Below, piece after piece: positions 1-64,000 of a stretch of 64,000 nucleotides of DNA (position 1 is the stretch's first letter; each line of letters begins with the position of its first letter). The notes below the pieces were generated by a model. That model did not search any database. It was not told the origin of the DNA and saw only the letters and a program-made list of their open reading frames with translations. The stretch is from Streptomyces scopuliridis RB72 (GTDB lineage Bacteria; Actinomycetota; Actinomycetes; Streptomycetales; Streptomycetaceae): assembly GCF_000718095.1 (NCBI RefSeq), contig NZ_JOEI01000013.1, forward strand, positions 62,001-126,000, given 5' to 3'. A program made the position numbers and the translations under genes.

Positions 1-1559
1 CGGAGCCGAAGCCTTCCAAGGGGCTGCGCGGCCACCCCTGGCTCACGCTGTTCTCCGTGGCGATCGGCGTCATGATGGTGGCGCTCGACGGCACCATTGT
101 CGCGATCGCGAACCCTGCCATCCAGAAGGACCTCGGCGCCACTTTCGCCGATGTGCAGTGGATTACCAACGGCTACTTCCTCGCGCTCGCCGTGGCGCTG
201 ATCACCGCGGGCAAGCTCGGTGACCGGTTCGGTCACCGGCAGACCTTCCTCATAGGCGTCGTCGGCTTCGCCGCCGCCTCGGGGGCCATCGGGCTGTCCC
301 ACAGCATCTCCCTCGTGATCACCTTCCGGGTGCTCCAGGGGCTCTTCGGCGCCCTGCTGATGCCGGCCGCGCTCGGTCTGCTGCGCGCCACCTTCCCCGC
401 CGAGAAGCTCAATATGGCCATCGGTATCTGGGGCATGGTCATCGGTGCCTCCACGGCGGGCGGCCCGATCCTGGGCGGTGTGCTGGTCGAGCACGTCAGC
501 TGGCAGTCGGTCTTCTTCATCAATGTGCCGGTCGGCGTCGTCGCCCTGATCGTCGGCGGGCTGATCCTGCGGGACCACCGGGCGGAGAACGCCCCGAGGT
601 CCTTCGACATCCTCGGCATCGTGCTGCTCTCGGCCGCCATGTTCTGTCTGGTCTGGGCGATCATCAAGGCGCCGGTCTGGGGCTGGGGCGACGGCAAGAC
701 CTGGCTCTTCATGGGCGCCGCCGTGCTCTCCTTCGTGCTCTTCGCCTTCTGGGAGACGAAGGTCAAGGAACCGCTCGTACCGCTGGCGCTCTTCCGCTCC
801 GTACCGCTCTCCGCCGGTGTGGTGCTGATGGCGCTGATGGCGATCGCCTTCCTGGGCGGCCTCTTCTTCGTCACCTTCTATCTCCAGAACGTGCACGGCA
901 TGAGCCCGGTCGACAGCGGTCTCCATCTGCTGCCGCTCACCGGCATGATGATCGTCGGCTCGCCCCTCGCGGGCATCCTGATCACCAAGGTGGGGCCGCG
1001 GATCCCGCTGGCCGGCGGCATGGCGCTGACCGCGGTCGCCATGTTCGGCATGTCCACCCTGGAGACCGGCACCAGCAGCTTCACCATGTCCATCTGGTTC
1101 GCGCTGCTCGGCCTCGGCCTGGCGCCGGTCATGGTCGGCGCGACCGAGGTCATCGTGGGCAACGCCCCGATGGAGCTGTCCGGGGTGGCCGGCGGAATCC
1201 AGCAGTCCGCCATGCAGATCGGCGGCAGCCTCGGTACGGCCGTGCTCGGCGCGGTCATGGCCTCCAAGGTCTCCAACGACCTGCCGGGCAACTGGACCGG
1301 GGCCGGGCTGCCGCCGCTCACCCCCGCGCAGGCCGACCAGGCCGCCGAGGCGGTCCAGGTCGGGGTGGCTCCGGTGGCGCCGGACACCCCCGCCGAGATC
1401 GCCGAGAAGATCACGGGCGTCGCGCACGACACCTTCATGTCGGGCATGGGCCTGGCCTGTCTGGTCGCGGCCGGTGTCGCGGTCGTGGCGGTCTTCGTCG
1501 CGCTGCTGACGAAGCGCGGCAGCAACGCGGACGCCGCGGGCGGAGGGGTGCACATCTGA
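1..1559 (+). CDS. MFS drug exporter, DHA2/EmrB-QacA type (5' end outside window)
   Basis: The frame is open to the left edge of the window, so the first residues are missing. Readable sequence begins EPKPSKGLRGHPWLTLFSVA and runs directly into TM1. The MFS motif LDGTIVAIANPAIQKDLG follows, then the loop 2-3 motif GKLGDRFGHRQ, then many hydrophobic segments consistent with a 14-TM DHA2 proton-driven exporter. The GTG at 57 lies inside TM1 and is not the true start. About 515 residues are visible, the usual size for the family. The substrate cannot be read from sequence. A strong hairpin follows the stop codon, so this is the end of its transcription unit. Confidence 0.88.
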   Translation, partial: EPKPSKGLRGHPWLTLFSVAIGVMMVALDGTIVAIANPAIQKDLGATFADVQWITNGYFLALAVALITAGKLGDRFGHRQTFLIGVVGFAAASGAIGLSHSISLVITFRVLQGLFGALLMPAALGLLRATFPAEKLNMAIGIWGMVIGASTAGGPILGGVLVEHVSWQSVFFINVPVGVVALIVGGLILRDHRAENAPRSFDILGIVLLSAAMFCLVWAIIKAPVWGWGDGKTWLFMGAAVLSFVLFAFWETKVKEPLVPLALFRSVPLSAGVVLMALMAIAFLGGLFFVTFYLQNVHGMSPVDSGLHLLPLTGMMIVGSPLAGILITKVGPRIPLAGGMALTAVAMFGMSTLETGTSSFTMSIWFALLGLGLAPVMVGATEVIVGNAPMELSGVAGGIQQSAMQIGGSLGTAVLGAVMASKVSNDLPGNWTGAGLPPLTPAQADQAAEAVQVGVAPVAPDTPAEIAEKITGVAHDTFMSGMGLACLVAAGVAVVAVFVALLTKRGSNADAAGGGVHI

Positions 1560-1597
1560 CGTCAGCCCCCGGCTGACCCGACGTCAACTCAGTGCCC

Positions 1598-1635
1598 GCG
1601 ACAGCCCCGCCGGAAGGTTCCGGCGGGGCTGTCGC
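1598..1635 (+). terminator. Rho-independent-type hairpin after the MFS gene
   Basis: There is a perfect 16-bp inverted repeat (left arm GCGACAGCCCCGCCGG) with a 6-base loop, 39 bp after the MFS stop. As is usual in Streptomyces there is no long U tract. Confidence 0.75.
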
Positions 1636-1734
1636 CTATCCGGGTGGAGGCTGCCGCGCCCCCTTCCCGTGGCCAAGCGCCGCAGGTCAGAGTGTGGTTG
1701 ACCGATTTCGCACCAGACACGGGGACCGATCCAT

Positions 1735-2130
1735 ATGCGCAACACCACACTCACCATGGGCAGGACCACACTCACCGCCATGTCCGTCGGGGCGCTGGCC
1801 GTCGCCGCCCTGCTGCCGGCGACCGTCGCCGAGGCGGCGCCGCCCCGCCTCGGTGAGTGCGCCACCGGCGAGTTGTGCCTCTGGCAGAAGGAGGACTTCC
1901 GGGGCGCACGGCAGACGCACGAACTGTCGGCCACCGATATCGACAGCTGTGTGCCGCTCCCGGCGGGCACCAGCGCGCAGTCACTGGCCAACCGCACGGG
2001 ACGGAACGTGACCACCTATCAGTCCGCCGAGTGCGCGGAGACGGGGGAGTTCGAGACGTATCCGGGCAAGGGCAGCTGGATGCCGCAGTCGCCGTACCGG
2101 GTACGGGCCTTCAAGATCTGGGAGCGCTGA
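1735..2130 (+). CDS. Secreted peptidase inhibitor family I36-like protein
   Basis: This is a 131-residue precursor. A signal peptide occupies about residues 1-34, with hydrophobic core VGALAVAALLPATVAEA and a likely cut after AEA-A. The mature part is a small beta/gamma-crystallin-like domain: GECATGELCLWQKEDFRG, then a four-cysteine pattern and the end YRVRAFKIWER. That is the typical form of Streptomyces I36 inhibitors, which are extracellular metalloprotease inhibitors related to SMPI. The N-terminus carries a small internal duplication (NTTLT.MGRTTLT), so an ATG at 1756 is an alternative start; 1735 is preferred because it keeps the basic n-region. Inhibitory activity is inferred from the family. 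Confidence 0.8.
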   Translation: MRNTTLTMGRTTLTAMSVGALAVAALLPATVAEAAPPRLGECATGELCLWQKEDFRGARQTHELSATDIDSCVPLPAGTSAQSLANRTGRNVTTYQSAECAETGEFETYPGKGSWMPQSPYRVRAFKIWER

Positions 2131-2167
2131 CCGGACCGGGACAGGCCGCCGGACGGCGCGTAACGCC

Positions 2168-2203
2168 GGAGGGCGGCGGAACCCATGGGTCCCGCCGCCC
2201 TCC
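2168..2203. terminator. Bidirectional terminator between I36 gene and aceE
   Basis: A perfect 12-bp inverted repeat (GGAGGGCGGCGG / CCGCCGCCCTCC) has an inner ACCC-AT-GGGT stem. It sits between two convergent genes, 37 bp from one stop and 25 bp from the other. Confidence 0.75.
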
Positions 2204-2227
2204 TCATGCCTTACGCGACGTGAGCCG

Positions 2228-4960
2228 TCAGGCGTCGCCGCCGGCCGCGCCCGGGTCGGCCGCCGACGCGTCCAGTAGCTGGTAGCGGTCCACCGCCTGC
2301 TTCAGCACCGAACGGTCGACCTTGCCCTCCTTGGCCAGCTCGGTGAGCACACTGAGCACGATCGACTGCGCGTCGATGTGGAAGAAGCGACGGGCCGCGC
2401 CGCGCGTGTCCGCGAAGCCGAAGCCGTCCGCGCCCAGCGACTGGTACGTGCCGGGCACCCAGCGCGAGATCTGATCCGGAACCGATCGCATCCAGTCGGA
2501 CACCGCCACGAACGGTCCCTCGGCGCCGGACAGCTTCCGGGTCACATACGGAACGCGCTGGTCCTCCTCCGGGTGCAGCAGATTGTGCCGCTCCACCTCG
2601 ACGGCCTCACGGCGCAGCTCGTTCCAGGACGTCGCCGACCAGACATCGGCCCGTACGTTCCACTCCTCGGCGAGGATCCGCTGGGCCTCCAGCGCCCAGG
2701 GCACGGCCACGCCGGACGCCATGATCTGCGCCGGGATCGAGCCGTGCTCGCCGCGCCTGTAGCGGTGGATCCCCTTGAGGATGCCCTCCACGTCCACATC
2801 GGCGGGCTCCGCCGGGTGCTGGATCGGCTCGTTGTAGACGGTGAGGTAGTAGAAGACGTCCTCGCTGTCGGGGCCGTACATCCGGCGCAGACCGTCCTGG
2901 ACGATATGCGCGATCTCGAAGCCGTAGGCCGGGTCGTACGCGACACAGCCCGGGTTGGTCGACGCCAGCAGATGCGAGTGGCCGTCCGCGTGCTGAAGCC
3001 CCTCACCGGTCAGAGTCGTACGTCCGGCGGTCGCACCCAGTACGAACCCACGCGCGAGCTGGTCGGCCATCTGCCAGAACTGGTCGCCGGTGCGCTGGAA
3101 ACCGAACATCGAGTAGAAGACATAGACCGGGATCAGCGGCTCGCCATGGGTGGCGTACGCCGAGCCCGCCGCGATGAGCGAGGCCGTACAGCCCGCCTCG
3201 GAGATGCCGTCGTGCAGCATCTGGCCGGTCGGCGACTCCTTGTACGCGAGCAGCAGCTCACGGTCCACGGACTCGTACTGCTGGCCCAGCGGGTTGTAGA
3301 TCTTGGCGCTCGGGAAGAACGAGTCCATACCGAACGTGCGGTACTCGTCGGGGGCGATCAGCACGAAGCGCCTGCCGATCTCCTTGTCCCGCATCAGGTC
3401 CTTGAGCAGCCGGACGAACGCCATGGTGGTGGCGATCGACTGCTGGCCCGAGCCCTTCTTCACCGGCTCGTAGGTTTTGTCCCCGGGCAGGTTCAGCGGC
3501 TTCGCCCGTACGATCCGGGTCGGTACGTACCCGCCCAGCGACTTACGGCGGTCGTGCATGTACTGGATCTCTTCCGAGTCCCGGCCGGGGTGGTAGTACG
3601 GCGGCGCGCCGTCCTCCAGCTCGTTGTCCGCGATCGGCAGATGCAGCCGGTCGCGGAAGCCCTTGAGGTCGGAGACCGTCAGCTTCTTCATCTGGTGGGT
3701 CGCGTTGCGGCCCTCGAAGTTCGGCCCCAGCGTCCAGCCCTTGACGGTCTGCGCCAGGATCACGGTCGGCTGGCCCTTGTGCGCCTTGGCCGCCGCGTAC
3801 GCCGCGTAGACCTTCCTGTGGTCGTGACCGCCGCGGCCCAGATGCAGGATCTGGTCGTCGGTCATGTTCTCGACCATGGCGCGCAGCCGCTGGTCGTCGC
3901 CGAAGAAGTGTTCACGGATATACGCGCCGGTCTCGGTGGCGTACGTCTGGAATTGCCCGTCCGGCGTGGTGTTCAGCCGGTTGACCAGGACGCCGTCCCT
4001 GTCCTGCGCGAGCAGCGGGTCCCAGGAGCGGTCCCAGACGAGCTTGATGACGTTCCAGCCGGCCCCGCGGAACTGCGACTCCAGCTCCTGGATGATCTTG
4101 CCGTTGCCGCGCACCGGGCCGTCGAGACGCTGCAGATTGCAGTTCACGACGAAGGTCAGATTGTCCAGGCCCTCACGGGCGGCGATGGACAGCTGGCCCA
4201 GCGACTCGGGCTCGTCCATCTCGCCGTCGCCGAGGTACGCCCAGACATGCGAGGCGGAGGTGTCGGCGATGCCGCGCGCCTCCATATAGCGGTTCATCCG
4301 GGCCTGGTAGATCGCGCCGAGCGGGCCGAGGCCCATCGAGACGGTCGGGAACTCCCAGAAGTCCGGCATCAGCCGCGGGTGCGGATAGCTGGACAGCCCG
4401 TACGGGGCCTTCGACTTCTCCTGGCGGAACGCGTCGAGCTGCGTCTCGCTGAGCCGGTCGAGCAGGAAGGCGCGGGCGTAGATACCGGGGGAGGCATGGC
4501 CCTGGAAGAAGATCTGGTCGCCGCCGTCGCCGCCGTCCTTGCCCCGGAAGAAGTGGTTGAAGCCCACGTCGTAGAGGGAGGCGGAGGAGGCGAAGGTGGC
4601 GATATGGCCGCCGACGCCGATCCCCGGGCGCTGCGCGCGCGACACCATCACGGCCGCGTTCCAGCGGGTCGCGTTGAGGATCTTGCGCTCGATCTCCTCG
4701 TTGCCGGGGAAGAACGGCTCGTCCTTGGTGGCGATGGTGTTGACGTAGTCCGAGCTGCGCATCTCCGGCACAGCCACACGCTTCTCGCGTGCGCGCTCGA
4801 TCAGCCGGAGCATCAGATAACGGGCGCGCTCACGGCCGCGCTCGTCGACAGCGGCGTCGAGCGAGTCGAGCCACTCCTGGGTCTCTTCGGGATCAAAGTC
4901 CGGGACCTGGCTGGGAAGGCCGCCAATGATGATCGGGTTGCGATCGGATCCGGAAGCCAC
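2228..4960 (-). CDS. aceE: Pyruvate dehydrogenase E1 component, homodimeric type
   Basis: This is a 910-residue thiamine-diphosphate enzyme that decarboxylates pyruvate and passes the acetyl group to the lipoyl E2 of the pyruvate dehydrogenase complex. The N-terminal part carries the ThDP/Mg motif in [13 protein letters not shown]. The transketolase-like middle and C-terminal parts contain [20 protein letters not shown] and [20 protein letters not shown]. The length matches E. coli AceE. The start is GTG at 4960 ([20 protein letters not shown]), preceded by GAAGGAAAAG. The frame stays open another 77 codons upstream, but that part is Arg/Pro-rich and unlike the family. It is transcribed alone, divergently from the DUF3052 gene; the same neighbourhood occurs in other Streptomyces. 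Confidence 0.97.
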
Positions 4961-5486
4961 GCTTTTCCTTCGCTGTTTGGGTCGTATCGTGCCCTGCACG
5001 CGATCGTTGCGGTGCACGCCGTCGGTTACTGCTGCTACGCGGGCCCGGGATCCGGGGTGTCTCACCGGAGCCCCCGGGGCACGGGCACGTACGCCGCCTC
5101 CATCGTGTACCGCGGCGGCGCAAACGTCATCTCTACCGAGGGGTAACCCGTACTCCGCGGAAAATACCGCGCCCGAGTCCGGCTTCCGCACCGGTCAAAT
5201 CGCAACCTTACGCCCACTCCGTCCATGCGTTTCGTTCGGGCGTTCGGACCTGATTGACGTACCGAAGCGGCATAACATGGCAGAGGACAAGAAAACGTAC
5301 GGCCTGTGTCACAGGGTGCGAGGTCGAAGTGACAGGAGATGCGGCGAAGGAGCCCGGAACGTCACCGTTTCGGCGGTCTCGGCGGCCGGGTACTTGCGCG
5401 ATCCGCCCCGCCCGTGTGGACAATGGCCAATGCCCCGCGTACGCGCGGCCGAAGCATTTATCCGAAACATGATCAGGAGGCAATCC
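4961..5486. other. Divergent promoter region between aceE and the DUF3052 gene
   Basis: This 526-bp non-coding stretch must hold the promoters of both flanking genes. It is less GC-rich than its neighbours. A TTGACG at 5254-5259 followed by TAACAT-like sequence near 5273-5278 resembles a promoter for the rightward gene, but the spacing is short. A small CGCGG-N6-CCGCG hairpin lies near 5156. No open frame here has Streptomyces-like third-position bias. Confidence 0.5.
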
Positions 5487-5924
5487 GTGAGCGCGACCGC
5501 GGACCACGCGGAGGAACGAACCAACCTTGCCGCACGGCTTGGGTTCGAACCCGGACAGGTGGTCCAGGAGCTCGGTTACGACGACGACGTCGACCAGGAG
5601 CTCCGCGAGTCCATCGAGGCCGTCATCGGCCAGGACCTTGTCGACGAGGACTACGACGACGTGGCCGACGCCGTCGTCCTGTGGTTCCGTGACGAGGACG
5701 GCGACCTTACGGACGCGCTGGTGGACGCCATCGGTTTGATCGAAGACGGCGGAGTGGTCTGGCTGCTGACGCCCAAGACCGGCCGTGACGGCTACGTCGA
5801 ACCGAGCGACATCAGCGAGGCGGCCCAGACCTCGGGCCTGTCCCAGACCAAGAGCGTGAGCGCCGGCAAGGACTGGACCGGCGGCCGTCTCGTCACCCCC
5901 AAGGCGGCGAAGACCAAGCGCTGA
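5487..5924 (+). CDS. DUF3052 family protein
   Basis: This is a 145-residue acidic cytosolic protein of unknown function, conserved in actinomycetes. The N-terminal region has NLAARLGFEPGQVVQELGYD and a strongly acidic stretch (DQELRESIEAVIGQDLVDED). The core is VVLWFRDEDGDLTDALVDA then GVVWLLTPKTGRDGYVEPSD, and the C-terminus is basic (TPKAAKTKR). The start is GTG at 5487 with AGGAGG at 5475-5480. The frame is open further upstream, but without a ribosome site or coding bias. It lies divergent from aceE, a conserved arrangement, but no functional link is established. Confidence 0.9.
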   Translation: MSATADHAEERTNLAARLGFEPGQVVQELGYDDDVDQELRESIEAVIGQDLVDEDYDDVADAVVLWFRDEDGDLTDALVDAIGLIEDGGVVWLLTPKTGRDGYVEPSDISEAAQTSGLSQTKSVSAGKDWTGGRLVTPKAAKTKR

Positions 5925-5974
5925 CTCCGAGCGCCGAGCGCGCAAGACGCAGCAGCCGAAAGCAAGCAGCCTTG

Positions 5975-6008
5975 AGGGCCCCCGCCGACTCCGATCGGCG
6001 GGGGCCCT
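5975..6008 (+). terminator. Hairpin terminator after the DUF3052 gene
   Basis: A perfect 14-bp stem (AGGGCCCCCGCCGA) with a 6-base loop begins 50 bp after the stop. Confidence 0.75.
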
Positions 6009-6012
6009 GTGC

Positions 6013-6018
6013 GTAGGG
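6013..6018 (+). promoter_or_regulatory. Candidate -10 box for the peroxiredoxin gene
   Basis: TAGGGT fits the Streptomyces vegetative -10 element (TAGRRT). It lies 46 bp before the ATG of the peroxiredoxin gene, just after the upstream terminator. No clear -35 is seen because that position falls within the hairpin. Confidence 0.35.
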
Positions 6019-6064
6019 TGGTCGGGAGACAGACACAGCCACAGCCTTCGAAAGGACGTGCACC

Positions 6065-6544
6065 ATGGCGATCGAGGTCGGCGCCCCCGCCCCGGACTTC
6101 GAACTGAAGGACAACCACGGGCGGACCGTGCGACTGTCCGACTTCCGCCGGTCCGAGGACGGTGCGGACGGCGGGAAGAACGTGGTGCTGCTCTTCTACC
6201 CCTTCGCCTTCACCGGTGTGTGCACCGGTGAGCTGTGCGCCCTGCGCGACGAGCTTCCCTCGTTCGTCAACGAGGACACCCAGCTGCTCGCGGTCTCGAA
6301 CGACTCCATCCACACCCTGCGCGTCTTCGGCGAGCAGGAGGGGCTGGAGTACCCGCTGCTGTCGGACTTCTGGCCGCACGGCGCGGTCTCGCGCGCGTAC
6401 GGCGTCTTCGACGAGGAGAAGGGGTGCGCGGTGCGCGGGACCTTCATCATCGACAAGGACGGCATCGTGCGCTGGACGGTCGTCAACGGCCTGCCGGACG
6501 CCAGGGACCTCGACGAGTACGTCAAGGCGCTCGCCGCGCTCTGA
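6065..6544 (+). CDS. AhpE-like peroxiredoxin
   Basis: This 159-residue thioredoxin-fold peroxidase reduces peroxides through a reactive cysteine. The peroxidatic Cys53 lies in [15 protein letters not shown], with a second Cys58 five residues later. The segment [20 protein letters not shown] is almost the AhpE signature known from Mycobacterium, and the length (about 153 there) agrees. AhpE enzymes are 1-Cys peroxiredoxins recycled by mycothiol/mycoredoxin or thioredoxin; whether Cys58 or Cys121 serves as resolving residue here is unknown. GAAAGGACG precedes the ATG. It is followed by its own hairpin, so probably monocistronic. Confidence 0.93.
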
Positions 6545-6579
6545 CCGGTCCAGCTCCGGCCGGTCCGTGGAATCCGGAC

Positions 6580-6606
6580 GGCCGGTCCGTGGAATCCGGA
6601 CCGGCC
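6580..6606 (+). terminator. Hairpin terminator after the peroxiredoxin gene
   Basis: A perfect 10-bp stem (GGCCGGTCCG / CGGACCGGCC) has a 7-base loop. It forms the second half of a 22-bp tandem duplication beginning at about 6558, so an alternative weaker hairpin also exists. Confidence 0.7.
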
Positions 6607-6745
6607 CCCCGAAATCGCACAGCAATAGGGAACCGGTCACTAGGATCCAGTCGTTGATCCGATGCCAACGCCTCAGGGGACGCGCGACCCGCGGCAGCAG
6701 CCGCCGAGCCGGGCCGCCGGCCCCGAGAAACCAAAGGGAGGACTC

Positions 6746-7321
6746 GTGGGAGTCAGCCTCAGCAAGGGCGGAAACGTCTCGCTGACCAAGGCCGCGCCCA
6801 ACCTGACCGCGGTCACCGTGGGTCTGGGCTGGGACGTCCGTACGACCACCGGCAGTGACTTCGACCTCGACGCCAGCGCCCTGCTGACGAACGCCGAGGG
6901 CAAGGTCGCCGTCGACGGGAACTTCATCTTCTTCAACAACCTCAAGAGCCCCGACGGATCCGTCGAACACACCGGTGACAACCTCACCGGCGAGGGCGAG
7001 GGTGACGACGAGGCGATCAAGGTCAATCTGGCCGCGGTCCCCGCCGATGTGGAGAAGATCGTATTCCCCGTCTCGATCTACGAGGCGGAGAGCCGCCAGC
7101 AGTCCTTCGGCCAGGTGCGCAACGCGTTCATCCGCGTGGTCAACCAGGCCGACAACAATGAACTCGCCCGGTACGACCTGAGCGAGGACGCCTCGACGGA
7201 GACCGCCATGGTCTTCGGCGAGCTGTACCGCAATGGCGCGGAGTGGAAGTTCCGCGCCATCGGTCAGGGGTACGCCTCGGGTCTGCGCGGTATCGCGCAG
7301 GACTTCGGCGTCAACGTCTGA
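6746..7321 (+). CDS. TerD family stress protein (first copy)
   Basis: This is a 191-residue calcium-binding TerD-domain protein, exactly the usual family length. The core motif [12 protein letters not shown] and the later [20 protein letters not shown] supply the acidic Ca2+ ligands. The end [20 protein letters not shown] is the conserved TerD C-terminal strand pair. The start is GTG at 6746 ([12 protein letters not shown]) with AAAGGGAGG just upstream; codons before it lack homology. It is about 65 percent identical by eye to the next TerD gene, so they are tandem duplicates. TerD proteins are linked to tellurite, oxidative and envelope stress, and in Streptomyces to development. It acts in the cytosol or at the membrane with TerC-like proteins. 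Confidence 0.95.
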
Positions 7322-7368
7322 ACCGCCGGGCCCTGTCCCCACCGGACAGCGCCTGGGTATCTTCGAGC

Positions 7369-7398
7369 ACGGCGCCGCACGCTTCAGTGCGGCGCCGT
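7369..7398 (+). terminator. Hairpin after the first terD
   Basis: A perfect 11-bp inverted repeat (ACGGCGCCGCA / TGCGGCGCCGT) with an 8-base loop lies 48 bp after the stop. It separates the two terD genes into distinct transcription units, at least partly. Confidence 0.7.
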
Positions 7399-7406
7399 AC
7401 GCGTCT

Positions 7407-7545
7407 CGCATCCGTACGGGAACGACTCGCATCCGTACGGGAGTCCCGCATCGGTACGGGAGTCCCGCATCGGTACGGGAACGAGCCGCATCGGTACGGG
7501 AGTCCCGCATCGGTACGGGAGTCCCGCATCGGTACGGGAACGAGC
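7407..7545. repeat. Tandem 19/21-bp repeat array between the two terD genes
   Basis: There are seven head-to-tail units beginning CGCATCSGTACGGGA. Units ending in AGTCC are 19 bp long and units ending in AACGAGC (or AACGACT in the first) are 21 bp long. The order is 21-19-19-21-19-19-21, giving a 59-bp higher-order period. It ends in a partial CGCAT. The array lies directly after the terD1 terminator and 87 bp before the second terD, so it sits in or upstream of that gene's promoter. Confidence 0.95.
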
Positions 7546-7632
7546 CGCATGAACAGGGTTTGAACGGGCAGGACGTCAGGCGCGTCCTGCCCGCAGGACG
7601 GCAGCACATCATCTCGGGGAGGACTCACCATC

Positions 7633-8208
7633 ATGGGCGTCACACTCGCCAAGGGAGGCAATGTCTCCCTCTCCAAGGCCGCACCCAACCTCACCCAGGT
7701 GTTGGTAGGGCTCGGCTGGGACGCGCGCTCCACCACCGGAGCCGACTTCGACCTCGACGCCAGCGCGCTTCTCTGCCAGTCGGGCCGGGTGCTCGGTGAC
7801 GAATGGTTCATCTTCTACAACAATCTGACCAGCCCGGACGGATCCGTCGAGCACACCGGTGACAATCTGACCGGTGAGGGCGAAGGCGACGACGAGTCCC
7901 TGCTGGTCGACCTCTCCAAGGTGCCTGCCCACTGCGACAAGATCGTCTTTCCTGTCTCGATCCATGACGCCGACAATCGCGGTCAGACGTTCGGGCAGGT
8001 CAGCAACGCCTTCATCCGAGTGGCCAATCAGGCCGACGGTCAGGAGCTCGCCCGCTACGACCTCAGCGAGGACGCCTCCACCGAAACCGCGATGATCTTC
8101 GGCGAGCTCTACCGCTATGGCGCCGAGTGGAAGTTCAGGGCCGTGGGCCAGGGGTACGCGTCGGGGCTTCGGGGCATCGCTCTAGACTTCGGGGTCAACG
8201 TTTCGTAA
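7633..8208 (+). CDS. TerD family stress protein (second copy)
   Basis: This 191-residue TerD-domain protein is paralogous to the copy 300 bp upstream. It keeps the calcium-site motifs [12 protein letters not shown] and the [16 protein letters not shown] segment, and ends in [12 protein letters not shown]. The ATG at 7633 is preceded by GGGAGGACT. Only 51 bp separate it from the DUF475 membrane gene, so the two probably form an operon; the TerD-TerC type pairing is typical of Ter systems, with TerC-like proteins thought to recruit TerD at the membrane. Confidence 0.95.
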
Positions 8209-8259
8209 AGCAGTGCGCTGCGCGGGGGAAAACCCGTTAATCACCAGATGGGGTAGCCA

Positions 8260-9399
8260 GTGATCCTGAAAACCTTCGGCTGGTCGTTCGCCATCACGGC
8301 GCTCGGCCTCGCCTTCGCGGCCTGGCAGTGGGGGTGGGAGGCGTTCGGGATCGTACTGATCCTGTCCATCCTTGAGATCTCGCTGTCCTTCGACAACGCG
8401 GTCGTCAACGCCGGGGTCCTGAAGAAGATGAATGCCTTCTGGCAGAAGATCTTCCTCACCGTCGGCATCCTCATCGCGGTGTTCGGTATGCGACTGGTGT
8501 TCCCCGTCGTGATCGTCGCCATCAGCGCCAAGGTCGGGCCCATCGAGGCCGTCCAGATCGCGCTGGACAACCCCGACCGGTACGAGGCCCTGGTCACCGA
8601 CGCCCACCCGGGCATCGCCGCCTTCGGCGGTATGTTCCTGCTGATGATCTTCCTCGACTTCATCTTCGAGGAGCGGGACATCAAGTGGCTGGGCTGGCTG
8701 GAGCGTCCGCTGGCCAAGCTCGGCAAGGTCGACATGCTGTCGGTCTGCGTCGCGCTGATCGTGCTGCTCATCACCGCGCTGACCTTCGCCACCCACGCTC
8801 ACACCAGCACCGGCTACCAGGACAAGTCGGCCACCGTGCTGCTCGCCGGGGTCGCCGGTCTGGTCACATACCTCGTCGTCGGCGGTCTCTCGGGCTTCTT
8901 CGAGCACCGTCTTGAGGAGCAGGAGGAGCAGGAGCACGAAGCGGAGGAGAAGGCCAAGGCCGAGGGCAAGCAGGTCTCCGCGATCGGTCTCGCCGGCAAG
9001 GCCGCGTTCTTCCTCTTCCTGTACCTGGAGGTCCTGGACGCGTCCTTCTCCTTCGACGGTGTCATCGGCGCCTTCGCCATCACGAACCAGATCTTCTGGA
9101 TGGCGCTGGGCCTCGGTATCGGCGCGATGTACGTACGTTCGCTCACGGTCTACCTGGTCCGTCAGGGCACCCTGGACGACTACGTCTACCTGGAGCACGG
9201 CGCGCACTACGCGATCGGCGCGCTCGCCGCGATCCTGCTGATCACCATCGAGCACTCGATCAACGAGATCATCACCGGTCTGATCGGCGTGATTCTCATC
9301 GCCGCCTCCTTCTGGTCCTCGGTGCGCCGCAACAAGGCGATCGAGGCCGAGGAGGGCGACAAGGACGCCGACGACGACAAGGCAGCGGTCCAGGTCTGA
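8260..9399 (+). CDS. DUF475 (TerC-like) integral membrane protein
   Basis: This 379-residue polytopic protein has two TerC-like halves. Each carries the acidic intramembrane signature, ILEISLSFDNAVVNAG (about residues 37-52) and VLDASFSFDGVIGAF (about 261-275), the residues thought to bind a metal ion. Between them are several membrane helices and a highly charged linker (EEQEEQEHEAEEKAKAEG). The tail is acidic and cytosolic. The start is GTG at 8260 following GATGGGG. It probably shares a transcript with the preceding terD. By analogy to TerC/YkoY proteins it may handle Mn2+ or another metal, but the substrate is not known from sequence. Confidence 0.92.
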   Translation: MILKTFGWSFAITALGLAFAAWQWGWEAFGIVLILSILEISLSFDNAVVNAGVLKKMNAFWQKIFLTVGILIAVFGMRLVFPVVIVAISAKVGPIEAVQIALDNPDRYEALVTDAHPGIAAFGGMFLLMIFLDFIFEERDIKWLGWLERPLAKLGKVDMLSVCVALIVLLITALTFATHAHTSTGYQDKSATVLLAGVAGLVTYLVVGGLSGFFEHRLEEQEEQEHEAEEKAKAEGKQVSAIGLAGKAAFFLFLYLEVLDASFSFDGVIGAFAITNQIFWMALGLGIGAMYVRSLTVYLVRQGTLDDYVYLEHGAHYAIGALAAILLITIEHSINEIITGLIGVILIAASFWSSVRRNKAIEAEEGDKDADDDKAAVQV

Positions 9400-9473
9400 G
9401 CCAATGCTCCGGTGAGCCTTTGGTGAGCCGGTCCTCCGGAGGGTGACGCGGAGGGTAATCAGGGAACGCTCTG

Positions 9474-9515
9474 AACGGGGCGGCCGAGAGGCGGAAGCCT
9501 GCCGGCCGCCCCGTT
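9474..9515 (+). terminator. Hairpin terminator after the DUF475 gene
   Basis: A perfect 13-bp stem (AACGGGGCGGCCG) encloses a 16-base loop; the right arm ends GTT and is followed by CTTCC. Confidence 0.65.
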
Positions 9516-9559
9516 CTTCCGTGTGATAGTGGCGAGTTGACGACAGGAGTGGGGTGGGC

Positions 9560-10300
9560 ATGTCCTTCTGGGACAACCTGTGGCAGGGACAAAGGGCATC
9601 GCAATTCGATTCGGGCAATGCCGCGTCCAACTCCATCGAGCTGACCAAGCGGCGGCCGACGGTCTCGCTGACCAAGCAGGGCGCGGCCACCGGCAATCTG
9701 CGGGTGAACCTCTCCTGGCAGATGCGCACCTCCGATATCGAGGGACGTTCCAGGCAGAGCGGGCGGCTGCTGGCGAACCCCCTCAAGCTCTTCAAGCCCG
9801 AGGTGGTGCAGGCCCATACGCAGGGCATGGTCAATGTGGACCTCGACCTCGGCTGCATGTACGAGCTGACCGACGGCAGCAAGGGCGTCGTCCAGCCGCT
9901 GGGCAACTTCCTCGGGGATCTGAACGATCCGCCGTACGTCAAGCTCAGCGGCGACGACCGGTTCGGCGCCGCCTCGGGTGAGACCGTCTACGTCAATCTC
10001 GACCACTGGGAGTCGATCAAGCGGCTGCTGTTCTTCGTCTACATCTACGACCAGACGCCCGCTTTCGACCGTACGCGCGCGCATGTGACGCTGTACCCGA
10101 GCAATGGCCCGCGCATCGAGATCGATCTCGACGAGCACGCACCGCAGGCCCGCTCCTGCGCGGTGTTCTCGGTGGAGAACGTCAAGGGCGAGCTGGTCGT
10201 GCGCCGCGAGGTGAAGTTCGTCTACGGCTTCCAGGCGGAGCTGGACCGGCTGTACGGCTGGGGGCTCCAGTGGGGGCGTGGCTACAAGACGAAGACCTGA
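9560..10300 (+). CDS. TerA/TerD-like tellurium resistance family protein
   Basis: This 246-residue protein begins MSFWDNLWQGQRASQFD. A basic segment (IELTKRRPTVSLTKQG) mimics the start of TerD. The TerD-like beta core is divergent: VNVDLDLGCMYELTDG replaces the [10 protein letters not shown] box, and KLSGDDRFGAASGETVYVNL replaces the EHTGDN box. The TerA-like end GFQAELDRLYGWGLQWGRGY is clear. The start is ATG at 9560 because AGGAG at 9545-9549 is correctly spaced from it; the GTG two codons earlier is too close. Its position after TerD-TerD-TerC supports a role in the same stress system. It ends convergently to the next gene. Confidence 0.85.
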   Translation: MSFWDNLWQGQRASQFDSGNAASNSIELTKRRPTVSLTKQGAATGNLRVNLSWQMRTSDIEGRSRQSGRLLANPLKLFKPEVVQAHTQGMVNVDLDLGCMYELTDGSKGVVQPLGNFLGDLNDPPYVKLSGDDRFGAASGETVYVNLDHWESIKRLLFFVYIYDQTPAFDRTRAHVTLYPSNGPRIEIDLDEHAPQARSCAVFSVENVKGELVVRREVKFVYGFQAELDRLYGWGLQWGRGYKTKT

Positions 10301-10344
10301 ACCGGGCCCGGTGCCTGTCCCCGCCCCGGTGTTCGAACCGGCTG

Positions 10345-11187
10345 CTACGGGCGGATGAACTGCGGCCCCATGGGGGGCAGCCGGAAGTTCGGATCGGGGG
10401 CGGGCGCGGCGGCCGCGGCCGGCTGCGGATAGCCGTACGCGGGCCGCGGGGACGACACCGGCTGGGGATAGCCGTAGGGAGGCCGGCCCGACGGCAGGGG
10501 AGGCTGCGGGTAGCCGTACGCGGGCTGCGCGACCGGCTGGGTGGGCGGCAGCGGCGGGGGCGGCGGCAGCTGCCTCGGGGCGGCCACCGTGGGGCCCTCG
10601 GATGCCTCGGGCGACTCGTCCGCCGCGGCCTCTTCCGTCTCGTCCACCAGAATGCCGAACGCGGTGGCCAGACCGTCCAGACCGGTCGGATATCCCTGCC
10701 CCACCGCGCGGAATTTCCAGCCGCCCCCGCGCCGGTACAGCTCGCCGCAGATGATCGCCGTCTCCTCGCCGGTCTCCGGCCGGACCTCGAAGACGGCCAG
10801 CGGCTCGCCGTCGGCCGCTGCCGCGTCGTAGAGCAGGATCCGCAGATCGGTCACATGCCGGAAGCTCGCGCCGTCCGAGGAGGCGGCGAGCACCACTTGG
10901 TCGACCGAGGGGTCGAGCGCCGCGAGATTGGCCTCGACGGTGTCGGTCAGCTCGTCTCCGACCTGTTTCTTGGGCAGTCGCCGCACCAGCCCGGAAGGAT
11001 GGCGCGGCTGGTTGTAGAAGACGAAGTCCTCATCGGAGCGGACCCGGCCGCTGTGCCCGAGCAGCAGGGCGGAGGCGTCCACATCCGGGACCCCGGCGCC
11101 CGGGGACCAGCGCAGCACGGCTCGTACGGCCATGGCGTCGAGGGGGACGTTCGAGCCCTTGAGCATCGCGTGCGTCATATCTGCCAT
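10345..11187 (-). CDS. TerD family protein with proline-rich C-terminal tail
   Basis: This is a 280-residue protein. Residues 1 to about 175 form a TerD domain beginning [16 protein letters not shown] and ending [20 protein letters not shown]. The calcium box is degraded to [13 protein letters not shown], and the glycine-acidic loop of TerD is replaced by [17 protein letters not shown]. Residues about 190-280 are low complexity, with polyproline (PPPPPLPP) and four YGYPQP-type repeats, a likely flexible or protein-binding tail. The ATG at 11187 has GGAAGG upstream; the frame is open further but without coding bias. It is divergent from the lyase gene, sharing a 179-bp promoter region with the metabolite module. 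Confidence 0.88.
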
Positions 11188-11294
11188 CCTGCCTTCCCGC
11201 CGCCCGCGGGGACAACGCGGGCCCAGATCCGCCCCGTCCGGGCCATGGACGAGAAGCGGACGAGTAACCAGGATTTCATGTACCGGGGGAACTC

Positions 11295-11321
11295 TTGACA
11301 CCCGCCCATACGTACTATTAC
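11295..11321 (+). promoter_or_regulatory. Candidate promoter of the Ter metabolite operon
   Basis: A perfect TTGACA (11295-11300) is followed after 15 bp by TATTAC (11316-11321), 46 bp before the lyase ATG. The spacer is shorter than the usual 17 bp, so the assignment is tentative, but this is the most AT-rich point between the divergent genes. Confidence 0.5.
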
Positions 11322-11366
11322 CGGCCACATGACCGACGGGCCATCTCGGCAGTACGGGGGATTCAC

Positions 11367-12530
11367 ATGCGTCATTTCGGGCATATCCCGACCGCTGCTC
11401 GGCAGGCCCTGTTCCATCAGGAGCCATGCGAGTTCACCGCGGACTCGCCCGCCCGGCTGCTCTCGGCCGCTCTGGGGGCCACGCTCTACAGCCCGGCCAC
11501 CCGGCCGCGGCTCGCCGACGACGTGCTGAAGCAGGCGGGGCGCGGAGTGGTCTCCATGGTGCTCTGCCTGGAGGATTCCATCCATGACGCCGAGGTCGAG
11601 GCCGCCGAGACCAATCTGGTCAGGCAGTTCGCCGACCTCGCCGGGCGGGGCGTCACCACGCCGCTGCTCTTCATCCGAGTCCGTGAGCCGGGACAGATAT
11701 CCGACCTGGTCGGGCGCCTGGGGGACTCGATCCGGCTGCTGTCCGGATTCGTACTGCCCAAGTTCACCGAGGAGCGCGGGACGGCCTTCCTGGAGGCGCT
11801 CACGGAAGCGGAGAGCGCCTGTGGCCGCGCGCTCTACGCGATGCCGGTGCTCGAATCGCCCGAGCTGCTGCATCTGGAGACCAGGACCCGGACACTCACC
11901 GGGATCGCGACCGCCGTCGACAAGTACCGCGACCGCGTACTCGCGCTGCGACTGGGCGTGACCGACTTCTGCTCGGCGTACGGCCTGCGCCGGTCGCCCG
12001 ATATGACGGCGTACGACGTACGCATCGTGGCCGGGGTCATCGCGGACGTGGTGAATGTGCTCGGACGTGCCGATGGCTCCGGCTTTACGATCACCGGGCC
12101 GGTCTGGGAGTACTTCCGGCTCCAGGAGCGCATGTTCAAGCCACAGCTCAGGCGCAGCCCGTTCCTTGAGGGCCGGGCCGAGGAGCTGCGTACGGCGCTG
12201 ATCGAGCACGACCTCGACGGGCTGCTGCGCGAGATCGAGCTGGACCGGGCCAACGGACTGCTCGGCAAGACCTGTATCCACCCCTCCCATGTCCCGCCGG
12301 TGCACGCACTCTCCGTGGTCAGCCACGAGGAGTTCAGTGACGCCCAGGACATCCTGCGGCCGGAGCGCGACGGCGGCGGGGTGCTGCGCTCCGCGTACAC
12401 GAACAAGATGAACGAGGTGAAGCCTCACCGCGCCTGGGCCGAGCGCACCCTTCTGCGGGCCGAGGTCTTCGGCGTCGCCCGGGAGGACATCGGCTTCGTG
12501 GAGCTGCTCACCGCCGGCCTCGGCGCGTGA
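11367..12530 (+). CDS. HpcH/HpaI aldolase / citrate lyase-like protein of the Ter module
   Basis: This 387-residue protein has a CitE-like TIM barrel. Recognisable parts are [20 protein letters not shown] (metal-binding acidic residues after strand 3), [47 protein letters not shown] and [19 protein letters not shown]. The ATG at 11367 has GGGGG six bases upstream. Its stop overlaps the start of the phosphoribosyltransferase gene (GTGA), so translation is coupled. This lyase-PRTase-HAD combination is the nucleoside-like metabolite module described for Ter systems; it probably makes or breaks a C-C or C-O bond on an acyl or sugar-derived substrate. The actual reaction is not known. Confidence 0.85.
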
Positions 12531-15073
12531 GCACCCTGGAACGGACCACTCGGACCGGACAGACCGGACCGTCGTCGAAGGAAGAGATCGTCACTATGGT
12601 GTGGTCGGGCACATGGGTCGCCGAGCGGCTCGGCGTCGAACTCGCCGGCGGCGCGGGACTGCGGGATCTGCTGGGCCTGGCGCTGCGCCGCAACCCCAAG
12701 CGGGCCCACCTCCTTGTCTCAAATGTGCTGGGCAAACACATCCCGCAGCACCCCCGGGTCGTATACGGAACGGGCGTCGAGCTGGGCGAGCGCGTACGCG
12801 AACTGCTCGGCGCGGACGTGGACCGCGCCGTCGTGCTCGGCTACGCGGAGACCGCGACCGGACTCGGCCACTCGGTCGCCGACGGGGTGCGCCACGCCCC
12901 GTATCTCCACTCCACCCGGCGCCCGGTCCCGGGAGTCGCCAGGGCGGGCGGCTTCGAGGAGTCGCACTCGCACGCCACCTCCCATCTGCTGCTCCCCGAG
13001 GACCCGGAGCTGCTCTCCTCCGGCGGTCCGCTGGTCCTCGTCGACGACGAATTCTCCACCGGGAACACCATCCTCAACACCATCCGCAGCCTGCATGAGC
13101 GCTATCCCCGTGCCTGGTACGTCATCGTCGCCTTGGTCGATATGCGCTCGGCGGCCGACCAGGGCCGACTGGCGGAGTTCGCCCAGGAGATCGGGGCCCG
13201 CGTCGACCTGGTCACCCTGGCCTCCGGCACGGTCCGGCTCCCGGACGGCGTCCTGGAGAAGGGCCGGGCGCTGGTGGCGGAGCACGAGACCGAGGCCCCC
13301 GTGCCGCGCCCCATGGACGGCACGTCGGCCACTGGGTCGCCCGCAGTCCTCGCGGCCGGCGTGGCTCGCGTGGCCCTGGAATGGCCGGCCGGAATCCCGG
13401 ATGGGGGCCGCCACGGCTTCACCCCCGCCCACCGGGCCGCCCTGGAGGCCGCGCTGCCCGCCATGGCGGCCGGCGCGGCCGCACAGCTGGGCGACGCCCG
13501 GCGCGTCCTCGTCCTCGGCTTCGAGGAGCTTATGTACGCCCCCCTGCGGCTCGCCGAAGCGCTGGAACGCTCCTGCGACGCCGAGGTGAGGTACTCCACC
13601 ACCACGCGGTCGCCGGTGCTGGCCGTGAACGACCCCGGATACGCGATCCGCAGCCGCCTCGTCTTCCCGGCCCATGACACCGCGGCCTTCCCCGAGGGCG
13701 ATGGCACCGGAGACCGGTATGCCTACAACGTCGCCGGCGCCGGTTTCGACGCCGTCGTGGCGGTTGTCGACTCCATAGCCGATTCCTCCGAGCTGCACGC
13801 CCCCGGCGGTCTGCTGGCCCAGCTCGCGGCGCACATACCCCGGGTGGTCCTGGCTGTGGTCCCCTCGTATCTCCCCTCCTCCGCGCGCCTCCCGCACTCC
13901 TCGCACGACCCCGAACGGCAGGAACCCTCCATGCTGCCCGAGCCCCTCCGCGGCCCCGCCTTCTCCTCCTACGCGCCCGACGAGGTGGGCTGGCTCCTCC
14001 AGGACCTGTCCGAAGTGGAGCTGGAGGCCCCGACGGAGGAGCGCGAGGAGGCCATACAGAGCGGTGGCGCCCACTACGCCGAATCCCTTCCTGTCGAATA
14101 CCAGCCGAGCACCCAGTACCAGGAGCTCTTCAAAGCCGCCCTGGAGACCTCGGCGGCCCGGATCGCGCGAGCCGTCGGCACCGTCACCGAGACGGTGCTC
14201 GCCGAGCGGTCCCCCCGCCCCGTCCTGGTCTCGCTGGCCCGCGCCGGCACGCCGGTCGGCGTCCTGATGCGCCGCTGGGCCCAGCACCGGCACGGCCTGG
14301 ACCTGCCGCACTACGCGGTCTCGATCGTGCGCGGCCGGGGTATCGATGCCAACGCCCTGCGCTGGCTCGCCGCCCACCACGACCCCGCCGATGTCGTCTT
14401 CGTCGACGGCTGGACCGGCAAGGGCGCGATCACCCGCGAACTCGCCCAGGCCCTCGACGCGTTCGGCGGATTCAACCCCGAGATCGCGGTCCTCGCCGAT
14501 CCGGGCGGCTGTGTGCGGACCTATGGCACCCGAGAGGACTTCCTCATCCCCTCCGCCTGTCTCAACTCGACTGTCTCCGGACTGATTTCCCGTACCGTCC
14601 TCCGATCCGATCTGGTCGGCCCCAACGATTTCCACGGCGCGAAGCACTATCGCGAACTCGCCGGCGCCGATGTCTCCGGCCACTTCCTGGACACCGTCGC
14701 GGCCCGCTTCGACGAGGTCACCCACGCCGTGGACGCCGAGGTCAAGGAACTGCTCGCGGCGGACCGCGCACCCACCTGGGAGGGCTGGGCGGCCGTCGAG
14801 CGGATCAGTGAGGAGTACGGCATCCACGATGTGAACCTCGTCAAGCCCGGCGTCGGCGAGACCACCCGCGTCCTGCTGCGCCGCGTCCCCTGGAAGATCC
14901 TCGCCCAGCGCGACGCCGGCGCCGATCTCGATCATGTCCGGCTGCTGGCCGAGCAACGCGGCGTGCCCGTCGAGGAGGTCGACGACCTCCCGTACACCTG
15001 CGTCGGCCTGATCCACCCGCGATACACCCGGGGCGCCACCGGCGCGGACGGCAAGGCGGTCGTCGCGCCGTGA
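12527..15073 (+). CDS. Two-domain phosphoribosyltransferase (PRTase_2-TRSP-StiP/PRTase_1 fusion)
   Basis: This 848-residue protein carries two PRTase folds. In the first (about residues 25-255) the PRPP loop reads LVLVDDEFSTGNT (172-181). A TRSP domain follows (about 265-465), with its name-giving motif in STTTRSPVLAVNDPG. The second PRTase (about 480-840, StiP/PRTase_1 type) has VVFVDGWTGKGA near residue 625 as its PRPP loop. In many genomes these are separate genes; here they are fused. The start GTG overlaps the previous stop. An in-frame ATG at 12596 with GGAAGAG upstream is an alternative that would remove 23 weakly conserved residues. The stop overlaps the HAD gene. The predicted role is assembly of a nucleoside- or nucleotide-like compound; the base is unknown. 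Confidence 0.88.
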   Translation: MSTLERTTRTGQTGPSSKEEIVTMVWSGTWVAERLGVELAGGAGLRDLLGLALRRNPKRAHLLVSNVLGKHIPQHPRVVYGTGVELGERVRELLGADVDRAVVLGYAETATGLGHSVADGVRHAPYLHSTRRPVPGVARAGGFEESHSHATSHLLLPEDPELLSSGGPLVLVDDEFSTGNTILNTIRSLHERYPRAWYVIVALVDMRSAADQGRLAEFAQEIGARVDLVTLASGTVRLPDGVLEKGRALVAEHETEAPVPRPMDGTSATGSPAVLAAGVARVALEWPAGIPDGGRHGFTPAHRAALEAALPAMAAGAAAQLGDARRVLVLGFEELMYAPLRLAEALERSCDAEVRYSTTTRSPVLAVNDPGYAIRSRLVFPAHDTAAFPEGDGTGDRYAYNVAGAGFDAVVAVVDSIADSSELHAPGGLLAQLAAHIPRVVLAVVPSYLPSSARLPHSSHDPERQEPSMLPEPLRGPAFSSYAPDEVGWLLQDLSEVELEAPTEEREEAIQSGGAHYAESLPVEYQPSTQYQELFKAALETSAARIARAVGTVTETVLAERSPRPVLVSLARAGTPVGVLMRRWAQHRHGLDLPHYAVSIVRGRGIDANALRWLAAHHDPADVVFVDGWTGKGAITRELAQALDAFGGFNPEIAVLADPGGCVRTYGTREDFLIPSACLNSTVSGLISRTVLRSDLVGPNDFHGAKHYRELAGADVSGHFLDTVAARFDEVTHAVDAEVKELLAADRAPTWEGWAAVERISEEYGIHDVNLVKPGVGETTRVLLRRVPWKILAQRDAGADLDHVRLLAEQRGVPVEEVDDLPYTCVGLIHPRYTRGATGADGKAVVAP

Positions 15074-15921
15074 CCTTCTCCCACACCCCGGACACCCCCG
15101 CGAAGCCGCCGGTCCTGGTCGCCAGCGATCTGGACCGCACCCTGATCTATTCGGCCGCCGCGCTCCAGCTCCCGATGCCGGACGCCGAGGCCCCCCGGCT
15201 GCTCTGCGTCGAGGTGTACGAGAGCAGACCGCTGTCGTATCTGACCGAGACGGCCGCCGGACTGCTCGACGGACTCGCCCGCGCCACCGTCTTCGTCCCG
15301 ACGACGACCCGCACCCGCGAGCAGTACGGCCGTATCCATCTGCCGGGCCCCGCACCGCGGTTCGCGATCTGCGCCAATGGCGGCCATCTCCTGGTGGACG
15401 GGGTGTCCGACCCGGTCTGGCGGGACCGGGTGACCGACCGGCTGGCCGAAGAGTGCGCCCCTCTCGCCGAGGTCCGCGCCCATCTGCTCGCCGCCGCCGA
15501 CCCCGCGTGGCTCCTCAAGGAGCGGATCGCCGAAGACCTCTTCGCCTATCTCGTGGTCGACCGCGCCCTGCTGCCCGCGGGCTGGGCGAAGGAACTCGCC
15601 GAATGGGCGGACGGCCGGGGCTGGACCGTCTCCCTCCAGGGCCGCAAGATCTATGCCGTACCGCGACCGCTCACCAAGAGCGCCGCGATGCGTGAGGTGG
15701 CCCGCAGGACCGGCGCCGAACTCACCCTCGCCGCGGGGGACTCGCTGCTCGACGCCGACCTGCTGCTCGCCGCGGACCGCGCCTGGCGCCCCGGCCACGG
15801 CGAACTCGCGGACAGCGGCTGGAACGCCCCGCATGTCGACGTGCTTCCGCAGACGGGTGTCGCGGCGGGAGAGGAGATCCTCCGGCGCCTCACCCGCGCC
15901 GCTGCCCCGGACCCGGCCTGA
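15070..15921 (+). CDS. HAD-superfamily phosphatase of the Ter module
   Basis: This 283-residue Cof-type HAD hydrolase has nucleophile motif ASDLDRTLIYS near residue 18, motif II in VFVPTTTRTREQYG, a cap region with QGRKIYAVPRPLTKSAAM (motif III lysine), and motif IV as LAAGDSLLDADLLLAADRAW. The GTG start lies within the stop of the double PRTase (GTGA), so the three enzymes of the module are translationally coupled. It probably removes a phosphate from the nucleotide-like product or an intermediate. The substrate is inferred from context only. Confidence 0.88.
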   Translation: MTFSHTPDTPAKPPVLVASDLDRTLIYSAAALQLPMPDAEAPRLLCVEVYESRPLSYLTETAAGLLDGLARATVFVPTTTRTREQYGRIHLPGPAPRFAICANGGHLLVDGVSDPVWRDRVTDRLAEECAPLAEVRAHLLAAADPAWLLKERIAEDLFAYLVVDRALLPAGWAKELAEWADGRGWTVSLQGRKIYAVPRPLTKSAAMREVARRTGAELTLAAGDSLLDADLLLAADRAWRPGHGELADSGWNAPHVDVLPQTGVAAGEEILRRLTRAAAPDPA

Positions 15922-15954
15922 CCAGGCGCGCGCCCACGAAGCCCGGAATCGCGA

Positions 15955-16173
15955 TCAGCCGCAGCAGCCACCACCGCAGCAGCCTCCGCCACCACCGGTC
16001 ACCGGAGCGGAGGCGCCGGCCTTCGCGGAGCCGCCGACCGCCACGGTGGAGAGGAGTTTCGTGGTGTCGTCGTGCCCCTCGGGGCACGAGGCGGGGGCCG
16101 CGGACTCCGACATCGGCCGGCTGAGCTCGAAGGTGTCACCACAGGGGCGGCAGCGGTACTCGTAGCGAGGCAT
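15955..16173 (-). CDS. FmdB family zinc-ribbon protein
   Basis: This 72-residue protein starts MPRYEYRCRPCGDTFELSRP, the classic FmdB_N zinc ribbon. The first Cys pair is CRPC; the second knuckle is CPEGH, where the usual second cysteine is changed. The C-terminus is a Gly/Cys-rich tail (GGGGGCCGGGCCG) of unknown role that is common in Streptomyces FmdB proteins and could bind metal. It lies 33 bp from the convergent HAD stop. The function is generally described as regulatory but is unproven. Confidence 0.85.
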   Translation of the reverse strand: MPRYEYRCRPCGDTFELSRPMSESAAPASCPEGHDDTTKLLSTVAVGGSAKAGASAPVTGGGGGCCGGGCCG

Positions 16174-16182
16174 GCGCTCAGA

Positions 16183-16755
16183 TTAGGGCCTGTCCCAGCC
16201 GACGCCCACCTGGCCCTGACGGCCCCGGGCCCTGAGGCGCTGTTCGCGCTCCGCCTGTTCCGGATGGCGGGCACGCCAGTACGGATTGTCGTGCGGCAAT
16301 CCGCCGCTGACTCTTCCGTACATCCCGAAGAACATGAGCAGCAGACCGACCACGAAGCTGAAGAGCACATTCTGGAGCTGGAAGGCGAGGAAGTTGTAAC
16401 TGGTGTCCAGCAGTGCGAGATTGACGAATCCGCTGGCGATGAAGAGGACACCGAGGACCATATTCAGGGTCGACGCGGTATTTCCGCCGATCACCATGCC
16501 GGCCAAAAGGATCAGCCCGACGCAGATGGACAGCACGCTCAGCGCGCCATTGGTGTTCAGGCCCGCGACCGTGGCGCCGCCGGTATCGAAGAAACCGATC
16601 TTGTCGATCAGTCCGAGGATGCCGAAGACGATCAGTACGAGCCCCATCAGCCCGGCCCCGACGCGATAGACCTGGTTGAGCCGGTGATCGACGGGGAGCT
16701 GTGCGTCGAGCGTGACATGCCGCCGGGCCGGCGGACGGAGCACTCGCGTAGCCAT
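16183..16755 (-). CDS. DUF4383 four-helix membrane protein
   Basis: This 190-residue protein has a cytosolic N-terminus (VDHRLNQVYRVGAG) and four hydrophobic segments: GLMGLVLIVFGILGLIDKIG, LSVLSICVGLILLAGMVIGG, TLNMVLGVLFIASGFVNLAL and VLFSFVVGLLLMFFGMYG. It ends in a charged tail (REQRLRARGRQGQVGVGWDRP). The middle segments match the DUF4383 pattern. The function is unknown. The stop codon TAA lies inside a TTAGGGCCTGTCC repeat sequence (16183-16195), so the last residues may be altered relative to an ancestral form. It lies ten bases from the FmdB gene and may share its transcript. Confidence 0.85.
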   Translation of the reverse strand: MATRVLRPPARRHVTLDAQLPVDHRLNQVYRVGAGLMGLVLIVFGILGLIDKIGFFDTGGATVAGLNTNGALSVLSICVGLILLAGMVIGGNTASTLNMVLGVLFIASGFVNLALLDTSYNFLAFQLQNVLFSFVVGLLLMFFGMYGRVSGGLPHDNPYWRARHPEQAEREQRLRARGRQGQVGVGWDRP

Positions 16756-16822
16756 GGGGCGGCCTCCTTCGGCGGTGGCGGCTCTTCACTCCAGCATCCG
16801 CCCACCACGACCCGCGGACAAC

Positions 16823-18193
16823 TCAGCCGCCGTGCCCGGCGCCCCGCTCCTCGCGGATCTCCGAGACCACCCGGGCCACGGTGTGCCGTACCGCCTCGGT
16901 CTCGGTCAGGAAGTGCCAGTAATCGGGATGGCGGCCCTCCAGCGCGGCCACCGCCCGGTCCAGCCTGGCCACGGACTGGTCCAGCGGGCGCGCGTGACGG
17001 GGCTCGGGGGTGTTCCGTCCGGTCATGGCCAGCCGCTGGGCGTCCCGGATCGCGAACCGGGTGCGGTCGATCTCCTGCTGCGGGTCCTTCGACACGGCGT
17101 TCAGCCGCCGCAGCCGGTCACCGGCGGCGGAGACCGCCTCGTCCGTACCGTTCAGCAGCGCCCGCGCGGTGCTGAGCAGCGAGGTCGCGTCGGCCCACCG
17201 CTGCTCCTCGCGTGCCTTGCCGGCTTCCTTGAGCTTCTCCTCGGCCTGGTGAACGCTGGTCGCCGCATGGTCCGGGACCTGCTGAAGGTCCTGCCAGCAC
17301 GCCGCGGCGAACCGGCGGCGCAACTCGCTGAGCACCGGCTCCACGGTCCCCGCCCGGGTCGTCAGGGCCTGCGCGCGGGTACGGAGCGACACCAGCCGGC
17401 GGTCGATCTCCTGGGCCCGCTCCGGCAGCTGGGCGGCCTCGGCCCGTACGGCTTCCGCATCGCGCAGGACCCGGTCGGCGCGCTGGAGCGTCTCCGCCAC
17501 GCCATGCTGTCCCGCGCCCTGGTTGAGCTTCGTCAGATCGGGCCCGAGCGCGGCGAGCCGGGCGGCGAGATCGTCCGCCCGCAGCCCCGAGGCGCGCACC
17601 GCGTCGAGGGCGTTGCTCGCGGCGAGCAGCGCCTGCCGCGCCCGCTCCACGGCCGGGGCGAGCCGCGCCAGCTGTGTCTCGGCCTTGTCGAGCAGCGGCC
17701 CGAGCCCCTGCTCGAACCGGTCGAGGTCGCCCTTGACCCGGATCAGCTCGTCCTTGGCCTTCGTCAGCTCGTTGCGGGCCCTGGACGCGGCGGACGGCTC
17801 CAGATCGTCGCGGTCGAGGTCGTGCGCGTCGACGGCCTCGATATAGCCGTGGCTCACCTCGTCGATCCGCTGCCCCAGCGCCGCGAAACCCTCCACGGCC
17901 CTGCGGGCTCCCGGCGAGCTGTCCACCGCCGTGATCGTCTCTATCGAGATCCGCAGATCGCGCTGGGCCGTGTCCAGCTCGTAGAAAGCGGCCGCCGCGG
18001 CATCCTTCGCCGCCTGCGCGTCCGCGCGCTGGCTCTCGCCCCGGCCGCCGAACCACCGCCGCGTACCCCCGCCGGCGAAGGCGGCCGGCAGCGCCGCCAC
18101 CACCAGGGGCACCGGCAACAGCATCAGCGTGAGGACATCACGGACGGCACTCGCTTTCGCTCTTGCGTGCGGCTGCGCGTGTGTCGCCGTCAC
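16823..18193 (-). CDS. Membrane-anchored coiled-coil protein of unknown function
   Basis: This 456-residue protein has a basic N-terminus, one or two hydrophobic segments near residues 20-42 (VLTLMLLPVPLVVAALPAAF), then about 400 residues rich in Ala, Arg, Glu and Leu with heptad-like spacing (DLDRFEQGLGPLLDKAETQL, AEAVRAEAAQLPERAQEIDR). That pattern suggests a long helical or coiled-coil extracytoplasmic or cytosolic domain. The GTG start at 18193 has GGGAGAGGG upstream; a longer frame to 18256 exists but lacks a site. I recognise no named domain. It resembles TPM/YgcG-neighbour coiled-coil proteins of Streptomyces only in general form. Confidence 0.75.
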   Translation of the reverse strand: MTATHAQPHARAKASAVRDVLTLMLLPVPLVVAALPAAFAGGGTRRWFGGRGESQRADAQAAKDAAAAAFYELDTAQRDLRISIETITAVDSSPGARRAVEGFAALGQRIDEVSHGYIEAVDAHDLDRDDLEPSAASRARNELTKAKDELIRVKGDLDRFEQGLGPLLDKAETQLARLAPAVERARQALLAASNALDAVRASGLRADDLAARLAALGPDLTKLNQGAGQHGVAETLQRADRVLRDAEAVRAEAAQLPERAQEIDRRLVSLRTRAQALTTRAGTVEPVLSELRRRFAAACWQDLQQVPDHAATSVHQAEEKLKEAGKAREEQRWADATSLLSTARALLNGTDEAVSAAGDRLRRLNAVSKDPQQEIDRTRFAIRDAQRLAMTGRNTPEPRHARPLDQSVARLDRAVAALEGRHPDYWHFLTETEAVRHTVARVVSEIREERGAGHGG

Positions 18194-18265
18194 ATCCCTC
18201 TCCCGTGCCGAGTTCGCCCTGCCTGGTTCATTGTCCCACCAGGTAGAGACGAACACACGGGTCGG

Positions 18266-19039
18266 TTAGTTCGCGCTTTTGATGGTGATCTTCCCGTTGC
18301 TGGTGCGGGCCTTCAGGACATGGGCGCTGCTCTTGTCCGTCCGTACGCCGACATCGACCGAGCCGTTGTCGGTCGATGTGGTCACCGCGTAGGAGGTGTC
18401 CGAGCTGGGCAGATCGATGTCGATCCGCCCGTTGTCCGTGGTGGTGTCCACGCTGTCCGGCACGGCGGTGAGCCCGAGCCGGATGGCGCCATTGCTCGAC
18501 TTCGCGGCCACGGTCTTGGCGGAGACGTCCTCCGTCGTGATCCCTCCGTTGTCGCTCTCCAGGTCGAGCGGCCCGCTGGAGTCCCGTACCGTCAGCGCGC
18601 CGTTGTCCGACGTCAGTTTCAGCGCGGTGGTGAACCCGGTGGCGGTGACCCGCCCGTTGTCGCCCTTCAGCGTCACCGCCACCCCGCGCGGCACCTTCAC
18701 CTTGTGCAGCGACTCGCAATTGCTCGCGACCGCCTTGCACTTCACCTTGAGCGTGAGCGTGTTGTCCGTCATCTTCCAGCTGGCGTTGGGCCCGCTCCCC
18801 ATGAACACCCAGCCGGCGACCTGCCGGGTCACCTCGACGTCCTTCACATCGGCGGGGACGAGTTCGACCGCCGCGTTCCCGGTGTCGACCGTCAGCGTCC
18901 TCCCTTTGAAGGGGAACGACTTGGTCTCGACGGGGGCGTCGGAGGCGTCCGCGCTGCCGCACCCGCTGACGGTGAGTGCGATGAGCACGGCTCCGCCGGC
19001 GGCGAGAAGCGTACGAGAGCGGTGATGGCGTGCGGCCAC
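18266..19039 (-). CDS. DUF4097-type lipoprotein with repeated TDNG motif
   Basis: This 257-residue protein has a lipoprotein signal: basic start AARHHRSRTLL, hydrophobic stretch, and lipobox LTVSGC with the cysteine near residue 28. The mature part is a right-handed beta-solenoid-like DUF4097 domain built from short strands, each turn carrying an S/TDNG or SSNG corner (KGDNGRVTATG, TSDNGALTVRD, ESDNGGITTED, SSNGAIRLG, TDNGRIDID, STDNGSVDV, TSNGKITIKS). The start is GTG at 19039 with GGGGG nine bases upstream. The function is unknown; it is an envelope protein, probably anchored on the outer face of the membrane. It lies 72 bp upstream of the coiled-coil gene on the same strand. Confidence 0.85.
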   Translation of the reverse strand: MAARHHRSRTLLAAGGAVLIALTVSGCGSADASDAPVETKSFPFKGRTLTVDTGNAAVELVPADVKDVEVTRQVAGWVFMGSGPNASWKMTDNTLTLKVKCKAVASNCESLHKVKVPRGVAVTLKGDNGRVTATGFTTALKLTSDNGALTVRDSSGPLDLESDNGGITTEDVSAKTVAAKSSNGAIRLGLTAVPDSVDTTTDNGRIDIDLPSSDTSYAVTTSTDNGSVDVGVRTDKSSAHVLKARTSNGKITIKSAN

Positions 19040-19286
19040 GGTGATCGTCCCCCAGAGAGTCCTGTAGTGCCGTCGGAGCCCGCCGGCCGATATCTCCCGG
19101 CGCGTCCTGGCTGTGCTGCGTCCTGGCTGTCCCACCACCGTACGAACGGAGACCGCCGAAGCCGATCCGGCCGCCCACCGTCTCCGTGGTGGGGATACCC
19201 CCCGTACGCCGCGCGCTCCGGTACCGCGCCCGGGATACGGTTTGCGGTTCCGCCCGGTGGGCCATGTACGCTGTTGCCTCATCCAC

Positions 19287-19361
19287 GGGTGCGTAGCTCA
19301 GGGGTAGAGCGCTGCTCTTACAAAGCAGATGTCGGCGGTTCGAAACCGTCCGCGCCCACCA
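19287..19361 (+). tRNA. tRNA-Val (anticodon TAC)
   Basis: Acceptor arm GGGTGCG pairs with CGCGCCC (one G-U pair). The D arm is GCTC-AGGGGTA-GAGC. The anticodon stem CTGCT/AGCAG encloses the loop CTTACAA, giving anticodon TAC at 19319-19321. The T arm has GGCGG-TTCGAAA-CCGTC. The discriminator A is followed by a genome-encoded CCA (19359-19361). No overlapping coding frame is supported. Confidence 0.97.
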
Positions 19362-19448
19362 GTAACACGTCACCGGCCCCGGCCGGTCAGGACGAACGCG
19401 GACGAAGGGTCCGATCGCCGTGTGCCAGTCGCTGAAGCGGTCCGTCGC

Positions 19449-19958
19449 GTGAGTACGAGAGCCGGGGTTCTCGTACGGCCGCTGACCGCCGCGCACGCCG
19501 CTCAGGTGCTGGCGATCTACCAGGCGGGCATCGAGGAGGGCAACGCGACCTTCGAGACGGCCGCCCCCTCCTGGGACGCGTTCGACGCGGGGAAACTGGC
19601 CGAACACCGCTTCGTGGCGCTGGCGCCGGACGGCGAACGGGTGCTGGGCTGGGTCGCCGTTGCCAAGGTGTCCGGGCGGTCCGCCTACGCCGGGGTGGTC
19701 GAGCATTCCATCTATGTCCGCCCCGAGGCCCGTGGCCAGGGGGTCGCACGCTCACTGCTCGACGCGCTGATCGCCTCGACCGAGGCGGCCGGGATCTGGA
19801 CCATCCAGGCCGGCATCTTCCCCGAGAACGCCGCGAGTCTGGTGCTGCACCAGCGCGCGGGGTTCCGGATCATCGGCACCCGCGAGCGCGTCGGCCGTCA
19901 TCACGGGGTCTGGCGGGACGTACAGCTCATCGAGCGCCGCAGCCCCATGGTCAGCTAG
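19449..19958 (+). CDS. GNAT family N-acetyltransferase (phosphinothricin acetyltransferase-like)
   Basis: This 169-residue acetyl-CoA-dependent transferase has the family start VRPLTAAHAAQVLAIYQAGI, then GNATFETAAPSWDAFDAG, and the acetyl-CoA pyrophosphate-binding loop VRPEARGQGVARSLLDALIA. The end HQRAGFRIIGTRERVGRHHG matches the PAT/Bar/YncA subfamily that acetylates amino-acid-like amines such as phosphinothricin or methionine derivatives. The GTG start at 19449 gives the standard family length; the ribosome site is weak. The stop TAG is part of a CTAGGTCCTGTCC repeat, so the C-terminal residues (SPMVS) may be where the repeat joined. Confidence 0.88.
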   Translation: MSTRAGVLVRPLTAAHAAQVLAIYQAGIEEGNATFETAAPSWDAFDAGKLAEHRFVALAPDGERVLGWVAVAKVSGRSAYAGVVEHSIYVRPEARGQGVARSLLDALIASTEAAGIWTIQAGIFPENAASLVLHQRAGFRIIGTRERVGRHHGVWRDVQLIERRSPMVS

Positions 19959-19967
19959 GTCCTGTCC

Positions 19968-20066
19968 TCGTACAAAAAGATCGACGGTGATCCTCAGGGC
20001 GTCTACGGACCGCACACCCGGCAGGCCCTGGAGGCCGATACCCGGGGTACCGGTCGCCGCCACTGA
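19968..20066 (+). pseudogene. Detached 3' end of a peptidoglycan-binding (PG_binding_1) gene
   Basis: Immediately after a CTAGGTCCTGTCC repeat the + strand reads in one frame SYKKIDGDPQGVYGPHTRQA, then LEADTRGTGRRH and a TGA stop at 20064-20066. GVYGPHTRQALEAD is the typical end of a Streptomyces peptidoglycan-binding domain. There is no start codon or upstream domain. The missing upstream part is found at 31.1-31.9 kb on the opposite strand, cut at the same repeat. It is therefore a gene fragment, not an expressed gene. Confidence 0.8.
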
Positions 20067-20070
20067 CCCG

Positions 20071-20093
20071 CTTTGTATAATGACGAAACAAAG
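20071..20093 (+). promoter_or_regulatory. TATAAT box inside a CTTTGT-N11-ACAAAG inverted repeat
   Basis: A consensus -10 hexamer TATAAT (20076-20081), rare in this GC-rich sequence, is embedded in a perfect 6-bp inverted repeat with an 11-base spacer. It lies 129 bp upstream of the HAD gene ATG. The arrangement suggests a repressor operator over a promoter, but no clear -35 is visible. Confidence 0.45.
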
Positions 20094-20209
20094 TGGTTCC
20101 GCCCGTTCCCCCTGACCGACGGGCGGAGCCACTTGTCTCGCCCGTCCCGCTTGCCCTGCCTGTCCCGCTTGCCTCGCATGTCTCCGCTCACGCGCTCTGG
20201 AGTCCGCCG

Positions 20210-20884
20210 ATGACGGCCACCGCTTCCACCACGACGTCCGTCCTGACCGCCCGCGCCCTCCTGCTCGACATGGACGGCACTCTCGTCAACTCCGACGCCT
20301 CCGTGGAGCGCTGCTGGCGCCTCTGGGCGAGCGAGCACGGCCTGGACCCCGAGGAAGTCCTCAAGGTCGTCCACGGCCGCCAGGGGTACGCCACGATGGC
20401 CGTCCTGCTCCCGGACCGCCCCATGGAGCAGAACTACGCCGACAACCGCGTCATGCTCGCCCAGGAGACCGCCGACACCGAGGGCGTCGTCCCGATCCCC
20501 GGCGCCCCGGCCTTCCTGTCCGCCATCGCCGAACTCCCGCACGCCCTGGTCACGTCGGCGGACGTCGCCCTGTCCGACGCCCGTATGACGGCGGCGGCCC
20601 TCCCGATGCCCAGGACCCGCGTCACCGCCGAGAACGTCACCGCAAGCAAGCCCCACCCGGAGGGCTTCCTCCTGGGCGCGTCGACTCTGGGCTTCGCGCC
20701 GGAGGACTGCGTGGTCTTCGAGGACTCCGAGGCCGGCATCGAGGCGGCACGGGCGGCGGGCATGCGCGTGGTGGGCGTGGGCCCGCGAGCGAGGGCGATG
20801 TCCCCGGACGCGCATGTCGAGGACCTCACCCAACTGCGGGTGGAGGCACTGCCGACGGGCGAGATCGCGCTGCGCTTCAGCTGA
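20210..20884 (+). CDS. HAD-IA family sugar-phosphatase-like hydrolase
   Basis: This 224-residue phosphatase has motif I ALLLDMDGTLVNSDASVERC, a C1 cap helix region, motif II at PHALVTSADVAL, motif III lysine in NVTASKPHPEGFLLGA, and motif IV VVFEDSEAGIEAARAAGM. That set is typical of YfbT/GPP1-like sugar or glycerol phosphatases. The ATG at 20210 has GGAG eight bases upstream; the longer frame from 20093 reads through Pro/Ala-rich non-coding sequence. The substrate is unknown. It stands alone between a gene fragment and an ABC ATPase. Confidence 0.9.
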   Translation: MTATASTTTSVLTARALLLDMDGTLVNSDASVERCWRLWASEHGLDPEEVLKVVHGRQGYATMAVLLPDRPMEQNYADNRVMLAQETADTEGVVPIPGAPAFLSAIAELPHALVTSADVALSDARMTAAALPMPRTRVTAENVTASKPHPEGFLLGASTLGFAPEDCVVFEDSEAGIEAARAAGMRVVGVGPRARAMSPDAHVEDLTQLRVEALPTGEIALRFS

Positions 20885-20895
20885 TCCGGCGGTCC

Positions 20896-20970
20896 GTACA
20901 TCCCCGGGATGACGGGCCCGGACAGGTACATCCGCGGGGTGACGCCCGGATCGCGTACCCCTTCTAGGTT
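20896..20970 (+). promoter_or_regulatory. Paired GTACATCC repeats and -10 box upstream of the ABC ATPase
   Basis: Two sites, 20896-20914 and 20926-20944, share GTACATCCSCGGGRTGACG and are exactly 30 bp apart (about three helical turns). Each is internally palindromic (CATCC-N3-GGRTG). TAGGTT at 20965-20970 lies six bases from the ATG at 20977, the layout of a leaderless promoter. The pair is likely an activator or repressor site. Confidence 0.5.
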
Positions 20971-20976
20971 CGTGCC

Positions 20977-21687
20977 ATGACTACTGATCACGCCAGTTCG
21001 CAGCGGGTCGTCGTGCGGCTGGACGGTGTACGCAAGGAGTACGGCGACACGAAGGCCCTGGACGGCATGTCGCTGGAGATCCGCGCGGGAGACGCGGTCG
21101 CCGTGATGGGGCCGTCCGGCTGCGGCAAGTCCACCCTGCTCAACATGGTCGCCGGTCTGGACCGGCCGGCCTCGGGCACGGTCGAGGTCAACGGCCAGGA
21201 TCTGGGAGAGCTGAACGAGACCGGACTCGCCCTCTTCCGGCGCCGCCACATCGGCATGATCTTCCAGTTCTTCAACCTGCTCGACGATCTGCCGGCGCTG
21301 GACAACGTGGCGCTGGCCGGGCAGCTGACCGGGACCTCGGCCCGGCAAGCGCGCCGCCGCGCACTGGAACTCCTCGACGAACTCGGCGTCGCCGGCCGCA
21401 AGGACACCTACCCGGCGGCCCTGAGCGGCGGGGAGCGTCAGCGGGTCGCCGTCGCCAGGGCACTGATGAACCGTCCGGCCCTGCTACTGGCCGACGAGCC
21501 GACCGGCGCCCTGGACAGCCGCTCGGGCGAGCAGGTGATGGATCTGCTGATAGATCTCAACCAGATCGGCCAGACCCTGTTGATCGTCACCCATGATCCG
21601 CAGCTGGCCACGCGCTGCGCCGGCCGTCTGATCGAGGTCGCCGACGGCCGGGTGGCCCGCGAGAGCACGCGGGAGCCGTCCGCGTGA
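20977..21687 (+). CDS. ABC transporter ATP-binding protein, MacB/LolD type
   Basis: This 236-residue ATPase has Walker A MGPSGCGKSTLL near residue 45, a Q-loop in IGMIFQFFNLLDDLPALDNV, signature LSGGERQRVAVARAL, Walker B ALLLADEPTGALDS, and an H-loop TLLIVTHD. The FFNLLDDLPALDNV context is characteristic of the MacB/LolD/FtsE group that partners FtsX-like permeases. No such permease follows; the next gene faces it. It may therefore serve a permease encoded elsewhere. Translation is probably leaderless, since the only upstream signal is the -10 box six bases away. Confidence 0.9.
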   Translation: MTTDHASSQRVVVRLDGVRKEYGDTKALDGMSLEIRAGDAVAVMGPSGCGKSTLLNMVAGLDRPASGTVEVNGQDLGELNETGLALFRRRHIGMIFQFFNLLDDLPALDNVALAGQLTGTSARQARRRALELLDELGVAGRKDTYPAALSGGERQRVAVARALMNRPALLLADEPTGALDSRSGEQVMDLLIDLNQIGQTLLIVTHDPQLATRCAGRLIEVADGRVARESTREPSA

Positions 21688-21694
21688 GCTGAAC

Positions 21695-22432
21695 TCACTC
21701 CTCCCGGTGCAGCCGCCCCCGCGCCACCAGTTCGAGCACCACGCTCACCGCCACCGCCTGCACCGCCATCAGCGCCACCAGGACGAACAGTTGGACCGCC
21801 CCCGCCAGCACCGGTGACGCGCCGCCCAGCAGCATGCCCACGAACGCGCCCGGCAGCGTCACGAGCCCCACCGTCCGCGTCTGATCGAGCCCCGGCAGCA
21901 GCGCGTCCGCCGCGGCCGGTCTCGCCACCTCCATCCGGGCATCACGCTCCAGCAGCCCCAGGGCGAGCCCCGCCTCGACCTCTCCGCGTCGCGCGTGCAG
22001 TTCGTCGAGCGCCCGCCGGCCGCCCAGGACCGTCGCGGTGAGCGCGCCGCCGATGAGGATGCCGGTGATGGGGATGACGGCGATGCCCTTGGCCGGCACG
22101 ACCCCCGTGAGCAGCAGCGCGGTCATGACGGGCGCCACCCCCGCCCCGATCGGCACGGCCGCCCACCACCAGGTCCTGTTGCCGGTGACCCGGCGGCCGG
22201 CGGTCCGTACGGCGACGGCGTACATGAGGGCGACAAAACCCAGCAGCGGCGGTACGGCGCCGACCACCCAGCCGATCACCAGGGAGACCACGCCGAGCTG
22301 GACGGCGGCCCTGACCCCCGCGACGGCGATCTCGCGGGCCCGGCCCAGATGGGCGAGCGCGGCCACCGCCACGGCCACGATCAGCAGCGCGCCGAGTACG
22401 ACCCCGAACGTGATATCGACCCGCAGCAGCAC
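21695..22432 (-). CDS. UPF0014/FetB-like ABC transporter permease
   Basis: This 245-residue membrane protein has about seven hydrophobic segments and the strong family signature VTLPGAFVGMLLGGASPVLA near residues 188-208. E. coli FetB pairs with the ATPase FetA in iron export. The neighbouring ATPase is convergent and only seven bases away at the stops. It is therefore not in an operon with this permease, and it looks MacB-like rather than FetA-like. The start is GTG at 22432 (LLRVDITFGVVLGALLIVA). Whether the two work together is open. Confidence 0.88.
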   Translation of the reverse strand: MLLRVDITFGVVLGALLIVAVAVAALAHLGRAREIAVAGVRAAVQLGVVSLVIGWVVGAVPPLLGFVALMYAVAVRTAGRRVTGNRTWWWAAVPIGAGVAPVMTALLLTGVVPAKGIAVIPITGILIGGALTATVLGGRRALDELHARRGEVEAGLALGLLERDARMEVARPAAADALLPGLDQTRTVGLVTLPGAFVGMLLGGASPVLAGAVQLFVLVALMAVQAVAVSVVLELVARGRLHREE

Positions 22433-22726
22433 GGGCCCACCCTATGCCGCGCCCGGTGGCCCCCCGACGTACCGTCCCGCGCCGATCTCACCAACCTCGC
22501 CCGGATAGAACACATTTGCCCACCCCTCAGGAAGAGACGATTCCGCTGACCCCCTTGATGTGACGTGCTCATGTCGTCACTCTGTTACCTGAAGCCCACC
22601 TTCCGGAAACCCACCACGACCACGATGGCGGCCGGGCCCACGGCCCCGCACGGTCCAGCCCCCCACGGCTCCACTCGCACTGCTCGCACGGTCTCGTCAG
22701 GTTCCCCCCACTCCAAGGGAGTTCAC

Positions 22727-23380
22727 ATGTCCGGTGTCTACGCGCGTCGAATGTCCCGTGCCGGCGTCCTCGCCGCCACGGCCGCCCTCGCCGCCGCCAC
22801 CACGCTGCTCACCGCGCCCACGGCGCAGGCCGCCATGCCCACCCCGGTCAGCGCCGCCACAGCGCGCAGCTACCTCAGCCAGCTGACCGTTCAGGCGGAA
22901 GGTTCCTCCAGCGGTTACAGCCGCGACCTGTTCCCGCACTGGATCACCCAGTCCGGCACCTGCAACACCCGTGAGGTCGTGCTCAAGCGCGACGGTTCGA
23001 ACGTCCAGCAGGACTCCAGCTGTGCCGCCGTCAGCGGTACCTGGTACTCCGAGTACGACGGCGCCACCTGGAGCGCCGCGTCCGACGTGGACATCGACCA
23101 CATGGTGCCGCTCTCCGAGGCCTGGAAGTCGGGCGCGAACAGCTGGTCCACGGCGCAGCGCCAGGCGTTCGCCAACGACCTGACCCGTCCGCAGCTCATC
23201 GCCGTCACGGACAATGTGAACCAGTCCAAGGGCGACAAGGACCCGGCCGTGTGGATGCCGCCGCGCGCCGCGTACAAGTGCACCTACGTCCGCGCCTGGG
23301 TGCAGGTGAAGTACTACTACAACCTGAAGGTCGACTCCGCCGAGAAGAGCGCGCTCCAGAGCACCCTGAACGGCTGCTGA
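22727..23380 (+). CDS. Secreted HNH-family nuclease (DUF1524-like)
   Basis: This 217-residue precursor has a signal peptide at about residues 1-37 (RRMSRAGVLAATAALAAATT, cut near AQAA). The catalytic region holds DVDIDHMVPLSEAWKSGANS and later LIAVTDNVNQSKGDKDPAVW, the conserved His-Asn/Lys pattern of secreted Streptomyces HNH nucleases. Four cysteines probably form disulfides. The ATG at 22727 follows AAGGGAG. It is likely an extracellular, nonspecific DNA/RNA degrading enzyme for nutrient use. It has its own upstream region of almost 300 bp in which I see no recognisable regulatory motif. Confidence 0.9.
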   Translation: MSGVYARRMSRAGVLAATAALAAATTLLTAPTAQAAMPTPVSAATARSYLSQLTVQAEGSSSGYSRDLFPHWITQSGTCNTREVVLKRDGSNVQQDSSCAAVSGTWYSEYDGATWSAASDVDIDHMVPLSEAWKSGANSWSTAQRQAFANDLTRPQLIAVTDNVNQSKGDKDPAVWMPPRAAYKCTYVRAWVQVKYYYNLKVDSAEKSALQSTLNGC

Positions 23381-23465
23381 GCAACCACTTCCCCGGTCCC
23401 ACGGGTCCCTCCCGTCGACTCCGTACGGTCGTTCCGTACCGTACGGGGCGACGGAGGAGGCTTTT

Positions 23466-25193
23466 ATGACCCGGCTGCGCCTGGGACCACTGCTGCGCTA
23501 CGTCGACGGGGACGGCGGCGGCACCGCGACCGTATGGGTCGAGGCCGACCGCCCGTCCACGGCGGAGGTCCGCTGCGGGGACGGCGCGTACGGCACCTCG
23601 CGTACGTTCCGGATCGCCGGCCACCACTACGCGCTGATCCCGGTGACCGGTCTGACCCCCGGCACCGACACCCCGTACGAAGTGCTGCTCGACGACCGCC
23701 GCGTCTGGCCGCCCGAGGACTCCCGGTTCCCGCCGAGCACGATCCGCACCCCCGCCGTCCCCGACCCCGAACTGCGGGTGTCCTTCGGCTCCTGCCGCTG
23801 GGCGTCACCGCCGCACGACGAGCCCGACCCGATCGGACCGGACGCGCTCGACACCCTGGCCACCCGGATCGCGGGCGATCCCGCCGCCGCGCGGCCCGAC
23901 GTCCTGCTGCTCCTGGGCGACCAGGTGTACGCGGACGAGACGTCGAAGGCGACCCGGCGGAGGCTGGCCGAACGCCGTGATCTGAGCGAGCCGCCGGGCG
24001 CGGAGGTCGCGGACTACGAGGAGTACACCCACCTCTACGACGAGTCCTGGAGCGACCCCGCCGTACGGTGGCTGCTCTCCACCGTCCCCAGTTGCATGAT
24101 CTTCGACGACCACGATCTGATCGACGACTGGAACACCAGCGCCTCCTGGCTGGCCGACATGCGGGCGAAGCCATGGTGGCAGGAGCGGGTGCTCGGCGGC
24201 CTGATGTCGTACTGGGTCTATCAGCACCTCGGCAATCTCTCCCCCGGCGAACTGGCGGCGGACAAGCTGTACGCGTCGGTACGCGCGGAGCCCGACGGCA
24301 CGGAGCTGCTGCGGCGCTTCGCCTCCGAGGCCGACCGCGATCCGGCGTGCGCGCGCTGGAGTTACCGGCGCGACTTCGGGCGCACGCGGCTCGTGATGGT
24401 CGACTCCCGCGCCGCCCGGGTGCTGGCGGAGAGGGACCGCGCGATGCTGGACGAGGCCGAGGCGCGCTGGGTACGCGACCAGGTACTGGACGGCCGGCGC
24501 ACGGAGGACAGGGGCGCGGCCGGCGGGGGCCCCGGCGGTCCGCCCGGACGCGGACCGTACGACCATCTTCTGATCGGCACCTCACTGCCCTGGCTGCTGC
24601 CGCCCTTCATCCATGACGTGGAGTCCTGGGACTCCGCCCTCTGCGGCGGCGAACGCGGCCCCCGCTGGGCGCGGTTCGGCGAGCGGCTGCGCAGGGCCGC
24701 CGATCTGGAGCACTGGGCCGCCTTCCCCGACTCCTTCGAGGAGCTGGCGGCGCTGATCGCGGAGGCGGGCAGTGGCCCCGACGCCCCGGCGACGGTGTGC
24801 GTACTGTCCGGCGATGTGCATCACGCGTATGTGGCCGAGCCCTCCTGGACGGCGGGCGACGGCCCGGACGCGCGGATCGTGCAGCTGACCTGCTCGCCCG
24901 TGCACAACTCCGTCCCCGGCTATATGAAGCTGGGCTTCCGCTTCAGCTGGAGCGGACCGGCCCGGCGGCTGGGGCATGCGCTGATCCGGCATGGACGGGT
25001 CGCCCGGTCATCCGTCAACTGGCGCAAAACGGGCGGTCCCTGGTTCGGTAATCAGCTGATGACCCTGACGCTGCGCGGCCGTTCCGCCGATCTGCGACTG
25101 GAACAGGCCCGCGCGCGCGGGCGCGCCCCGGAGGCCGGCCCGACGCCCGGCGCGGAGCTGGTGACCGTACAGGAACGGTCTCTGACGCCCTGA
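23466..25193 (+). CDS. PhoD-like metallophosphatase, cytoplasmic type
   Basis: This 575-residue protein has an N-terminal beta-sandwich (about 1-105: TATVWVEADRPSTAEVRCGD) and a calcineurin-like PhoD core. The metal ligand motifs are RVSFGSCRW, LLLLGDQVYADE (about 147-158), CMIFDDHDLIDDWN (about 210-223) and CVLSGDVHHAY (about 445-455). No twin-arginine signal peptide is present, unlike secreted PhoD, so the protein is probably cytosolic and its substrate is a phosphodiester or phosphomonoester inside the cell. GGAGGAGG lies right before the ATG. Two CCGTACGG palindromes precede the gene (about 23422-23448). Confidence 0.88.
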   Translation: MTRLRLGPLLRYVDGDGGGTATVWVEADRPSTAEVRCGDGAYGTSRTFRIAGHHYALIPVTGLTPGTDTPYEVLLDDRRVWPPEDSRFPPSTIRTPAVPDPELRVSFGSCRWASPPHDEPDPIGPDALDTLATRIAGDPAAARPDVLLLLGDQVYADETSKATRRRLAERRDLSEPPGAEVADYEEYTHLYDESWSDPAVRWLLSTVPSCMIFDDHDLIDDWNTSASWLADMRAKPWWQERVLGGLMSYWVYQHLGNLSPGELAADKLYASVRAEPDGTELLRRFASEADRDPACARWSYRRDFGRTRLVMVDSRAARVLAERDRAMLDEAEARWVRDQVLDGRRTEDRGAAGGGPGGPPGRGPYDHLLIGTSLPWLLPPFIHDVESWDSALCGGERGPRWARFGERLRRAADLEHWAAFPDSFEELAALIAEAGSGPDAPATVCVLSGDVHHAYVAEPSWTAGDGPDARIVQLTCSPVHNSVPGYMKLGFRFSWSGPARRLGHALIRHGRVARSSVNWRKTGGPWFGNQLMTLTLRGRSADLRLEQARARGRAPEAGPTPGAELVTVQERSLTP

Positions 25194-25323
25194 CGGCGCG
25201 CCTGACCAGCCCGGTCGCGCTCCTGACGGCGGCTTCCTCGCCTCCGACAACGTTGCCGTGATCATTCCCACACGGCGTGATCCTTCACCCAAGGGTTCGA
25301 ACTCGCCATGCACGAGCGGCATG

Positions 25324-27465
25324 ATGAGCGGACTATTCGCTTCCAGCACCCCACCCGTCCCGGGAGTCACAGCTTTGTGCGATGTACGGCAGCCCCTGCC
25401 CCGCTCTCTCGCAGTCGTCGGCGCCGGCCCCCGTGGCACCTCGGTCCTCGAAAGACTCTGCGCGTCCGTGCCCGAACTGGCCCCGGACGTCCCCCTCACC
25501 GTCCATCTCATCGACCCCGCGCCCCCGGGCGCGGGGCTCGTCTGGCGCACCGACCAGCCCGCCGAGTTGCTGATGAACACCGTCGCCTCACAGGTGACCG
25601 TCTTCACCGATGACAGCGTCGAGTGCGAGGGCCCGATACGCCCGGGGCCGAGCCTGTACGAGTGGGCCGCTACCCGGCCGGATGAGCGCCTCGGACCCGA
25701 CGACTACCCGAGCCGCGCCACCTATGGCCGATATCTGGAATGGGCCTTCCGCAGAACGGTAGAGAACGCTCCGGAGAGCGTGACGGTCATCGTTCACCGG
25801 GCCCGCGCGATCCGGCTCGATGACGACACCGACAGCGCGGCTCTCGACCCGTCAGCCCCACCCACCTCAACCGGTTCACCCCAAACACCCGGTAGCTCCA
25901 CCGCGCACCGCCCCACCCAGACGGTCTTTCTCGACGATGGCACGACAATTTCCGGCCTCAGCGCCGTGGTGCTCGCGCAGGGCCATCTACCGGTGGTTTC
26001 CGGCCAGACCCAGGCGTCCCTCGCGGAGTACGCGGTCCGCCACCGGCTCCGCTATCTGCGGCCCGCCAACCCCGCGGATGCCGATCTCTCGGCTGTCACT
26101 CCGGGCGAACCGGTTCTGCTGCGCGGACTCGGGCTGAACTTCTTCGACCACATGGCGCTGCTGACGGCGGGCCGGGGCGGCCTCTTCACGCGCGACGCCG
26201 ACGGCGTTCTCGTATACCACCCGTCGGGGCGTGAGCCGCAGTTGTACGCGGGGTCGCGGCGCGGCGTCCCGTACCAGGCGCGCGGGGACAACGCGAAGGG
26301 ACCGTCCGGCCGGCACCGCCCGCTGCTGCTGACCCCGGATGTGATCGCGGTGTTCCGCAAGCGCGCGGACGAGGGCGACCCGGCGGATTTCCTCCAGGAG
26401 ATATGGCCGCTGGTCGCCAAGGAGGTGGAGGCGGTCTTCTACGAGGCGACTCTCCGCGCGGCCTCCCGGGAAGACCGCTCCGGCACCGGCACCGGCACCG
26501 GTTCCGGCTCCGGCACCGGCTCTCCTTCGGGCCCGACAGCGACGGCGGCCCACCGCCCGGCGGCCTCGTGGGAACGCGTCCTCGACCGGTTCCTCGCCGC
26601 GCCCCATGGCAGCCCGCAGGAGGCCGCCGTCCTCGACGAGGCCGGGATCGCCCCCGCCGACCGCTGGTCCTGGGACCGGATCTCGCGCCCGTACGACGGC
26701 GTGACCTTCCGCGATCCCGCCGATCACCGCGCCTGGCTCCTCGCCCATCTGCGCGAGGACGCGGCCCAGGCGGCGCTCGGCAATGTCGCGGGCCCGGTCA
26801 AGGCGGCCCTGGACGTGCTGCGTGATCTCCGTAATGAGATACGGCAGATCGTGGACCACACCGGTCTCTCCGGCACCTCCCGGCGCGACCATCTCGACCG
26901 CTGGTACACGCCTTTGAACGCTTTCCTCTCCATCGGGCCGCCGCGCCGCCGTATCGAGGAGATGGCGGCCCTGATCGAGGCGGGGGTGCTGGATGTGATC
27001 GGCCCGCGCACGACCGTACGGACCTGGGACGGCATGTTCACCGCCGAGTCCCCCGACGTCCCGGGGTCGCTGATCCATGCCACGACGCTCGTGGAAGCCC
27101 GGCTTCCGGAACCGGATCTCAGACGCAGTTGCGATCCGTTGCTCTCACGGCTCCTGAAGACCGGCCAGTGCCGGCCGCACCAGGTCGGCGGTTACGAAAC
27201 CGGTGGGCTGGATGTAACGCGCCGTCCATACCGCCTGATAGACCGTCGGGGGGAAGCCCACCCACGGAGGTTCGCGCTCGGGGTGCCCACGGAAGGAGTC
27301 CACTGGGTGACGGCGGCGGGCGCGCGCCCTGGCGTCGACTCGGTGATGCTCTCGGACTCCGACGCGGTGGCACGTGCCACCCTGCGCACACCGGACATCC
27401 TGCGGCCCGAATACGCGACGCGAATTGATCCCCAGCTGAATGTTGAACTTGCAAGCATTGATTAG
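25324..27465 (+). CDS. FAD/NAD(P)-binding protein (PF13454-type)
   Basis: This large protein of about 713 residues has a clear N-terminal dinucleotide fold, RSLAVVGAGPRGTSVLERLC, then a lipoamide-dehydrogenase-like FAD pattern with LLMNTVASQVTVFTDDS. The middle has DDGTTISGLSAVVLAQGHLP, and a low-complexity GTGTGSGSGTG linker encoded by GGCACC/GGCTCC repeats lies near 26481-26525. The C-terminal part ends WVTAAGARPGVDSVMLSDSD. This family occurs in actinomycetes as putative oxidoreductases related to HI0933/YdhS. The start is uncertain: GTG 25258, ATG 25324 and TTG 25375 are all in frame, and strong coding bias begins only around 25390. The reaction is unknown. Confidence 0.8.
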   Translation: MSGLFASSTPPVPGVTALCDVRQPLPRSLAVVGAGPRGTSVLERLCASVPELAPDVPLTVHLIDPAPPGAGLVWRTDQPAELLMNTVASQVTVFTDDSVECEGPIRPGPSLYEWAATRPDERLGPDDYPSRATYGRYLEWAFRRTVENAPESVTVIVHRARAIRLDDDTDSAALDPSAPPTSTGSPQTPGSSTAHRPTQTVFLDDGTTISGLSAVVLAQGHLPVVSGQTQASLAEYAVRHRLRYLRPANPADADLSAVTPGEPVLLRGLGLNFFDHMALLTAGRGGLFTRDADGVLVYHPSGREPQLYAGSRRGVPYQARGDNAKGPSGRHRPLLLTPDVIAVFRKRADEGDPADFLQEIWPLVAKEVEAVFYEATLRAASREDRSGTGTGTGSGSGTGSPSGPTATAAHRPAASWERVLDRFLAAPHGSPQEAAVLDEAGIAPADRWSWDRISRPYDGVTFRDPADHRAWLLAHLREDAAQAALGNVAGPVKAALDVLRDLRNEIRQIVDHTGLSGTSRRDHLDRWYTPLNAFLSIGPPRRRIEEMAALIEAGVLDVIGPRTTVRTWDGMFTAESPDVPGSLIHATTLVEARLPEPDLRRSCDPLLSRLLKTGQCRPHQVGGYETGGLDVTRRPYRLIDRRGEAHPRRFALGVPTEGVHWVTAAGARPGVDSVMLSDSDAVARATLRTPDILRPEYATRIDPQLNVELASID

Positions 27466-27476
27466 GCATACATAAC
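27449..27476 (+). promoter_or_regulatory. Candidate promoter for the DoxX gene
   Basis: TTGCAA (27449-27454) and CATAAC (27471-27476) are spaced by 16 bp within an unusually AT-rich segment at the end of the upstream gene, 57 bp before the DoxX ATG. Confidence 0.45.
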
Positions 27477-27532
27477 GTGAGGAAGGAGCTTCTCATCGGT
27501 CCAGACCAATGATCGAAGGAGTACAACCCCCC

Positions 27533-27979
27533 ATGTACACACGCCTCAATCGCGCCCAGCCCTACGCACTCGGCCTGTTCCGCGTGGTCGTCGGGCTCCT
27601 CTTCGCCTGCCACGGCGCGGCTTCGCTCTTCGGGTACTTCGCCAAGGACACCGTCTCCACCGGCGCCTGGCCGGGCTGGTACGCCGCCGTCATCCAGCTC
27701 GTGGCCGGGGCCCTCGTACTGCTCGGTCTCGGCACCCGGGTGGCGGCGCTGGTGGCCTCCGGCTCCATGGCGTACGCGTACTTCAACGTGCACCAGGGCG
27801 ATGGCCTCTTCCCCATAGAGAACAACGGCGAACCCGCGGCCATGTTCTGCTGGGCGTTCCTGCTGATCGTCTTCACCGGGCCAGGGGCGTTCGCCCTGGA
27901 CCAGTTGTTCGGAGAGCGCGGCTCCCGGGGCGGGTCCGGGGAGGAGAGGCGGGATCAGCGCACGGCCGTGGCCGCCTGA
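27533..27979 (+). CDS. DoxX family membrane protein
   Basis: This 148-residue protein has four membrane segments: GLFRVVVGLLFACHGAASLF, a WYAAVIQLVAGALVLLGLGT region, AALVASGSMAYAYFNVH and CWAFLLIVFTGPGAFALD. It also has the DoxX signature around HGAASLFGYF. DoxX proteins are linked to thiosulfate:quinone oxidoreductase or to membrane oxidative-stress complexes in mycobacteria. The ATG at 27533 has GAAGGAG eleven bases upstream; the in-frame ATG at 27509 is less well placed. It is a single gene with its own promoter and terminator. Confidence 0.87.
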   Translation: MYTRLNRAQPYALGLFRVVVGLLFACHGAASLFGYFAKDTVSTGAWPGWYAAVIQLVAGALVLLGLGTRVAALVASGSMAYAYFNVHQGDGLFPIENNGEPAAMFCWAFLLIVFTGPGAFALDQLFGERGSRGGSGEERRDQRTAVAA

Positions 27980-27995
27980 TCCGTACCGGTACCCC

Positions 27996-28031
27996 GGTGC
28001 CCGGACCCCGCCCCAGCCAGGTCCGGGCACC
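27996..28031 (+). terminator. Hairpin terminator after the DoxX gene
   Basis: A perfect 12-bp stem (GGTGCCCGGACC / GGTCCGGGCACC) with a 12-base loop begins 16 bp after the stop. Confidence 0.7.
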
Positions 28032-28157
28032 GACAGGTCGGGCCCCGGCCGGCCTCCCGCTCCCGCACACGCGTACGCTGGCAGGCCGCAGCCGCCAACT
28101 GCCGCTCCCCTGCGACATCGAGGCGCTGTCAACGGGACCGGGCGGGAAGTGACGTAG

Positions 28158-28802
28158 GTGCTGGAGAGTCTGGGGTCGCTGACGGGCAGCCCATGGATCT
28201 ACGCTGTCGTGGCCCTCTCCGTACTGCTCGACGTGTTCCTTCCGGTGCTGCCCAGCGGCGTTCTGGTGATCACGGCCGCCACCGCGGCCGCGGCCGGTTC
28301 GACCACGGTCGCGGGCGCGACGGGCAAGGTGGCGCAGGTGCCGGACGAAGTGCCCTCGCTGCTGCTGCTGATGCTCTGCGCGTTCAGCGCGTCCGTACTC
28401 GGCGACCTGGTCGCCTTCCGGCTCGCCCGGCGCGGCGGTGACCGGCTCGGCCGGGCCATCGCCCGCTCCCGCCGCCTGACCACCGCGCAGGAACGTCTCG
28501 GCGGGGCGCTCAGCGGGGGCCGCGGAATCCTGGTCGTCATCGCCCGGTTCGCACCGGCCGGACGCTCGGTGGTCTCCCTGGGCGCGGGAGCGGCCCACCG
28601 CAAGGTGAAGGAGTTCCTCCCCTGGTCGGCGCTGGCGGCCGTCGCGTGGACGGGCTACAGCGCGGGCCTCGGCTACTACGGCGGCCGGTGGCTCGGGACG
28701 ACCTGGATCGGCGCGGGCGTATCCGTACTGGCCCTGTTCGCGGCGGGCGCGCTCGCCGCGTACGTCATACGGCGCCCGAGCCCGGCACCGGCGACCGCCT
28801 AG
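28158..28802 (+). CDS. DedA family membrane protein
   Basis: This 214-residue protein has the DedA/VTT layout: a re-entrant N-terminal segment LLDVFLPVLPSGVLVITAAT, an acidic site near GDLVAFRLARRGGDRLGR, and the family motif VVIARFAPAGRSVVSLGAG followed by ALAAVAWTGYSAGLGYYGGR. DedA proteins flip or transport lipids such as undecaprenyl phosphate or phosphatidylethanolamine; this one is too divergent to assign a lipid. GTG start at 28158. The stop TAG belongs to a CTAGGGCCCGTCC palindrome. Confidence 0.87.
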   Translation: MLESLGSLTGSPWIYAVVALSVLLDVFLPVLPSGVLVITAATAAAAGSTTVAGATGKVAQVPDEVPSLLLLMLCAFSASVLGDLVAFRLARRGGDRLGRAIARSRRLTTAQERLGGALSGGRGILVVIARFAPAGRSVVSLGAGAAHRKVKEFLPWSALAAVAWTGYSAGLGYYGGRWLGTTWIGAGVSVLALFAAGALAAYVIRRPSPAPATA

Positions 28803-28822
28803 GGCCCGTCCGGACGGGCCCT
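28801..28822 (+). terminator. Palindromic hairpin at the DedA stop codon
   Basis: AGGGCCCGTCC is followed directly by its reverse complement GGACGGGCCCT, overlapping the stop codon. It probably works as a terminator and also belongs to the CTAG-GGCC type of repeats discussed in the findings. Confidence 0.6.
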
Positions 28823-28901
28823 GGGCCCAGCTCCTGCTGGCGTAAGCCCTGTCACGCCGCGACGGCGATACGCCGCAGGGCGGTCGTGCGATGCTGGTCC
28901 G

Positions 28902-29393
28902 GTGACGCTATCGGACCTGGTTCGGCTCCGCCGGGCCCGCGACCAGATGGACCGCGACTACGCGGAGCCGCTCGATGTCCCCGCGCTGGCACGCGCGGCC
29001 CATATGTCGTCCGGCCACTTCTCCCGCAGCTTCCGCGCCGCGTTCGGGGAGACGCCGTACCGCTATCTGATGACCCGCAGGATCGAGCGGGCCAAGGCCC
29101 TGCTGCGGCGTGGCGATCTGTCGGTGACGGAGGTCTGCTTCGCGGTCGGGTGCACGTCGCTGGGGTCGTTCAGCTCGCGGTTCACCGAGCTGGTGGGCGA
29201 GAGCCCGAGCGCGTACCGGGCCCGCCGCCATGACGAGAGCGCGGCCATCCCGCCCTGCGTCGCCAAGATCTTCACGCGACCGGTCAGGAACGCGGACCCG
29301 GTCAGGACCGGGGAGGAGGTCAGGACCGGGGAGGAGGTCAGGACCGGGGAGGAGGTCAGGACCGGGGAGGCGGAGCGCGCGGCCCGCCCGTAG
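28902..29393 (+). CDS. AraC-family DNA-binding regulator (short form)
   Basis: This 163-residue protein consists essentially of the two helix-turn-helix units of AraC (ARAAHMSSGHFSRSFRAAFG and VTEVCFAVGCTSLGSFSSRF) without a sensor domain. The tail after residue 115 is disordered and contains four VRTGEE-type hexapeptides encoded by 18-bp repeats. The GTG start follows a short intergenic gap. Its stop is 10 bp from a VOC (glyoxalase-fold) gene on the same strand, the common actinobacterial AraC-VOC pair in which the regulator is thought to control the VOC gene. The effector is unknown. Confidence 0.88.
   Translation: MTLSDLVRLRRARDQMDRDYAEPLDVPALARAAHMSSGHFSRSFRAAFGETPYRYLMTRRIERAKALLRRGDLSVTEVCFAVGCTSLGSFSSRFTELVGESPSAYRARRHDESAAIPPCVAKIFTRPVRNADPVRTGEEVRTGEEVRTGEEVRTGEAERAARP
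29283..29372 (+). repeat. 18-bp coding minisatellite in the AraC tail
   Basis: There are five units of GTCAGGACCGGGGAGGAG. The first (29283-29300) has diverged, units two to four are identical, and the last ends GGCG. The unit is a multiple of three, so copy number can change without a frameshift. Confidence 0.9.
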
Positions 29394-29403
29394 CGTGAAC
29401 CGC

Positions 29404-29820
29404 ATGGACATCAGACTTTCGCAGTGCTTCATCGCCGTCGACGACCACGACAAGGCGCTCGCCTTCTACCGGGACGTGCTCGGATTCGAGGTGCGCAACG
29501 ACGTCGGGTTCGAGGGGATGCGCTGGGTGACGGTGGGCTCGCCGTCGCAGCCCGACGTGGAGATCGTGCTCGAACCCCCCGCCGCGAACCCGAACGCCTC
29601 GCCGGCCGACAAGCAGGCCATGGCGGAGCTGCTGGCCAAGGGCATGCTGCGCGGCGTGATCTTCTCGACCGACGACTGCGACGCCACCTTCGAACGTATC
29701 CAGGCCTCGGGCGCCGAGGTGCTGCAGGAGCCGGTCGACCAGCCGTACGGCGTCCGCGACTGCGCCTTCCGCGATCCCGCGGGCAACATGCTGCGCTTCA
29801 ACCAGCGCCCCGACAAGTAG
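29404..29820 (+). CDS. VOC family (glyoxalase/bleomycin-resistance-fold) protein
   Basis: This 138-residue protein has two beta-alpha-beta-beta-beta units: SQCFIAVDDHDKALAFYRDV at the start and a second half ending QPYGVRDCAFRDPAGNMLRF. The metal-ligand pattern is only partly visible, so the protein may be a binding protein or a dioxygenase/lyase-type enzyme. The ATG at 29404 lacks a ribosome site, but TAGCGT lies seven bases upstream, so a leaderless transcript is possible in addition to read-through from the AraC gene. Confidence 0.87.
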   Translation: MDIRLSQCFIAVDDHDKALAFYRDVLGFEVRNDVGFEGMRWVTVGSPSQPDVEIVLEPPAANPNASPADKQAMAELLAKGMLRGVIFSTDDCDATFERIQASGAEVLQEPVDQPYGVRDCAFRDPAGNMLRFNQRPDK

Positions 29821-29997
29821 GCCTGCCCGCCGGCAGGGGTGTCGTGGGGCGGCCCGGGAGATGTCGACCGCGGTGACCTGCCGGCCGTGCCGCGCCGCGC
29901 CGGCCAGAGTGCGCGGGCGAGCGCTTCCACATCAAAGCCCGCTACCGGCCCGCCGACCTCCGTCGCACCTGAGCGAACGTGTGGGCGCGCGAGACCG

Positions 29998-30240
29998 TCA
30001 GGAGACGGCCCGGGGCGCGGTACGGGCCGCTCCTCCCCGGACCTCGATGCCCCGGAGGAGCTTCGCGGTCGACTCCGCGATCTCGGCGACGGCCTGTTCG
30101 AAGACCTCGCGATTGTGCGTGGCGGGCGCACGGAAACCGGAGACCTTGCGTACGTACTGGAGGGCGGCGGCGCGGATGTCCTCCTCGGTGGCCTCTTCGG
30201 GGAGTACGGGCGGGCGGAGGGTCTTGATACTGCGGCACAT
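29998..30240 (-). CDS. DUF2277 family small protein
   Basis: This 80-residue protein begins MCRSIKTLRPPVLPEEATEE and contains AALQYVRKVSGFRAPATHNR and VFEQAVAEIAESTAKLLRGI, the conserved DUF2277 pattern. The function is unknown. The ATG at 30240 has no ribosome site; CACACT lies six bases upstream, implying leaderless translation. The following 29821-29997 region is non-coding as far as I can tell. Confidence 0.88.
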   Translation of the reverse strand: MCRSIKTLRPPVLPEEATEEDIRAAALQYVRKVSGFRAPATHNREVFEQAVAEIAESTAKLLRGIEVRGGAARTAPRAVS

Positions 30241-30314
30241 GTTTCCAGTGTGACCGATGCGGTGCGCGCCCGTCAGGCCCCCGAGCCGGGCGGGCCCGGC
30301 CCGGCACGGCCCGG

Positions 30315-30587
30315 CTAGAACGGAATCGTGCCGCTCCCCGAGACCCGCAGCCGGCCACTGCCGATGGCCGTATGCGTGGCCACGACGGCGCCTTCCTGGC
30401 CGTCGGGGAACCGGATGCGTACGTCTCCGCTGTCCAGCGCCGCACGCAGGGCCTCCCCCGCGTCCCCGGTCTGTACGCTGCCGCCCCACTGGCGCACCTC
30501 ACCCGACAGGCTCGCGCTCAGTGTGGCCTCGACCGCGATCTCGGAGTCACCGGCGACAAGAGTCGCGGGCCCCTGGTAGTTACTCAT
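30315..30587 (-). CDS. Small beta-rich protein, DUF4873-like
   Basis: This 90-residue protein starts MSNYQGPATLVAGDSEIAVE and ends GSGRLRVSGSGTIPF. The YxGPATLV... W-G pattern (REVRQWGGSV-like) resembles DUF4873 beta-sandwich proteins, but the match is by eye. The same CACACT box lies six bases upstream of the ATG, as in the DUF2277 gene, again without a ribosome site. The function is unknown. Confidence 0.72.
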   Translation of the reverse strand: MSNYQGPATLVAGDSEIAVEATLSASLSGEVRQWGGSVQTGDAGEALRAALDSGDVRIRFPDGQEGAVVATHTAIGSGRLRVSGSGTIPF

Positions 30588-30644
30588 GGCCCCAGTGTGC
30601 GCCCACAGGCGCCGGTCTCTCACCACGTCGGCACGCGCGGTCCG

Positions 30645-31028
30645 TCAGCCGGGGTACTTGCTGAGCTCCACGAGATTGCCGTCGGGGTCGCGTACGTACA
30701 CGCTGACGAACGGCCCCAGCGCCCCCGTACGCTCCACCGGGCCCTCCTCGACCGGGACCCCCTGGGCCGCCAGCTCGGCGATCACCCGTTCGAGTGGGTC
30801 CGCGACCACGAAACAGAGGTCCGCGCTGCCCGGCGTCGGCCGCTCGGCCTTCGGCTCGAACTCATGGCCCGCCCGATGCAGATTGATCTTGCTCTGCCCG
30901 AAGGCCAGCCCGCGCCGCCCGCCGCCGAACGTGACCGGCTCCATGCCGAGGACCCGGGTGTAGAAATCGACGGTCGCGTCGATATCGGCGACGGTGAGGA
31001 CGAGATGATCGAGACGCTCCACGCGCAT
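30645..31028 (-). CDS. VOC family protein (glyoxalase/dioxygenase superfamily)
   Basis: This 127-residue protein has RLDHLVLTVADIDATVDFYT with a first metal His, FGQSKINLHRAGHEFEPK, and VSVYVRDPDGNLVELSKYPG with the C-terminal Glu ligand. The pattern is close to FosX/virulence-associated YwbC-like VOC proteins. The ATG is at 31028. The reading frame is open upstream into the broken peptidoglycan-binding gene, without an intervening stop, but the VOC domain is complete by itself. Confidence 0.87.
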   Translation of the reverse strand: MRVERLDHLVLTVADIDATVDFYTRVLGMEPVTFGGGRRGLAFGQSKINLHRAGHEFEPKAERPTPGSADLCFVVADPLERVIAELAAQGVPVEEGPVERTGALGPFVSVYVRDPDGNLVELSKYPG

Positions 31029-31083
31029 GCCTGCCACGCGCCACAGCGTAGCGATTCGAACCCGGCCGTCCCGTAGGGCCCGG

Positions 31084-31100
31084 CAGGACCTAGGTCCTGT
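31084..31100. repeat. 16-bp palindrome CAGGACCTAGGTCCTG at a gene breakpoint
   Basis: Two copies of the CTAGGTCCTG end face each other around a shared CTAG. It sits exactly where the peptidoglycan-binding gene loses its 3' end. The same CTAGGTCCTGTCC sequence stands in front of the detached 3' fragment at 19957. Confidence 0.85.
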
Positions 31101-31873
31101 CCGGCCGTGATAGAGCCCGACGGCACCCGCAACGCGGTCGTCGTACCGGCCGTCGGGGCTGCCGTAGAAGAGCCGGATCTCCGCCAGCCGCCGCTGAAGC
31201 TCCACGACCTCGGGCCCGGAGTCGCCCGGACCGAGCGAGTTGCCCGCCGGCGCCCGGTCGGGTTCCCGGGGCGGCTCGTTCATGGTCTTCGGGGCGGAGG
31301 GCGACGGTGCCTTCGCGATGGCCGACCGCGACACACTTGGAGTCGGGGTCGGGGTACGCGGCGGGGGCGCTGCGGCCGGCGGTGTCGGCGACGGGGTAGG
31401 GGCCGGGGTGGGCGTCACCGCGGGCGGCGAGGTGTCCCGCGGGCTCATCGACGGCAGCCAGGTGTGCGCCTTGTCGGGCCGTGCGCGTTCCGCCCCGGCG
31501 TCCTGCGAGAGGACCTTCCCGGCGAACGCCACCGTACCGATCACCGCCACCGCCGCGGCGCCGGGTGGTCCTCGCCGCCTCCGGCCGGGACCGGGGTTGC
31601 CGCGGGGGTACTCGTCGGCGCGAGCGGCGGCAGCGGGCCCGCCGTGCGGAACGACCTCGGCGCCTCGGGCCCCGCGTCGAGCGTCACGTACGGCCGTATC
31701 CGCAGCGGATCGAAGTCCTCGGCCGCCGCGATCGCGGCGGCCCGCTCTGTCGCGCTCTTCTCGGATCCTCGCGCGTAGGTCCCGGATCGCGCGCCGCGTT
31801 CCCCGCAGTCGCAGCCGGGTCCGTCTTCCGCGGCCCGCGGCGTACCGCATTCGGGACAGAGCTGTCCGGTCAA
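31101..31873 (-). pseudogene. Broken peptidoglycan-binding membrane protein gene (5' part)
   Basis: From a TTG at 31873, with GGGGAGGG upstream, the frame reads LTGQLCPECGTPRAAEDGPG and EDFDPLRIRPYVTLD, the start of a Streptomyces zinc-ribbon/single-TM/PG-binding protein. Near 31580 the frame is lost: the continuation (AAAVAVIGTVAFAGKVL TM segment, Pro/Thr-rich linker, GDSGPEVVELQRRLAEIRLF) is in another frame, consistent with one missing base. The PG-binding domain then stops at VAGAVGLYHG, at the repeat near 31100; its expected end is found at 19968-20066. With a frameshift and a lost end, it is a pseudogene unless the frameshift is a sequencing error. Confidence 0.8.
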
Positions 31874-32112
31874 CGTGGGTTCCCTCCCCTTGAACTGCCG
31901 CCGATTATGCAGCCCGTATTCGAACGGAGTACGACGCCCGGGCATCCCGGCGGGTCCGCCGTGCGCGAGAGGCGCGGGAGGAGACGGGTGCCTCGTACGG
32001 CACAACGGGACAGAACGGTGCGAAGCGGCCAGGATGGAGATTGGGCGAACCCGAGGAGATGCCCGATGGCTCCGCCCATGGCTCGGCGCATGGCTCAGAA
32101 GGAGATACCCCC

Positions 32113-34161
32113 ATGGTCCAGGAAGTGAGCACCCCTGCCCTGAGCCCGGCCCCCGGCGAGGGCCAGAACCCGCGCGGTGTGCTCGTCGCCATCGGCGCCC
32201 TGCTTCTCGGCCTGCTGCTCGCCGCGCTCGACCAGACCATCGTCTCCACCGCGCTGCCGACCATCGTCAGCGACCTCGGGGGCCTGGAGCATCTGTCCTG
32301 GGTGGTCACCGCCTATCTGCTGGCCTCGACCGCCGCCACGCCCCTCTGGGGCAAACTCGGTGACCAGTACGGCCGCAAGAAGCTCTTCCAGACCGCGATC
32401 GTCATCTTCCTCATCGGGTCCGCGCTCTGCGGCATCGCCCAGAACATGCCCCAGCTCATCGGCTTCCGCGCGCTCCAGGGACTGGGCGGCGGCGGGCTGA
32501 TCGTGCTGTCGATGGCGATCGTCGGCGATATCGTCTCGCCGCGCGAACGCGGCAAGTACCAGGGCCTGTTCGGGGCGGTCTTCGGCGCGACCAGCGTGCT
32601 CGGCCCGCTGCTCGGCGGCTATTTCACCCAGTCCCTCAGCTGGCGCTGGGTCTTCTACATCAATCTGCCCGTCGGCGTCGTCGCCCTGGTCGTCATCGCC
32701 ACCGTCCTGCACATCCCGGTGCACAGGACCAAGCACACCATCGACTATCTCGGCACGTTCCTGATCGCGTCCGTCGCCATCTGTCTCGTGCTCGTCGCCT
32801 CGCTCGGCGGCACGACCTGGGCCTGGGGCTCGCCCGAGATCATCGGACTCGCCGTCCTCGGACTGCTGCTCCTCGCCGTCTTCGTACGGGTCGAGCGGCG
32901 CGCGGCCGAACCCGTACTGCCGCTGCGGCTCTTCCGGCTCAGGACCTTCACGCTGGTCGCGGTCATCAGCTTCATCGTCGGCTTCGCGATGTTCGGCGCG
33001 ATGACATATCTGCCGACGTTCCTCCAGGTGGCGCAGGGCGTGAGCCCGACCCTGTCCGGGGTGCATCTGCTGCCCATGGTGCTCGGGCTGCTGATCACCT
33101 CCACCCTCTCCGGGCAGATCGTCAGCCGCACCGGCCGCTGGAAGGTCTTCCCCATCCTCGGCACCGGCATCACCGCCATCGGACTGCTGCTGCTCCACCA
33201 GCTCACCGAGTTCACCGGCACCTGGGAGATGAGCGCCTATCTCTTCGTCTTCGGCGCCGGGCTCGGACTGGTCATGCAGATCCTCGTCCTGGCCGTCCAG
33301 AACTCCGTCAGCTATCAGGATCTGGGCGTCGCCACCTCGGGCGCCACCTTCTTCCGCTCGATCGGCGCCTCCTTCGGCGTCGCCATCTTCGGGACGATCT
33401 TCAGCAATCTGCTCAGCGGCGAGATCAGCGCGGCGCTGGCCGGCAAGACGCTGCCGCCGGGTGTGGCGCCGGCCGACATCACGGCCGATCCGCATGCCAT
33501 CGCCCGGCTGCCCGCCGCGCTGCGGCCCCCCGTCCTGAACGCGTTCGCGACCTCCATCACCGATGTCTTCCTGTACGCCGTGCCGGTCGTGCTCCTCGGC
33601 TTCCTCGTCGCGTGGTTCCTCAAGGAGGACAAGCTGCGCGGCTCGGTGACCGCCCCGGAGATCACCGAGACCCTGGCGTCCAACCCGGTCGAGCGCTCCT
33701 CGCGCGACGAGTGCGCCCGCGCCCTGTCGGTCCTCGGCACCCGCGAGGGCCGTCGGCGGATCTACGAGACGATCACCGCGAAGGCGGGGTACGACCTGCT
33801 CCCGGCGGCCAGTTGGCTGCTGTTGCGCATCCGACGCCATGGCTCGGTCGAACCCGGCCTGCTCGCGGACGTCACGCCCGTACCGCTCAGGACCATCACC
33901 GACGCGTCCCGGCAGCTGGAGGTGCGCGGGCTGGCGCGGCGCGAGGGGCTGGGGCTGACGCTCAGTGAACGGGGCGCGGAGATGGCCGAGGTGCTGGCGA
34001 AGGCGCGCGAGGACTCTCTGGCGGAGTTGCTGGGGGACTGGTGGGGGCCCGACCGGCCGACGGATCTGGTGCGGCTGGTGCACGAGCTCACCAGCGAGCT
34101 GTGCGGCTCCGACAGCGAACGGCCACGCGTCCCGGGGCCGCCCAGGGATCACGCCGCCTAG
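32113..34161 (+). CDS. MFS multidrug exporter (DHA2) with C-terminal winged-helix-like extension
   Basis: This 682-residue protein has 14 predicted TM segments in residues 15 to about 525, with LLAALDQTIVSTALPTIVSD, the motif A loop GKLGDQYGRKK and motif C-like GATSVLGPLLGGYF. After TM14 (VVLLGFLVAWFLKEDKLRGS) comes a 150-residue cytosolic tail, RRRIYETITAKAGYDLLPAA to GLARREGLGLTLSERGAEMA. This resembles a MarR-type winged helix (DASRQLEVRGLARREGLGLT). The start is ATG at 32113 with GAAGGAG; an earlier ATG at 32041 begins a His/Gly repeat lacking homology. The stop TAG lies in CTAGGGTCTGG. The substrate is unknown. Confidence 0.88.
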   Translation: MVQEVSTPALSPAPGEGQNPRGVLVAIGALLLGLLLAALDQTIVSTALPTIVSDLGGLEHLSWVVTAYLLASTAATPLWGKLGDQYGRKKLFQTAIVIFLIGSALCGIAQNMPQLIGFRALQGLGGGGLIVLSMAIVGDIVSPRERGKYQGLFGAVFGATSVLGPLLGGYFTQSLSWRWVFYINLPVGVVALVVIATVLHIPVHRTKHTIDYLGTFLIASVAICLVLVASLGGTTWAWGSPEIIGLAVLGLLLLAVFVRVERRAAEPVLPLRLFRLRTFTLVAVISFIVGFAMFGAMTYLPTFLQVAQGVSPTLSGVHLLPMVLGLLITSTLSGQIVSRTGRWKVFPILGTGITAIGLLLLHQLTEFTGTWEMSAYLFVFGAGLGLVMQILVLAVQNSVSYQDLGVATSGATFFRSIGASFGVAIFGTIFSNLLSGEISAALAGKTLPPGVAPADITADPHAIARLPAALRPPVLNAFATSITDVFLYAVPVVLLGFLVAWFLKEDKLRGSVTAPEITETLASNPVERSSRDECARALSVLGTREGRRRIYETITAKAGYDLLPAASWLLLRIRRHGSVEPGLLADVTPVPLRTITDASRQLEVRGLARREGLGLTLSERGAEMAEVLAKAREDSLAELLGDWWGPDRPTDLVRLVHELTSELCGSDSERPRVPGPPRDHAA

Positions 34162-34204
34162 GGTCTGGCTTCAGGGTGGCGTGAGCCCCGGCGGTCCGGG
34201 CGGG

Positions 34205-34873
34205 TCAGGCGAGTACGCGGGCGAGCGCGAAGCCGTCGTACCCCTTGGAGCCCACCGTCTGCACCGCCGTCGCGGACAGCCGCGGGTGCTCCGCCATCAG
34301 CTCGATCACGCGCCGCGTGCCCTGTACGGAGGCGTCGGTGCTGTCCGCGTCGGTGACCGCCCCGTTCCGTACGACGTTGTCGACGATGATGACGCTGCCG
34401 GGACGCGTGAGCTTCAGCGCCCACTCCACATAGTGCGGATTGTTCTGCTTGTCCGCGTCGATGAAGACGAGATCGAAGGGGCCCGCGTCCTCGGCCGCGA
34501 GCACGGGCAGCGTCTCCAGCGCGGCCCCGGTCCTGACCTCGGCGATCCTGTCGAGACCCGCGTGCGCCAGATTGGCGCGCGCCACCTCGGCGTGGGCGGG
34601 GTCGTACTCCAGCGAGATCAGCTTTCCGTCCTCCGGCAGCGCGCGGGCCAGCCAGATGCTGCTGTAGCCGCCGAGTGTGCCGATTTCGAGGACCGTGCGC
34701 GCGCCCTGGATACGGGCCAGCAGGTGCAGCAACTTGCCTTGGTTGGGCGCGACGTTGATGGCGGGCAGGCCGGCCGCGTCGCTCGCGGCGAGGGCGGCCG
34801 AGAGCGCTTCGTCGGCGGGTGCGAGCTGATCGGTGAAGTAGCGGTCGACCGCGTTCCACTGCTCCTGGGACAT
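34205..34873 (-). CDS. Class I O-methyltransferase (PF01596 type)
   Basis: This 222-residue SAM-dependent methyltransferase of the catechol/caffeoyl-CoA group has the SAM loop RTVLEIGTLGGYSSIWLARA, an acidic ribose ligand in KLISLEYDPAHAEVARANL, metal ligands in DLVFIDADKQNNPHYVEWAL and DNVVRNGAVTDAD, and the C-terminal GSKGYDGFALARVLA. The ATG at 34873 follows AAAGG. Three 14-bp GGAGAGAGGGGATG-type repeats sit in its 5' region. The acceptor is unknown; no biosynthetic neighbour is evident. Confidence 0.9.
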   Translation of the reverse strand: MSQEQWNAVDRYFTDQLAPADEALSAALAASDAAGLPAINVAPNQGKLLHLLARIQGARTVLEIGTLGGYSSIWLARALPEDGKLISLEYDPAHAEVARANLAHAGLDRIAEVRTGAALETLPVLAAEDAGPFDLVFIDADKQNNPHYVEWALKLTRPGSVIIVDNVVRNGAVTDADSTDASVQGTRRVIELMAEHPRLSATAVQTVGSKGYDGFALARVLA

Positions 34874-34901
34874 GAGGGCCTTTCGTCGGTACGGGAGGTG
34901 A

Positions 34902-34943
34902 CGGAGAGAGGGGATGGGAGAGAGGGGATGGGAGAGAGGGGAC
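34902..34943. repeat. Three 14-bp tandem repeats upstream of the O-methyltransferase
   Basis: Units GGAGAGAGGGGATG, GGAGAGAGGGGATG and GGAGAGAGGGGACA are contiguous. They lie 29-70 bp upstream of the methyltransferase start, that is in its leader or promoter. Confidence 0.9.
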
Positions 34944-35131
34944 AGGGGATACCGGACTTATTGTCCGTCGCCGGGCCGTCTCGGGGTCCTCGCACGTCCG
35001 GAAATCAGGGGCATCAGGACAAAACGTGGATGACAGTCAGGCGAAGTGGGGGTTGCCTGAGTCCTTACGACGGGGCAATGCGAGGCTCTAAGCCCCGGGG
35101 ACGGCGTTAACGGACGGAGGGTCGGCGCGGC

Positions 35132-37195
35132 GTGGTGAATGCGGAGCACAGCGTGCACGGCGGTGCGGCGGCGGGGACGGCGGGGACCGGTTTCGGTACG
35201 GCCCGCGCGGTTCTCTGGCTGGTCGCCGCCGTACTGGCGGTCAGACAGGCGGCGGCGGTGCTCCGCCATCCGCCCGGTGAACGGCTGACCGATCTGGAGA
35301 CCTGGATCGGTGAGAACGGCGTGCTGCATGTGACGGGTTCGCTGTACGACACCGGGAGGTTCACCGGGACACCGTTCGCCGGCCTCGTGCTCAAACCGCT
35401 GGCGCGCTCGGCCGAACAGAGCCTCGGGATCGCGTGGACCTTCGGGACGCTCCTGCTGGTCGTCGCCCTCGGTCTCGTCGCGGCCCGTGCCCTCCCCGGC
35501 CGGGTGTCACGCCGTACCGGACTGCTGGCCGCGCCGGTCGCGATCAGTCTGCTGATGCTGTCGCTGCCCGTACGCAACAGCTTCTCGCTCGGCCAGACCA
35601 GCATCATTCCCGTCCTGTTGGTGCTGCTCGGCTGCTTCGTCGCGCGGGGCGGACGCGGCTCCGGGGTGCTGATAGGCATCGGCGCGGCGCTCCAGCCCGC
35701 CGTGCTGCTCTTCGTACCGCTGCTCTGGCTGACCGGCCGCAAGCGGGCCGCCGTGACGACGACCGGGGTCTTCGCCGCCAGTACGGCGGTGGCGTGGTTC
35801 GCGATGCCGGGCGACTCGTGGGCGTACTGGGTGCACCATGTGGCGGGCGCGGGCCTCGGTGAGCGCCCCGACAGTCTCGCCAACCAGTCCCTGCACGGCG
35901 CGCTGCTCAGGATCGGCCTGGAAGGGCCCCTGGAAGTGGTGCTGTTCGTCGCGCTGGCCGCGGTCGTCGTCTTTCTCGGGCTGCGGCGCGCGGTCCGTTA
36001 CGCGCGCGACGGCCAGCTGCTGCTCGCGGTGGCGCTGACCGGCTGTGTCGCGATCGCCGTCTCGCCGACGGCCTGGCAGCACCAACTGCTGTGGGTGCTG
36101 CTGGCGCTGGTCGGCCGGGTGGGAACACAGGCCAGGGACCGGCTGGTGTGGCCTGTGGTCGTGGTGCTGGTGATGACGCTGCCGGGGACGATGCTCCTGC
36201 CGAACGTGGGGGTGCTCGTGCCCCTGCGGGAGAACGCCCCACTCGTCGCGGCGCTGGCGGCGGCCTGCGCGGTGCCGTTCCTGACGCGTACCGCGCCGTA
36301 CTTCGACAAGCCCGTCCCGACCGAGTACGCGCGGCCCGTGCCCGCGCGCTGGGGCCGGATACCGCTGGCACCGTTCTGGAAGCGGCTGTTCAGCCGGCCG
36401 AACCTGCTGCTCGAAGTGCTCGCCATCCGGGTCGGTTTCTCCGTGTACACCCAGATCCGGCTCGCCGCGACGGGCGGTCGCGAGGCCGCCGAGGAACACG
36501 GCCGGCAGATCCACTCGATCGAGCGGGCGCTCGGGATCGACATCGAGCGCTGGGTCAACCACACGGTCGTGGACCTGAAGTGGGCCGAGAGCTTCTTCAA
36601 CTTCTACTACTCGTCCTTCCACTTCCTGGTGCCGCTGGCGATCCTCGGCGTCCTGTACGTACGCCGCCCGGCGGACTACCGCTGGGCGCGCTCCTCCCTC
36701 GCCTTCGCCACGGTGCTCGCGCTGGTCGGCTTCTGGCTCTACCCGCTGGCCCCGCCGCGGCTGATGCCCGGCCTCGGCTTCATCGACACCGCGCACGGCC
36801 CGCAGGATCTGACCAACCCGGACTACGGGGCGCTGACCTCACTCACCAACCAGTACGCGGCGATGCCGTCGCTGCACTTCGGCTGGTCGCTGTGGTGCGG
36901 TGTGGTGATCGTCGTCCTGGCGCCCAAGGCGTGGATGAAACTGCTCGGGGCGCTCCACCCGCTCTTCACGGTGTGCGCGATCGTCGCCACCGCCAACCAC
37001 TGGGTGCTCGACGCGGTGGGCGGCGCGGCGGTGGTGGGGGCCGGCTTCGGCCTGACGTATCTGCTGGCGGGCCCGCGGAAGCTGCTGCCACGGGCGGGCG
37101 CGCTCGTGAAGGCCGATCCGTTCCCGGAGGGGGAGAAGGGCGCGGGTACCCGTGACACGGGCGGCGCCGCGGAGCGGACACCGGCCAGGCCCTAG
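35132..37195 (+). CDS. Fusion of GT87-type mannosyltransferase and PAP2 phosphatase domains
   Basis: This 687-residue membrane protein has an N-terminal half (about 20-400) with many TM segments, LTDLETWIGENGVLHVTGSL and SLPVRNSFSLGQTSIIPVLL, the GT87/DUF2029 polyprenol-phosphate-mannose-dependent glycosyltransferase pattern. The C-terminal half (about 440-665) is a PAP2/inositolphosphotransferase-like domain: FFNFYYSSFHFLVPLAI, PLAPPRLMP, AAMPSLHFGWSLWCG with the catalytic His, and VATANHWVLDAVGG. The fusion is a recognised actinobacterial arrangement. It suggests coupled glycosylation and dephosphorylation (or headgroup transfer) of a lipid in the envelope. GTG start at 35132 with GGAGGG. 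The stop TAG is provided by a CTAG repeat element. Confidence 0.88.
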   Translation: MVNAEHSVHGGAAAGTAGTGFGTARAVLWLVAAVLAVRQAAAVLRHPPGERLTDLETWIGENGVLHVTGSLYDTGRFTGTPFAGLVLKPLARSAEQSLGIAWTFGTLLLVVALGLVAARALPGRVSRRTGLLAAPVAISLLMLSLPVRNSFSLGQTSIIPVLLVLLGCFVARGGRGSGVLIGIGAALQPAVLLFVPLLWLTGRKRAAVTTTGVFAASTAVAWFAMPGDSWAYWVHHVAGAGLGERPDSLANQSLHGALLRIGLEGPLEVVLFVALAAVVVFLGLRRAVRYARDGQLLLAVALTGCVAIAVSPTAWQHQLLWVLLALVGRVGTQARDRLVWPVVVVLVMTLPGTMLLPNVGVLVPLRENAPLVAALAAACAVPFLTRTAPYFDKPVPTEYARPVPARWGRIPLAPFWKRLFSRPNLLLEVLAIRVGFSVYTQIRLAATGGREAAEEHGRQIHSIERALGIDIERWVNHTVVDLKWAESFFNFYYSSFHFLVPLAILGVLYVRRPADYRWARSSLAFATVLALVGFWLYPLAPPRLMPGLGFIDTAHGPQDLTNPDYGALTSLTNQYAAMPSLHFGWSLWCGVVIVVLAPKAWMKLLGALHPLFTVCAIVATANHWVLDAVGGAAVVGAGFGLTYLLAGPRKLLPRAGALVKADPFPEGEKGAGTRDTGGAAERTPARP

Positions 37196-37248
37196 GTCCT
37201 GTCTTCAAAGTCCCGCCTGCCCGGGGCTACTTTGAAGACAGGCCCTAG
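37192..37248. repeat. 55-bp palindromic element bounded by CTAG
   Basis: Left arm TAGGTCCTGTCTTCAAAGT (37193-37211) and right arm ACTTTGAAGACAGGCCCTA (37229-37247) are inverted copies with one mismatch, around a 17-base loop. CTAG occurs at both outer edges (37192-37195, 37245-37248), as a 4-bp target duplication would. The left CTAG holds the stop codon of the GT87/PAP2 gene. It could also serve as a bidirectional terminator between these convergent genes. Confidence 0.9.
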
Positions 37249-37262
37249 CGGCAGATCAGGTC

Positions 37263-38093
37263 TCAGGCGCCGGTCGCCGGGTCCTCGAACCGCGCCTCCG
37301 CCTCGAATGCGGCCCGGCGCGTCGCCCTCCGCAGAGCCTTGAGCACCGTCGCGCCGATGGTCAGGGTCAGGACGACCGTCAGCGCCGCCCGGCCGAGGTC
37401 CCAGCCGAGGGACGTCGCCGCGCAGTACGCCAGGAAACGCGCCAGATTGTCGTGGACCGGATCGCCCGGATGGAAGGAGACCCCGGAGGAGAGCCCGCCG
37501 ATATACGTCCACCCCTGGAGGTTCATGACCGTGCCGTACGCGAACGCCGCGAACGCCCCGTACAGCGCGAGCATCAGCAGCTCGCCCCGCCCCCGCAGCC
37601 GGCCGGGGCCCGGAAGCAGCCCCGCGCCCATCGTGAACCAGCCCATCGCCAGCATCTGGAACGGCATCCACGGCCCGACCCCGCCCGTCAGCAGCGCGGA
37701 CGCGAACATCGTGACCGAGCCGAGCACGAAACCGAACCCCGGCCCGAGGACCCGGCCGCTCAGCACCATCAGGAAGAACATCGGCTCAAGTCCCGCCGTA
37801 CCGGCTCCCAGTGGCCGCAGCGCCGCCCCGACGGCGGCCAGCACCCCCAGCATCGCCACCGCCTTCGCGTCCAGCCCGGAATCGGCGATCGTCGCGACGA
37901 CGACGCCGACGAGGAGCGGGAGCAGCGCGGCGAAGAGCCAGGGCGCGTCCTGGGAGTGCGCGAGTCCGGACGCGGAGTCGGCGAGCAGCGGCCAGCCGAA
38001 GGCGACCACCCCGATCGCGCTGATGAGGGCGAGGGCGCAGACCGCGCGCGGGCCGAGCCGCATGGCGCGAGCCCGGGGGGCCGGCGCCGTCAT
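37263..38093 (-). CDS. ECF transporter S component (predicted B12/corrinoid-type)
   Basis: This 276-residue membrane protein has about six TM segments, including RAVCALALISAIGVVAFGWP, ALLPLLVGVVVATIADSGL and the GLEPMFFLMVLSGRVLGPGF region. That is the general form of substrate-binding S components of energy-coupling-factor transporters. The ATG start overlaps the stop of the ATPase gene (ATGA). It is the last of five coupled genes whose leader is a cobalamin riboswitch, so the substrate is inferred to be vitamin B12 or a precursor. The sequence itself does not prove the ligand. Confidence 0.85.
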   Translation of the reverse strand: MTAPAPRARAMRLGPRAVCALALISAIGVVAFGWPLLADSASGLAHSQDAPWLFAALLPLLVGVVVATIADSGLDAKAVAMLGVLAAVGAALRPLGAGTAGLEPMFFLMVLSGRVLGPGFGFVLGSVTMFASALLTGGVGPWMPFQMLAMGWFTMGAGLLPGPGRLRGRGELLMLALYGAFAAFAYGTVMNLQGWTYIGGLSSGVSFHPGDPVHDNLARFLAYCAATSLGWDLGRAALTVVLTLTIGATVLKALRRATRRAAFEAEARFEDPATGA

Positions 38094-39832
38094 TCCGTCC
38101 CCTCCGGTTCCCGCGCCGGAGCCGTAGCGGCCGTAGCCGCGAGCGCCGTACGTATCTGAGTCACCGTCAGCCACTCCTGCGGGGCCATGACCTTCGCCAC
38201 CTGTGGCGCGAAGGCCGGCGACGAGACCACCACCCGGGACGTCGGGCCGTCCGCCACGATCTCGCCGTCGGCCAGGATCACCACCCGGTGCGCCAGCTCC
38301 GCGGCCAGCTCCACATCGTGGGTCGCCAGAACGATCGCGTGTCCCTCGGCCGCCAGCGCGCGCAGCACCCCGACGAGCCGGGCCTTCGCCGCGTAGTCCA
38401 GGCCCCGCGTCGGCTCGTCCAGGAGCAGCAGCGGCGGCCGTCCGGTCAGGACGACCGCGAGGGCCAGCGCCAGCCGCTGCCCCTCGGACAGATCGCGCGG
38501 GTGGGTCGCGTCCGCCACCTCGGGCAGCAGCTCATGGACCAGCGCGCGGCAACTGCCGTCCGTCGCGCCCGCGTCGCTGTCCGCCGCCGCGCACTCGGCC
38601 GCGACCGTGTCGGCGTACAGCAGATCGCGCGGCTCCTGCGGTACGAGACCGACGTGCCGGATCAGCTCGCCCGGCTGGGTACGGTGCGGGGCGCGGTCCC
38701 CGACGAGGACGGATCCGGCGGCCGGGGCGACCATCCCGACGAGGGCGGAGAGCAGCGTGGACTTGCCCGCGCCGTTACGGCCCATCAGCGCGATGGTCTC
38801 GCCCGGCGCGACGGTCAGCGACACCTCGCGCAGCGCCTCGGTCCGGCCGCGCCGTACCCCGAGACCGGAAACGACCGCGAGTGGTCCCGTGCGGTCGGGG
38901 GCGCCGTCCTTCGCCGTCGTCGCGCGGCGGCGCAGGAGTCTGCCGAGCGGGGTACGGGCGGCCGTCGCCGCCGGGGGCGCGGCCGTCCCCGTACCGTCCA
39001 CCGGCTCCGGCTCGCGGCCCGCCAGCCGCTCCCGCAGACCCGCCGCCCGGCGCCGCGCGTCCCGTACGGACAGGGGCAGCGGCTGCCAGCCGGTCAGCCG
39101 GCCCAGCGCCACCACCGGCGGATACACCGGCGAGACCGCCATGATCCGCTCCGGGTCCCCGACCACCGGGGGCAGTCCGGGGCCCGGCAGCAGGATGACC
39201 TGGTCCGCGTACTGCACCACCCGTTCCAGCCGGTGTTCGGCGAGCAGGACCGTCGTACCGAGGTCGTGCACCAGCCGTTGCAGTACGGCGAGGACCTCCT
39301 CGGCCGCCGCCGGGTCCAGCGCCGAGGTCGGTTCGTCGAGCACCAGCACCCTGGGGTGCGGGGTCAGTACGGAACCGATCGCGACCCGCTGCCGCTGCCC
39401 GCCCGAGAGCGTGGCGATCGGCCGGTCGCGCAGCTCGGCCAGGCCCAGCAGATCGAGCGTCTCCTCGACACGGCGCCGCATCACATCGGGCGCCAGGCCG
39501 AGCGACTCCATGCCGTACGCCAGCTCGTCCTCGACGGTGTCGGTGACGAAGTGCGCCAGCGGGTCCTGGCCCACCGTGCCGACCAGATCGGCGAGTTCGC
39601 GCGGCTTGTGGGTACGGGTGTCCCGGCCGCCGACGGTCACCCGGCCGCGCAGCAGGCCGCCGGTGAAGTGCGGGACGAGACCGGACACCGTCCCCAGCAA
39701 AGTCGACTTGCCGACCCCGGAGGGGCCGACGAGCAGGACGAGTTCGCCCTCGGGCACGGTGAGATCGACCCCGCCGATCGCGGGCGCGGGGGCATCGCCG
39801 TACGTCACCGACACCTGCTCGAACCGGATCAC
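38090..39832 (-). CDS. ECF transporter duplicated ATPase (EcfA1-EcfA2 fusion)
   Basis: This 580-residue protein contains two ABC ATPase domains in one chain. The first (about 1-235) has Walker A LLVGPSGVGKSTLL, signature TLSGGQRQRVAIGSVL and Walker B VLVLDEPTSALDP. The second (about 320-560) has ALMGRNGAGKSTLL, a modified signature DLSEGQRLALALAVV and LLLLDEPTRGLDYA. The linker is Arg/Ala-rich. GTG at 39832 overlaps the EcfT stop (GTGA). The fused double ATPase with EcfT and an S component is the ECF layout; the two sites energise transport. The frame is open far upstream within ecfT, but that is a shadow. Confidence 0.93.
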   Translation of the reverse strand: MIRFEQVSVTYGDAPAPAIGGVDLTVPEGELVLLVGPSGVGKSTLLGTVSGLVPHFTGGLLRGRVTVGGRDTRTHKPRELADLVGTVGQDPLAHFVTDTVEDELAYGMESLGLAPDVMRRRVEETLDLLGLAELRDRPIATLSGGQRQRVAIGSVLTPHPRVLVLDEPTSALDPAAAEEVLAVLQRLVHDLGTTVLLAEHRLERVVQYADQVILLPGPGLPPVVGDPERIMAVSPVYPPVVALGRLTGWQPLPLSVRDARRRAAGLRERLAGREPEPVDGTGTAAPPAATAARTPLGRLLRRRATTAKDGAPDRTGPLAVVSGLGVRRGRTEALREVSLTVAPGETIALMGRNGAGKSTLLSALVGMVAPAAGSVLVGDRAPHRTQPGELIRHVGLVPQEPRDLLYADTVAAECAAADSDAGATDGSCRALVHELLPEVADATHPRDLSEGQRLALALAVVLTGRPPLLLLDEPTRGLDYAAKARLVGVLRALAAEGHAIVLATHDVELAAELAHRVVILADGEIVADGPTSRVVVSSPAFAPQVAKVMAPQEWLTVTQIRTALAATAATAPAREPEGTE

Positions 39833-40980
39833 GACGCTGTCTTTCTCTGTGAGGGAAGTGCCGCCGGGGACGGGGCGGGTACGGGCGCGACGAACGCGGG
39901 CAGCAGTCCGAGCAGCGCCCCCGCCGCCGGCCAGAGCGGCAGCACCGGCGCCTCCAGCGGTACGACCCCGGGATGCAGCGCCGCCGGATCGACGGCGCCC
40001 GCCCGGATCATCAGCGCCGCGACGGCCGCGCCCGACCCCGCCACCAGCCAGGCGCGGACGCCCCAGCGGTCGGGGCGGTAGCGGGTACGGACCGAGCGCC
40101 GGCCGCCGAGCCGCAGCCCGGCCAGCGCGGCGGCCACCCCGGCGCCCAGCAGCGGCAGCCCGTAGCCCGCGCCCTCGGCGGCGAGCAGCGCGTACGAACC
40201 GGCGCAGACGCCCAGCAGCCCGCCGAGCGTGAGCGCGGTGGTGGTGGTGCGTACGGCGCGCGGGACCTCGGCCGTACGTCCGTAGCCGCGGGCGTCCATC
40301 GAGGCGGCGACCGCCACCGAACGCTCCAACGCGCCCTCCAGGACCGGCAGTCCGATCTGGAGCACCGCCCGGACCCCGCCGGTGGGCCGGCCGCGCAGCC
40401 TGCGGGCGGTGCGCAGCCGCCCGACATCGGCGACCATGTTCGGTGCGAAGGTCATGGCGACGACGACGGCGACCCCGGCCTCGTACAGCGCGCCCGGCAG
40501 CGACTTGAGCAGCCGGGCCGGGCTGGCGAGCGCGTTCGCCGCGCCCACGCAGATCAGCAGCGTGGCCAGCTTCGCGCCGTCGTACAGCGAGAAGACCAGC
40601 TGCTCGGCCGTCACCCGGCCACCGATCCGTACCCCCGCCGCCCAGTCGGGGAGCGGCACTTCGGGCAGGGTGATCAGGACACGCTCGCCGGGCACCGGCG
40701 AGCCGAGGAAGACCGAGAACAGCAGCCTGATGACGATCACCGCCAGCCCCAGCTTGATGAACGCGCCGTACGAACGGGCCCAGGGCGCGTCGGTACGGCG
40801 GGCCGCCACCACATAGCCCGCGACCCCGACCAGCAGCCCGAGCAGCAGCGGATTGGTCGTACGGGACGCGGCGACGGCCAGCCCGAGCGCCCACAGCCAC
40901 CAGGCCCCGGCGTGCAGGGCGTTGGAGCGGTTCGCCTCGGGCGCGCGGAAGGTGGCGGCGCGGTTGACGGCGCGGCTCAT
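39829..40980 (-). CDS. ecfT: ECF transporter transmembrane T component
   Basis: This 383-residue protein has an N-terminal group of TM segments (WWLWALGLAVAASRTTNPLL), the two coupling-helix motifs typical of EcfT/CbiQ (EGALERSVAVAASMDARGYG and LRTARRLRGRPTGG), and further TM segments. The Ala-Arg-Gly signatures bind the ATPase. ATG at 40980 overlaps the preceding stop (ATGA). It couples ATP hydrolysis by the fused ATPase to the S component. Confidence 0.92.
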   Translation of the reverse strand: MSRAVNRAATFRAPEANRSNALHAGAWWLWALGLAVAASRTTNPLLLGLLVGVAGYVVAARRTDAPWARSYGAFIKLGLAVIVIRLLFSVFLGSPVPGERVLITLPEVPLPDWAAGVRIGGRVTAEQLVFSLYDGAKLATLLICVGAANALASPARLLKSLPGALYEAGVAVVVAMTFAPNMVADVGRLRTARRLRGRPTGGVRAVLQIGLPVLEGALERSVAVAASMDARGYGRTAEVPRAVRTTTTALTLGGLLGVCAGSYALLAAEGAGYGLPLLGAGVAAALAGLRLGGRRSVRTRYRPDRWGVRAWLVAGSGAAVAALMIRAGAVDPAALHPGVVPLEAPVLPLWPAAGALLGLLPAFVAPVPAPSPAALPSQRKTAS

Positions 40981-41738
40981 CCGCGTTCGCGGCGGGCCCG
41001 CCAGAAAGCGGCGGCGGCGAGGACGACCACCGCGGCGATCCCGGTGAAGAGGCCGAAGGACGGACCGTCGCCGTCACTCGTGGTGCGGTGGGCGACCGCG
41101 GTCCGGCTGTCGCTGCCGGTCATGCCGCCGGCTGTCAGCTCCGTGGGGTACGCCGGAGGCAGCGTCAGTGTCCCCGTGGGCGGCGGAGTCGGCGTCGGCT
41201 CCGCCCCTCCGTCCGCCGCCACCTGCTCGCCGCACCCCGACGCCGGATACCCGGCGATCGCGCAGAGCAGCGCCTCGCTGTTGTAGCGCAGCGGCTTCGC
41301 CACCGCCGCGAGCGCCTCCGCGCTCGTCGCGTCCTCGCCCACCCGGGCGCACTCCGCCCGGAGCGCGGGCGGCTTCTCCCCGTCCGGGGCGTCGGCGGAC
41401 GTTCCGGAATCGATGACGACGGCGATCCGCTTGTGGCCGTCCCTGGCGGGCGTGGCGCCGCAGACCGCCGCGAAGTCCGGTGTCTCGCGCGGCCGGTCCG
41501 CGTCCCCGCTGTCCGCGCTCACCGCGAAGCGGAAGCCGTTGACCGCGCCGTCGGCGGGCCGCGCCATGGCCGGGCCCTGGGTGGCGTACGTCCACGTCGC
41601 GCCGTCGCTCTCCCAGAACGACCAGTAGCGGTAACCGGCCGCCTGGGACGTCCCCGCCCCTGCGACGACGGCGCCGAGCGCCACAACCACCAGACAGGCG
41701 AAGGTGCGTATGAGGGCGGAGGCGCGGGTGCGGATCAC
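40977..41738 (-). CDS. SCO2322-type secreted, membrane-anchored protein
   Basis: This 253-residue precursor has a signal peptide at residues 1 to about 35 (IRTFACLVVVALGAVVAGAG). The mature domain starts AAGYRYWSFWESDGATWTYA, with PDFAAVCGATPARDGHKRIA and cysteines probably in disulfides. A Thr/Pro linker (EPTPTPPPTGTLTLPP) and a C-terminal TM (FGLFTGIAAVVVLAAAAF) with RARRERG anchor follow. GTG overlaps the upstream stop. Homologues in Streptomyces are called SCO2322 family and sit in the same ECF operon. It is probably a surface accessory protein for substrate capture or hand-over; a function is not demonstrated. Confidence 0.85.
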   Translation of the reverse strand: MIRTRASALIRTFACLVVVALGAVVAGAGTSQAAGYRYWSFWESDGATWTYATQGPAMARPADGAVNGFRFAVSADSGDADRPRETPDFAAVCGATPARDGHKRIAVVIDSGTSADAPDGEKPPALRAECARVGEDATSAEALAAVAKPLRYNSEALLCAIAGYPASGCGEQVAADGGAEPTPTPPPTGTLTLPPAYPTELTAGGMTGSDSRTAVAHRTTSDGDGPSFGLFTGIAAVVVLAAAAFWRARRERG

Positions 41739-43048
41739 GGCCGGGCGGTCTTCCTGCGGATGCTGATCCGGAAGCCGATGTAGCCGGCCACGACCAGCCC
41801 CATCACGATGAGCCACAGCACGGCGCGCCCGCCGTCGTCGACGCTCGTGTTCGCCGCGGCGGCCGGCGAGGCCGGTACGGCGATGGTCTTCGGCGCGGGC
41901 CCGGTCGCGTTCAGCCGCTCCACGAGATCGATACCGCCGAAGTTGCGCGGATCCGTGTCCGTGGCATGGGCGGCGAGGATCAACTGCGCGTAGGCGGCCG
42001 GGCCGTTCTCCTGCGCCCACGCGCCGCTGTTCTGCTTCAGCCACTCCAGCGCCCGGTTGGCCTGGTCCCCGTAACCGGTGGCCGTCAGGGCCAGGACCGC
42101 TTCCGCCGTGTTCCCGATGTCGGGCTGGGGCGCGCTGTCGTCGGCGCCGGGCATCGGCGGCAGGTCGAGATGGCCGGTGGCCGCGAGCGCGGAGGCCAGA
42201 TAGGCGGCGCCGTTACGGGCCGCGCGCTCCGGCGAGAGGTCCGCCGCGGGGACACACTCCGGCGCGGGGCCCGCCTTCACGGGACCGCTCACCAGCCGCT
42301 TGCCGACCCCGGCGAGCACGGCCGCCGCGGTGGCGTCGTCGTTGGCGGACAGCTTCCCGGCGGTGTCCGGCTGGTACGCGAAGGCACCGGCGTCCGCGCC
42401 CGACGCGGTGGTGCACGGGATCGCGAGACCCACCAGCGCGTCGTAGGCGTTCTTCCCCTCGGGGGACCGTACCGCCGTGGGCCGTACCCCCGCGGCGGTC
42501 AGCGCGCCGATCACCAGCGAGGTGGAGTTGGCGTCGCTCGGGGTGCCGGGGGTGTAGCTCCAGCCGCCGTCCTTGTTCTGTACGGACCGCAGCCAGGCGA
42601 TCGCTCTGTCCATGGCGGGCCGCTGCCCGCCCAGCGTGGAGAGCGCCTGGATGGCCGCGGCGGTGGCGTTGGAGTCGACCATCGTCTTCGCGTCGCAGGG
42701 CGTCGCGGGAGCGGGACGGTACGCGGGGAACGCGCCGTTGGCGCACTGCTGGCCCTTCAGCCAGGCCACCGCCTGGTTCGCGGGCCGGACGTGCGCCGCG
42801 AACTGGCCCATCATCGCCAGCGACTGCCGCCAGACCCCGTCGTATGTCGGGTCCTTCTCGCCGTACAGACCCGGCGGGATCACGACCGGCGCGGGCTCGG
42901 CCGGAGAGGGTTCGGGGGCGGGATCGGCGGACGGGGACGCGCCGGGGGCGGCCGGCACATCGCCCCCCGCGACGGCGGCCGGGGCGAGCGCCACACAGAG
43001 CACGGCGGATGCGGCGAGCGCCGCTGCGCAGCGGCGGACGGTGGTCAT
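41735..43048 (-). CDS. Secreted alpha/alpha-barrel repeat protein (prenyltransferase/squalene-oxidase repeats)
   Basis: This 437-residue precursor has signal peptide AAALAASAVLCVALAPAAVA and a barrel built of repeats such as QAVAWLKGQQCANGAFPAYR, RAIAWLRSVQNKDGGWSYTP, AYDALVGLAIP and RALEWLKQNSGAWAQENGPA. A C-terminal TM (VLWLIVMGLVVAGYIGFRIS) ends in KTARP. There is no terpene-cyclase DXDD motif, and the location is outside the cell. An alpha6/alpha6 barrel is also the B12-binding alpha domain of eukaryotic transcobalamin, which fits the cobalamin riboswitch in front. Its role as a B12 capture protein is inference. The ATG at 43048 has GGAGAGG eleven bases away. Confidence 0.85.
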   Translation of the reverse strand: MTTVRRCAAALAASAVLCVALAPAAVAGGDVPAAPGASPSADPAPEPSPAEPAPVVIPPGLYGEKDPTYDGVWRQSLAMMGQFAAHVRPANQAVAWLKGQQCANGAFPAYRPAPATPCDAKTMVDSNATAAAIQALSTLGGQRPAMDRAIAWLRSVQNKDGGWSYTPGTPSDANSTSLVIGALTAAGVRPTAVRSPEGKNAYDALVGLAIPCTTASGADAGAFAYQPDTAGKLSANDDATAAAVLAGVGKRLVSGPVKAGPAPECVPAADLSPERAARNGAAYLASALAATGHLDLPPMPGADDSAPQPDIGNTAEAVLALTATGYGDQANRALEWLKQNSGAWAQENGPAAYAQLILAAHATDTDPRNFGGIDLVERLNATGPAPKTIAVPASPAAAANTSVDDGGRAVLWLIVMGLVVAGYIGFRISIRRKTARP

Positions 43049-43149
43049 GGCGGGCGGGGCCTCTCCTGCGGGAGCCGGGCGCGGGCACACCAGCGGCCCC
43101 TCCCGGCAACGTATTCCTCGACGATGCCGGCCACCGGCGGCTTCCGATG

Positions 43150-43275
43150 GCACGAGCCGGTCACGACCGCGTACGGAGCATTCCGGCTCGCCACCGGGAA
43201 AGGCGGCTCACGGCTGCGGGTCAGCGCCGGTTTCGCACCGGCTTCCCTCCATACGGGCATGATGACGACTCGCTC
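43150..43275 (-). promoter_or_regulatory. Cobalamin (AdoCbl) riboswitch
   Basis: Read on the minus strand, the leader contains the conserved core GGGAAGCCGGTGCGAAACCG followed by GCGCTGACCCGCAGCCGTGA (43209-43248 on the plus coordinates). These match the GGGAA-N-GGTG-N-CTG-CCCGC-A-CTGT pattern of the family. Downstream, GAGCCGGAATGCTCC (near 43174-43190) fits the B12 box. About 100 bases separate it from the ATG at 43048, room for an expression platform that could mask the ribosome site. High B12 should turn the ECF operon off. Confidence 0.9.
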
Positions 43276-43586
43276 ACTCTACCGGCCCTGACGCGGCCCG
43301 CTCCGGGCGGATGCCCCGGGAGGGGGCCTTCGCGAACGGCCCGCGACGCCGGTACTCTGCCTGCCACGCACTCGGCTGCCGGACCTTCGTACGACTCTCT
43401 TCTCCGACAACCAGGTTAAATCCGGCGAACAGTCGGGAAACACTTGCCATTTCCTGGACACGGACTCTTGTTGTCGCTCTATCTACGCGCGTATCTTGAG
43501 CCGACTTTCAGGGTTCTCACACTTCGTGCGCTGCTTGTACGACTCGCACGTATCCCACACGTCACATTCGCAAGGAAGAGCTCACC
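43276..43586. other. Divergent promoter region between the B12 operon and the nuclease gene
   Basis: This non-coding region is relatively AT-rich near 43410-43510. It must contain the promoter of the riboswitch leader (minus) and that of the extracellular nuclease (plus). I found no convincing PHO box (repeated GTTCACC) despite looking for one, since secreted nucleases are often phosphate-regulated. Short open frames here lack codon bias. Confidence 0.5.
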
Positions 43587-46022
43587 GTGTCCCCATCCAT
43601 ACCCCCGGCCCTGCGTGGCCGGCGTGCCAAGGCGATCGCCGTGGCGCTCCCCGTCGGCCTGGCCGGATCGCTCATCGTGCTTCCGTTCACCGCGCAGGCG
43701 ACGCCGTCCCCGGACGCCGTCATCTCCGAGGTGTTCGGCGGCGGCGGGAACTCCGGTGCCACCCTCACCAACGACTTCATCGAGCTGGGCAACGCGGGCG
43801 ACGGTCCCTTCGACCTCACCGGCTGGTCCGTCCAGTACCTGAGCGGCTCGCCCACCTCCACCTCCAAGTGGCAGGTCACCGAGATCAACGGCGCCATCCC
43901 CGCGGGTGGCAGCTATCTCATCGAGGAGGCGAAGGGATCCGGCGGCGACACCGCGCTGCCCGCCCCCGACGCGGCCGGCACCATCGCCATGTCGGCGAGC
44001 AGCGGCACCATCGCGCTCGTTCGCTCCACCACCCCGCTGACCTGCCTGACCGCGGCGGACTGCGCGGCCGACACCAACGTCAAGGACCTGGTCGGCTTCG
44101 GCACCGCCGCCGTCCGGGAGACCTCTCCCGCCACCGGCGCCGACAACACCCACTCGGTGGCCCGCGACGCGGCGCTCACCGACACGGACAACAACTCCGC
44201 CGACTTCTCCGGCGCGACGCCGACCCCGCGCAACAGCACGGGCGCGGGCGGCGGTGGCGGCGAGCCGTCCCCCACCCCCTCGCCCACCAACACCACCCCC
44301 GGCGAGCTGCGGATCCACGACATCCAGGGCGCCACTCGGATCTCCCCGCAGGCCGGAAAGACCGTCACCAACGTCCCGGGCGTGGTCACCGCGGTCCGCG
44401 GCACCGGCTCCTCGCGCGGCTTCTGGATCCAGGACACCGCGCCGGACGACAACCCCGCCACCAGCGAGGGCGTCTTCGTCTTCACCGGCTCCTCCACCCC
44501 GCAGGTGAAGGCCGGCGACTCGGTCCTGGTCACCGCCAAGGTCACCGAGTACTACCCGGGCGGCCAGAGCTCGGGCAGCCAGTCCGTCACCGAGCTGACC
44601 GGCGCGACCACGGTCGTCCTGTCCTCCGGCAACCCGCTGCCGGCGGCCGAGCTGATCGACGCCACGACGCTGCCCGAGACGTACGCGCCGGACGCGAAGG
44701 GGCTCAGCATCGAGTCGCTCCCGCTGAAGCCCGGCAGCTACGCGCTGGACTGGTTCGAGTCCCGTGAGGGCATGCTCGTCCAGATCGGCGACAGCCGGGT
44801 GGTGGGTGCCTCCAACGCGTACGGCGAGACGTGGGTCACCACCAAGCCCAAGCAGAACCCGACCCCGCGCGGCGGCACCGTCTACCCCTCGTACGCCGAG
44901 GTGAACTCGGGCCGTCTGCTGATCGGTTCGCTGACCGGCGACAAGCCCGCGGCCAATGTGGGCGACACCCTCGCGGGTACGACCACCGGCCCGCTGGACT
45001 ACGCCAACTACGGTGGGTACGGCCTCCAGGCGACCACCCTGGGCACGGTCAAGTCCGGCGGTCTCAAGCCGGAGGTGGCCACGAAGGGCAAGACCGACGA
45101 GCTGTCGGTCGCCACGTACAACGTCGAGAACCTCGACCCGACCGACCCGCAGGCCAAGTTCGACCGGCTCGCCGAGGGCATCGTCAAGAACCTCGCCACG
45201 CCGGACATCGTGAGCCTGGAGGAGATCCAGGACAACAACGGCGCCAAGGACGACGGTACGGTCGCCGCGGACAAGACCCTCGCGCAGTTCGTCGCCGCGA
45301 TCCAGGCGGCGGGCGGCCCGGCGTACGACTGGCGCTCCGTCGACCCGGCGGACAAGGCCGACGGCGGTGAGCCGGGCGGCAACATCCGTAACGTCTTCCT
45401 CTTCAACCCGAAGCGCGTCGGCTTCGTGGACCGGCCGGGCGGCGACGCCACCACCGCCACGAAGGTCGTCACCACCGGCAAGAACGGCAAGGACATCACG
45501 CTGTCCGTGTCCCCGGGCCGGATCAACCCGACGTCGACCGCCTGGAAGAGCAGCCGCAAGCCGCTGGTCGGGGAGTTCACCTTCCGCGGCGAGCAGGTCT
45601 TCGTGGTCGGCAACCACTTCAACTCCAAGGGCGGCGACCAGCCGACGCACGGCGCCTTCCAGCCGCCGACCCTCGGCTCCGAGACCCAGCGGCTGACCCA
45701 GGCGAAGGAGGTCCACGACTTCGTCGCCGACCTGCTCGCCAAGGACAAGCAGGCCAAGGTCGTCGTCCTCGGTGACCTGAACGACTACCAGTTCTCCAAG
45801 CCGGTCACCACCCTCACCCAGGGCAAGATCCTCACCGACCTGATGGACGCGCTGCCGAAGAACGAGCGCTACAGCTACGTCTACGACGGCAACTCGCAGA
45901 CGCTGGACCACATCCTGGTCAGCCCCGCCATCAAGAAGCCCGCGTACGACGTGGTGCACATCAACGCGGAGTTCGCCGACCAGGCGAGCGACCACGACCC
46001 GCAGGTCGTCCGCATCAAGTGA
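43587..46022 (+). CDS. ExeM/NucH family extracellular endonuclease
   Basis: This 811-residue precursor has signal peptide AKAIAVALPVGLAGSLIVLP with a cut near AQA-TPSP. A lamin-tail domain covers about 40-215 (VISEVFGGGGNSGATLTNDF, IELGNAGDGPFDLTGWSVQY). After a Gly/Pro/Thr linker comes an OB-fold region (about 235-345: IHDIQGATRISPQAGKTVTN). The endonuclease/exonuclease/phosphatase domain spans about 505-811, with VATYNVENLD, IVSLEEIQDN, VGNHFNSKGGD, VVLGDLNDYQ and ASDHDPQVV supplying metal and catalytic His/Asp residues. It degrades extracellular DNA. The GTG start follows AAGGAAGAG. A strong hairpin follows. Confidence 0.93.
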   Translation: MSPSIPPALRGRRAKAIAVALPVGLAGSLIVLPFTAQATPSPDAVISEVFGGGGNSGATLTNDFIELGNAGDGPFDLTGWSVQYLSGSPTSTSKWQVTEINGAIPAGGSYLIEEAKGSGGDTALPAPDAAGTIAMSASSGTIALVRSTTPLTCLTAADCAADTNVKDLVGFGTAAVRETSPATGADNTHSVARDAALTDTDNNSADFSGATPTPRNSTGAGGGGGEPSPTPSPTNTTPGELRIHDIQGATRISPQAGKTVTNVPGVVTAVRGTGSSRGFWIQDTAPDDNPATSEGVFVFTGSSTPQVKAGDSVLVTAKVTEYYPGGQSSGSQSVTELTGATTVVLSSGNPLPAAELIDATTLPETYAPDAKGLSIESLPLKPGSYALDWFESREGMLVQIGDSRVVGASNAYGETWVTTKPKQNPTPRGGTVYPSYAEVNSGRLLIGSLTGDKPAANVGDTLAGTTTGPLDYANYGGYGLQATTLGTVKSGGLKPEVATKGKTDELSVATYNVENLDPTDPQAKFDRLAEGIVKNLATPDIVSLEEIQDNNGAKDDGTVAADKTLAQFVAAIQAAGGPAYDWRSVDPADKADGGEPGGNIRNVFLFNPKRVGFVDRPGGDATTATKVVTTGKNGKDITLSVSPGRINPTSTAWKSSRKPLVGEFTFRGEQVFVVGNHFNSKGGDQPTHGAFQPPTLGSETQRLTQAKEVHDFVADLLAKDKQAKVVVLGDLNDYQFSKPVTTLTQGKILTDLMDALPKNERYSYVYDGNSQTLDHILVSPAIKKPAYDVVHINAEFADQASDHDPQVVRIK

Positions 46023-46045
46023 GCCGTTTTCCGGGCTTAACCGCA

Positions 46046-46080
46046 CCGTGGCGTGTACGCATCTCGCGTACACGCCACGG
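46046..46080. terminator. Strong hairpin between the nuclease and protease genes
   Basis: A perfect 15-bp stem (CCGTGGCGTGTACGC) with a 5-base loop lies 23 bp after the nuclease stop and 42 bp from the convergent protease stop, so it can act in both directions. Confidence 0.85.
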
Positions 46081-46122
46081 CCGCGTTCGGATCGCCGTCA
46101 GACCGTCTTCGGACCACCGCTC

Positions 46123-47364
46123 TCAGAGAGCGTCGGTGTAGAGGAGACGGTTGGGGGAGCCGGCGCTGATGGGGAACACCACGTCCTTGGTGCTCTGCGC
46201 GGTGAGCCAGTTCGCCACCTCCTTCGGGGTGGCGGACGGGTCCCACTCCTTGTAGAGGGCCGCGACCCCGGCGACATGGGGGCTGGCCATGGAGGTGCCG
46301 TTCAGCGCGACGGAGCCGCCGCCGAGCCTGGCGGAGACGATGGCGACGCCCGGGGCGTATGTCTCCAGACAGGTGCCGCGGTTGCTGAACCGGGCCTCCT
46401 GGTCCTCGCGGTCGGTCGCGCCGACGGTGTAGACGCTCTCGGCACCCGCGGGGGAGATGGTGCAGGCGTCCACCGCGTCATTGCCGGCCGCGACGACGGG
46501 CAGCACGCCCTGGGCCGCGACGGCGTTGACCGCCCTGTCGACCGCGCTGGACGAGGGGCCGCCGAGGGAGGCGTTGAGGACCGCGGGCTGTCTGGCGTTC
46601 TTGGCCACCCAGTCGAAGCCCGCGATGACCCCGGCCCAGGTGCCGCTGCCCTTGCAGTCGAGCGTACGGACGGCGACGAGGGAGGCGGCGCGGGCCACGC
46701 CATAGGTCGCGCCGCCCGTGGTGCCCGCGACATGGGTGCCGTGGCCGTTGCAGTCCTGGCCCATGCGTCCGTCGGAGATGGCGTCGAAGCCGACGGTGGC
46801 GCGACCGCCGAACTCGCTGTGGGCGGTCTCGATTCCGGTGTCGACGATGTACGCCGTGACGCCCTTGCCGGTGCCGTTCACCGTGAACCGGCCGTCGAGC
46901 GGCAGTCGGCGCTGGTCGATCCGGTCCAGTCCCCAGCTCTGCGCCGGTACCCGGGCCTGCGCCTGTTCCGACTGCGCCTGTTCCGACGCCGCCTGCTCGG
47001 CCCGCCACTGTCCGGGCCGGGTCGATGTCGGGTTGACGGTGACCCTGCTGTTCTCCTCGATGGCCCGGACGGCCGGGAGCGCGCGCACCTGGGACAGCTG
47101 GGTCGCGGAGAAGGTGGCGGTGAATCCGTGCAGGACCTTCTCGTAGGTGAACAGCGGGCTGAGACCGAACTGCCGCAGGACGGTGGCCGGCGAGAACCCG
47201 GGCTTGAGGGTGACGATGTACTGGCCGGGGACCGCGTTGGAGGAACGCTCGACCGGGACGAGGTTCTCCCGGGGGTCGGCCGTGGCGTCGGTGCCGCTGG
47301 TGCCGCTGATCAGGGGGGCGAGCAGCAGAACGGCGGCGGATGCCCAGCGCGCGCTGAGACGCAT
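46123..47364 (-). CDS. Secreted subtilisin-like serine protease (S8)
   Basis: This 413-residue preproprotein has a signal peptide at about 1-30 and an inhibitor I9 propeptide (about 45-112: PGQYIVTLKPGFSPATVLRQ). After a short Gln/Ala-rich linker (EQAASEQAQSEQAQA) comes the peptidase S8 domain, with Asp175 in AYIVDTGIE, His208 in CNGHGTHVAGT, the oxyanion Asn in VVAAGNDAVDAC, and Ser358 in LNGTSMASPHVAG. It belongs to the proteinase K-like group. The start is ATG at 47364 with AAGGAG well placed. It is an extracellular protease that is activated by removing the propeptide. Confidence 0.94.
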   Translation of the reverse strand: MRLSARWASAAVLLLAPLISGTSGTDATADPRENLVPVERSSNAVPGQYIVTLKPGFSPATVLRQFGLSPLFTYEKVLHGFTATFSATQLSQVRALPAVRAIEENSRVTVNPTSTRPGQWRAEQAASEQAQSEQAQARVPAQSWGLDRIDQRRLPLDGRFTVNGTGKGVTAYIVDTGIETAHSEFGGRATVGFDAISDGRMGQDCNGHGTHVAGTTGGATYGVARAASLVAVRTLDCKGSGTWAGVIAGFDWVAKNARQPAVLNASLGGPSSSAVDRAVNAVAAQGVLPVVAAGNDAVDACTISPAGAESVYTVGATDREDQEARFSNRGTCLETYAPGVAIVSARLGGGSVALNGTSMASPHVAGVAALYKEWDPSATPKEVANWLTAQSTKDVVFPISAGSPNRLLYTDAL

Positions 47365-47515
47365 ACATGCTCCTTGGATGACGGGAATCGATCGCGGTCG
47401 GCGTGGACCCGCGAGGTATGAACACCCGTCCTTCGTCCACAACACGCGCGCTGCTTGAGCGATGACCACCGGATGGAGCAACAGGCCCGGCGGGTGCCGT
47501 CAGACCGTCAGACCG

Positions 47516-48124
47516 TCAGACCGTCAGGTCGATCAGCCGGCAGACCGTCTCGATGTCCGACTTCACCTGCGCGATGGTGGCCCGGCCCGAGAGCCAGGTG
47601 ATCAGGGCCGCGTGCCAGGTGTGTTCCACGACGCGTACGGCGGAGAGCTGCTCGGGCGTGGGGCCCTGCGGACCGATGGACGGGCCGATCGCGTCGAGGA
47701 TGATCGCGGTCGTCCGCCCGATGACCCGGTCCACCTCGTCGCGTACCCCACGGTCCGCGAAGGTCAGCGCCCGTACCATCGCGTCGGCCAGATACGGATC
47801 CCGCTGGAGCGCCCGGAAGGCCCGCAGCAGCGTCTCGGCCACCCGCTCGGCCGGACTGTCGCTCGCGGGCGGCCGCTTGCGCAGCGTGGTGTGCAGATGC
47901 TCCAGCTGATCCTGCATCGTCGCGACCAGCAGATGCACCTTCGAGGGGAAGTACCGGTAGAGAGTCCCGAGGGCGACCCCGGCCTCCTCGGCGACCTCAC
48001 GCATCTGTACGGCGTCGAAACCGCCCCGGCAGGCCAGCAGGGTGGTGGCGTCCAGGATCCGGCGGCGCCGGGCCTCCTGGCGGCGCGTCAGCGGGGGTGA
48101 CGCCGGTCTGACTTCCGCTGCCAT
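47516..48124 (-). CDS. TetR-family regulator, KstR-like
   Basis: This 202-residue protein has an N-terminal TetR helix-turn-helix: RRRRILDATTLLACRGGFDA, VQMREVAEEAGVALGTLYRY and FPSKVHLLVATMQDQLEHLH. The region is strikingly close to mycobacterial KstR (ILDATMAIASKGGYEAVQMR and TLYRYFPSKVHLLV), and the ligand domain keeps LQRDPYLADAMVRALTFAD. KstR represses sterol/lipid catabolism and responds to CoA thioesters. The ATG is at 48124. A KstR-type operator lies 148 bp upstream in the divergent region, so this protein probably represses itself and the neighbouring triad. The ligand is not known. Confidence 0.88.
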   Translation of the reverse strand: MAAEVRPASPPLTRRQEARRRRILDATTLLACRGGFDAVQMREVAEEAGVALGTLYRYFPSKVHLLVATMQDQLEHLHTTLRKRPPASDSPAERVAETLLRAFRALQRDPYLADAMVRALTFADRGVRDEVDRVIGRTTAIILDAIGPSIGPQGPTPEQLSAVRVVEHTWHAALITWLSGRATIAQVKSDIETVCRLIDLTV

Positions 48125-48271
48125 CTGTCCCACTCCACTGAACGCGTCTGAATGTTTGGCCGCCTCGGGACCGCACAGCATGGCAGACACCCGCCGTGGC
48201 ACGAATCACCTGCTCCGGCGGATGCCGCGACGCTACCTGCCGGTAGATTCGAAGCCGTGGACGAACAACTC

Positions 48272-48285
48272 TGAAACTTGTTCTA
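48272..48285. promoter_or_regulatory. KstR-type operator TGAAACTTGTTCTA
   Basis: The site fits the mycobacterial KstR consensus TnnAACnnGTTnnA at every fixed position. It lies in the divergent promoter region, 63 bp upstream of the glycosyltransferase start, and is the expected site for the adjacent KstR-like regulator. Confidence 0.7.
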
Positions 48286-48348
48286 GATTGTGGACAGCGG
48301 TTACGCTCCGGCGAAAACGCGGAGAGCGCAGTGAGAAGGGGGCCGAGA

Positions 48349-49710
48349 GTGACCGCTGAGGCCATGGCGGCGGGCACGGGAACGGGGCCCCTCCGTATCG
48401 CCCTTCTCAGCTACAAGGGAAACCCGTTCTGCGGCGGCCAGGGCGTCTACGTCCGCCACCTGTCCCGTGAACTCGCCCGCCTCGGACACCGCGTCGAGGT
48501 CATCGGCGCCCAGCCCTACCCCGTACTCGACGAGGGCATACCGCTCACCGAGCTGCCGAGCCTCGACCTCTACCGGCAGCCCGATCCGTTCCGTACGCCG
48601 AAGCGCGACGAGTTCCGCGACTGGATCGACGGCCTCGAAGTCGCGACGATGTGGACCGGCGGTTTCCCGGAGCCGCTGACGTTCTCGCTCCGGGCCCGGC
48701 GCCATCTGGCCGCCCGCGCAGGGCAGTTCGATGTCGTCCACGACAATCAGACGCTCGGATACGGCCTCCTCGGCGACCTGGGCGCCCCGCTCGTCACCAC
48801 CATCCACCACCCCATCACCGTCGACCGGCGGCTGGATCTGGACGCGGCCGAGAACTGGCGGCGCCGGGCCTCCGTACGCCGCTGGTACGGCTTCACCCGC
48901 ATGCAGAAGCGCGTCGCGCGGCGGCTGCCCTCGGTGCTCACCGTCTCCGGCTCCTCCAAGCAGGAGATCACCGACCATCTCGGGGTACGGGCCGACCGTA
49001 TCGAGGTCGTTCATATCGGCGCGGACACGGAGCTGTTCTCGCCGGACCCGGCCGTGCCCGAGATCCCGGGCCGGATCGTCACGACCTCCAGCGCGGACGT
49101 TCCCCTCAAGGGCCTCATCCATCTCATCGAGGCCCTCGCCAAGCTCCGCACCGAACACCCCGGCGCCCACTTGGTCGTGGTCGGCAGACGGGCCGAGGAC
49201 GGCCCGGTGGCGCAGGCCATCGAACGGTACGGACTCGAAGGCGCCGTCGAGTTCGTCAAGGGCGTCTCCGACGCCGAGCTGGTCGATCTGGTGCGCGGCG
49301 CGCGGATCGCGTGCGTGCCGTCCCTGTACGAGGGGTTCTCGCTGCCCGCCGCCGAGGCGATGGCCACCGGAACCCCGCTCGTCGCCACCACCGGGGGCGC
49401 GATCCCCGAGGTCGCGGGCGTGGACGGCGAGACCTGTCTGGCCGTGCCCCCGGGCGACGCGGGCGCGCTGGCCCTCGCCCTCGGCCGGCTGCTGGACGAC
49501 CCGCAACTGCGCGCCAGGCTGGGCGCGGCGGGCCGCGAGCGGGTGCTGGAACGCTTCACCTGGGCCAGGGCCGCGCAGGGCACGGCCGAGCTGTACCGCG
49601 CGGCGATCGCCCGCTCCGCGAAAGCAGGTGCCGCGAAAGCCGGCCCGTCGAACGCCCGCTCCTCGAACGTCCGCCCCTCCGACCGCGAAAGCAGGACGAC
49701 CCTGTGCTGA
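48349..49710 (+). CDS. Family 4 glycosyltransferase
   Basis: This 453-residue GT-B enzyme has an N-terminal acceptor domain with LRIALLSYKGNPFCGGQGVY (the GG loop) and DVVHDNQTLGYGLLGDLGAP. The C-terminal nucleotide-sugar domain has DVPLKGLIHLIEALAKL, RIACVPSLYEGFSLPAAEAM with the EGFSLP E-X7-E-type motif, and TGGAIPEVAG. It is retaining (GT4 fold); donor and acceptor are unknown. GTG at 48349 has AAGGGGG upstream; GTG at 48331 is an alternative. The Ser/Ala/Lys-rich tail precedes a 7-base overlap with the methyltransferase gene. The three genes read as one operon. Confidence 0.9.
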   Translation: MTAEAMAAGTGTGPLRIALLSYKGNPFCGGQGVYVRHLSRELARLGHRVEVIGAQPYPVLDEGIPLTELPSLDLYRQPDPFRTPKRDEFRDWIDGLEVATMWTGGFPEPLTFSLRARRHLAARAGQFDVVHDNQTLGYGLLGDLGAPLVTTIHHPITVDRRLDLDAAENWRRRASVRRWYGFTRMQKRVARRLPSVLTVSGSSKQEITDHLGVRADRIEVVHIGADTELFSPDPAVPEIPGRIVTTSSADVPLKGLIHLIEALAKLRTEHPGAHLVVVGRRAEDGPVAQAIERYGLEGAVEFVKGVSDAELVDLVRGARIACVPSLYEGFSLPAAEAMATGTPLVATTGGAIPEVAGVDGETCLAVPPGDAGALALALGRLLDDPQLRARLGAAGRERVLERFTWARAAQGTAELYRAAIARSAKAGAAKAGPSNARSSNVRPSDRESRTTLC

Positions 49711-50447
49711 CCGTGGACTTCACCCGCTTCCCGCTCGCCGCGGGTGACCGTGTGCTCGATCTGGGGTGCGGCGCGGGCCGGCACGCCTTCGAGTGCTACC
49801 GGCGCGGCGCCCAGGTCGTGGCCCTCGACCGGAACGGCGAGGAGATCCGCGAGGTCGCCAAGTGGTTCGCCGCGATGAAGGAGGCGGGGGAGGCCCCGGA
49901 GGGCGCCACCGCCACCGCGATGGAGGGCGACGCGCTCAACCTGCCCTTCCCCGACGCGTCGTTCGACGTCGTCATCATCTCCGAGGTCATGGAGCACATC
50001 CCGGACGACAAGGGCGTCCTGGCGGAGATGGTGCGCGTGCTGCGTCCCGGCGGCCGGATCGCGGTGACCGTGCCCCGGTACGGCCCGGAGAAGGTGTGCT
50101 GGGCGCTCTCGGACGCGTACCACGAGGTCGAGGGCGGCCATATCCGTATCTACAAGGCCGATGAACTGCTCGGCAGGATGCGGGAGGCCGGGCTCAAGCC
50201 GTACGGCACGCACCACGCGCACGCGCTGCACGCGCCGTACTGGTGGCTCAAGTGCGCGTTCGGTGTCGACAACGACAAGGCGCTGCCCGTCCGCGCGTAC
50301 CACAAGCTGCTGGTCTGGGACATCATGAAGAAGCCCCTCGCGACCCGGCTCACCGAACAGCTGCTCAACCCCGTCGTGGGAAAGAGCTTCGTGGCCTACG
50401 CGACGAAGCCGCACCTGCCGGCCGCGTCCGCGACGGCCGCCAAGTGA
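49704..50447 (+). CDS. Class I SAM-dependent methyltransferase
   Basis: This 247-residue enzyme has the motif I loop DRVLDLGCGAGRHAFECYRR, an acidic residue in VVALDRNGEEI, FPDASFDVVIISEVMEHIPD and LRPGGRIAVTVPRYGP. The second half (HIRIYKADELLGRMREAGLK, HAHALHAPYWWLKCAFGVDN) is particular to this subgroup. The GTG start overlaps the glycosyltransferase stop by 7 bases, and its own stop overlaps the next start (GTGA). It is probably a modification enzyme acting on the product of the neighbouring glycosyltransferase. The acceptor is unknown. Confidence 0.88.
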   Translation: MLTVDFTRFPLAAGDRVLDLGCGAGRHAFECYRRGAQVVALDRNGEEIREVAKWFAAMKEAGEAPEGATATAMEGDALNLPFPDASFDVVIISEVMEHIPDDKGVLAEMVRVLRPGGRIAVTVPRYGPEKVCWALSDAYHEVEGGHIRIYKADELLGRMREAGLKPYGTHHAHALHAPYWWLKCAFGVDNDKALPVRAYHKLLVWDIMKKPLATRLTEQLLNPVVGKSFVAYATKPHLPAASATAAK

Positions 50448-51547
50448 CCTTGGCCGGCCGTGGCCCCGACGCCACGGAACATCTCGTCCTGCCCGGAGTC
50501 CTCACCGCCGAGCAGGCCGCCGAGACGGTCGCGGGCATCCTGGCGGCGCAGCGTCCGGACGGCGCGATTCCCTGGTTCCGCGGACACCATCTCGACCCCT
50601 GGGACCACACCGAGGCGGCCATGGCGCTGGACGCCGCGGACGAACCCGAGGCGGCGGCGCGGGCGTACGAGTGGCTGGCCAGGAACCAGAACGAGGACGG
50701 CTCCTGGTACGCGTCGTACACCGACGGCACGCCCCACACCGACACCGCGGCCATGCCGCCCGGCGACCGCGGCCGCGAGACCAACTTCTGCGCGTACGTC
50801 GCCGTCGGCATCTGGCACCACTATCTGGCCACCGGCGACGACGCGTTCCTCGACCGGATGTGGCCCGTCGTCCACGCGGCCATCGAGTTCGTCCTCGCAC
50901 TCCAGCAGCCCGGCGGCCAGATCGGCTGGAAGCGCGAGGCGGACGGCACGGCCGTCAACGACGCGCTGCTGACCGGGTGTTCGTCCGTGCACCAGGCGCT
51001 GCGCTGCGCGCTCGCGATCGCCGAGGAGCGGGAAGAGCCGCAGCCCGACTGGGAGTTGGCGGCCGGCGCGCTGCGGCACGCGATACGCGACCACCCCGAG
51101 CGGTTCCTCGACAAGAGCGCCTACTCGATGGACTGGTACTACCCCGTGCTCGGCGGCGCGGTGACGGGAGCGCGGGCCACGGCGCGGATAGCGGCGGAGT
51201 GGGACCGCTTCGTCGTACCGGGCCTGGGCGTGCGCTGTGTACTGCCCAACCCCTGGGTGACCGGCGGCGAGAGCTGTGAACTCGCCCTGGCGCTCTGGGT
51301 GATGGGGGAGTCCGACCGGGCGCTTGAGGTCCTCCAGTCCATTCAGCATCTGCGCGCCGACGGCGGGATGTACTGGACGGGGTACGTGTTCGAGGGCCAT
51401 CGGGCCTACTGGCCGGAGGAGCTCACCACCTGGACGGCGGGGTCGCTGCTGCTGGCGGTGGCCGCCCTGGGAGGGGACGAGGCGACCACCGCGGTGTTCA
51501 GCGGCGAACGGCTGCCGCTCGGCCTGGAGCCGGACTGCTGCCGCTGA
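50444..51547 (+). CDS. Prenyltransferase/glycosidase-like alpha/alpha-barrel protein
   Basis: This 367-residue cytosolic protein has repeats of an alpha/alpha toroid: EWLARNQNEDGSWYASYTDG, CALAIAEEREEPQPDWELAA and RALEVLQSIQHLRADGGMYW. It is annotated in Streptomyces as prenyltransferase because of the fold, but no isoprenoid motif is apparent. The conserved aromatic and acidic residues (GAIPWFRGHHLDPWDHTEAA, SYTDGTPHTD) look more like a six-hairpin glycosidase. Its translational coupling to the glycosyltransferase and methyltransferase points to a sugar-containing substrate. GTGA overlap with the upstream gene. Confidence 0.82.
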   Translation: MTLAGRGPDATEHLVLPGVLTAEQAAETVAGILAAQRPDGAIPWFRGHHLDPWDHTEAAMALDAADEPEAAARAYEWLARNQNEDGSWYASYTDGTPHTDTAAMPPGDRGRETNFCAYVAVGIWHHYLATGDDAFLDRMWPVVHAAIEFVLALQQPGGQIGWKREADGTAVNDALLTGCSSVHQALRCALAIAEEREEPQPDWELAAGALRHAIRDHPERFLDKSAYSMDWYYPVLGGAVTGARATARIAAEWDRFVVPGLGVRCVLPNPWVTGGESCELALALWVMGESDRALEVLQSIQHLRADGGMYWTGYVFEGHRAYWPEELTTWTAGSLLLAVAALGGDEATTAVFSGERLPLGLEPDCCR

Positions 51548-51586
51548 CCCGGAGGAAACCGGCTGGCCGCCGGTGACCGGGCTGCT

Positions 51587-51592
51587 TAGGGT
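51587..51592 (+). promoter_or_regulatory. Leaderless -10 box of the isomerase-like gene
   Basis: TAGGGT stands seven bases before the ATG at 51600, with no ribosome site in between. It gives the downstream gene its own promoter. Confidence 0.55.
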
Positions 51593-51599
51593 GCGCCGT

Positions 51600-52388
51600 A
51601 TGACGCTTCTGGGGTACGACCGGTACTGCGACGAGATCACCGCACAGACCGACCTGCTGCGGGCGGTGATCGCCGGCGCCGCTCTCTCCGCGCCGGTGCC
51701 GAGCTGCCCGGAGTGGACGCTCGGACAGCTCGCGCGTCATGTGGGCGGAGCCCACCGCTGGGTCGAGGCGATCGTACGGACCCGGGCGGAGCGGGACATT
51801 CCCGAGGAGCAGGTTCCCGACGCCGGGGGTCCCGCCGGTGACGACCCGGCCGCGCTGGACGCGTGGCTCGCGGAGGGCGCGGCGAAGCTGGTCGGCGCCC
51901 TGCGGGCGGCCGGGCCAGGCACCGGAGTGTGGAGCTGGGGGTGGGAGCGGACGACCGGTTTCTGGGCGCGCCGGATGACCCACGAGACGGTGGTCCACCG
52001 GGCGGACGCGGCGCTGGCCGTCGGGGTCCCGTTCGAGGTCGCGCCGGACGTCGCGGCGGACACGATCGACGAACTGCTCCAGTGCGTGGGCTTCGCCGCG
52101 GCCTCCGGGGATCCCGAGGCCGCCGAGCTGCGCGGCCCCGGACGCACCCTGCACTTCCATGCCACGGACGCCCCGAGGGGAGTGGACGCCGAGTGGCTGA
52201 TCGAGTTCGGGGAAGAGGGCTTCGGCTGGCGGCGCGGGCACGAGAAGGCGACGGTCGCGGTGCGCGGCCCGCTCACCGACGTGTTGCGGGTCGTCTACCG
52301 GCGGCTGCCCGCGGACAGCGACCGGGTCGAGGTGCTGGGCGACGCGAAGCTGCTGGACTTCTGGCTGGCGCGCACCTCGTTCGGCTGA
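51600..52388 (+). CDS. Maleylpyruvate isomerase-family (mycothiol-dependent, DinB-like) protein
   Basis: This 262-residue protein has an N-terminal four-helix DinB/MDMPI domain with metal-binding histidines in LGQLARHVGGAHRWVEAIVR and MTHETVVHRADAALAVG, and a C-terminal MDMPI_C-like domain (ATVAVRGPLTDVLRVVYRRL). Family members use mycothiol as a cofactor. The specific substrate is unknown; it is not linked to an aromatic-degradation cluster here. Translation is likely leaderless from ATG 51600. A strong hairpin follows. Confidence 0.88.
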   Translation: MTLLGYDRYCDEITAQTDLLRAVIAGAALSAPVPSCPEWTLGQLARHVGGAHRWVEAIVRTRAERDIPEEQVPDAGGPAGDDPAALDAWLAEGAAKLVGALRAAGPGTGVWSWGWERTTGFWARRMTHETVVHRADAALAVGVPFEVAPDVAADTIDELLQCVGFAAASGDPEAAELRGPGRTLHFHATDAPRGVDAEWLIEFGEEGFGWRRGHEKATVAVRGPLTDVLRVVYRRLPADSDRVEVLGDAKLLDFWLARTSFG

Positions 52389-52429
52389 CCGGCGGGCGTG
52401 GGACACGGCCGCGCAGGGCCACGGCAGTG

Positions 52430-52477
52430 GTACGACGACGGCCCCCCGCTTTCCGGCGGGGGGCCGTCGTCGTACCG
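52430..52477. terminator. Very strong hairpin between convergent genes
   Basis: A perfect 21-bp stem (left arm starts GGTACGACGACGGCC) has a 6-base loop, extended by three further pairs beyond one mismatch. It lies between the isomerase-like gene and the DUF5336 gene, so it can stop both. Confidence 0.88.
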
Positions 52478-52498
52478 CTGTGAAGCGATGGCGCGTGA

Positions 52499-53293
52499 TC
52501 AGCCGCGCTGTATGCCGGACGTGTCCTGGAGGACTCCGCGGCGGCCGTCCTGCGTCTGGGCCACCAGACCGGGACCGCGCTGCTCGACCGCGAGGTACCA
52601 GGTGCCGGGGGCGAGCTCGGCGATCGGGGACGGCGAGCCGTCCTCCCCGAACAGCGGCCGGGCCACCGGTACGGCGAACCAGAACGGCGAGAAGTCACCG
52701 GCGGGAGCGGCGCCGCTGTTCGCCGGCCCGCCCTGCTGGGCCGCGGCGGCGGGCTGGCCCGGCTGGGCGCCGTACGGCTGCGGCTGGCCCTGCGTGCCGT
52801 ACGGCTGCTGGCCGGCCGGGTAGCCGTACCCCTGGCCGGGGATGCCCGGCTGGCCACCGTACGGCTGCGGGGTCTGCGGCTTCGGGGCGCCGACGAGGGC
52901 GACCTTCAGGGCCGGGACGACCGGCGTGGCGACGGCGGCGCCCGCCAGGATCAGCGCGGCGATGAAGCCGAGGATCAGACCGCCGCCCGCGCTGCCGTCA
53001 CCGAGCAGGTACCAGAGGCCCGTCCAGGCAGCGAAGACCGACAGGGCGACACCGAACTGACCGAGGTCGAGTCCCGCGACCTTCTGCGGCTGGGGCAGCG
53101 CGCGGGCGGTGACGATCAGTGCCGCGGCGATGACTCCGGCCAGATGGATGCTCATCACGACGCCCAGCAAGTCCCAGGCTTTCACGCCATTGCTGAAGCT
53201 GGACTCGTAGAAATTGAGGAACGAGGCGATGAAGAGCAACACCGCTGCTCCGATCACCACGCCGTCGCCTCGAGTGAGGGAGCGGATGTTCAC
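52499..53293 (-). CDS. DUF5336 membrane protein with Pro/Gln/Gly-rich segment
   Basis: This 264-residue protein has four TM segments in residues 10-135 (VVIGAAVLLFIASFLNFY, VVMSIHLAGVIAAALIVTAR, GQFGVALSVFAAWTGLWYLL, LILGFIAALILAGAAVATPV). A low-complexity segment with YGYP/QPYG repeats follows (about 140-190), then a small C-terminal domain (GTWYLAVEQRGPGLVAQTQD) ending SGIQRG. The pattern fits DUF5336, whose function is unknown. ATG at 53293. The 244-bp region upstream up to the amidase gene is non-coding and AT-richer near 53385-53410. Confidence 0.83.
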   Translation of the reverse strand: MNIRSLTRGDGVVIGAAVLLFIASFLNFYESSFSNGVKAWDLLGVVMSIHLAGVIAAALIVTARALPQPQKVAGLDLGQFGVALSVFAAWTGLWYLLGDGSAGGGLILGFIAALILAGAAVATPVVPALKVALVGAPKPQTPQPYGGQPGIPGQGYGYPAGQQPYGTQGQPQPYGAQPGQPAAAAQQGGPANSGAAPAGDFSPFWFAVPVARPLFGEDGSPSPIAELAPGTWYLAVEQRGPGLVAQTQDGRRGVLQDTSGIQRG

Positions 53294-53537
53294 GTGAAAA
53301 GTCCTTCGTCAGTCGTCTAAGTCGGGGCGGTCGTCGCGGCCGCCGGTCTGGCGGTACACGGTGCGAAGCTCGGGGGCGGCTCCCTATCGTACGGATGAAT
53401 GTATCGTCTCCCCGTTCCGGGCGTCTGCCGGGTATCGGGGGCCGGTATACGCCCGTTACGCGGGTACGCGGGCGGAGTTCACCACTCCCGTCTCACGTTC
53501 CCCGCCCGGTTCACCTCTCCCGCCCACCCCGCCGTTT

Positions 53538-54503
53538 TCACTTCTTCAGGAATCCGCGGATCCCGTCCGCCAGCCCCTGCGCCGCCTTCTGCCGCCATTC
53601 CGGATCGGTGAGCAGTTCGGCATCCGACGAATCGCGCATATTGCCGCATTCGATGAAAACCTTGGGCACGGTCGACAGATTCAGCCCGCCGAGGTCCGCG
53701 CGTACGTCAAGACCCGTGCCCTCGCCCAGATAGTTGGCGGGGGCGCTGCCGGTCTCCCGGACGAAATTGCCCACGATGTGTTCGCCGAGATCGCGCGAGG
53801 GACCGACGATGGCCGTGGTGTCCGCACCTCCGCCCTTGACCTGGGCGGGGAGAATGACATGGAATCCGCGATTGCCGGGAGCCGATCCGTCCGCGTGGAC
53901 GGAGATCGCGGCATCGGCCTTCGCCTTGTTCCCGATACGGGCGCGCTCATCGACGCACGGGCCGTAAGGGCGCTCGTTGTCGTGGGTGAAGGTGACCGTC
54001 GCGCCCTCTTTCCTGAGCAGATCGCGCAGGCGGTGGGAGACATCGAGGGTGAACTCGGCTTCGGGGTAACCGGCGTTGGTGGAGGTGCCGGTGGTGTCAC
54101 ATTCCTTGGTGGTTGTTCCGATATCCACCGGCTCATTGATCTCGGCGGTGTGGTCGCGATTGCGTGGATTATGACCGGGGTCGATGACCACGACCTTGCC
54201 CGCGAGCGGTCCGGCCGGGGCGGAGGGCTTGGCCGGGGCGGAGGGCTTGGCCGGGGTGGTGCCGCCGGGAACGTCGTCGTCCCGCGCGCTGCCGGAAGGG
54301 GAAGGGGCGGGCGTGGTGGCCGGCGAGGCGGAGGAGGAGACTCCGGCCGCCGACGCGGCGGCCGGACCGCCGTCCGGGCCGCTCATCCCCTGCCAGACGA
54401 GCCATCCCGCCACGGCGGTCGGCACGAGTGCGGCGACCGCGACGGTGAGATTGCTCCGGCCGGAACGGCGGCGGGTGGGCTGCTGGCTCTCGTCGTACGA
54501 CAC
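53538..54503 (-). CDS. N-acetylmuramoyl-L-alanine amidase (Amidase_3)
   Basis: This 321-residue protein has a basic cytosolic start, one TM/signal-anchor (TVAVAALVPTAVAGWLVWQG, about 20-39), a Ser/Pro/Ala linker with three APAKPS-type repeats, then the amidase domain. The zinc ligands are His111 (VIDPGHNPRN), Glu150 (YPEAEFTLDV) and His203 (ISVHADGS), with catalytic Glu285 (KVFIECGNM). The domain cuts the bond between muramic acid and L-alanine in peptidoglycan, outside the membrane. GTG start at 54503. Length and architecture are typical of actinomycete CwlM/AmiC-like enzymes. Confidence 0.92.
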   Translation of the reverse strand: MSYDESQQPTRRRSGRSNLTVAVAALVPTAVAGWLVWQGMSGPDGGPAAASAAGVSSSASPATTPAPSPSGSARDDDVPGGTTPAKPSAPAKPSAPAGPLAGKVVVIDPGHNPRNRDHTAEINEPVDIGTTTKECDTTGTSTNAGYPEAEFTLDVSHRLRDLLRKEGATVTFTHDNERPYGPCVDERARIGNKAKADAAISVHADGSAPGNRGFHVILPAQVKGGGADTTAIVGPSRDLGEHIVGNFVRETGSAPANYLGEGTGLDVRADLGGLNLSTVPKVFIECGNMRDSSDAELLTDPEWRQKAAQGLADGIRGFLKK

Positions 54504-54612
54504 CGTCGCGATGGTAGACCGTCCGGCGATCGGGGCGCGGCAGAAGACACGGGCGGGCGGCGCGGTCCCCCGATCGCGAGGCCGTCCAGGGCGCGGGTCA
54601 GGGGGGCTGCGG

Positions 54613-55365
<753 letters not shown>

Positions 55366-57156
55366 TCAGGAGGCGACGGTGGTACGGCGCTCCCGCGCGC
55401 CCTGGGCGAGGACCAGATCGACATCGACCGGCACTCCGCCGCCGGGATACTCCGCGGGAAGCGCGTGCGGCGCGTACCCCGTGGCCGTGCCCGCCAGTAC
55501 GTACGGTCCACTCGACGGCGGCAGCAGCGCGTAGCGGCCGTCCTCGTCGGCGGTGGTGCGGCCCGCCTGCCGGCCCCGGGGGTCGATCAGCGTGACGTTC
55601 GCCCGCGCGACCGGCGTACCGTCCGTGTCCACCACCCGCCCGCGGAACCCGCCCGACCCGGCGACCAGCGTCGGCTGCCGGCTCTGCTCGGCGTCGCCCG
55701 CCAGGGACGTGGGCCCCGGCGCGAACCGCTGCGCCGACCGCTGCGACGGCAGGAACGCGGCCAGCACCAGCCCGATGATCACCGCGCCCGTCGCGATGAG
55801 GAACGAGATACGGAATCCGTCCATGCTGGGGACGTCCACGCCTCCCGTCCGGATCGAGGTGTGCGCCAGCACCATGCCGATCACCGCGCTCGACACCGAG
55901 GTACCGATGGAGCGCATCAGAGTGTTCAGACCGTTGGCCGCGCCGGTCTCCGACGGGTCGACGGCGCCGATGATCAGGGCGGGGAGCGAGGAGTACGCGA
56001 GGCCGATACCGGCGCCCACGACGACCGAGATGACGACGGTCTGCCAGGCCGCGCTCATCAGGCCGAGGCCCGCTCCGTACCCGATCCCGATGATCAGCAT
56101 GCCGAGCATCAGCGAGACCTTGGGGCCGCGCCGGGCGGAGATCCGGGCGTAGACCGGCGCGGTGAACATCATCGTCAGACCGAGCGGCGCCACGCAGAGA
56201 CCTGCCATCAGCATCGACTGGCCCAGGCCGTAGCCGGTGGCGGCGGGCAGCTGGAGCAGCTGGGGGAGGACGAGCGAGATCGCGTAGAAGGCGACACCGA
56301 CCATGATCGAGGCGAGGTTGGTGAGCAGTACCTCACGCCGGGCGGTGGTGCGCAGATCGACCAGCGGGGCGGCGCTCCGCAGCTCCATCACGCCCCACAG
56401 CAGCAGGATGGCCACCGCCAGGCCGAACAGCCCGAGCGTGGTCGGCGAACCCCAGCCCCAGTCGCTGCCCTTGGTGATCGGCAGCAGGAGGGAGACGAGT
56501 CCGGCGGACAGCCCGAGCGCGCCGAGCCAGTCGAAGGTGCCGTCGGCCCGTACCGACGACTCCGGTACGTACCGGACGGTCAGGAGCATCGACAGCACGC
56601 CGAGCCCGGCCGCGCCGAAGAACAGCGCGTGCCAGTCGGCGTTCTGGGCGATCAGGGCCGCGGCGGGCAGCGCGAGCCCGCCGCCGACGCCGATGGACGA
56701 GCTCATCAGCGCCATCGCCGAGCCGAGCTTCTCGCGCGGCAGCTCGTCGCGCATGATGCCGATGCCGAGGGGTATCGCGCCCATCGCGAAGCCCTGGAGC
56801 GCCCTGCCGACGATCATGATGACCAGGTCATCGGTGAATCCGCAGATCAGCGAGCCGATCACCATCACGGCGAGGCTGGCGAGCAGCATCCGCCGCTTGC
56901 CGAAGAGATCGCCGAGCCGCCCCATGATCGGGGTGGAGACGGCGCCGGCGAGCAGGGTCGCGGTCATGACCCAGGTGGCGTTGGCGGGCGCCGTGTGGAG
57001 CAGGACGGGCAGGTCCTTGATGACGGGAACGAGCAGGGTCTGCATCACCGCGACGGTGATGCCCGCGAAGGCGAGGACGGGAACGATCCCGCCGGCTTTA
57101 CGGGTCGACGGATCCGGGAGCTCCCCGGCGTACTGATCGGTCGTCGTCTGTGGCAT
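55366..57156 (-). CDS. MFS exporter with C-terminal carboxypeptidase-regulatory-like domain
   Basis: This 596-residue protein has 14 TM segments in residues 20 to about 495, with the motif A loop GRLGDLFGKRRM and LMSSSIGVGGGLALPAAALI. The C-terminal part (about 515-596) is a small beta-sandwich: FRGRVVDTDGTPVARANVTL, TTADEDGRYALLPPSSGPY, a CarboxypepD_reg/SpaA-like fold. The start is ATG at 57156 with GGAGG eight bases away; the longer frame upstream overlaps the divergent clpP3 promoter. The fusion is known in Streptomyces exporters. The function of the tail is unknown. Confidence 0.88.
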   Translation of the reverse strand: MPQTTTDQYAGELPDPSTRKAGGIVPVLAFAGITVAVMQTLLVPVIKDLPVLLHTAPANATWVMTATLLAGAVSTPIMGRLGDLFGKRRMLLASLAVMVIGSLICGFTDDLVIMIVGRALQGFAMGAIPLGIGIMRDELPREKLGSAMALMSSSIGVGGGLALPAAALIAQNADWHALFFGAAGLGVLSMLLTVRYVPESSVRADGTFDWLGALGLSAGLVSLLLPITKGSDWGWGSPTTLGLFGLAVAILLLWGVMELRSAAPLVDLRTTARREVLLTNLASIMVGVAFYAISLVLPQLLQLPAATGYGLGQSMLMAGLCVAPLGLTMMFTAPVYARISARRGPKVSLMLGMLIIGIGYGAGLGLMSAAWQTVVISVVVGAGIGLAYSSLPALIIGAVDPSETGAANGLNTLMRSIGTSVSSAVIGMVLAHTSIRTGGVDVPSMDGFRISFLIATGAVIIGLVLAAFLPSQRSAQRFAPGPTSLAGDAEQSRQPTLVAGSGGFRGRVVDTDGTPVARANVTLIDPRGRQAGRTTADEDGRYALLPPSSGPYVLAGTATGYAPHALPAEYPGGGVPVDVDLVLAQGARERRTTVAS

Positions 57157-57271
57157 ACGTGCGGCCTCCGGGCAGGAAGTAAGGGCAGCTGAGAGTGCGT
57201 GACGGCAGGTGGATGCAGTATGAAACCTTCCAGTCGGCCGCGATATTCCGGCGAACGCGACGCAAACGGCA

Positions 57272-57297
57272 CCGGAAGAAGACGCCGGTTCTTCCGG
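57272..57297. promoter_or_regulatory. Inverted repeat CCGGAAGAA-N8-TTCTTCCGG
   Basis: A perfect 9-bp inverted repeat with an 8-base spacer lies between the divergent exporter and clpP3 genes, 116 bp from the exporter start. Its symmetry and location suggest an operator for a dimeric regulator; which one is unknown. Confidence 0.6.
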
Positions 57298-57343
57298 GCA
57301 CGTTCCTGACGCACCGTCAGAAGTGAGACGCGCGCCCCCCGGC

Positions 57344-57373
57344 TCTGCCATGGGCGAATCTGCCACGGGCCGA
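57344..57373 (+). promoter_or_regulatory. Two tandem PopR-like boxes upstream of clpP3
   Basis: TCTGCCATGGGCGAA (57344-57358) is followed directly by TCTGCCACGGGCCGA (57359-57373), a 15-bp tandem repeat with 12 of 15 positions equal. Each resembles the palindrome TTCTGCC-N3-GGCAGAA reported, as I recall, for PopR in Streptomyces lividans, the second copy being the better match. They lie 91-120 bp upstream of the clpP3 ATG, which suits an activator site. Confidence 0.6.
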
Positions 57374-57463
57374 GAACCCTTGGGCGGGCACCCGGCCGGA
57401 CCGAGAGTGGGATGACCGCGGCCACCACACCGGCCGCGCCACCCGACGACTTCCGGAGGACCG

Positions 57464-58117
57464 ATGACCGCACTCCTCACCGGTGGGAACCCCGCCCTCG
57501 ACCCGCGGGCCACCGCCGACGACACACCTCCGAGCCGGTTCGACGACCAGCTCGCGGCCCAGCTGCTCATGCAGCGGATCGTCTTCCTCGGCACCCAGGT
57601 GGACGAGGTTTCCGCGAACCGGGTCTGCGCCCAGCTGCTCCTGCTCTCGGCGGAGGACCCGCGTACCGACATCAGCCTCTACATCAACAGTCCGGGCGGC
57701 TCCGTGACGGCGGGGCTGGCGATCTACGACACGATGCGGCTGATCCCCAACGACGTCTCGACACTCGCCATGGGGTTCGCCGCCAGCATGGGGCAGTTCC
57801 TGCTCAGCGTCGGCGAGCGGGGCAAGCGCTACGCGCTGCCGAACGCGCGGATCATGATGCACCAGCCGTCGGCCGGCATCGGCGGGACCACCGCCGATAT
57901 CGCGATCCAGGCCGAGAACCTCGAATTCACGAAGAAGGCCATCGAGCGGATCACCGCGGAGCACACCGGCCAGACCGAGGAGACGATCTCCCGCGACGGC
58001 GACCGCGACCGGTGGTTCACGGCCGAGCAGGCGAGGGAGTACGGGATGGTCGACCGCGTGGTCGAGTCGCTCGACGACGTCCGCCCGGCCGGTACGCGAC
58101 GACGGATCGGACTCTGA
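57464..58117 (+). CDS. clpP3: ATP-dependent Clp protease proteolytic subunit (ClpP3-type)
   Basis: This 217-residue serine protease subunit has a complete triad: Ser108 in [12 protein letters not shown], His133 in IMMHQPSAG and Asp182 in [31 protein letters not shown] forms the oxyanion region. The N-terminal extension of about 25 residues is usual for Streptomyces ClpPs. The start is ATG 57464 with GGAGG ten bases upstream. Only one base separates its stop from the start of the second clpP gene, so they are co-expressed. The subunit assembles with Clp ATPases to degrade proteins, and this pair is normally switched on when ClpP1/P2 fail. Confidence 0.93.
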
Positions 58118-58118
58118 G

Positions 58119-58730
58119 ATGAGCCAGTACACGATCCCGACCGTCGTGGAGCGCACCCCGCAGGGGGAGCGGGCGTACGACATCTACAGCCGGCTGCTGT
58201 CCGAGCGGGTCATCTTCCTCGGCACCGAGATCGACGACGGCGTCGCCAACGTGGTCATCGCCCAACTCCTCCATCTGGAGTCGTCGAGCCCGGAGCGCGA
58301 GATCGCGATCTACATCAACTCGCCGGGCGGCTCGGTCACCTCACTCATGGCGATCTACGACACGATGACCTTCGTCGGCGCGCCGATCTCGACGTTCTGC
58401 GTGGGACAGGCGGCCTCGACCGCGGCGGTGCTGCTGGCGGGCGGCGACCCCGGGCGGCGGTTCGTCCTGGAGCACGCCCGGGTGCTGCTGGGGCAGCCGG
58501 CGAGCGGCGGCCGGCAGGGGACGGTCTCGGACCTCAGCCTCCAGGCGAAGGAGATGCTCAGGATCCGCTCGGAGATCGAGGAGGTGCTGTCCCGGCACAC
58601 GCACCACGACCCCGCGACCCTCCGCGCCGACATGGACCGCGACAAGGTCTTCACCGCGCACGAGGCGGTGGCGTACGGGCTGGCCGACGAGGTGCTGAGC
58701 AAGCGGGCGCTTGCTGTCCGGGGCGCGTAG
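58119..58730 (+). CDS. clpP4: Clp protease subunit (ClpP4-type) lacking the catalytic histidine
   Basis: This 203-residue ClpP-fold protein has Ser100 in [12 protein letters not shown] and Asp175 in [15 protein letters not shown] at the expected places. Where all active ClpPs have His in a MHQP or IHQP motif, it reads [11 protein letters not shown], with Gly125 encoded by GGG at 58491-58493. The subunit may therefore be catalytically inactive (ClpR-like) and act only in a mixed complex with ClpP3. Other signatures ([28 protein letters not shown]) are intact. It follows clpP3 directly and ends nine bases from the convergent popR. Confidence 0.92.
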
Positions 58731-58739
58731 CGGGTTCCG

Positions 58740-59186
58740 TCAGGCGGCGAGGAGACGCGCCTCGTACGACCCGGAGCCGCCGCGTCCCATGCCCGGCCTC
58801 TCCTGACCGATTCGGGTCTGGCGCGTGTGCGTCCGGCCGAGACGGGTCAGTTCGCCGTGGCTCAGGGCGAGCAGATCGGCCAGCCCGAGGCCGAGAGCGC
58901 GGGCGGCGGCCGCGAGGACTTCGGACGAAGCCTCCTTGCGGCCGCGCTCCAGCTCGGAGAGGTACGGCATCGAGATCCTGGCCGCCTCGGCGACATCCTT
59001 GAGTGTGCGCTCCTGGGCGAGGCGCTCGCGCCGCAGGACGTCTCCCACGAGGTGCCGCCAGAGCGGCTCTCTCGGCTCCCCGGCCCCTGCGGGCGGCGAG
59101 GCGGCGGCGTCCGGGGCCGGCGCGGCAGCCGCCGCCACCGGGCGCAGGGGAATGACGCGGGCTTGGTCGGTCGCGTGGCTGCTCAC
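58740..59186 (-). CDS. popR: PopR/ClgR-family helix-turn-helix regulator
   Basis: This 148-residue protein has an Ala/Pro-rich start and a Cro/C1-type HTH: RTLKDVAEAARISMPYLSEL followed by ERGRKEASSEVLAAAARALG, the ClgR/PopR signature. The C-terminus ends SYEARLLAA; a terminal Ala-Ala is the tag through which ClpP1/P2 degrade ClgR and PopR in S. lividans. Position next to clpP3-clpP4 confirms the assignment. It is expected to activate the clpP3-clpP4 operon when it accumulates, forming a feedback on proteolysis. It is convergent with clpP4. Confidence 0.92.
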   Translation of the reverse strand: MSSHATDQARVIPLRPVAAAAAPAPDAAASPPAGAGEPREPLWRHLVGDVLRRERLAQERTLKDVAEAARISMPYLSELERGRKEASSEVLAAAARALGLGLADLLALSHGELTRLGRTHTRQTRIGQERPGMGRGGSGSYEARLLAA

Positions 59187-59320
59187 CTCCCCAGAGTAGG
59201 AGCGTCGCGCCCGACGGGAAGGGAACTGCGTTCTGCCGTCGGCGAATTCGCGGAAACCACGGTCACCGGGAGAACCACGGCCGTGGAATCCGCGCCGCGC
59301 CGCCCCGCGCCGGAGGCGGG

Positions 59321-59339
59321 ACTTTGAAGACAGGCCCTA
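59321..59339. repeat. Solo copy of the TAGGGCCTGTCTTCAAAGT repeat
   Basis: ACTTTGAAGACAGGCCCTA is identical in all 19 bases to the right arm of the palindromic element at 37.2 kb. The flanking GGCGGG matches the continuation of that element's left arm (TCCCGCC on the other strand). It is a half element between popR and the MFS gene. Confidence 0.88.
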
Positions 59340-59380
59340 CGCCGAAATCCCGATGTACGGGCCGCTCGACGCCTGCGACC

Positions 59381-60820
59381 ATGACCGCCATGGTCCGAGC
59401 CCCCGCAGAAACCGACGCCGTCCACATATCCGCGCCCCCAGGACCGTCCCGTACCTGGGCGGTGCTTCTCGCCGCCTGCGCCGGGCAGTTCCTCGTCGTC
59501 CTCGATGTGTCCGTGGTGAATGTCGCCCTGCCGTCGATGCGCACGGACCTCGGGCTCTCCGGCAGCGGGTTGCAGTGGGTGCTCAACGCCTACTCGATCG
59601 CGTTCGCCGGCTTCATGCTGCTCGGCGGGCGGGCCGCCGATCTCTTCGGCCGCAAGGCGATGTTCCTGACCGGGCTCGCGGTGTTCACCCTGGCGTCCCT
59701 CGCGGGCGGACTCGCCCAGGAGGGCTGGCAGTTGCTCACCGCCCGCGCCGTACAGGGGCTCGGCGCGGCCGTACTGGCGCCCGCGACGCTCACCATCCTG
59801 ACGTCCGCCGTACCGGAAGGCGTCGCCAGGACCCGGGCCATAGGGACCTGGTCCGCGGTCGGCGCGGGCGGTGGCGCGGCCGGCGGGCTCGTCGGCGGTG
59901 TGCTCACCGATCTGCTGTCCTGGCGCTGGGTGCTGCTGATCAATGTGCCGGTCGGGGTGCTGGTGCTGGCCGGCGCGGCGGTATGGCTGACCGAGTCCCG
60001 TACGGAGCGGGTACGGCGCCTCGATCTGCCCGGCGCGGTGCTGGTCACGGCCGGTCTCGCCACGGTCGCGTACGGGATCGTGCAGACCGAGGAGCAGGGC
60101 TGGGGAGCGGCGGCGACGCTGCTGCCGCTGGTCGGCGGAGCGCTGCTGCTCGGCGCGTTCGTGGCGGTGGAGGCACGGACGAAGGCACCGCTGATGCCGC
60201 TCGGGCTGTTCCGGGTACGGGCCGTGTCCGCCGCCAACGCGGCGATGTTCGTCTGTGGCGCGGCGTCGTTCTCCATGTGGTTCTTCATGACCGTCTACGC
60301 CCAGAACGTGCTGGGATACACGCCGTTGGACGCCGGGCTCGCGCTCATCCCCAGCTCGCTGAGCATCGTGCTCGGCTCGAAACTGGCGCCCCGGCTGATG
60401 CCACGGGTCGGTGCCCGCAATCTGGCGGTGTCCGGCACGCTGATGGCGGTGGCGGGGTTCGGCTGGCAGTCCACGATGACCGCTGACGGAACGTATCTCT
60501 CGTCGATCCTCGGCCCCGGCCTGCTGATGATGACCGGCCTGGGCCTGGCCGCCACACCGCTGGCGGCGCTGGCCACGACGGGCGCGGCGGCCGACGACGC
60601 CGGTCTGGTCTCCGGCCTCATCAACACCTCCCGCACGATGGGCGGCGCGCTCGGCCTGGCGGTCCTCTCCACGGTGGCGGCGTCCCGTACGGCGGGCGGC
60701 ATGAGCCCGGAGGCGCTGACCGAGGGGTACGCGCTGGCGTTCAGGACGGGGAGCGGGGTACTGCTCGCGGGGGTCGTCCTGATGCTGCTGTGGCTGCCGC
60801 GCGGCTCCTCGACCACGTAA
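59381..60820 (+). CDS. MFS drug exporter (DHA2/EmrB-QacA family)
   Basis: This 479-residue protein has 14 hydrophobic segments, VVLDVSVVNVALPSMRTDLG (motif D1), the GGRAADLFGRKAMFL loop, and GGLVGGVLTDLLSWRWVLLI. No extra domains are present. Two nearby ATGs (59381, 59390) are possible starts and neither has a good ribosome site, so a leaderless start is likely. Its 3' end overlaps the convergent hemerythrin gene by 80 bp. The substrate is unknown. Confidence 0.87.
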   Translation: MTAMVRAPAETDAVHISAPPGPSRTWAVLLAACAGQFLVVLDVSVVNVALPSMRTDLGLSGSGLQWVLNAYSIAFAGFMLLGGRAADLFGRKAMFLTGLAVFTLASLAGGLAQEGWQLLTARAVQGLGAAVLAPATLTILTSAVPEGVARTRAIGTWSAVGAGGGAAGGLVGGVLTDLLSWRWVLLINVPVGVLVLAGAAVWLTESRTERVRRLDLPGAVLVTAGLATVAYGIVQTEEQGWGAAATLLPLVGGALLLGAFVAVEARTKAPLMPLGLFRVRAVSAANAAMFVCGAASFSMWFFMTVYAQNVLGYTPLDAGLALIPSSLSIVLGSKLAPRLMPRVGARNLAVSGTLMAVAGFGWQSTMTADGTYLSSILGPGLLMMTGLGLAATPLAALATTGAAADDAGLVSGLINTSRTMGGALGLAVLSTVAASRTAGGMSPEALTEGYALAFRTGSGVLLAGVVLMLLWLPRGSSTT

Positions 60821-61310
60821 GTCGGCCATCGTCGCGGTCCGGCGCGGCCGGCGCGTTGAGGGCGGTGACGATCCGTTTCTCCTCGTAGGTGAAGTGCGAC
60901 TCCAGCAGGGCCGACAGGCCGTCCAGCTCGCGCAGTACTCCGGGGAGGCCGGCCGCGTCGGCGTTGGCGAGCAGGTCCTCCACGCTCCGCAGGATTCCGC
61001 TCACCACCTCGTGGTCCTGGCGCAACAGCTCCAGGACCGGGCGCAGTCCGGGATGGCGCGCGGCCAGGGCGGGAAACGTTCCGTCGTCCTCGTCGGTGTG
61101 GTGCCGGCTCAGGGCCGAGCAGAAGGCCAGGCAGTGGGCGCGCAGTTGGCGTGCGCCGCGTGTGTCGCGCGGGCCCCGGGGCTCCGCGGCGGCGAGATCC
61201 TCACGGATCCTGGCCAACTCCTCGCGGAGCCACATATGCGTATCGATCAGCTGGTTCCCGAGAGCCGTCAGACGGCTGTTCGGTTCAGGGTATTCAGGGG
61301 TTGTGTCCAT
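60741..61310 (-). CDS. Hemerythrin HHE domain protein
   Basis: This 189-residue protein forms a four-helix bundle whose iron ligands are visible: IDTHMWLREELARI, RAHCLAFCSALSRHHTDEDD, RQDHEVVSGIL and ESHFTYEEKRIV. It probably binds a di-iron centre and senses or stores oxygen or nitric oxide. After the bundle a 39-residue basic, disordered tail (SRSRAAATAASGRPPRAVPR) runs antisense to the last 80 bp of the MFS gene. ATG at 61310; an in-frame ATG at 61337 is also possible. Confidence 0.86.
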   Translation of the reverse strand: MDTTPEYPEPNSRLTALGNQLIDTHMWLREELARIREDLAAAEPRGPRDTRGARQLRAHCLAFCSALSRHHTDEDDGTFPALAARHPGLRPVLELLRQDHEVVSGILRSVEDLLANADAAGLPGVLRELDGLSALLESHFTYEEKRIVTALNAPAAPDRDDGRLTWSRSRAAATAASGRPPRAVPRSPS

Positions 61311-61454
61311 GGTTGTCCCATGATTCGGCGCCTCCATGCCCACGGCGGTCTCTTCGCCGGATGCACCGCGACGCTGAGCCGGGATTCCACCACCCCGGGT
61401 ACGGCTCGTCAAGCGGCCGGGGCCCGCGCCGCCCTCGCACGGTCCTCGCCGCGT

Positions 61455-62195
61455 TCATGTGGTCCTCGCCGATCTGCGGTACGAGAACACCGCGTACGAG
61501 CCGAAGACGACAAGCCAGCCGGCCAGCACCGCGATCGTCGTCGCGCCCGGGGCCGTGCCCTGCGTGGTGGACCAGCCCAGGTAGGCGAAGCGGTTGGCGG
61601 GGGTGTACTCCGCGATCGTCCGCAACCAGCCGGGGAACGCGGCGATCGGGAACCAGAGCCCGCCGGCCAGGGCCAGGACCATCAGACAGCCCACGTTCAC
61701 GACGCCGGTCGTCTGCGCGGAGAGGTGGTAGCCGTTGCCGATGCCGAGCAGGGTGAACGGGAGCGCGCCCGCCCACAACAGCGCGACCAGGGCGGCCCAC
61801 TGCCACAGGGCGAGCCGTACGCCGTTGACCAGACCGCCCGCCGCCAGTACGGCGAGCAGCGCGGGCAGGACGGTCACCGAACCGGCCAACGCCCGGCCCA
61901 GCACCACCTGGCGGGGCGGCATCGGGGTGATCCGCAGCTGGCGCAGCCAGCCGAGCGACTTGTCCTCCGCGATCCCGGTGCCCGTACCGACGGCCGCGCC
62001 GAGCGCGCCGTACGCGGCCATGCCGACCATGGAGGCGATCTTCCACTCCATGTCATCCGGACCGGCGCCGCCGCCGAGATTGGTGAAGAGCAGATACATC
62101 AGGACCGGCATGCCGGTGCCGAAGATGACGAAGCCGGGATCGCGCAGCGTACGGCGGACTTCGAGCTTGATGTACTCCAGCATGGCGGGCATCAC
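61455..62195 (-). CDS. ABC-2 type exporter permease
   Basis: This 246-residue membrane protein starts MPAMLEYIKLEVRRTLRDPG, followed by six hydrophobic segments (FVIFGTGMPVLMYLLFTNLG; ASMVGMAAYGALGAAVGTGT; VLPALLAVLAAGGLVNGV; WAALVALLWAGALPFTLLGI; VGCLMVLALAGGLWFPIA; IAVLAGWLVVFGSYAVF). The ABC-2 coupling region EDKSLGWLRQLRITPMPPRQ lies between segments 2 and 3. GTG at 62195 overlaps the ATPase stop (GTGA). The two genes encode a two-component exporter of the type used for drugs or lipids; the substrate is unknown. Confidence 0.9.
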   Translation of the reverse strand: MMPAMLEYIKLEVRRTLRDPGFVIFGTGMPVLMYLLFTNLGGGAGPDDMEWKIASMVGMAAYGALGAAVGTGTGIAEDKSLGWLRQLRITPMPPRQVVLGRALAGSVTVLPALLAVLAAGGLVNGVRLALWQWAALVALLWAGALPFTLLGIGNGYHLSAQTTGVVNVGCLMVLALAGGLWFPIAAFPGWLRTIAEYTPANRFAYLGWSTTQGTAPGATTIAVLAGWLVVFGSYAVFSYRRSARTT

Positions 62196-63211
62196 AGGCC
62201 GTCCTTCGTGTCGTCCTTCATCTCGTCCTTGGCGTCGCGCGTCGTGTGCGTCAGCGCGAGGAAGGCGTCCTCCAGCGTCGCCGGGGCGACTTCGAGCCGG
62301 CGGATCGCGTCGAGTCCGGCGAGGGCGACGACGGTCGCGTCCGAGTCGTCCGTACGGAGCCGGGCGCGGCCCGCGCGTACCTCCGCCGAGACGACGCCGG
62401 GCAGCCGCGTCAGCTCCGCCGTAAAGCCCTCCGGCAGGTCGAAGCAGACGAGATGGCCGCCGACCGAGCCCTTGATCTGCTCGCTGGTGCCGTCTGCGAC
62501 GATCCGGCCGTGGTCGATGACGACGATCCGGTCGGCGTTGTCGTCGGCCTCTTCCAGATAGTGGGTGGAGAAGAGCACGGTGTTGCCGCGGTCCGCGTAG
62601 GCGCGCATGGAGGACCAGAAGGCGCGGCGGGCCTCCACATCGAGGGCGGCGGTGGGCTCGTCGAGGACGAGCAGCTCGGGGCCGCCGGCCAGCGCGACCG
62701 CGAACCTGACCCGTTGCAGCTGGCCGCCGGAGAGCTTGTCCACGCGGCGGCCGGCCAGTTCCGTGAGCCCGGCGAGGCCGAGCGACTCGGCGAGGGGCAG
62801 CGGGTGCGGGTAGGTACTGGCGACGAACGTGAGCAACTCCCTTACGGTCACCCGCCGGATCGGCCGACCGTCCTGGAGCATCGCCCCGACCCGTCCGGCC
62901 GTGACGGCACGCGCGGGCGGGCCGCCGAAGAGCCGTACCGTCCCGCTGTCCGGCTCGTCGAGGCCGAGGAGCAGCCCGATGGCGGTCGACTTGCCCGCGC
63001 CGTTGCGGCCGAGCAGTGCGACGGCCTCCCCGCGCGGGACACGGAGATCGATGACGTCCACGGCCCGGACCGCGCCGAAGGCCTTGACGACACCGGTGAA
63101 GCTCACGGCGTCCGTCGCGGCGGCGTCCGTCGCGTGGGCGGGCCCCGTGCTCGCGGTGTGCGTGCCCCTGTCCGGAGTGTCTGTCGCCGGCGTACCGGCT
63201 GTCTGCGTCAT
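62192..63211 (-). CDS. ABC exporter ATPase (DrrA/CcmA-like)
   Basis: This 339-residue ATPase has Walker A ALLGRNGAGKSTAIGLLLGL, signature DKLSGGQLQRVRFAVAL, Walker B LLVLDEPTAALDVEARRAFW and H-loop TVLFSTHYLEEADDNADRI. The DrrA-type C-terminal domain (about 240-325) ends in an unusually charged tail (KDEMKDDTKDGL). The start is ATG at 63211 with TAGCGT seven bases upstream, hence probably leaderless. It powers the adjacent ABC-2 permease. Confidence 0.92.
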   Translation of the reverse strand: MTQTAGTPATDTPDRGTHTASTGPAHATDAAATDAVSFTGVVKAFGAVRAVDVIDLRVPRGEAVALLGRNGAGKSTAIGLLLGLDEPDSGTVRLFGGPPARAVTAGRVGAMLQDGRPIRRVTVRELLTFVASTYPHPLPLAESLGLAGLTELAGRRVDKLSGGQLQRVRFAVALAGGPELLVLDEPTAALDVEARRAFWSSMRAYADRGNTVLFSTHYLEEADDNADRIVVIDHGRIVADGTSEQIKGSVGGHLVCFDLPEGFTAELTRLPGVVSAEVRAGRARLRTDDSDATVVALAGLDAIRRLEVAPATLEDAFLALTHTTRDAKDEMKDDTKDGL

Positions 63212-63299
63212 GCCCACGACGCTACGGATCCGACCCACCGCCGCGACAGATTACGCGTGTACCAACTCGCGCATGACAAAAGTCCCGCCGCCTCATGGC

Positions 63300-63332
63300 G
63301 AGAGGCCGCCACGGACTTGGTGGCGGCCTCTC
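63300..63332 (-). terminator. Hairpin terminator between the small protein gene and the ABC exporter
   Basis: A perfect 13-bp stem (GAGAGGCCGCCAC / GTGGCGGCCTCTC) with a 7-base loop lies 45 bp beyond the stop of the small gene at 63377. Confidence 0.75.
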
Positions 63333-63376
63333 CTCATGTGTGCGGATATGTTCCGATCGGACGGTGCGTCAGATCG

Positions 63377-63562
63377 TCAGGCCGCGTAGCTGCTCTGCTC
63401 CGGGCGGCGGTGACGGCCGTGGACGGGGGACGCCGAGTCCTCCGTCGATGCCGCACCTCCCCGGTGCTTTCCGTGCGTTCCGATACCGCCGCTGTCGTCC
63501 CCGTCGGCGGCCGCCGCTCCCCGCGGACGCTCCTGGGTCGTGTCGGTTCGGGCTTCAGACAT
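63377..63562 (-). CDS. Small basic/acidic mixed protein of unknown function
   Basis: This 61-residue product starts MSEARTDTTQERPRGAAAAD, has GGIGTHGKHRGGAASTED in the middle and ends GRHRRPEQSSYAA. It is hydrophilic and has no membrane segment. The GKHRG and GRHRR pair looks like a conserved motif, and I believe similar short proteins exist in other Streptomyces. Codon third-position bias and the terminator just downstream support it as a real gene. The function is unknown. The ribosome site is weak. Confidence 0.6.
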   Translation of the reverse strand: MSEARTDTTQERPRGAAAADGDDSGGIGTHGKHRGGAASTEDSASPVHGRHRRPEQSSYAA

Positions 63563-63710
63563 GTGGGAAGTCACCCCGTCGTGATCGCTGCTTGTGGTGG
63601 CGCAGGGACTCCGGCCGCCCCGTACCGCCACGACAGCGTTACGGTCACGCGTCCGCATCACCGTCACCGACACATCCGGTCGGTACGGCCGCGAAGCCCC
63701 GGCCGAAAGT

Positions 63711-64000
63711 CTATCCAGGTGCCACACGGCCGGTGAGGGGAGCCTGCTGGAGCGGCACCGGCCTGCACATCACAGGAGTGCGGGGGGCGTTGGGCGGTTC
63801 CCCGTCCGGGGATTCCGCTTGTGCCGGTTCTGTGATCAGTCCGGGATCCGGTCCGGCGCAGGGTCCCGCGTCCCGGTCCGCGTCCCGGTCCGCGGCCCGG
63901 TCCTGGTCCGAGGCCGGGTCCGGGTCCCGCTCCGGGTCCTGAGGGCCGTCCGGTACGGGAAGCAGCACATCGGCGGGGGCGTCGAGGCGTGCCACTCCGC
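63711..64000 (-). CDS. Possible partial gene with Asp/Pro/Arg repeats (runs off the window)
   Basis: The frame on the minus strand is open to the right edge and ends TGRVAPG at 63711. It includes a DPERDPDPASDQDRAADRDA stretch encoded by GGTCC/GGACC-rich repeats (about 63855-63945), which could be a disordered protein end or non-coding low-complexity DNA. Without the upstream sequence the gene cannot be identified. Confidence 0.3.
   Translation of the reverse strand, partial: GVARLDAPADVLLPVPDGPQDPERDPDPASDQDRAADRDADRDAGPCAGPDPGLITEPAQAESPDGEPPNAPRTPVMCRPVPLQQAPLTGRVAPG

Follow-up and report, generated by a model that had tools for sequence, protein, structure and literature searches.

ClpP4 of Streptomycetaceae carries glycine at the catalytic histidine position and is a probable pseudoprotease partner of ClpP3

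The window, i.e., the whole 64-kb stretch of DNA analysed, carries two ClpP genes in tandem. The first gene, clpP3 (57464..58117, + strand), encodes a ClpP with the full Ser-His-Asp triad, and its stop codon ends one base before the start of clpP4 (58119..58730, + strand). A PopR box is situated upstream of clpP3 (57344..57373, + strand) and has one mismatch to the published consensus, which was used here as quoted in the available text of PMC9775585. It is the single match with one mismatch in the 64-kb window, and no such match appeared in 100 shuffles. Convergent to clpP4 lies the gene of a ClgR/PopR-like helix-turn-helix regulator (58740..59186, - strand), whose C-terminus reads LLAA and which scores 82 bits against the NCBIfam ClgR model, under the model cut-off of 170. 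Its position and its two terminal alanines, together with the PopR box close by, make PopR the probable identity of the product. The frame at 55366-57672 (- strand), divergent from clpP3, resembles an MFS transporter with a C-terminal carboxypeptidase-regulatory-like stretch when its translation is judged by eye.

The arrangement resembles the PopR-controlled backup protease already described. In S. lividans, clpP3-clpP4 reportedly stays silent for as long as ClpP1P2 functions, and the cell needs either ClpP1P2 or ClpP3P4 in working order (available parts of PMC9765437 and PMC12607617). In that species, the PopR activator is reported to be degraded by ClpP1P2, which keeps the operon silent in the wild type (PMC9765437, in part). 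The clpP3 and clpP4 genes stand on one strand in 145 fetched stretches, some of them overlapping, with both genes complete, and on opposite strands in none.

The clpP4 gene is an intact open reading frame of 203 amino acids with an ATG start and a TAG stop. Its product fits the ClpP family (Pfam PF00574) by sequence profile and fold. The AlphaFold2 monomer model (mean pLDDT 88.7) is that of an ordinary ClpP subunit, and the fold looks intact in it. The nearest named ClpP4 proteins, among the 120 top-scoring entries out of about 8000 in the protein search, belong to Streptomyces. The complete Ser-His-Asp triad of active ClpP peptidases is absent from this protein, one residue of the three being lost: Gly125 (codon GGG, 58491..58493, + strand) stands at the catalytic His position. 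The nucleophile position is occupied by Ser100 (TCG, 58416..58418, + strand; context GQAAS), and Asp175 (GAC, 58641..58643, + strand) is likewise retained. In the adjoining ClpP3 the His motif is ARIMMHQP, and Ser and Asp are also present. The first-pass annotation had described clpP4 as an unshifted gene that keeps Ser100 and Asp175 with a Gly at the His position, next to a ClpP3 with the full triad; the reading of the frame and the ClpP3 sequence bore this out. The triad letters were identical in the profile-HMM and MAFFT alignments of the 112 sequences of the tree set.

For the Streptomycetaceae-type ClpP4, 191 distinct sequences more than 75% identical to the window ClpP4 and longer than 185 residues were compared. 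Position 125 is Gly in 190 of them and Arg in one Streptomyces protein (P0112), while His occurs in none. The same annotation had proposed aligning ClpP4 from many Streptomyces to learn whether the His-to-Gly change is general or specific; it is general, and a strain-specific change is ruled out by this count. Ser100 is found in all 191 sequences, and position 175 is occupied by Asp in 183 and by Glu in 8. Among the 77 ClpP4s with DNA available, Gly125 is encoded by GGC (35), GGG (33), GGA (7) and GGT (2). As the codon varies among four Gly codons, it is Gly itself that is held at this position. The segment between GQP and DL comprises 10 residues in 190/191 Streptomycetaceae ClpP4s, one more than usual, versus 9 residues in 118 of the 133 other sequences classed nearest ClpP4, general ClpPs included. 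Median dN/dS over 150 sampled pairs for each paralogue was 0.18 for ClpP4, 0.185 for ClpP3, 0.184 for ClpP2 and 0.373 for ClpP5. Each protein search contributed its 120 top-scoring sequences out of about 8000, and the contig scan the best 80 of 582. Pieces shorter than 180 or 185 residues, including a 129-aa piece of P0003, were excluded from the tree and the conservation counts. P0003 is a metagenomic protein of 331 aa, in which the front part of a ClpP4 appears to be fused with another ClpP that does have the catalytic His; the fusion may be real or an assembly artefact.

At the genome level, the Gly motif was found in 194 of 392 sampled genomes of the genus, with the true figure somewhat lower owing to chance matches, such as those in G036, G048 and G102, where a close ClpP4 is missing, and the second matches in several genomes. 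The motif with a codon not starting with G gave 34 matches in 33 genomes; of the 30 fetched, two lay in a ClpP gene (G344 and G354), both with His. These two ClpP4s (L042 and L043) belong to the same genus, have intact triads and are placed in the Nocardiopsis branch of the tree, which suggests a horizontal replacement of the clpP3-clpP4 pair.

The fetched stretches contained 150 distinct ClpP4-class genes, of which 145 have a complete ClpP3 neighbour. The remaining five stand next to a ClpP1-like gene (three), at a contig end (one) or beside a ClpP3 gene that is split (one; L161, a 76%-complete genome whose two ClpP3 fragments were left unscored). The neighbouring ClpP3 is Ser-His-Asp in all 145 scorable pairs. 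The ClpP4s of these pairs have lost Ser or His in 97 cases, show a change of Asp only in 7 and are intact in 41. The triad is intact in all distinct control sequences, 34/34 for ClpP2 and 18/18 for ClpP1, and in 68 of the 70 ClpP sequences at loci L263-L333, most of which belong to other phyla. Two ClpPs outside the clpP3-clpP4 set have altered triads: an Ala-His-Asp protein of an Actinomycetales MAG (L276) and a Ser-His-Asn protein of a Neomarinimicrobiota MAG (L317).

Of the 394 genomes sampled from the class, 84 have a ClpP4 match at E 1e-69 or better, as have 29 of 137 genera; some of the weaker matches are nearer to ClpP2. The triad of these proteins is altered in different ways. Jiangella ClpP4 has Glu for Ser together with Asn or His for Asp. 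Phytoactinopolyspora and many Streptosporangia-type ClpP4s have Asn for Asp. The Nocardioides-type proteins show Trp for Ser, or Ala for Ser with Gln for His, or Asp for His, and some are intact. Luteipulveratus has Ser for His, and one further genus has Ala for Ser. The triad of the Nocardiopsis type is mostly intact. The groups were named by protein identity, which is 100% to Jiangella anatolica, J. asiatica and Phytoactinopolyspora alkaliphila; identity to Nocardioides agariphilus is 79-84% for the Ser-to-Trp group and 73% for the protein with Ser-to-Ala and His-to-Gln, and the ClpP4 with Asp for His (64% identity) is called Nocardioides-type by family code only. Among the 120 proteins nearest to a Jiangella ClpP4 (the best 120 of 8000), 106 of 121 ClpP pieces are Ser-His-Asn.

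A maximum-likelihood tree was built from 106 sequences (97 ClpP4-class and 9 ClpP2-class) with the three triad columns left out. Six changes are required on this tree to explain the loss of Ser or His, all six forced by well-supported branches, with a bootstrap 5-95% range of 6-6, for a bootstrap that is not fully settled and a tree in which several rows have long branches. Changes of Asp only (to Asn, Ser, His or Glu) were excluded from the count of lost activity in view of Listeria ClpP1, whose Asn-containing triad is rescued by the partner subunit. The distribution thus indicates at least six independent losses of Ser or His among actinomycete ClpP4s. Outside the Streptomycetaceae, ClpP4 is intact in 39 of the 65 scorable pairs; hence triad loss is not obligatory.

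The genome harbours five ClpPs. Its ClpP5 (L005, G000:C2:436547-437089) has Gln in place of the catalytic His, with the motif LVLQQPA. In a sample of 74 genomes of the genus, taken from part of one match list with four genomes from another search, the ClpP5 triad is intact in 30 and altered in 44, at all three positions. On the tree, 14 changes fall on the His position and 10 each on Ser and Asp, with at least five switches between intact and altered states. With a dN/dS of 0.37, ClpP5 appears to be under weaker constraint than the other ClpPs. A link between the absence of ClpP4 and the breakdown of ClpP5 was considered and is not claimed. The raw counts, with ClpP4 presence entered by hand, are 22 intact ClpP5s with and 8 without ClpP4, and 11 altered ones with and 33 without (Fisher p 5e-5); five independent pairs stand behind them, and the association is not significant there.

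The residues of the pocket that binds the ATPase or ADEP bear on the role of each subunit. Position 85, the third aromatic of the pocket, is aromatic in 186/187 Streptomycetaceae ClpP4s and in 32/32 ClpP2s, and is Leu in at least 71 of 74 ClpP3s. With an aromatic residue like that of ClpP2, opposite Leu in ClpP3, ClpP4 looks like the docking subunit. At the pocket positions named in PMC9765437, Streptomycetaceae ClpP4 (Ala/Ser-Tyr-Phe) resembles ClpP2 (Ser-Tyr-Phe), although its first residue may be Ala instead of Ser. As the ClpP3 pocket position is mixed outside the Streptomycetaceae, the docking argument is limited to this family. The first Tyr of ClpP1, relevant to ADEP, is absent from the residue types listed for Streptomycetaceae ClpP3 and ClpP4. 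This matches the ADEP insensitivity reported for ClpP3P4 in the available text of PMC12607617.

The proposed division of labour has a precedent in Streptomyces ClpP1P2, where cutting falls to ClpP1 and docking of the unfoldase to ClpP2. ClpP2 with Ser replaced by Ala left full activity in the casein assay, and mutants of the ClpP2 pocket abolished degradation (PMC9765437, in part). The same asymmetry of ClpP1P2 has been reported in another actinomycete (PMC9067928, in part). As far as the sequences go, triad loss in ClpP4 beside an intact ClpP3 fits a protease in which only ClpP3 cuts. ClpP4 is therefore regarded, with fair but not full confidence, as a pseudoprotease, which would form a non-catalytic ring and serve as the unfoldase-docking partner of ClpP3. 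In the proposed mechanism, PopR would turn on the clpP3-clpP4 operon upon failure of ClpP1P2, and ClpP3 and ClpP4 would form a mixed tetradecamer with cutting by ClpP3. ClpP4, while keeping the ClpP fold, would be unable to run the Ser-His-Asp charge relay; it would complete the barrel and supply a hydrophobic pocket as the docking site of the AAA+ unfoldase. The split into the ClpP1 cutter and the ClpP2 docker would here be taken one step further, the active site of the docker being dispensable and lost independently in several actinomycete lineages. In a subunit reduced to docking, the active site would be free to be lost, and repeatedly so.

An adaptive origin of the loss seems unlikely. 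It would mean that fewer cutting sites alter substrate residence, product size or turnover, and that selection fixed Gly125 and the one-residue-longer segment. The retention of Gly through synonymous changes and the 10-residue segment of the Streptomycetaceae would agree with this, as would the recurrence of losses in the same subunit. However, all three triad positions are hit and the replacement residues are many, which points to relaxed constraint rather than to one selected change. Moreover, a ClpP3/R core with the site restored in cyanobacterial ClpR was no faster, and the advantage of a mixed core is called unclear in the available text of PMC4673316.

It is rather improbable that ClpP4 is still an active peptidase using another general base, be it through a Ser-Asp dyad, through H160 or H163, or through a His of the neighbouring subunit. 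The invariance of Ser100, the acidic residue at position 175 in all 191 sequences and the presence of His163 in 185 of them speak for this possibility. H52, H119, H160 and H163, however, are common to relatives that keep His125, and hence do not behave as replacements; H162 occurs in only 113/191 sequences, and by sequence none of these residues looks like a moved catalytic His. In other lineages Ser itself is lost (Glu in Jiangella, Trp or Ala in the Nocardioides type), so ClpP4 catalysis is dispensable there. The invariance of Ser100, which drifts in ClpP5 and in other ClpP4 lineages, is nevertheless the weightiest objection to a site that is simply dead, and leaves either a structural role or residual chemistry for this residue. 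In the available text of PMC4989188, decay of RelB in E. coli was faster with S. cattleya clpP4 or clpP5 plus clpX, in a host that has its own ClpP and under gene names that may not correspond to those used here; this report is therefore counted neither for nor against an active ClpP4.

There is virtually no probability that a pseudogene in decay or a faulty assembly accounts for Gly125 ClpP4, as the missing catalytic residue might suggest, given that Gly is common to 190/191 sequences, dN/dS is 0.18, ClpP3 is intact in 145/145 pairs and the PopR box is in place; the conservation, the four Gly codons and the dN/dS rule out a sequencing error or a frameshift as well.

Should ClpP4 be the non-catalytic partner of ClpP3, active-site inhibitors could hit ClpP3, but not ClpP4, of the Streptomyces backup protease. 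The puzzle of why organisms keep dead ClpP subunits such as ClpR has so far been pursued chiefly in plants, cyanobacteria and apicoplasts. Actinomycetes offer matched bacterial pairs, in which ClpP3 stands with an intact ClpP4 (the Nocardiopsis group) or with an altered one (Streptomyces, Jiangella and some of the Nocardioides type), with different residues hit, which makes the question testable. A wider and clearly tentative view is that the actinomycete ClpP paralogues represent a replicated natural experiment in the birth of pseudoproteases. ClpP4 would have been inactivated on six or more occasions, and ClpP5 repeatedly within one genus. The dead subunits would be kept for a separate job, gained or retained, which might be docking and gating in the case of ClpP4, while ClpP5 might damp or re-target ClpP1P2.

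The literature on ClpP3P4, in the parts available, yielded no mention of the His missing from ClpP4. The same partial literature yielded no description of family-wide ClpP4 fixation, of recurrent ClpP4 loss with an intact partner or of ClpP5 erosion; the S. lividans papers of 2000, 2002 and 2011 and an inhibitor paper of 2013 may mention the His. One sentence in the available text of PMC9067928 refers to a ClpR-like clpP allele of S. coelicolor without critical residues, the allele being unspecified.

Among the known systems, the PopR-controlled clpP3-clpP4 core of S. lividans is the closest. The window shares with it the tandem order, the PopR box, the ClgR/PopR-like neighbour, and both ClpP3 and ClpP4, and no difference between the two operons was found. 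ClpP1P2 of Streptomyces and other actinomycetes combines a cutter with a docker, as proposed here for ClpP3P4, and the catalytic Ser of ClpP2 is dispensable in vitro and in cells (PMC9765437, in part). In contrast to ClpP4, which has lost its triad, ClpP2 keeps it. Listeria ClpP1 (Asp172Asn) likewise has one triad residue replaced, in an organism with two ClpPs, and resembles the ClpP4s with Asn for Asp; its triad becomes aligned upon pairing with ClpP2 (PMC9765437, in part). As the change of His to Gly removes the general base, a rescue of the Listeria type would not be expected in Streptomycetaceae ClpP4.

The other parallel is ClpR of cyanobacteria, plastids and the apicoplast, which, like ClpP4, has the ClpP fold without a complete triad and is kept beside an active ClpP. 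Unlike ClpR, ClpP4 retains Ser and Asp, and its mixed ring is a predicted one. In the tree of ClpP4- and ClpP2-class sequences, from which ClpR was absent, the Gly125 ClpP4s branch from within a group of actinomycete ClpP4s whose triads are intact, which probably indicates an origin separate from that of ClpR. The first-pass annotation had proposed that a ClpR-like subunit has arisen in an actinomycete, within a mixed barrel in which ClpP3 alone would cut and whose processivity or product size may be altered. The first part of this holds as regards a maintained subunit with triad loss beside an intact partner, and its wording undersells the case, the loss being both old and recurrent.
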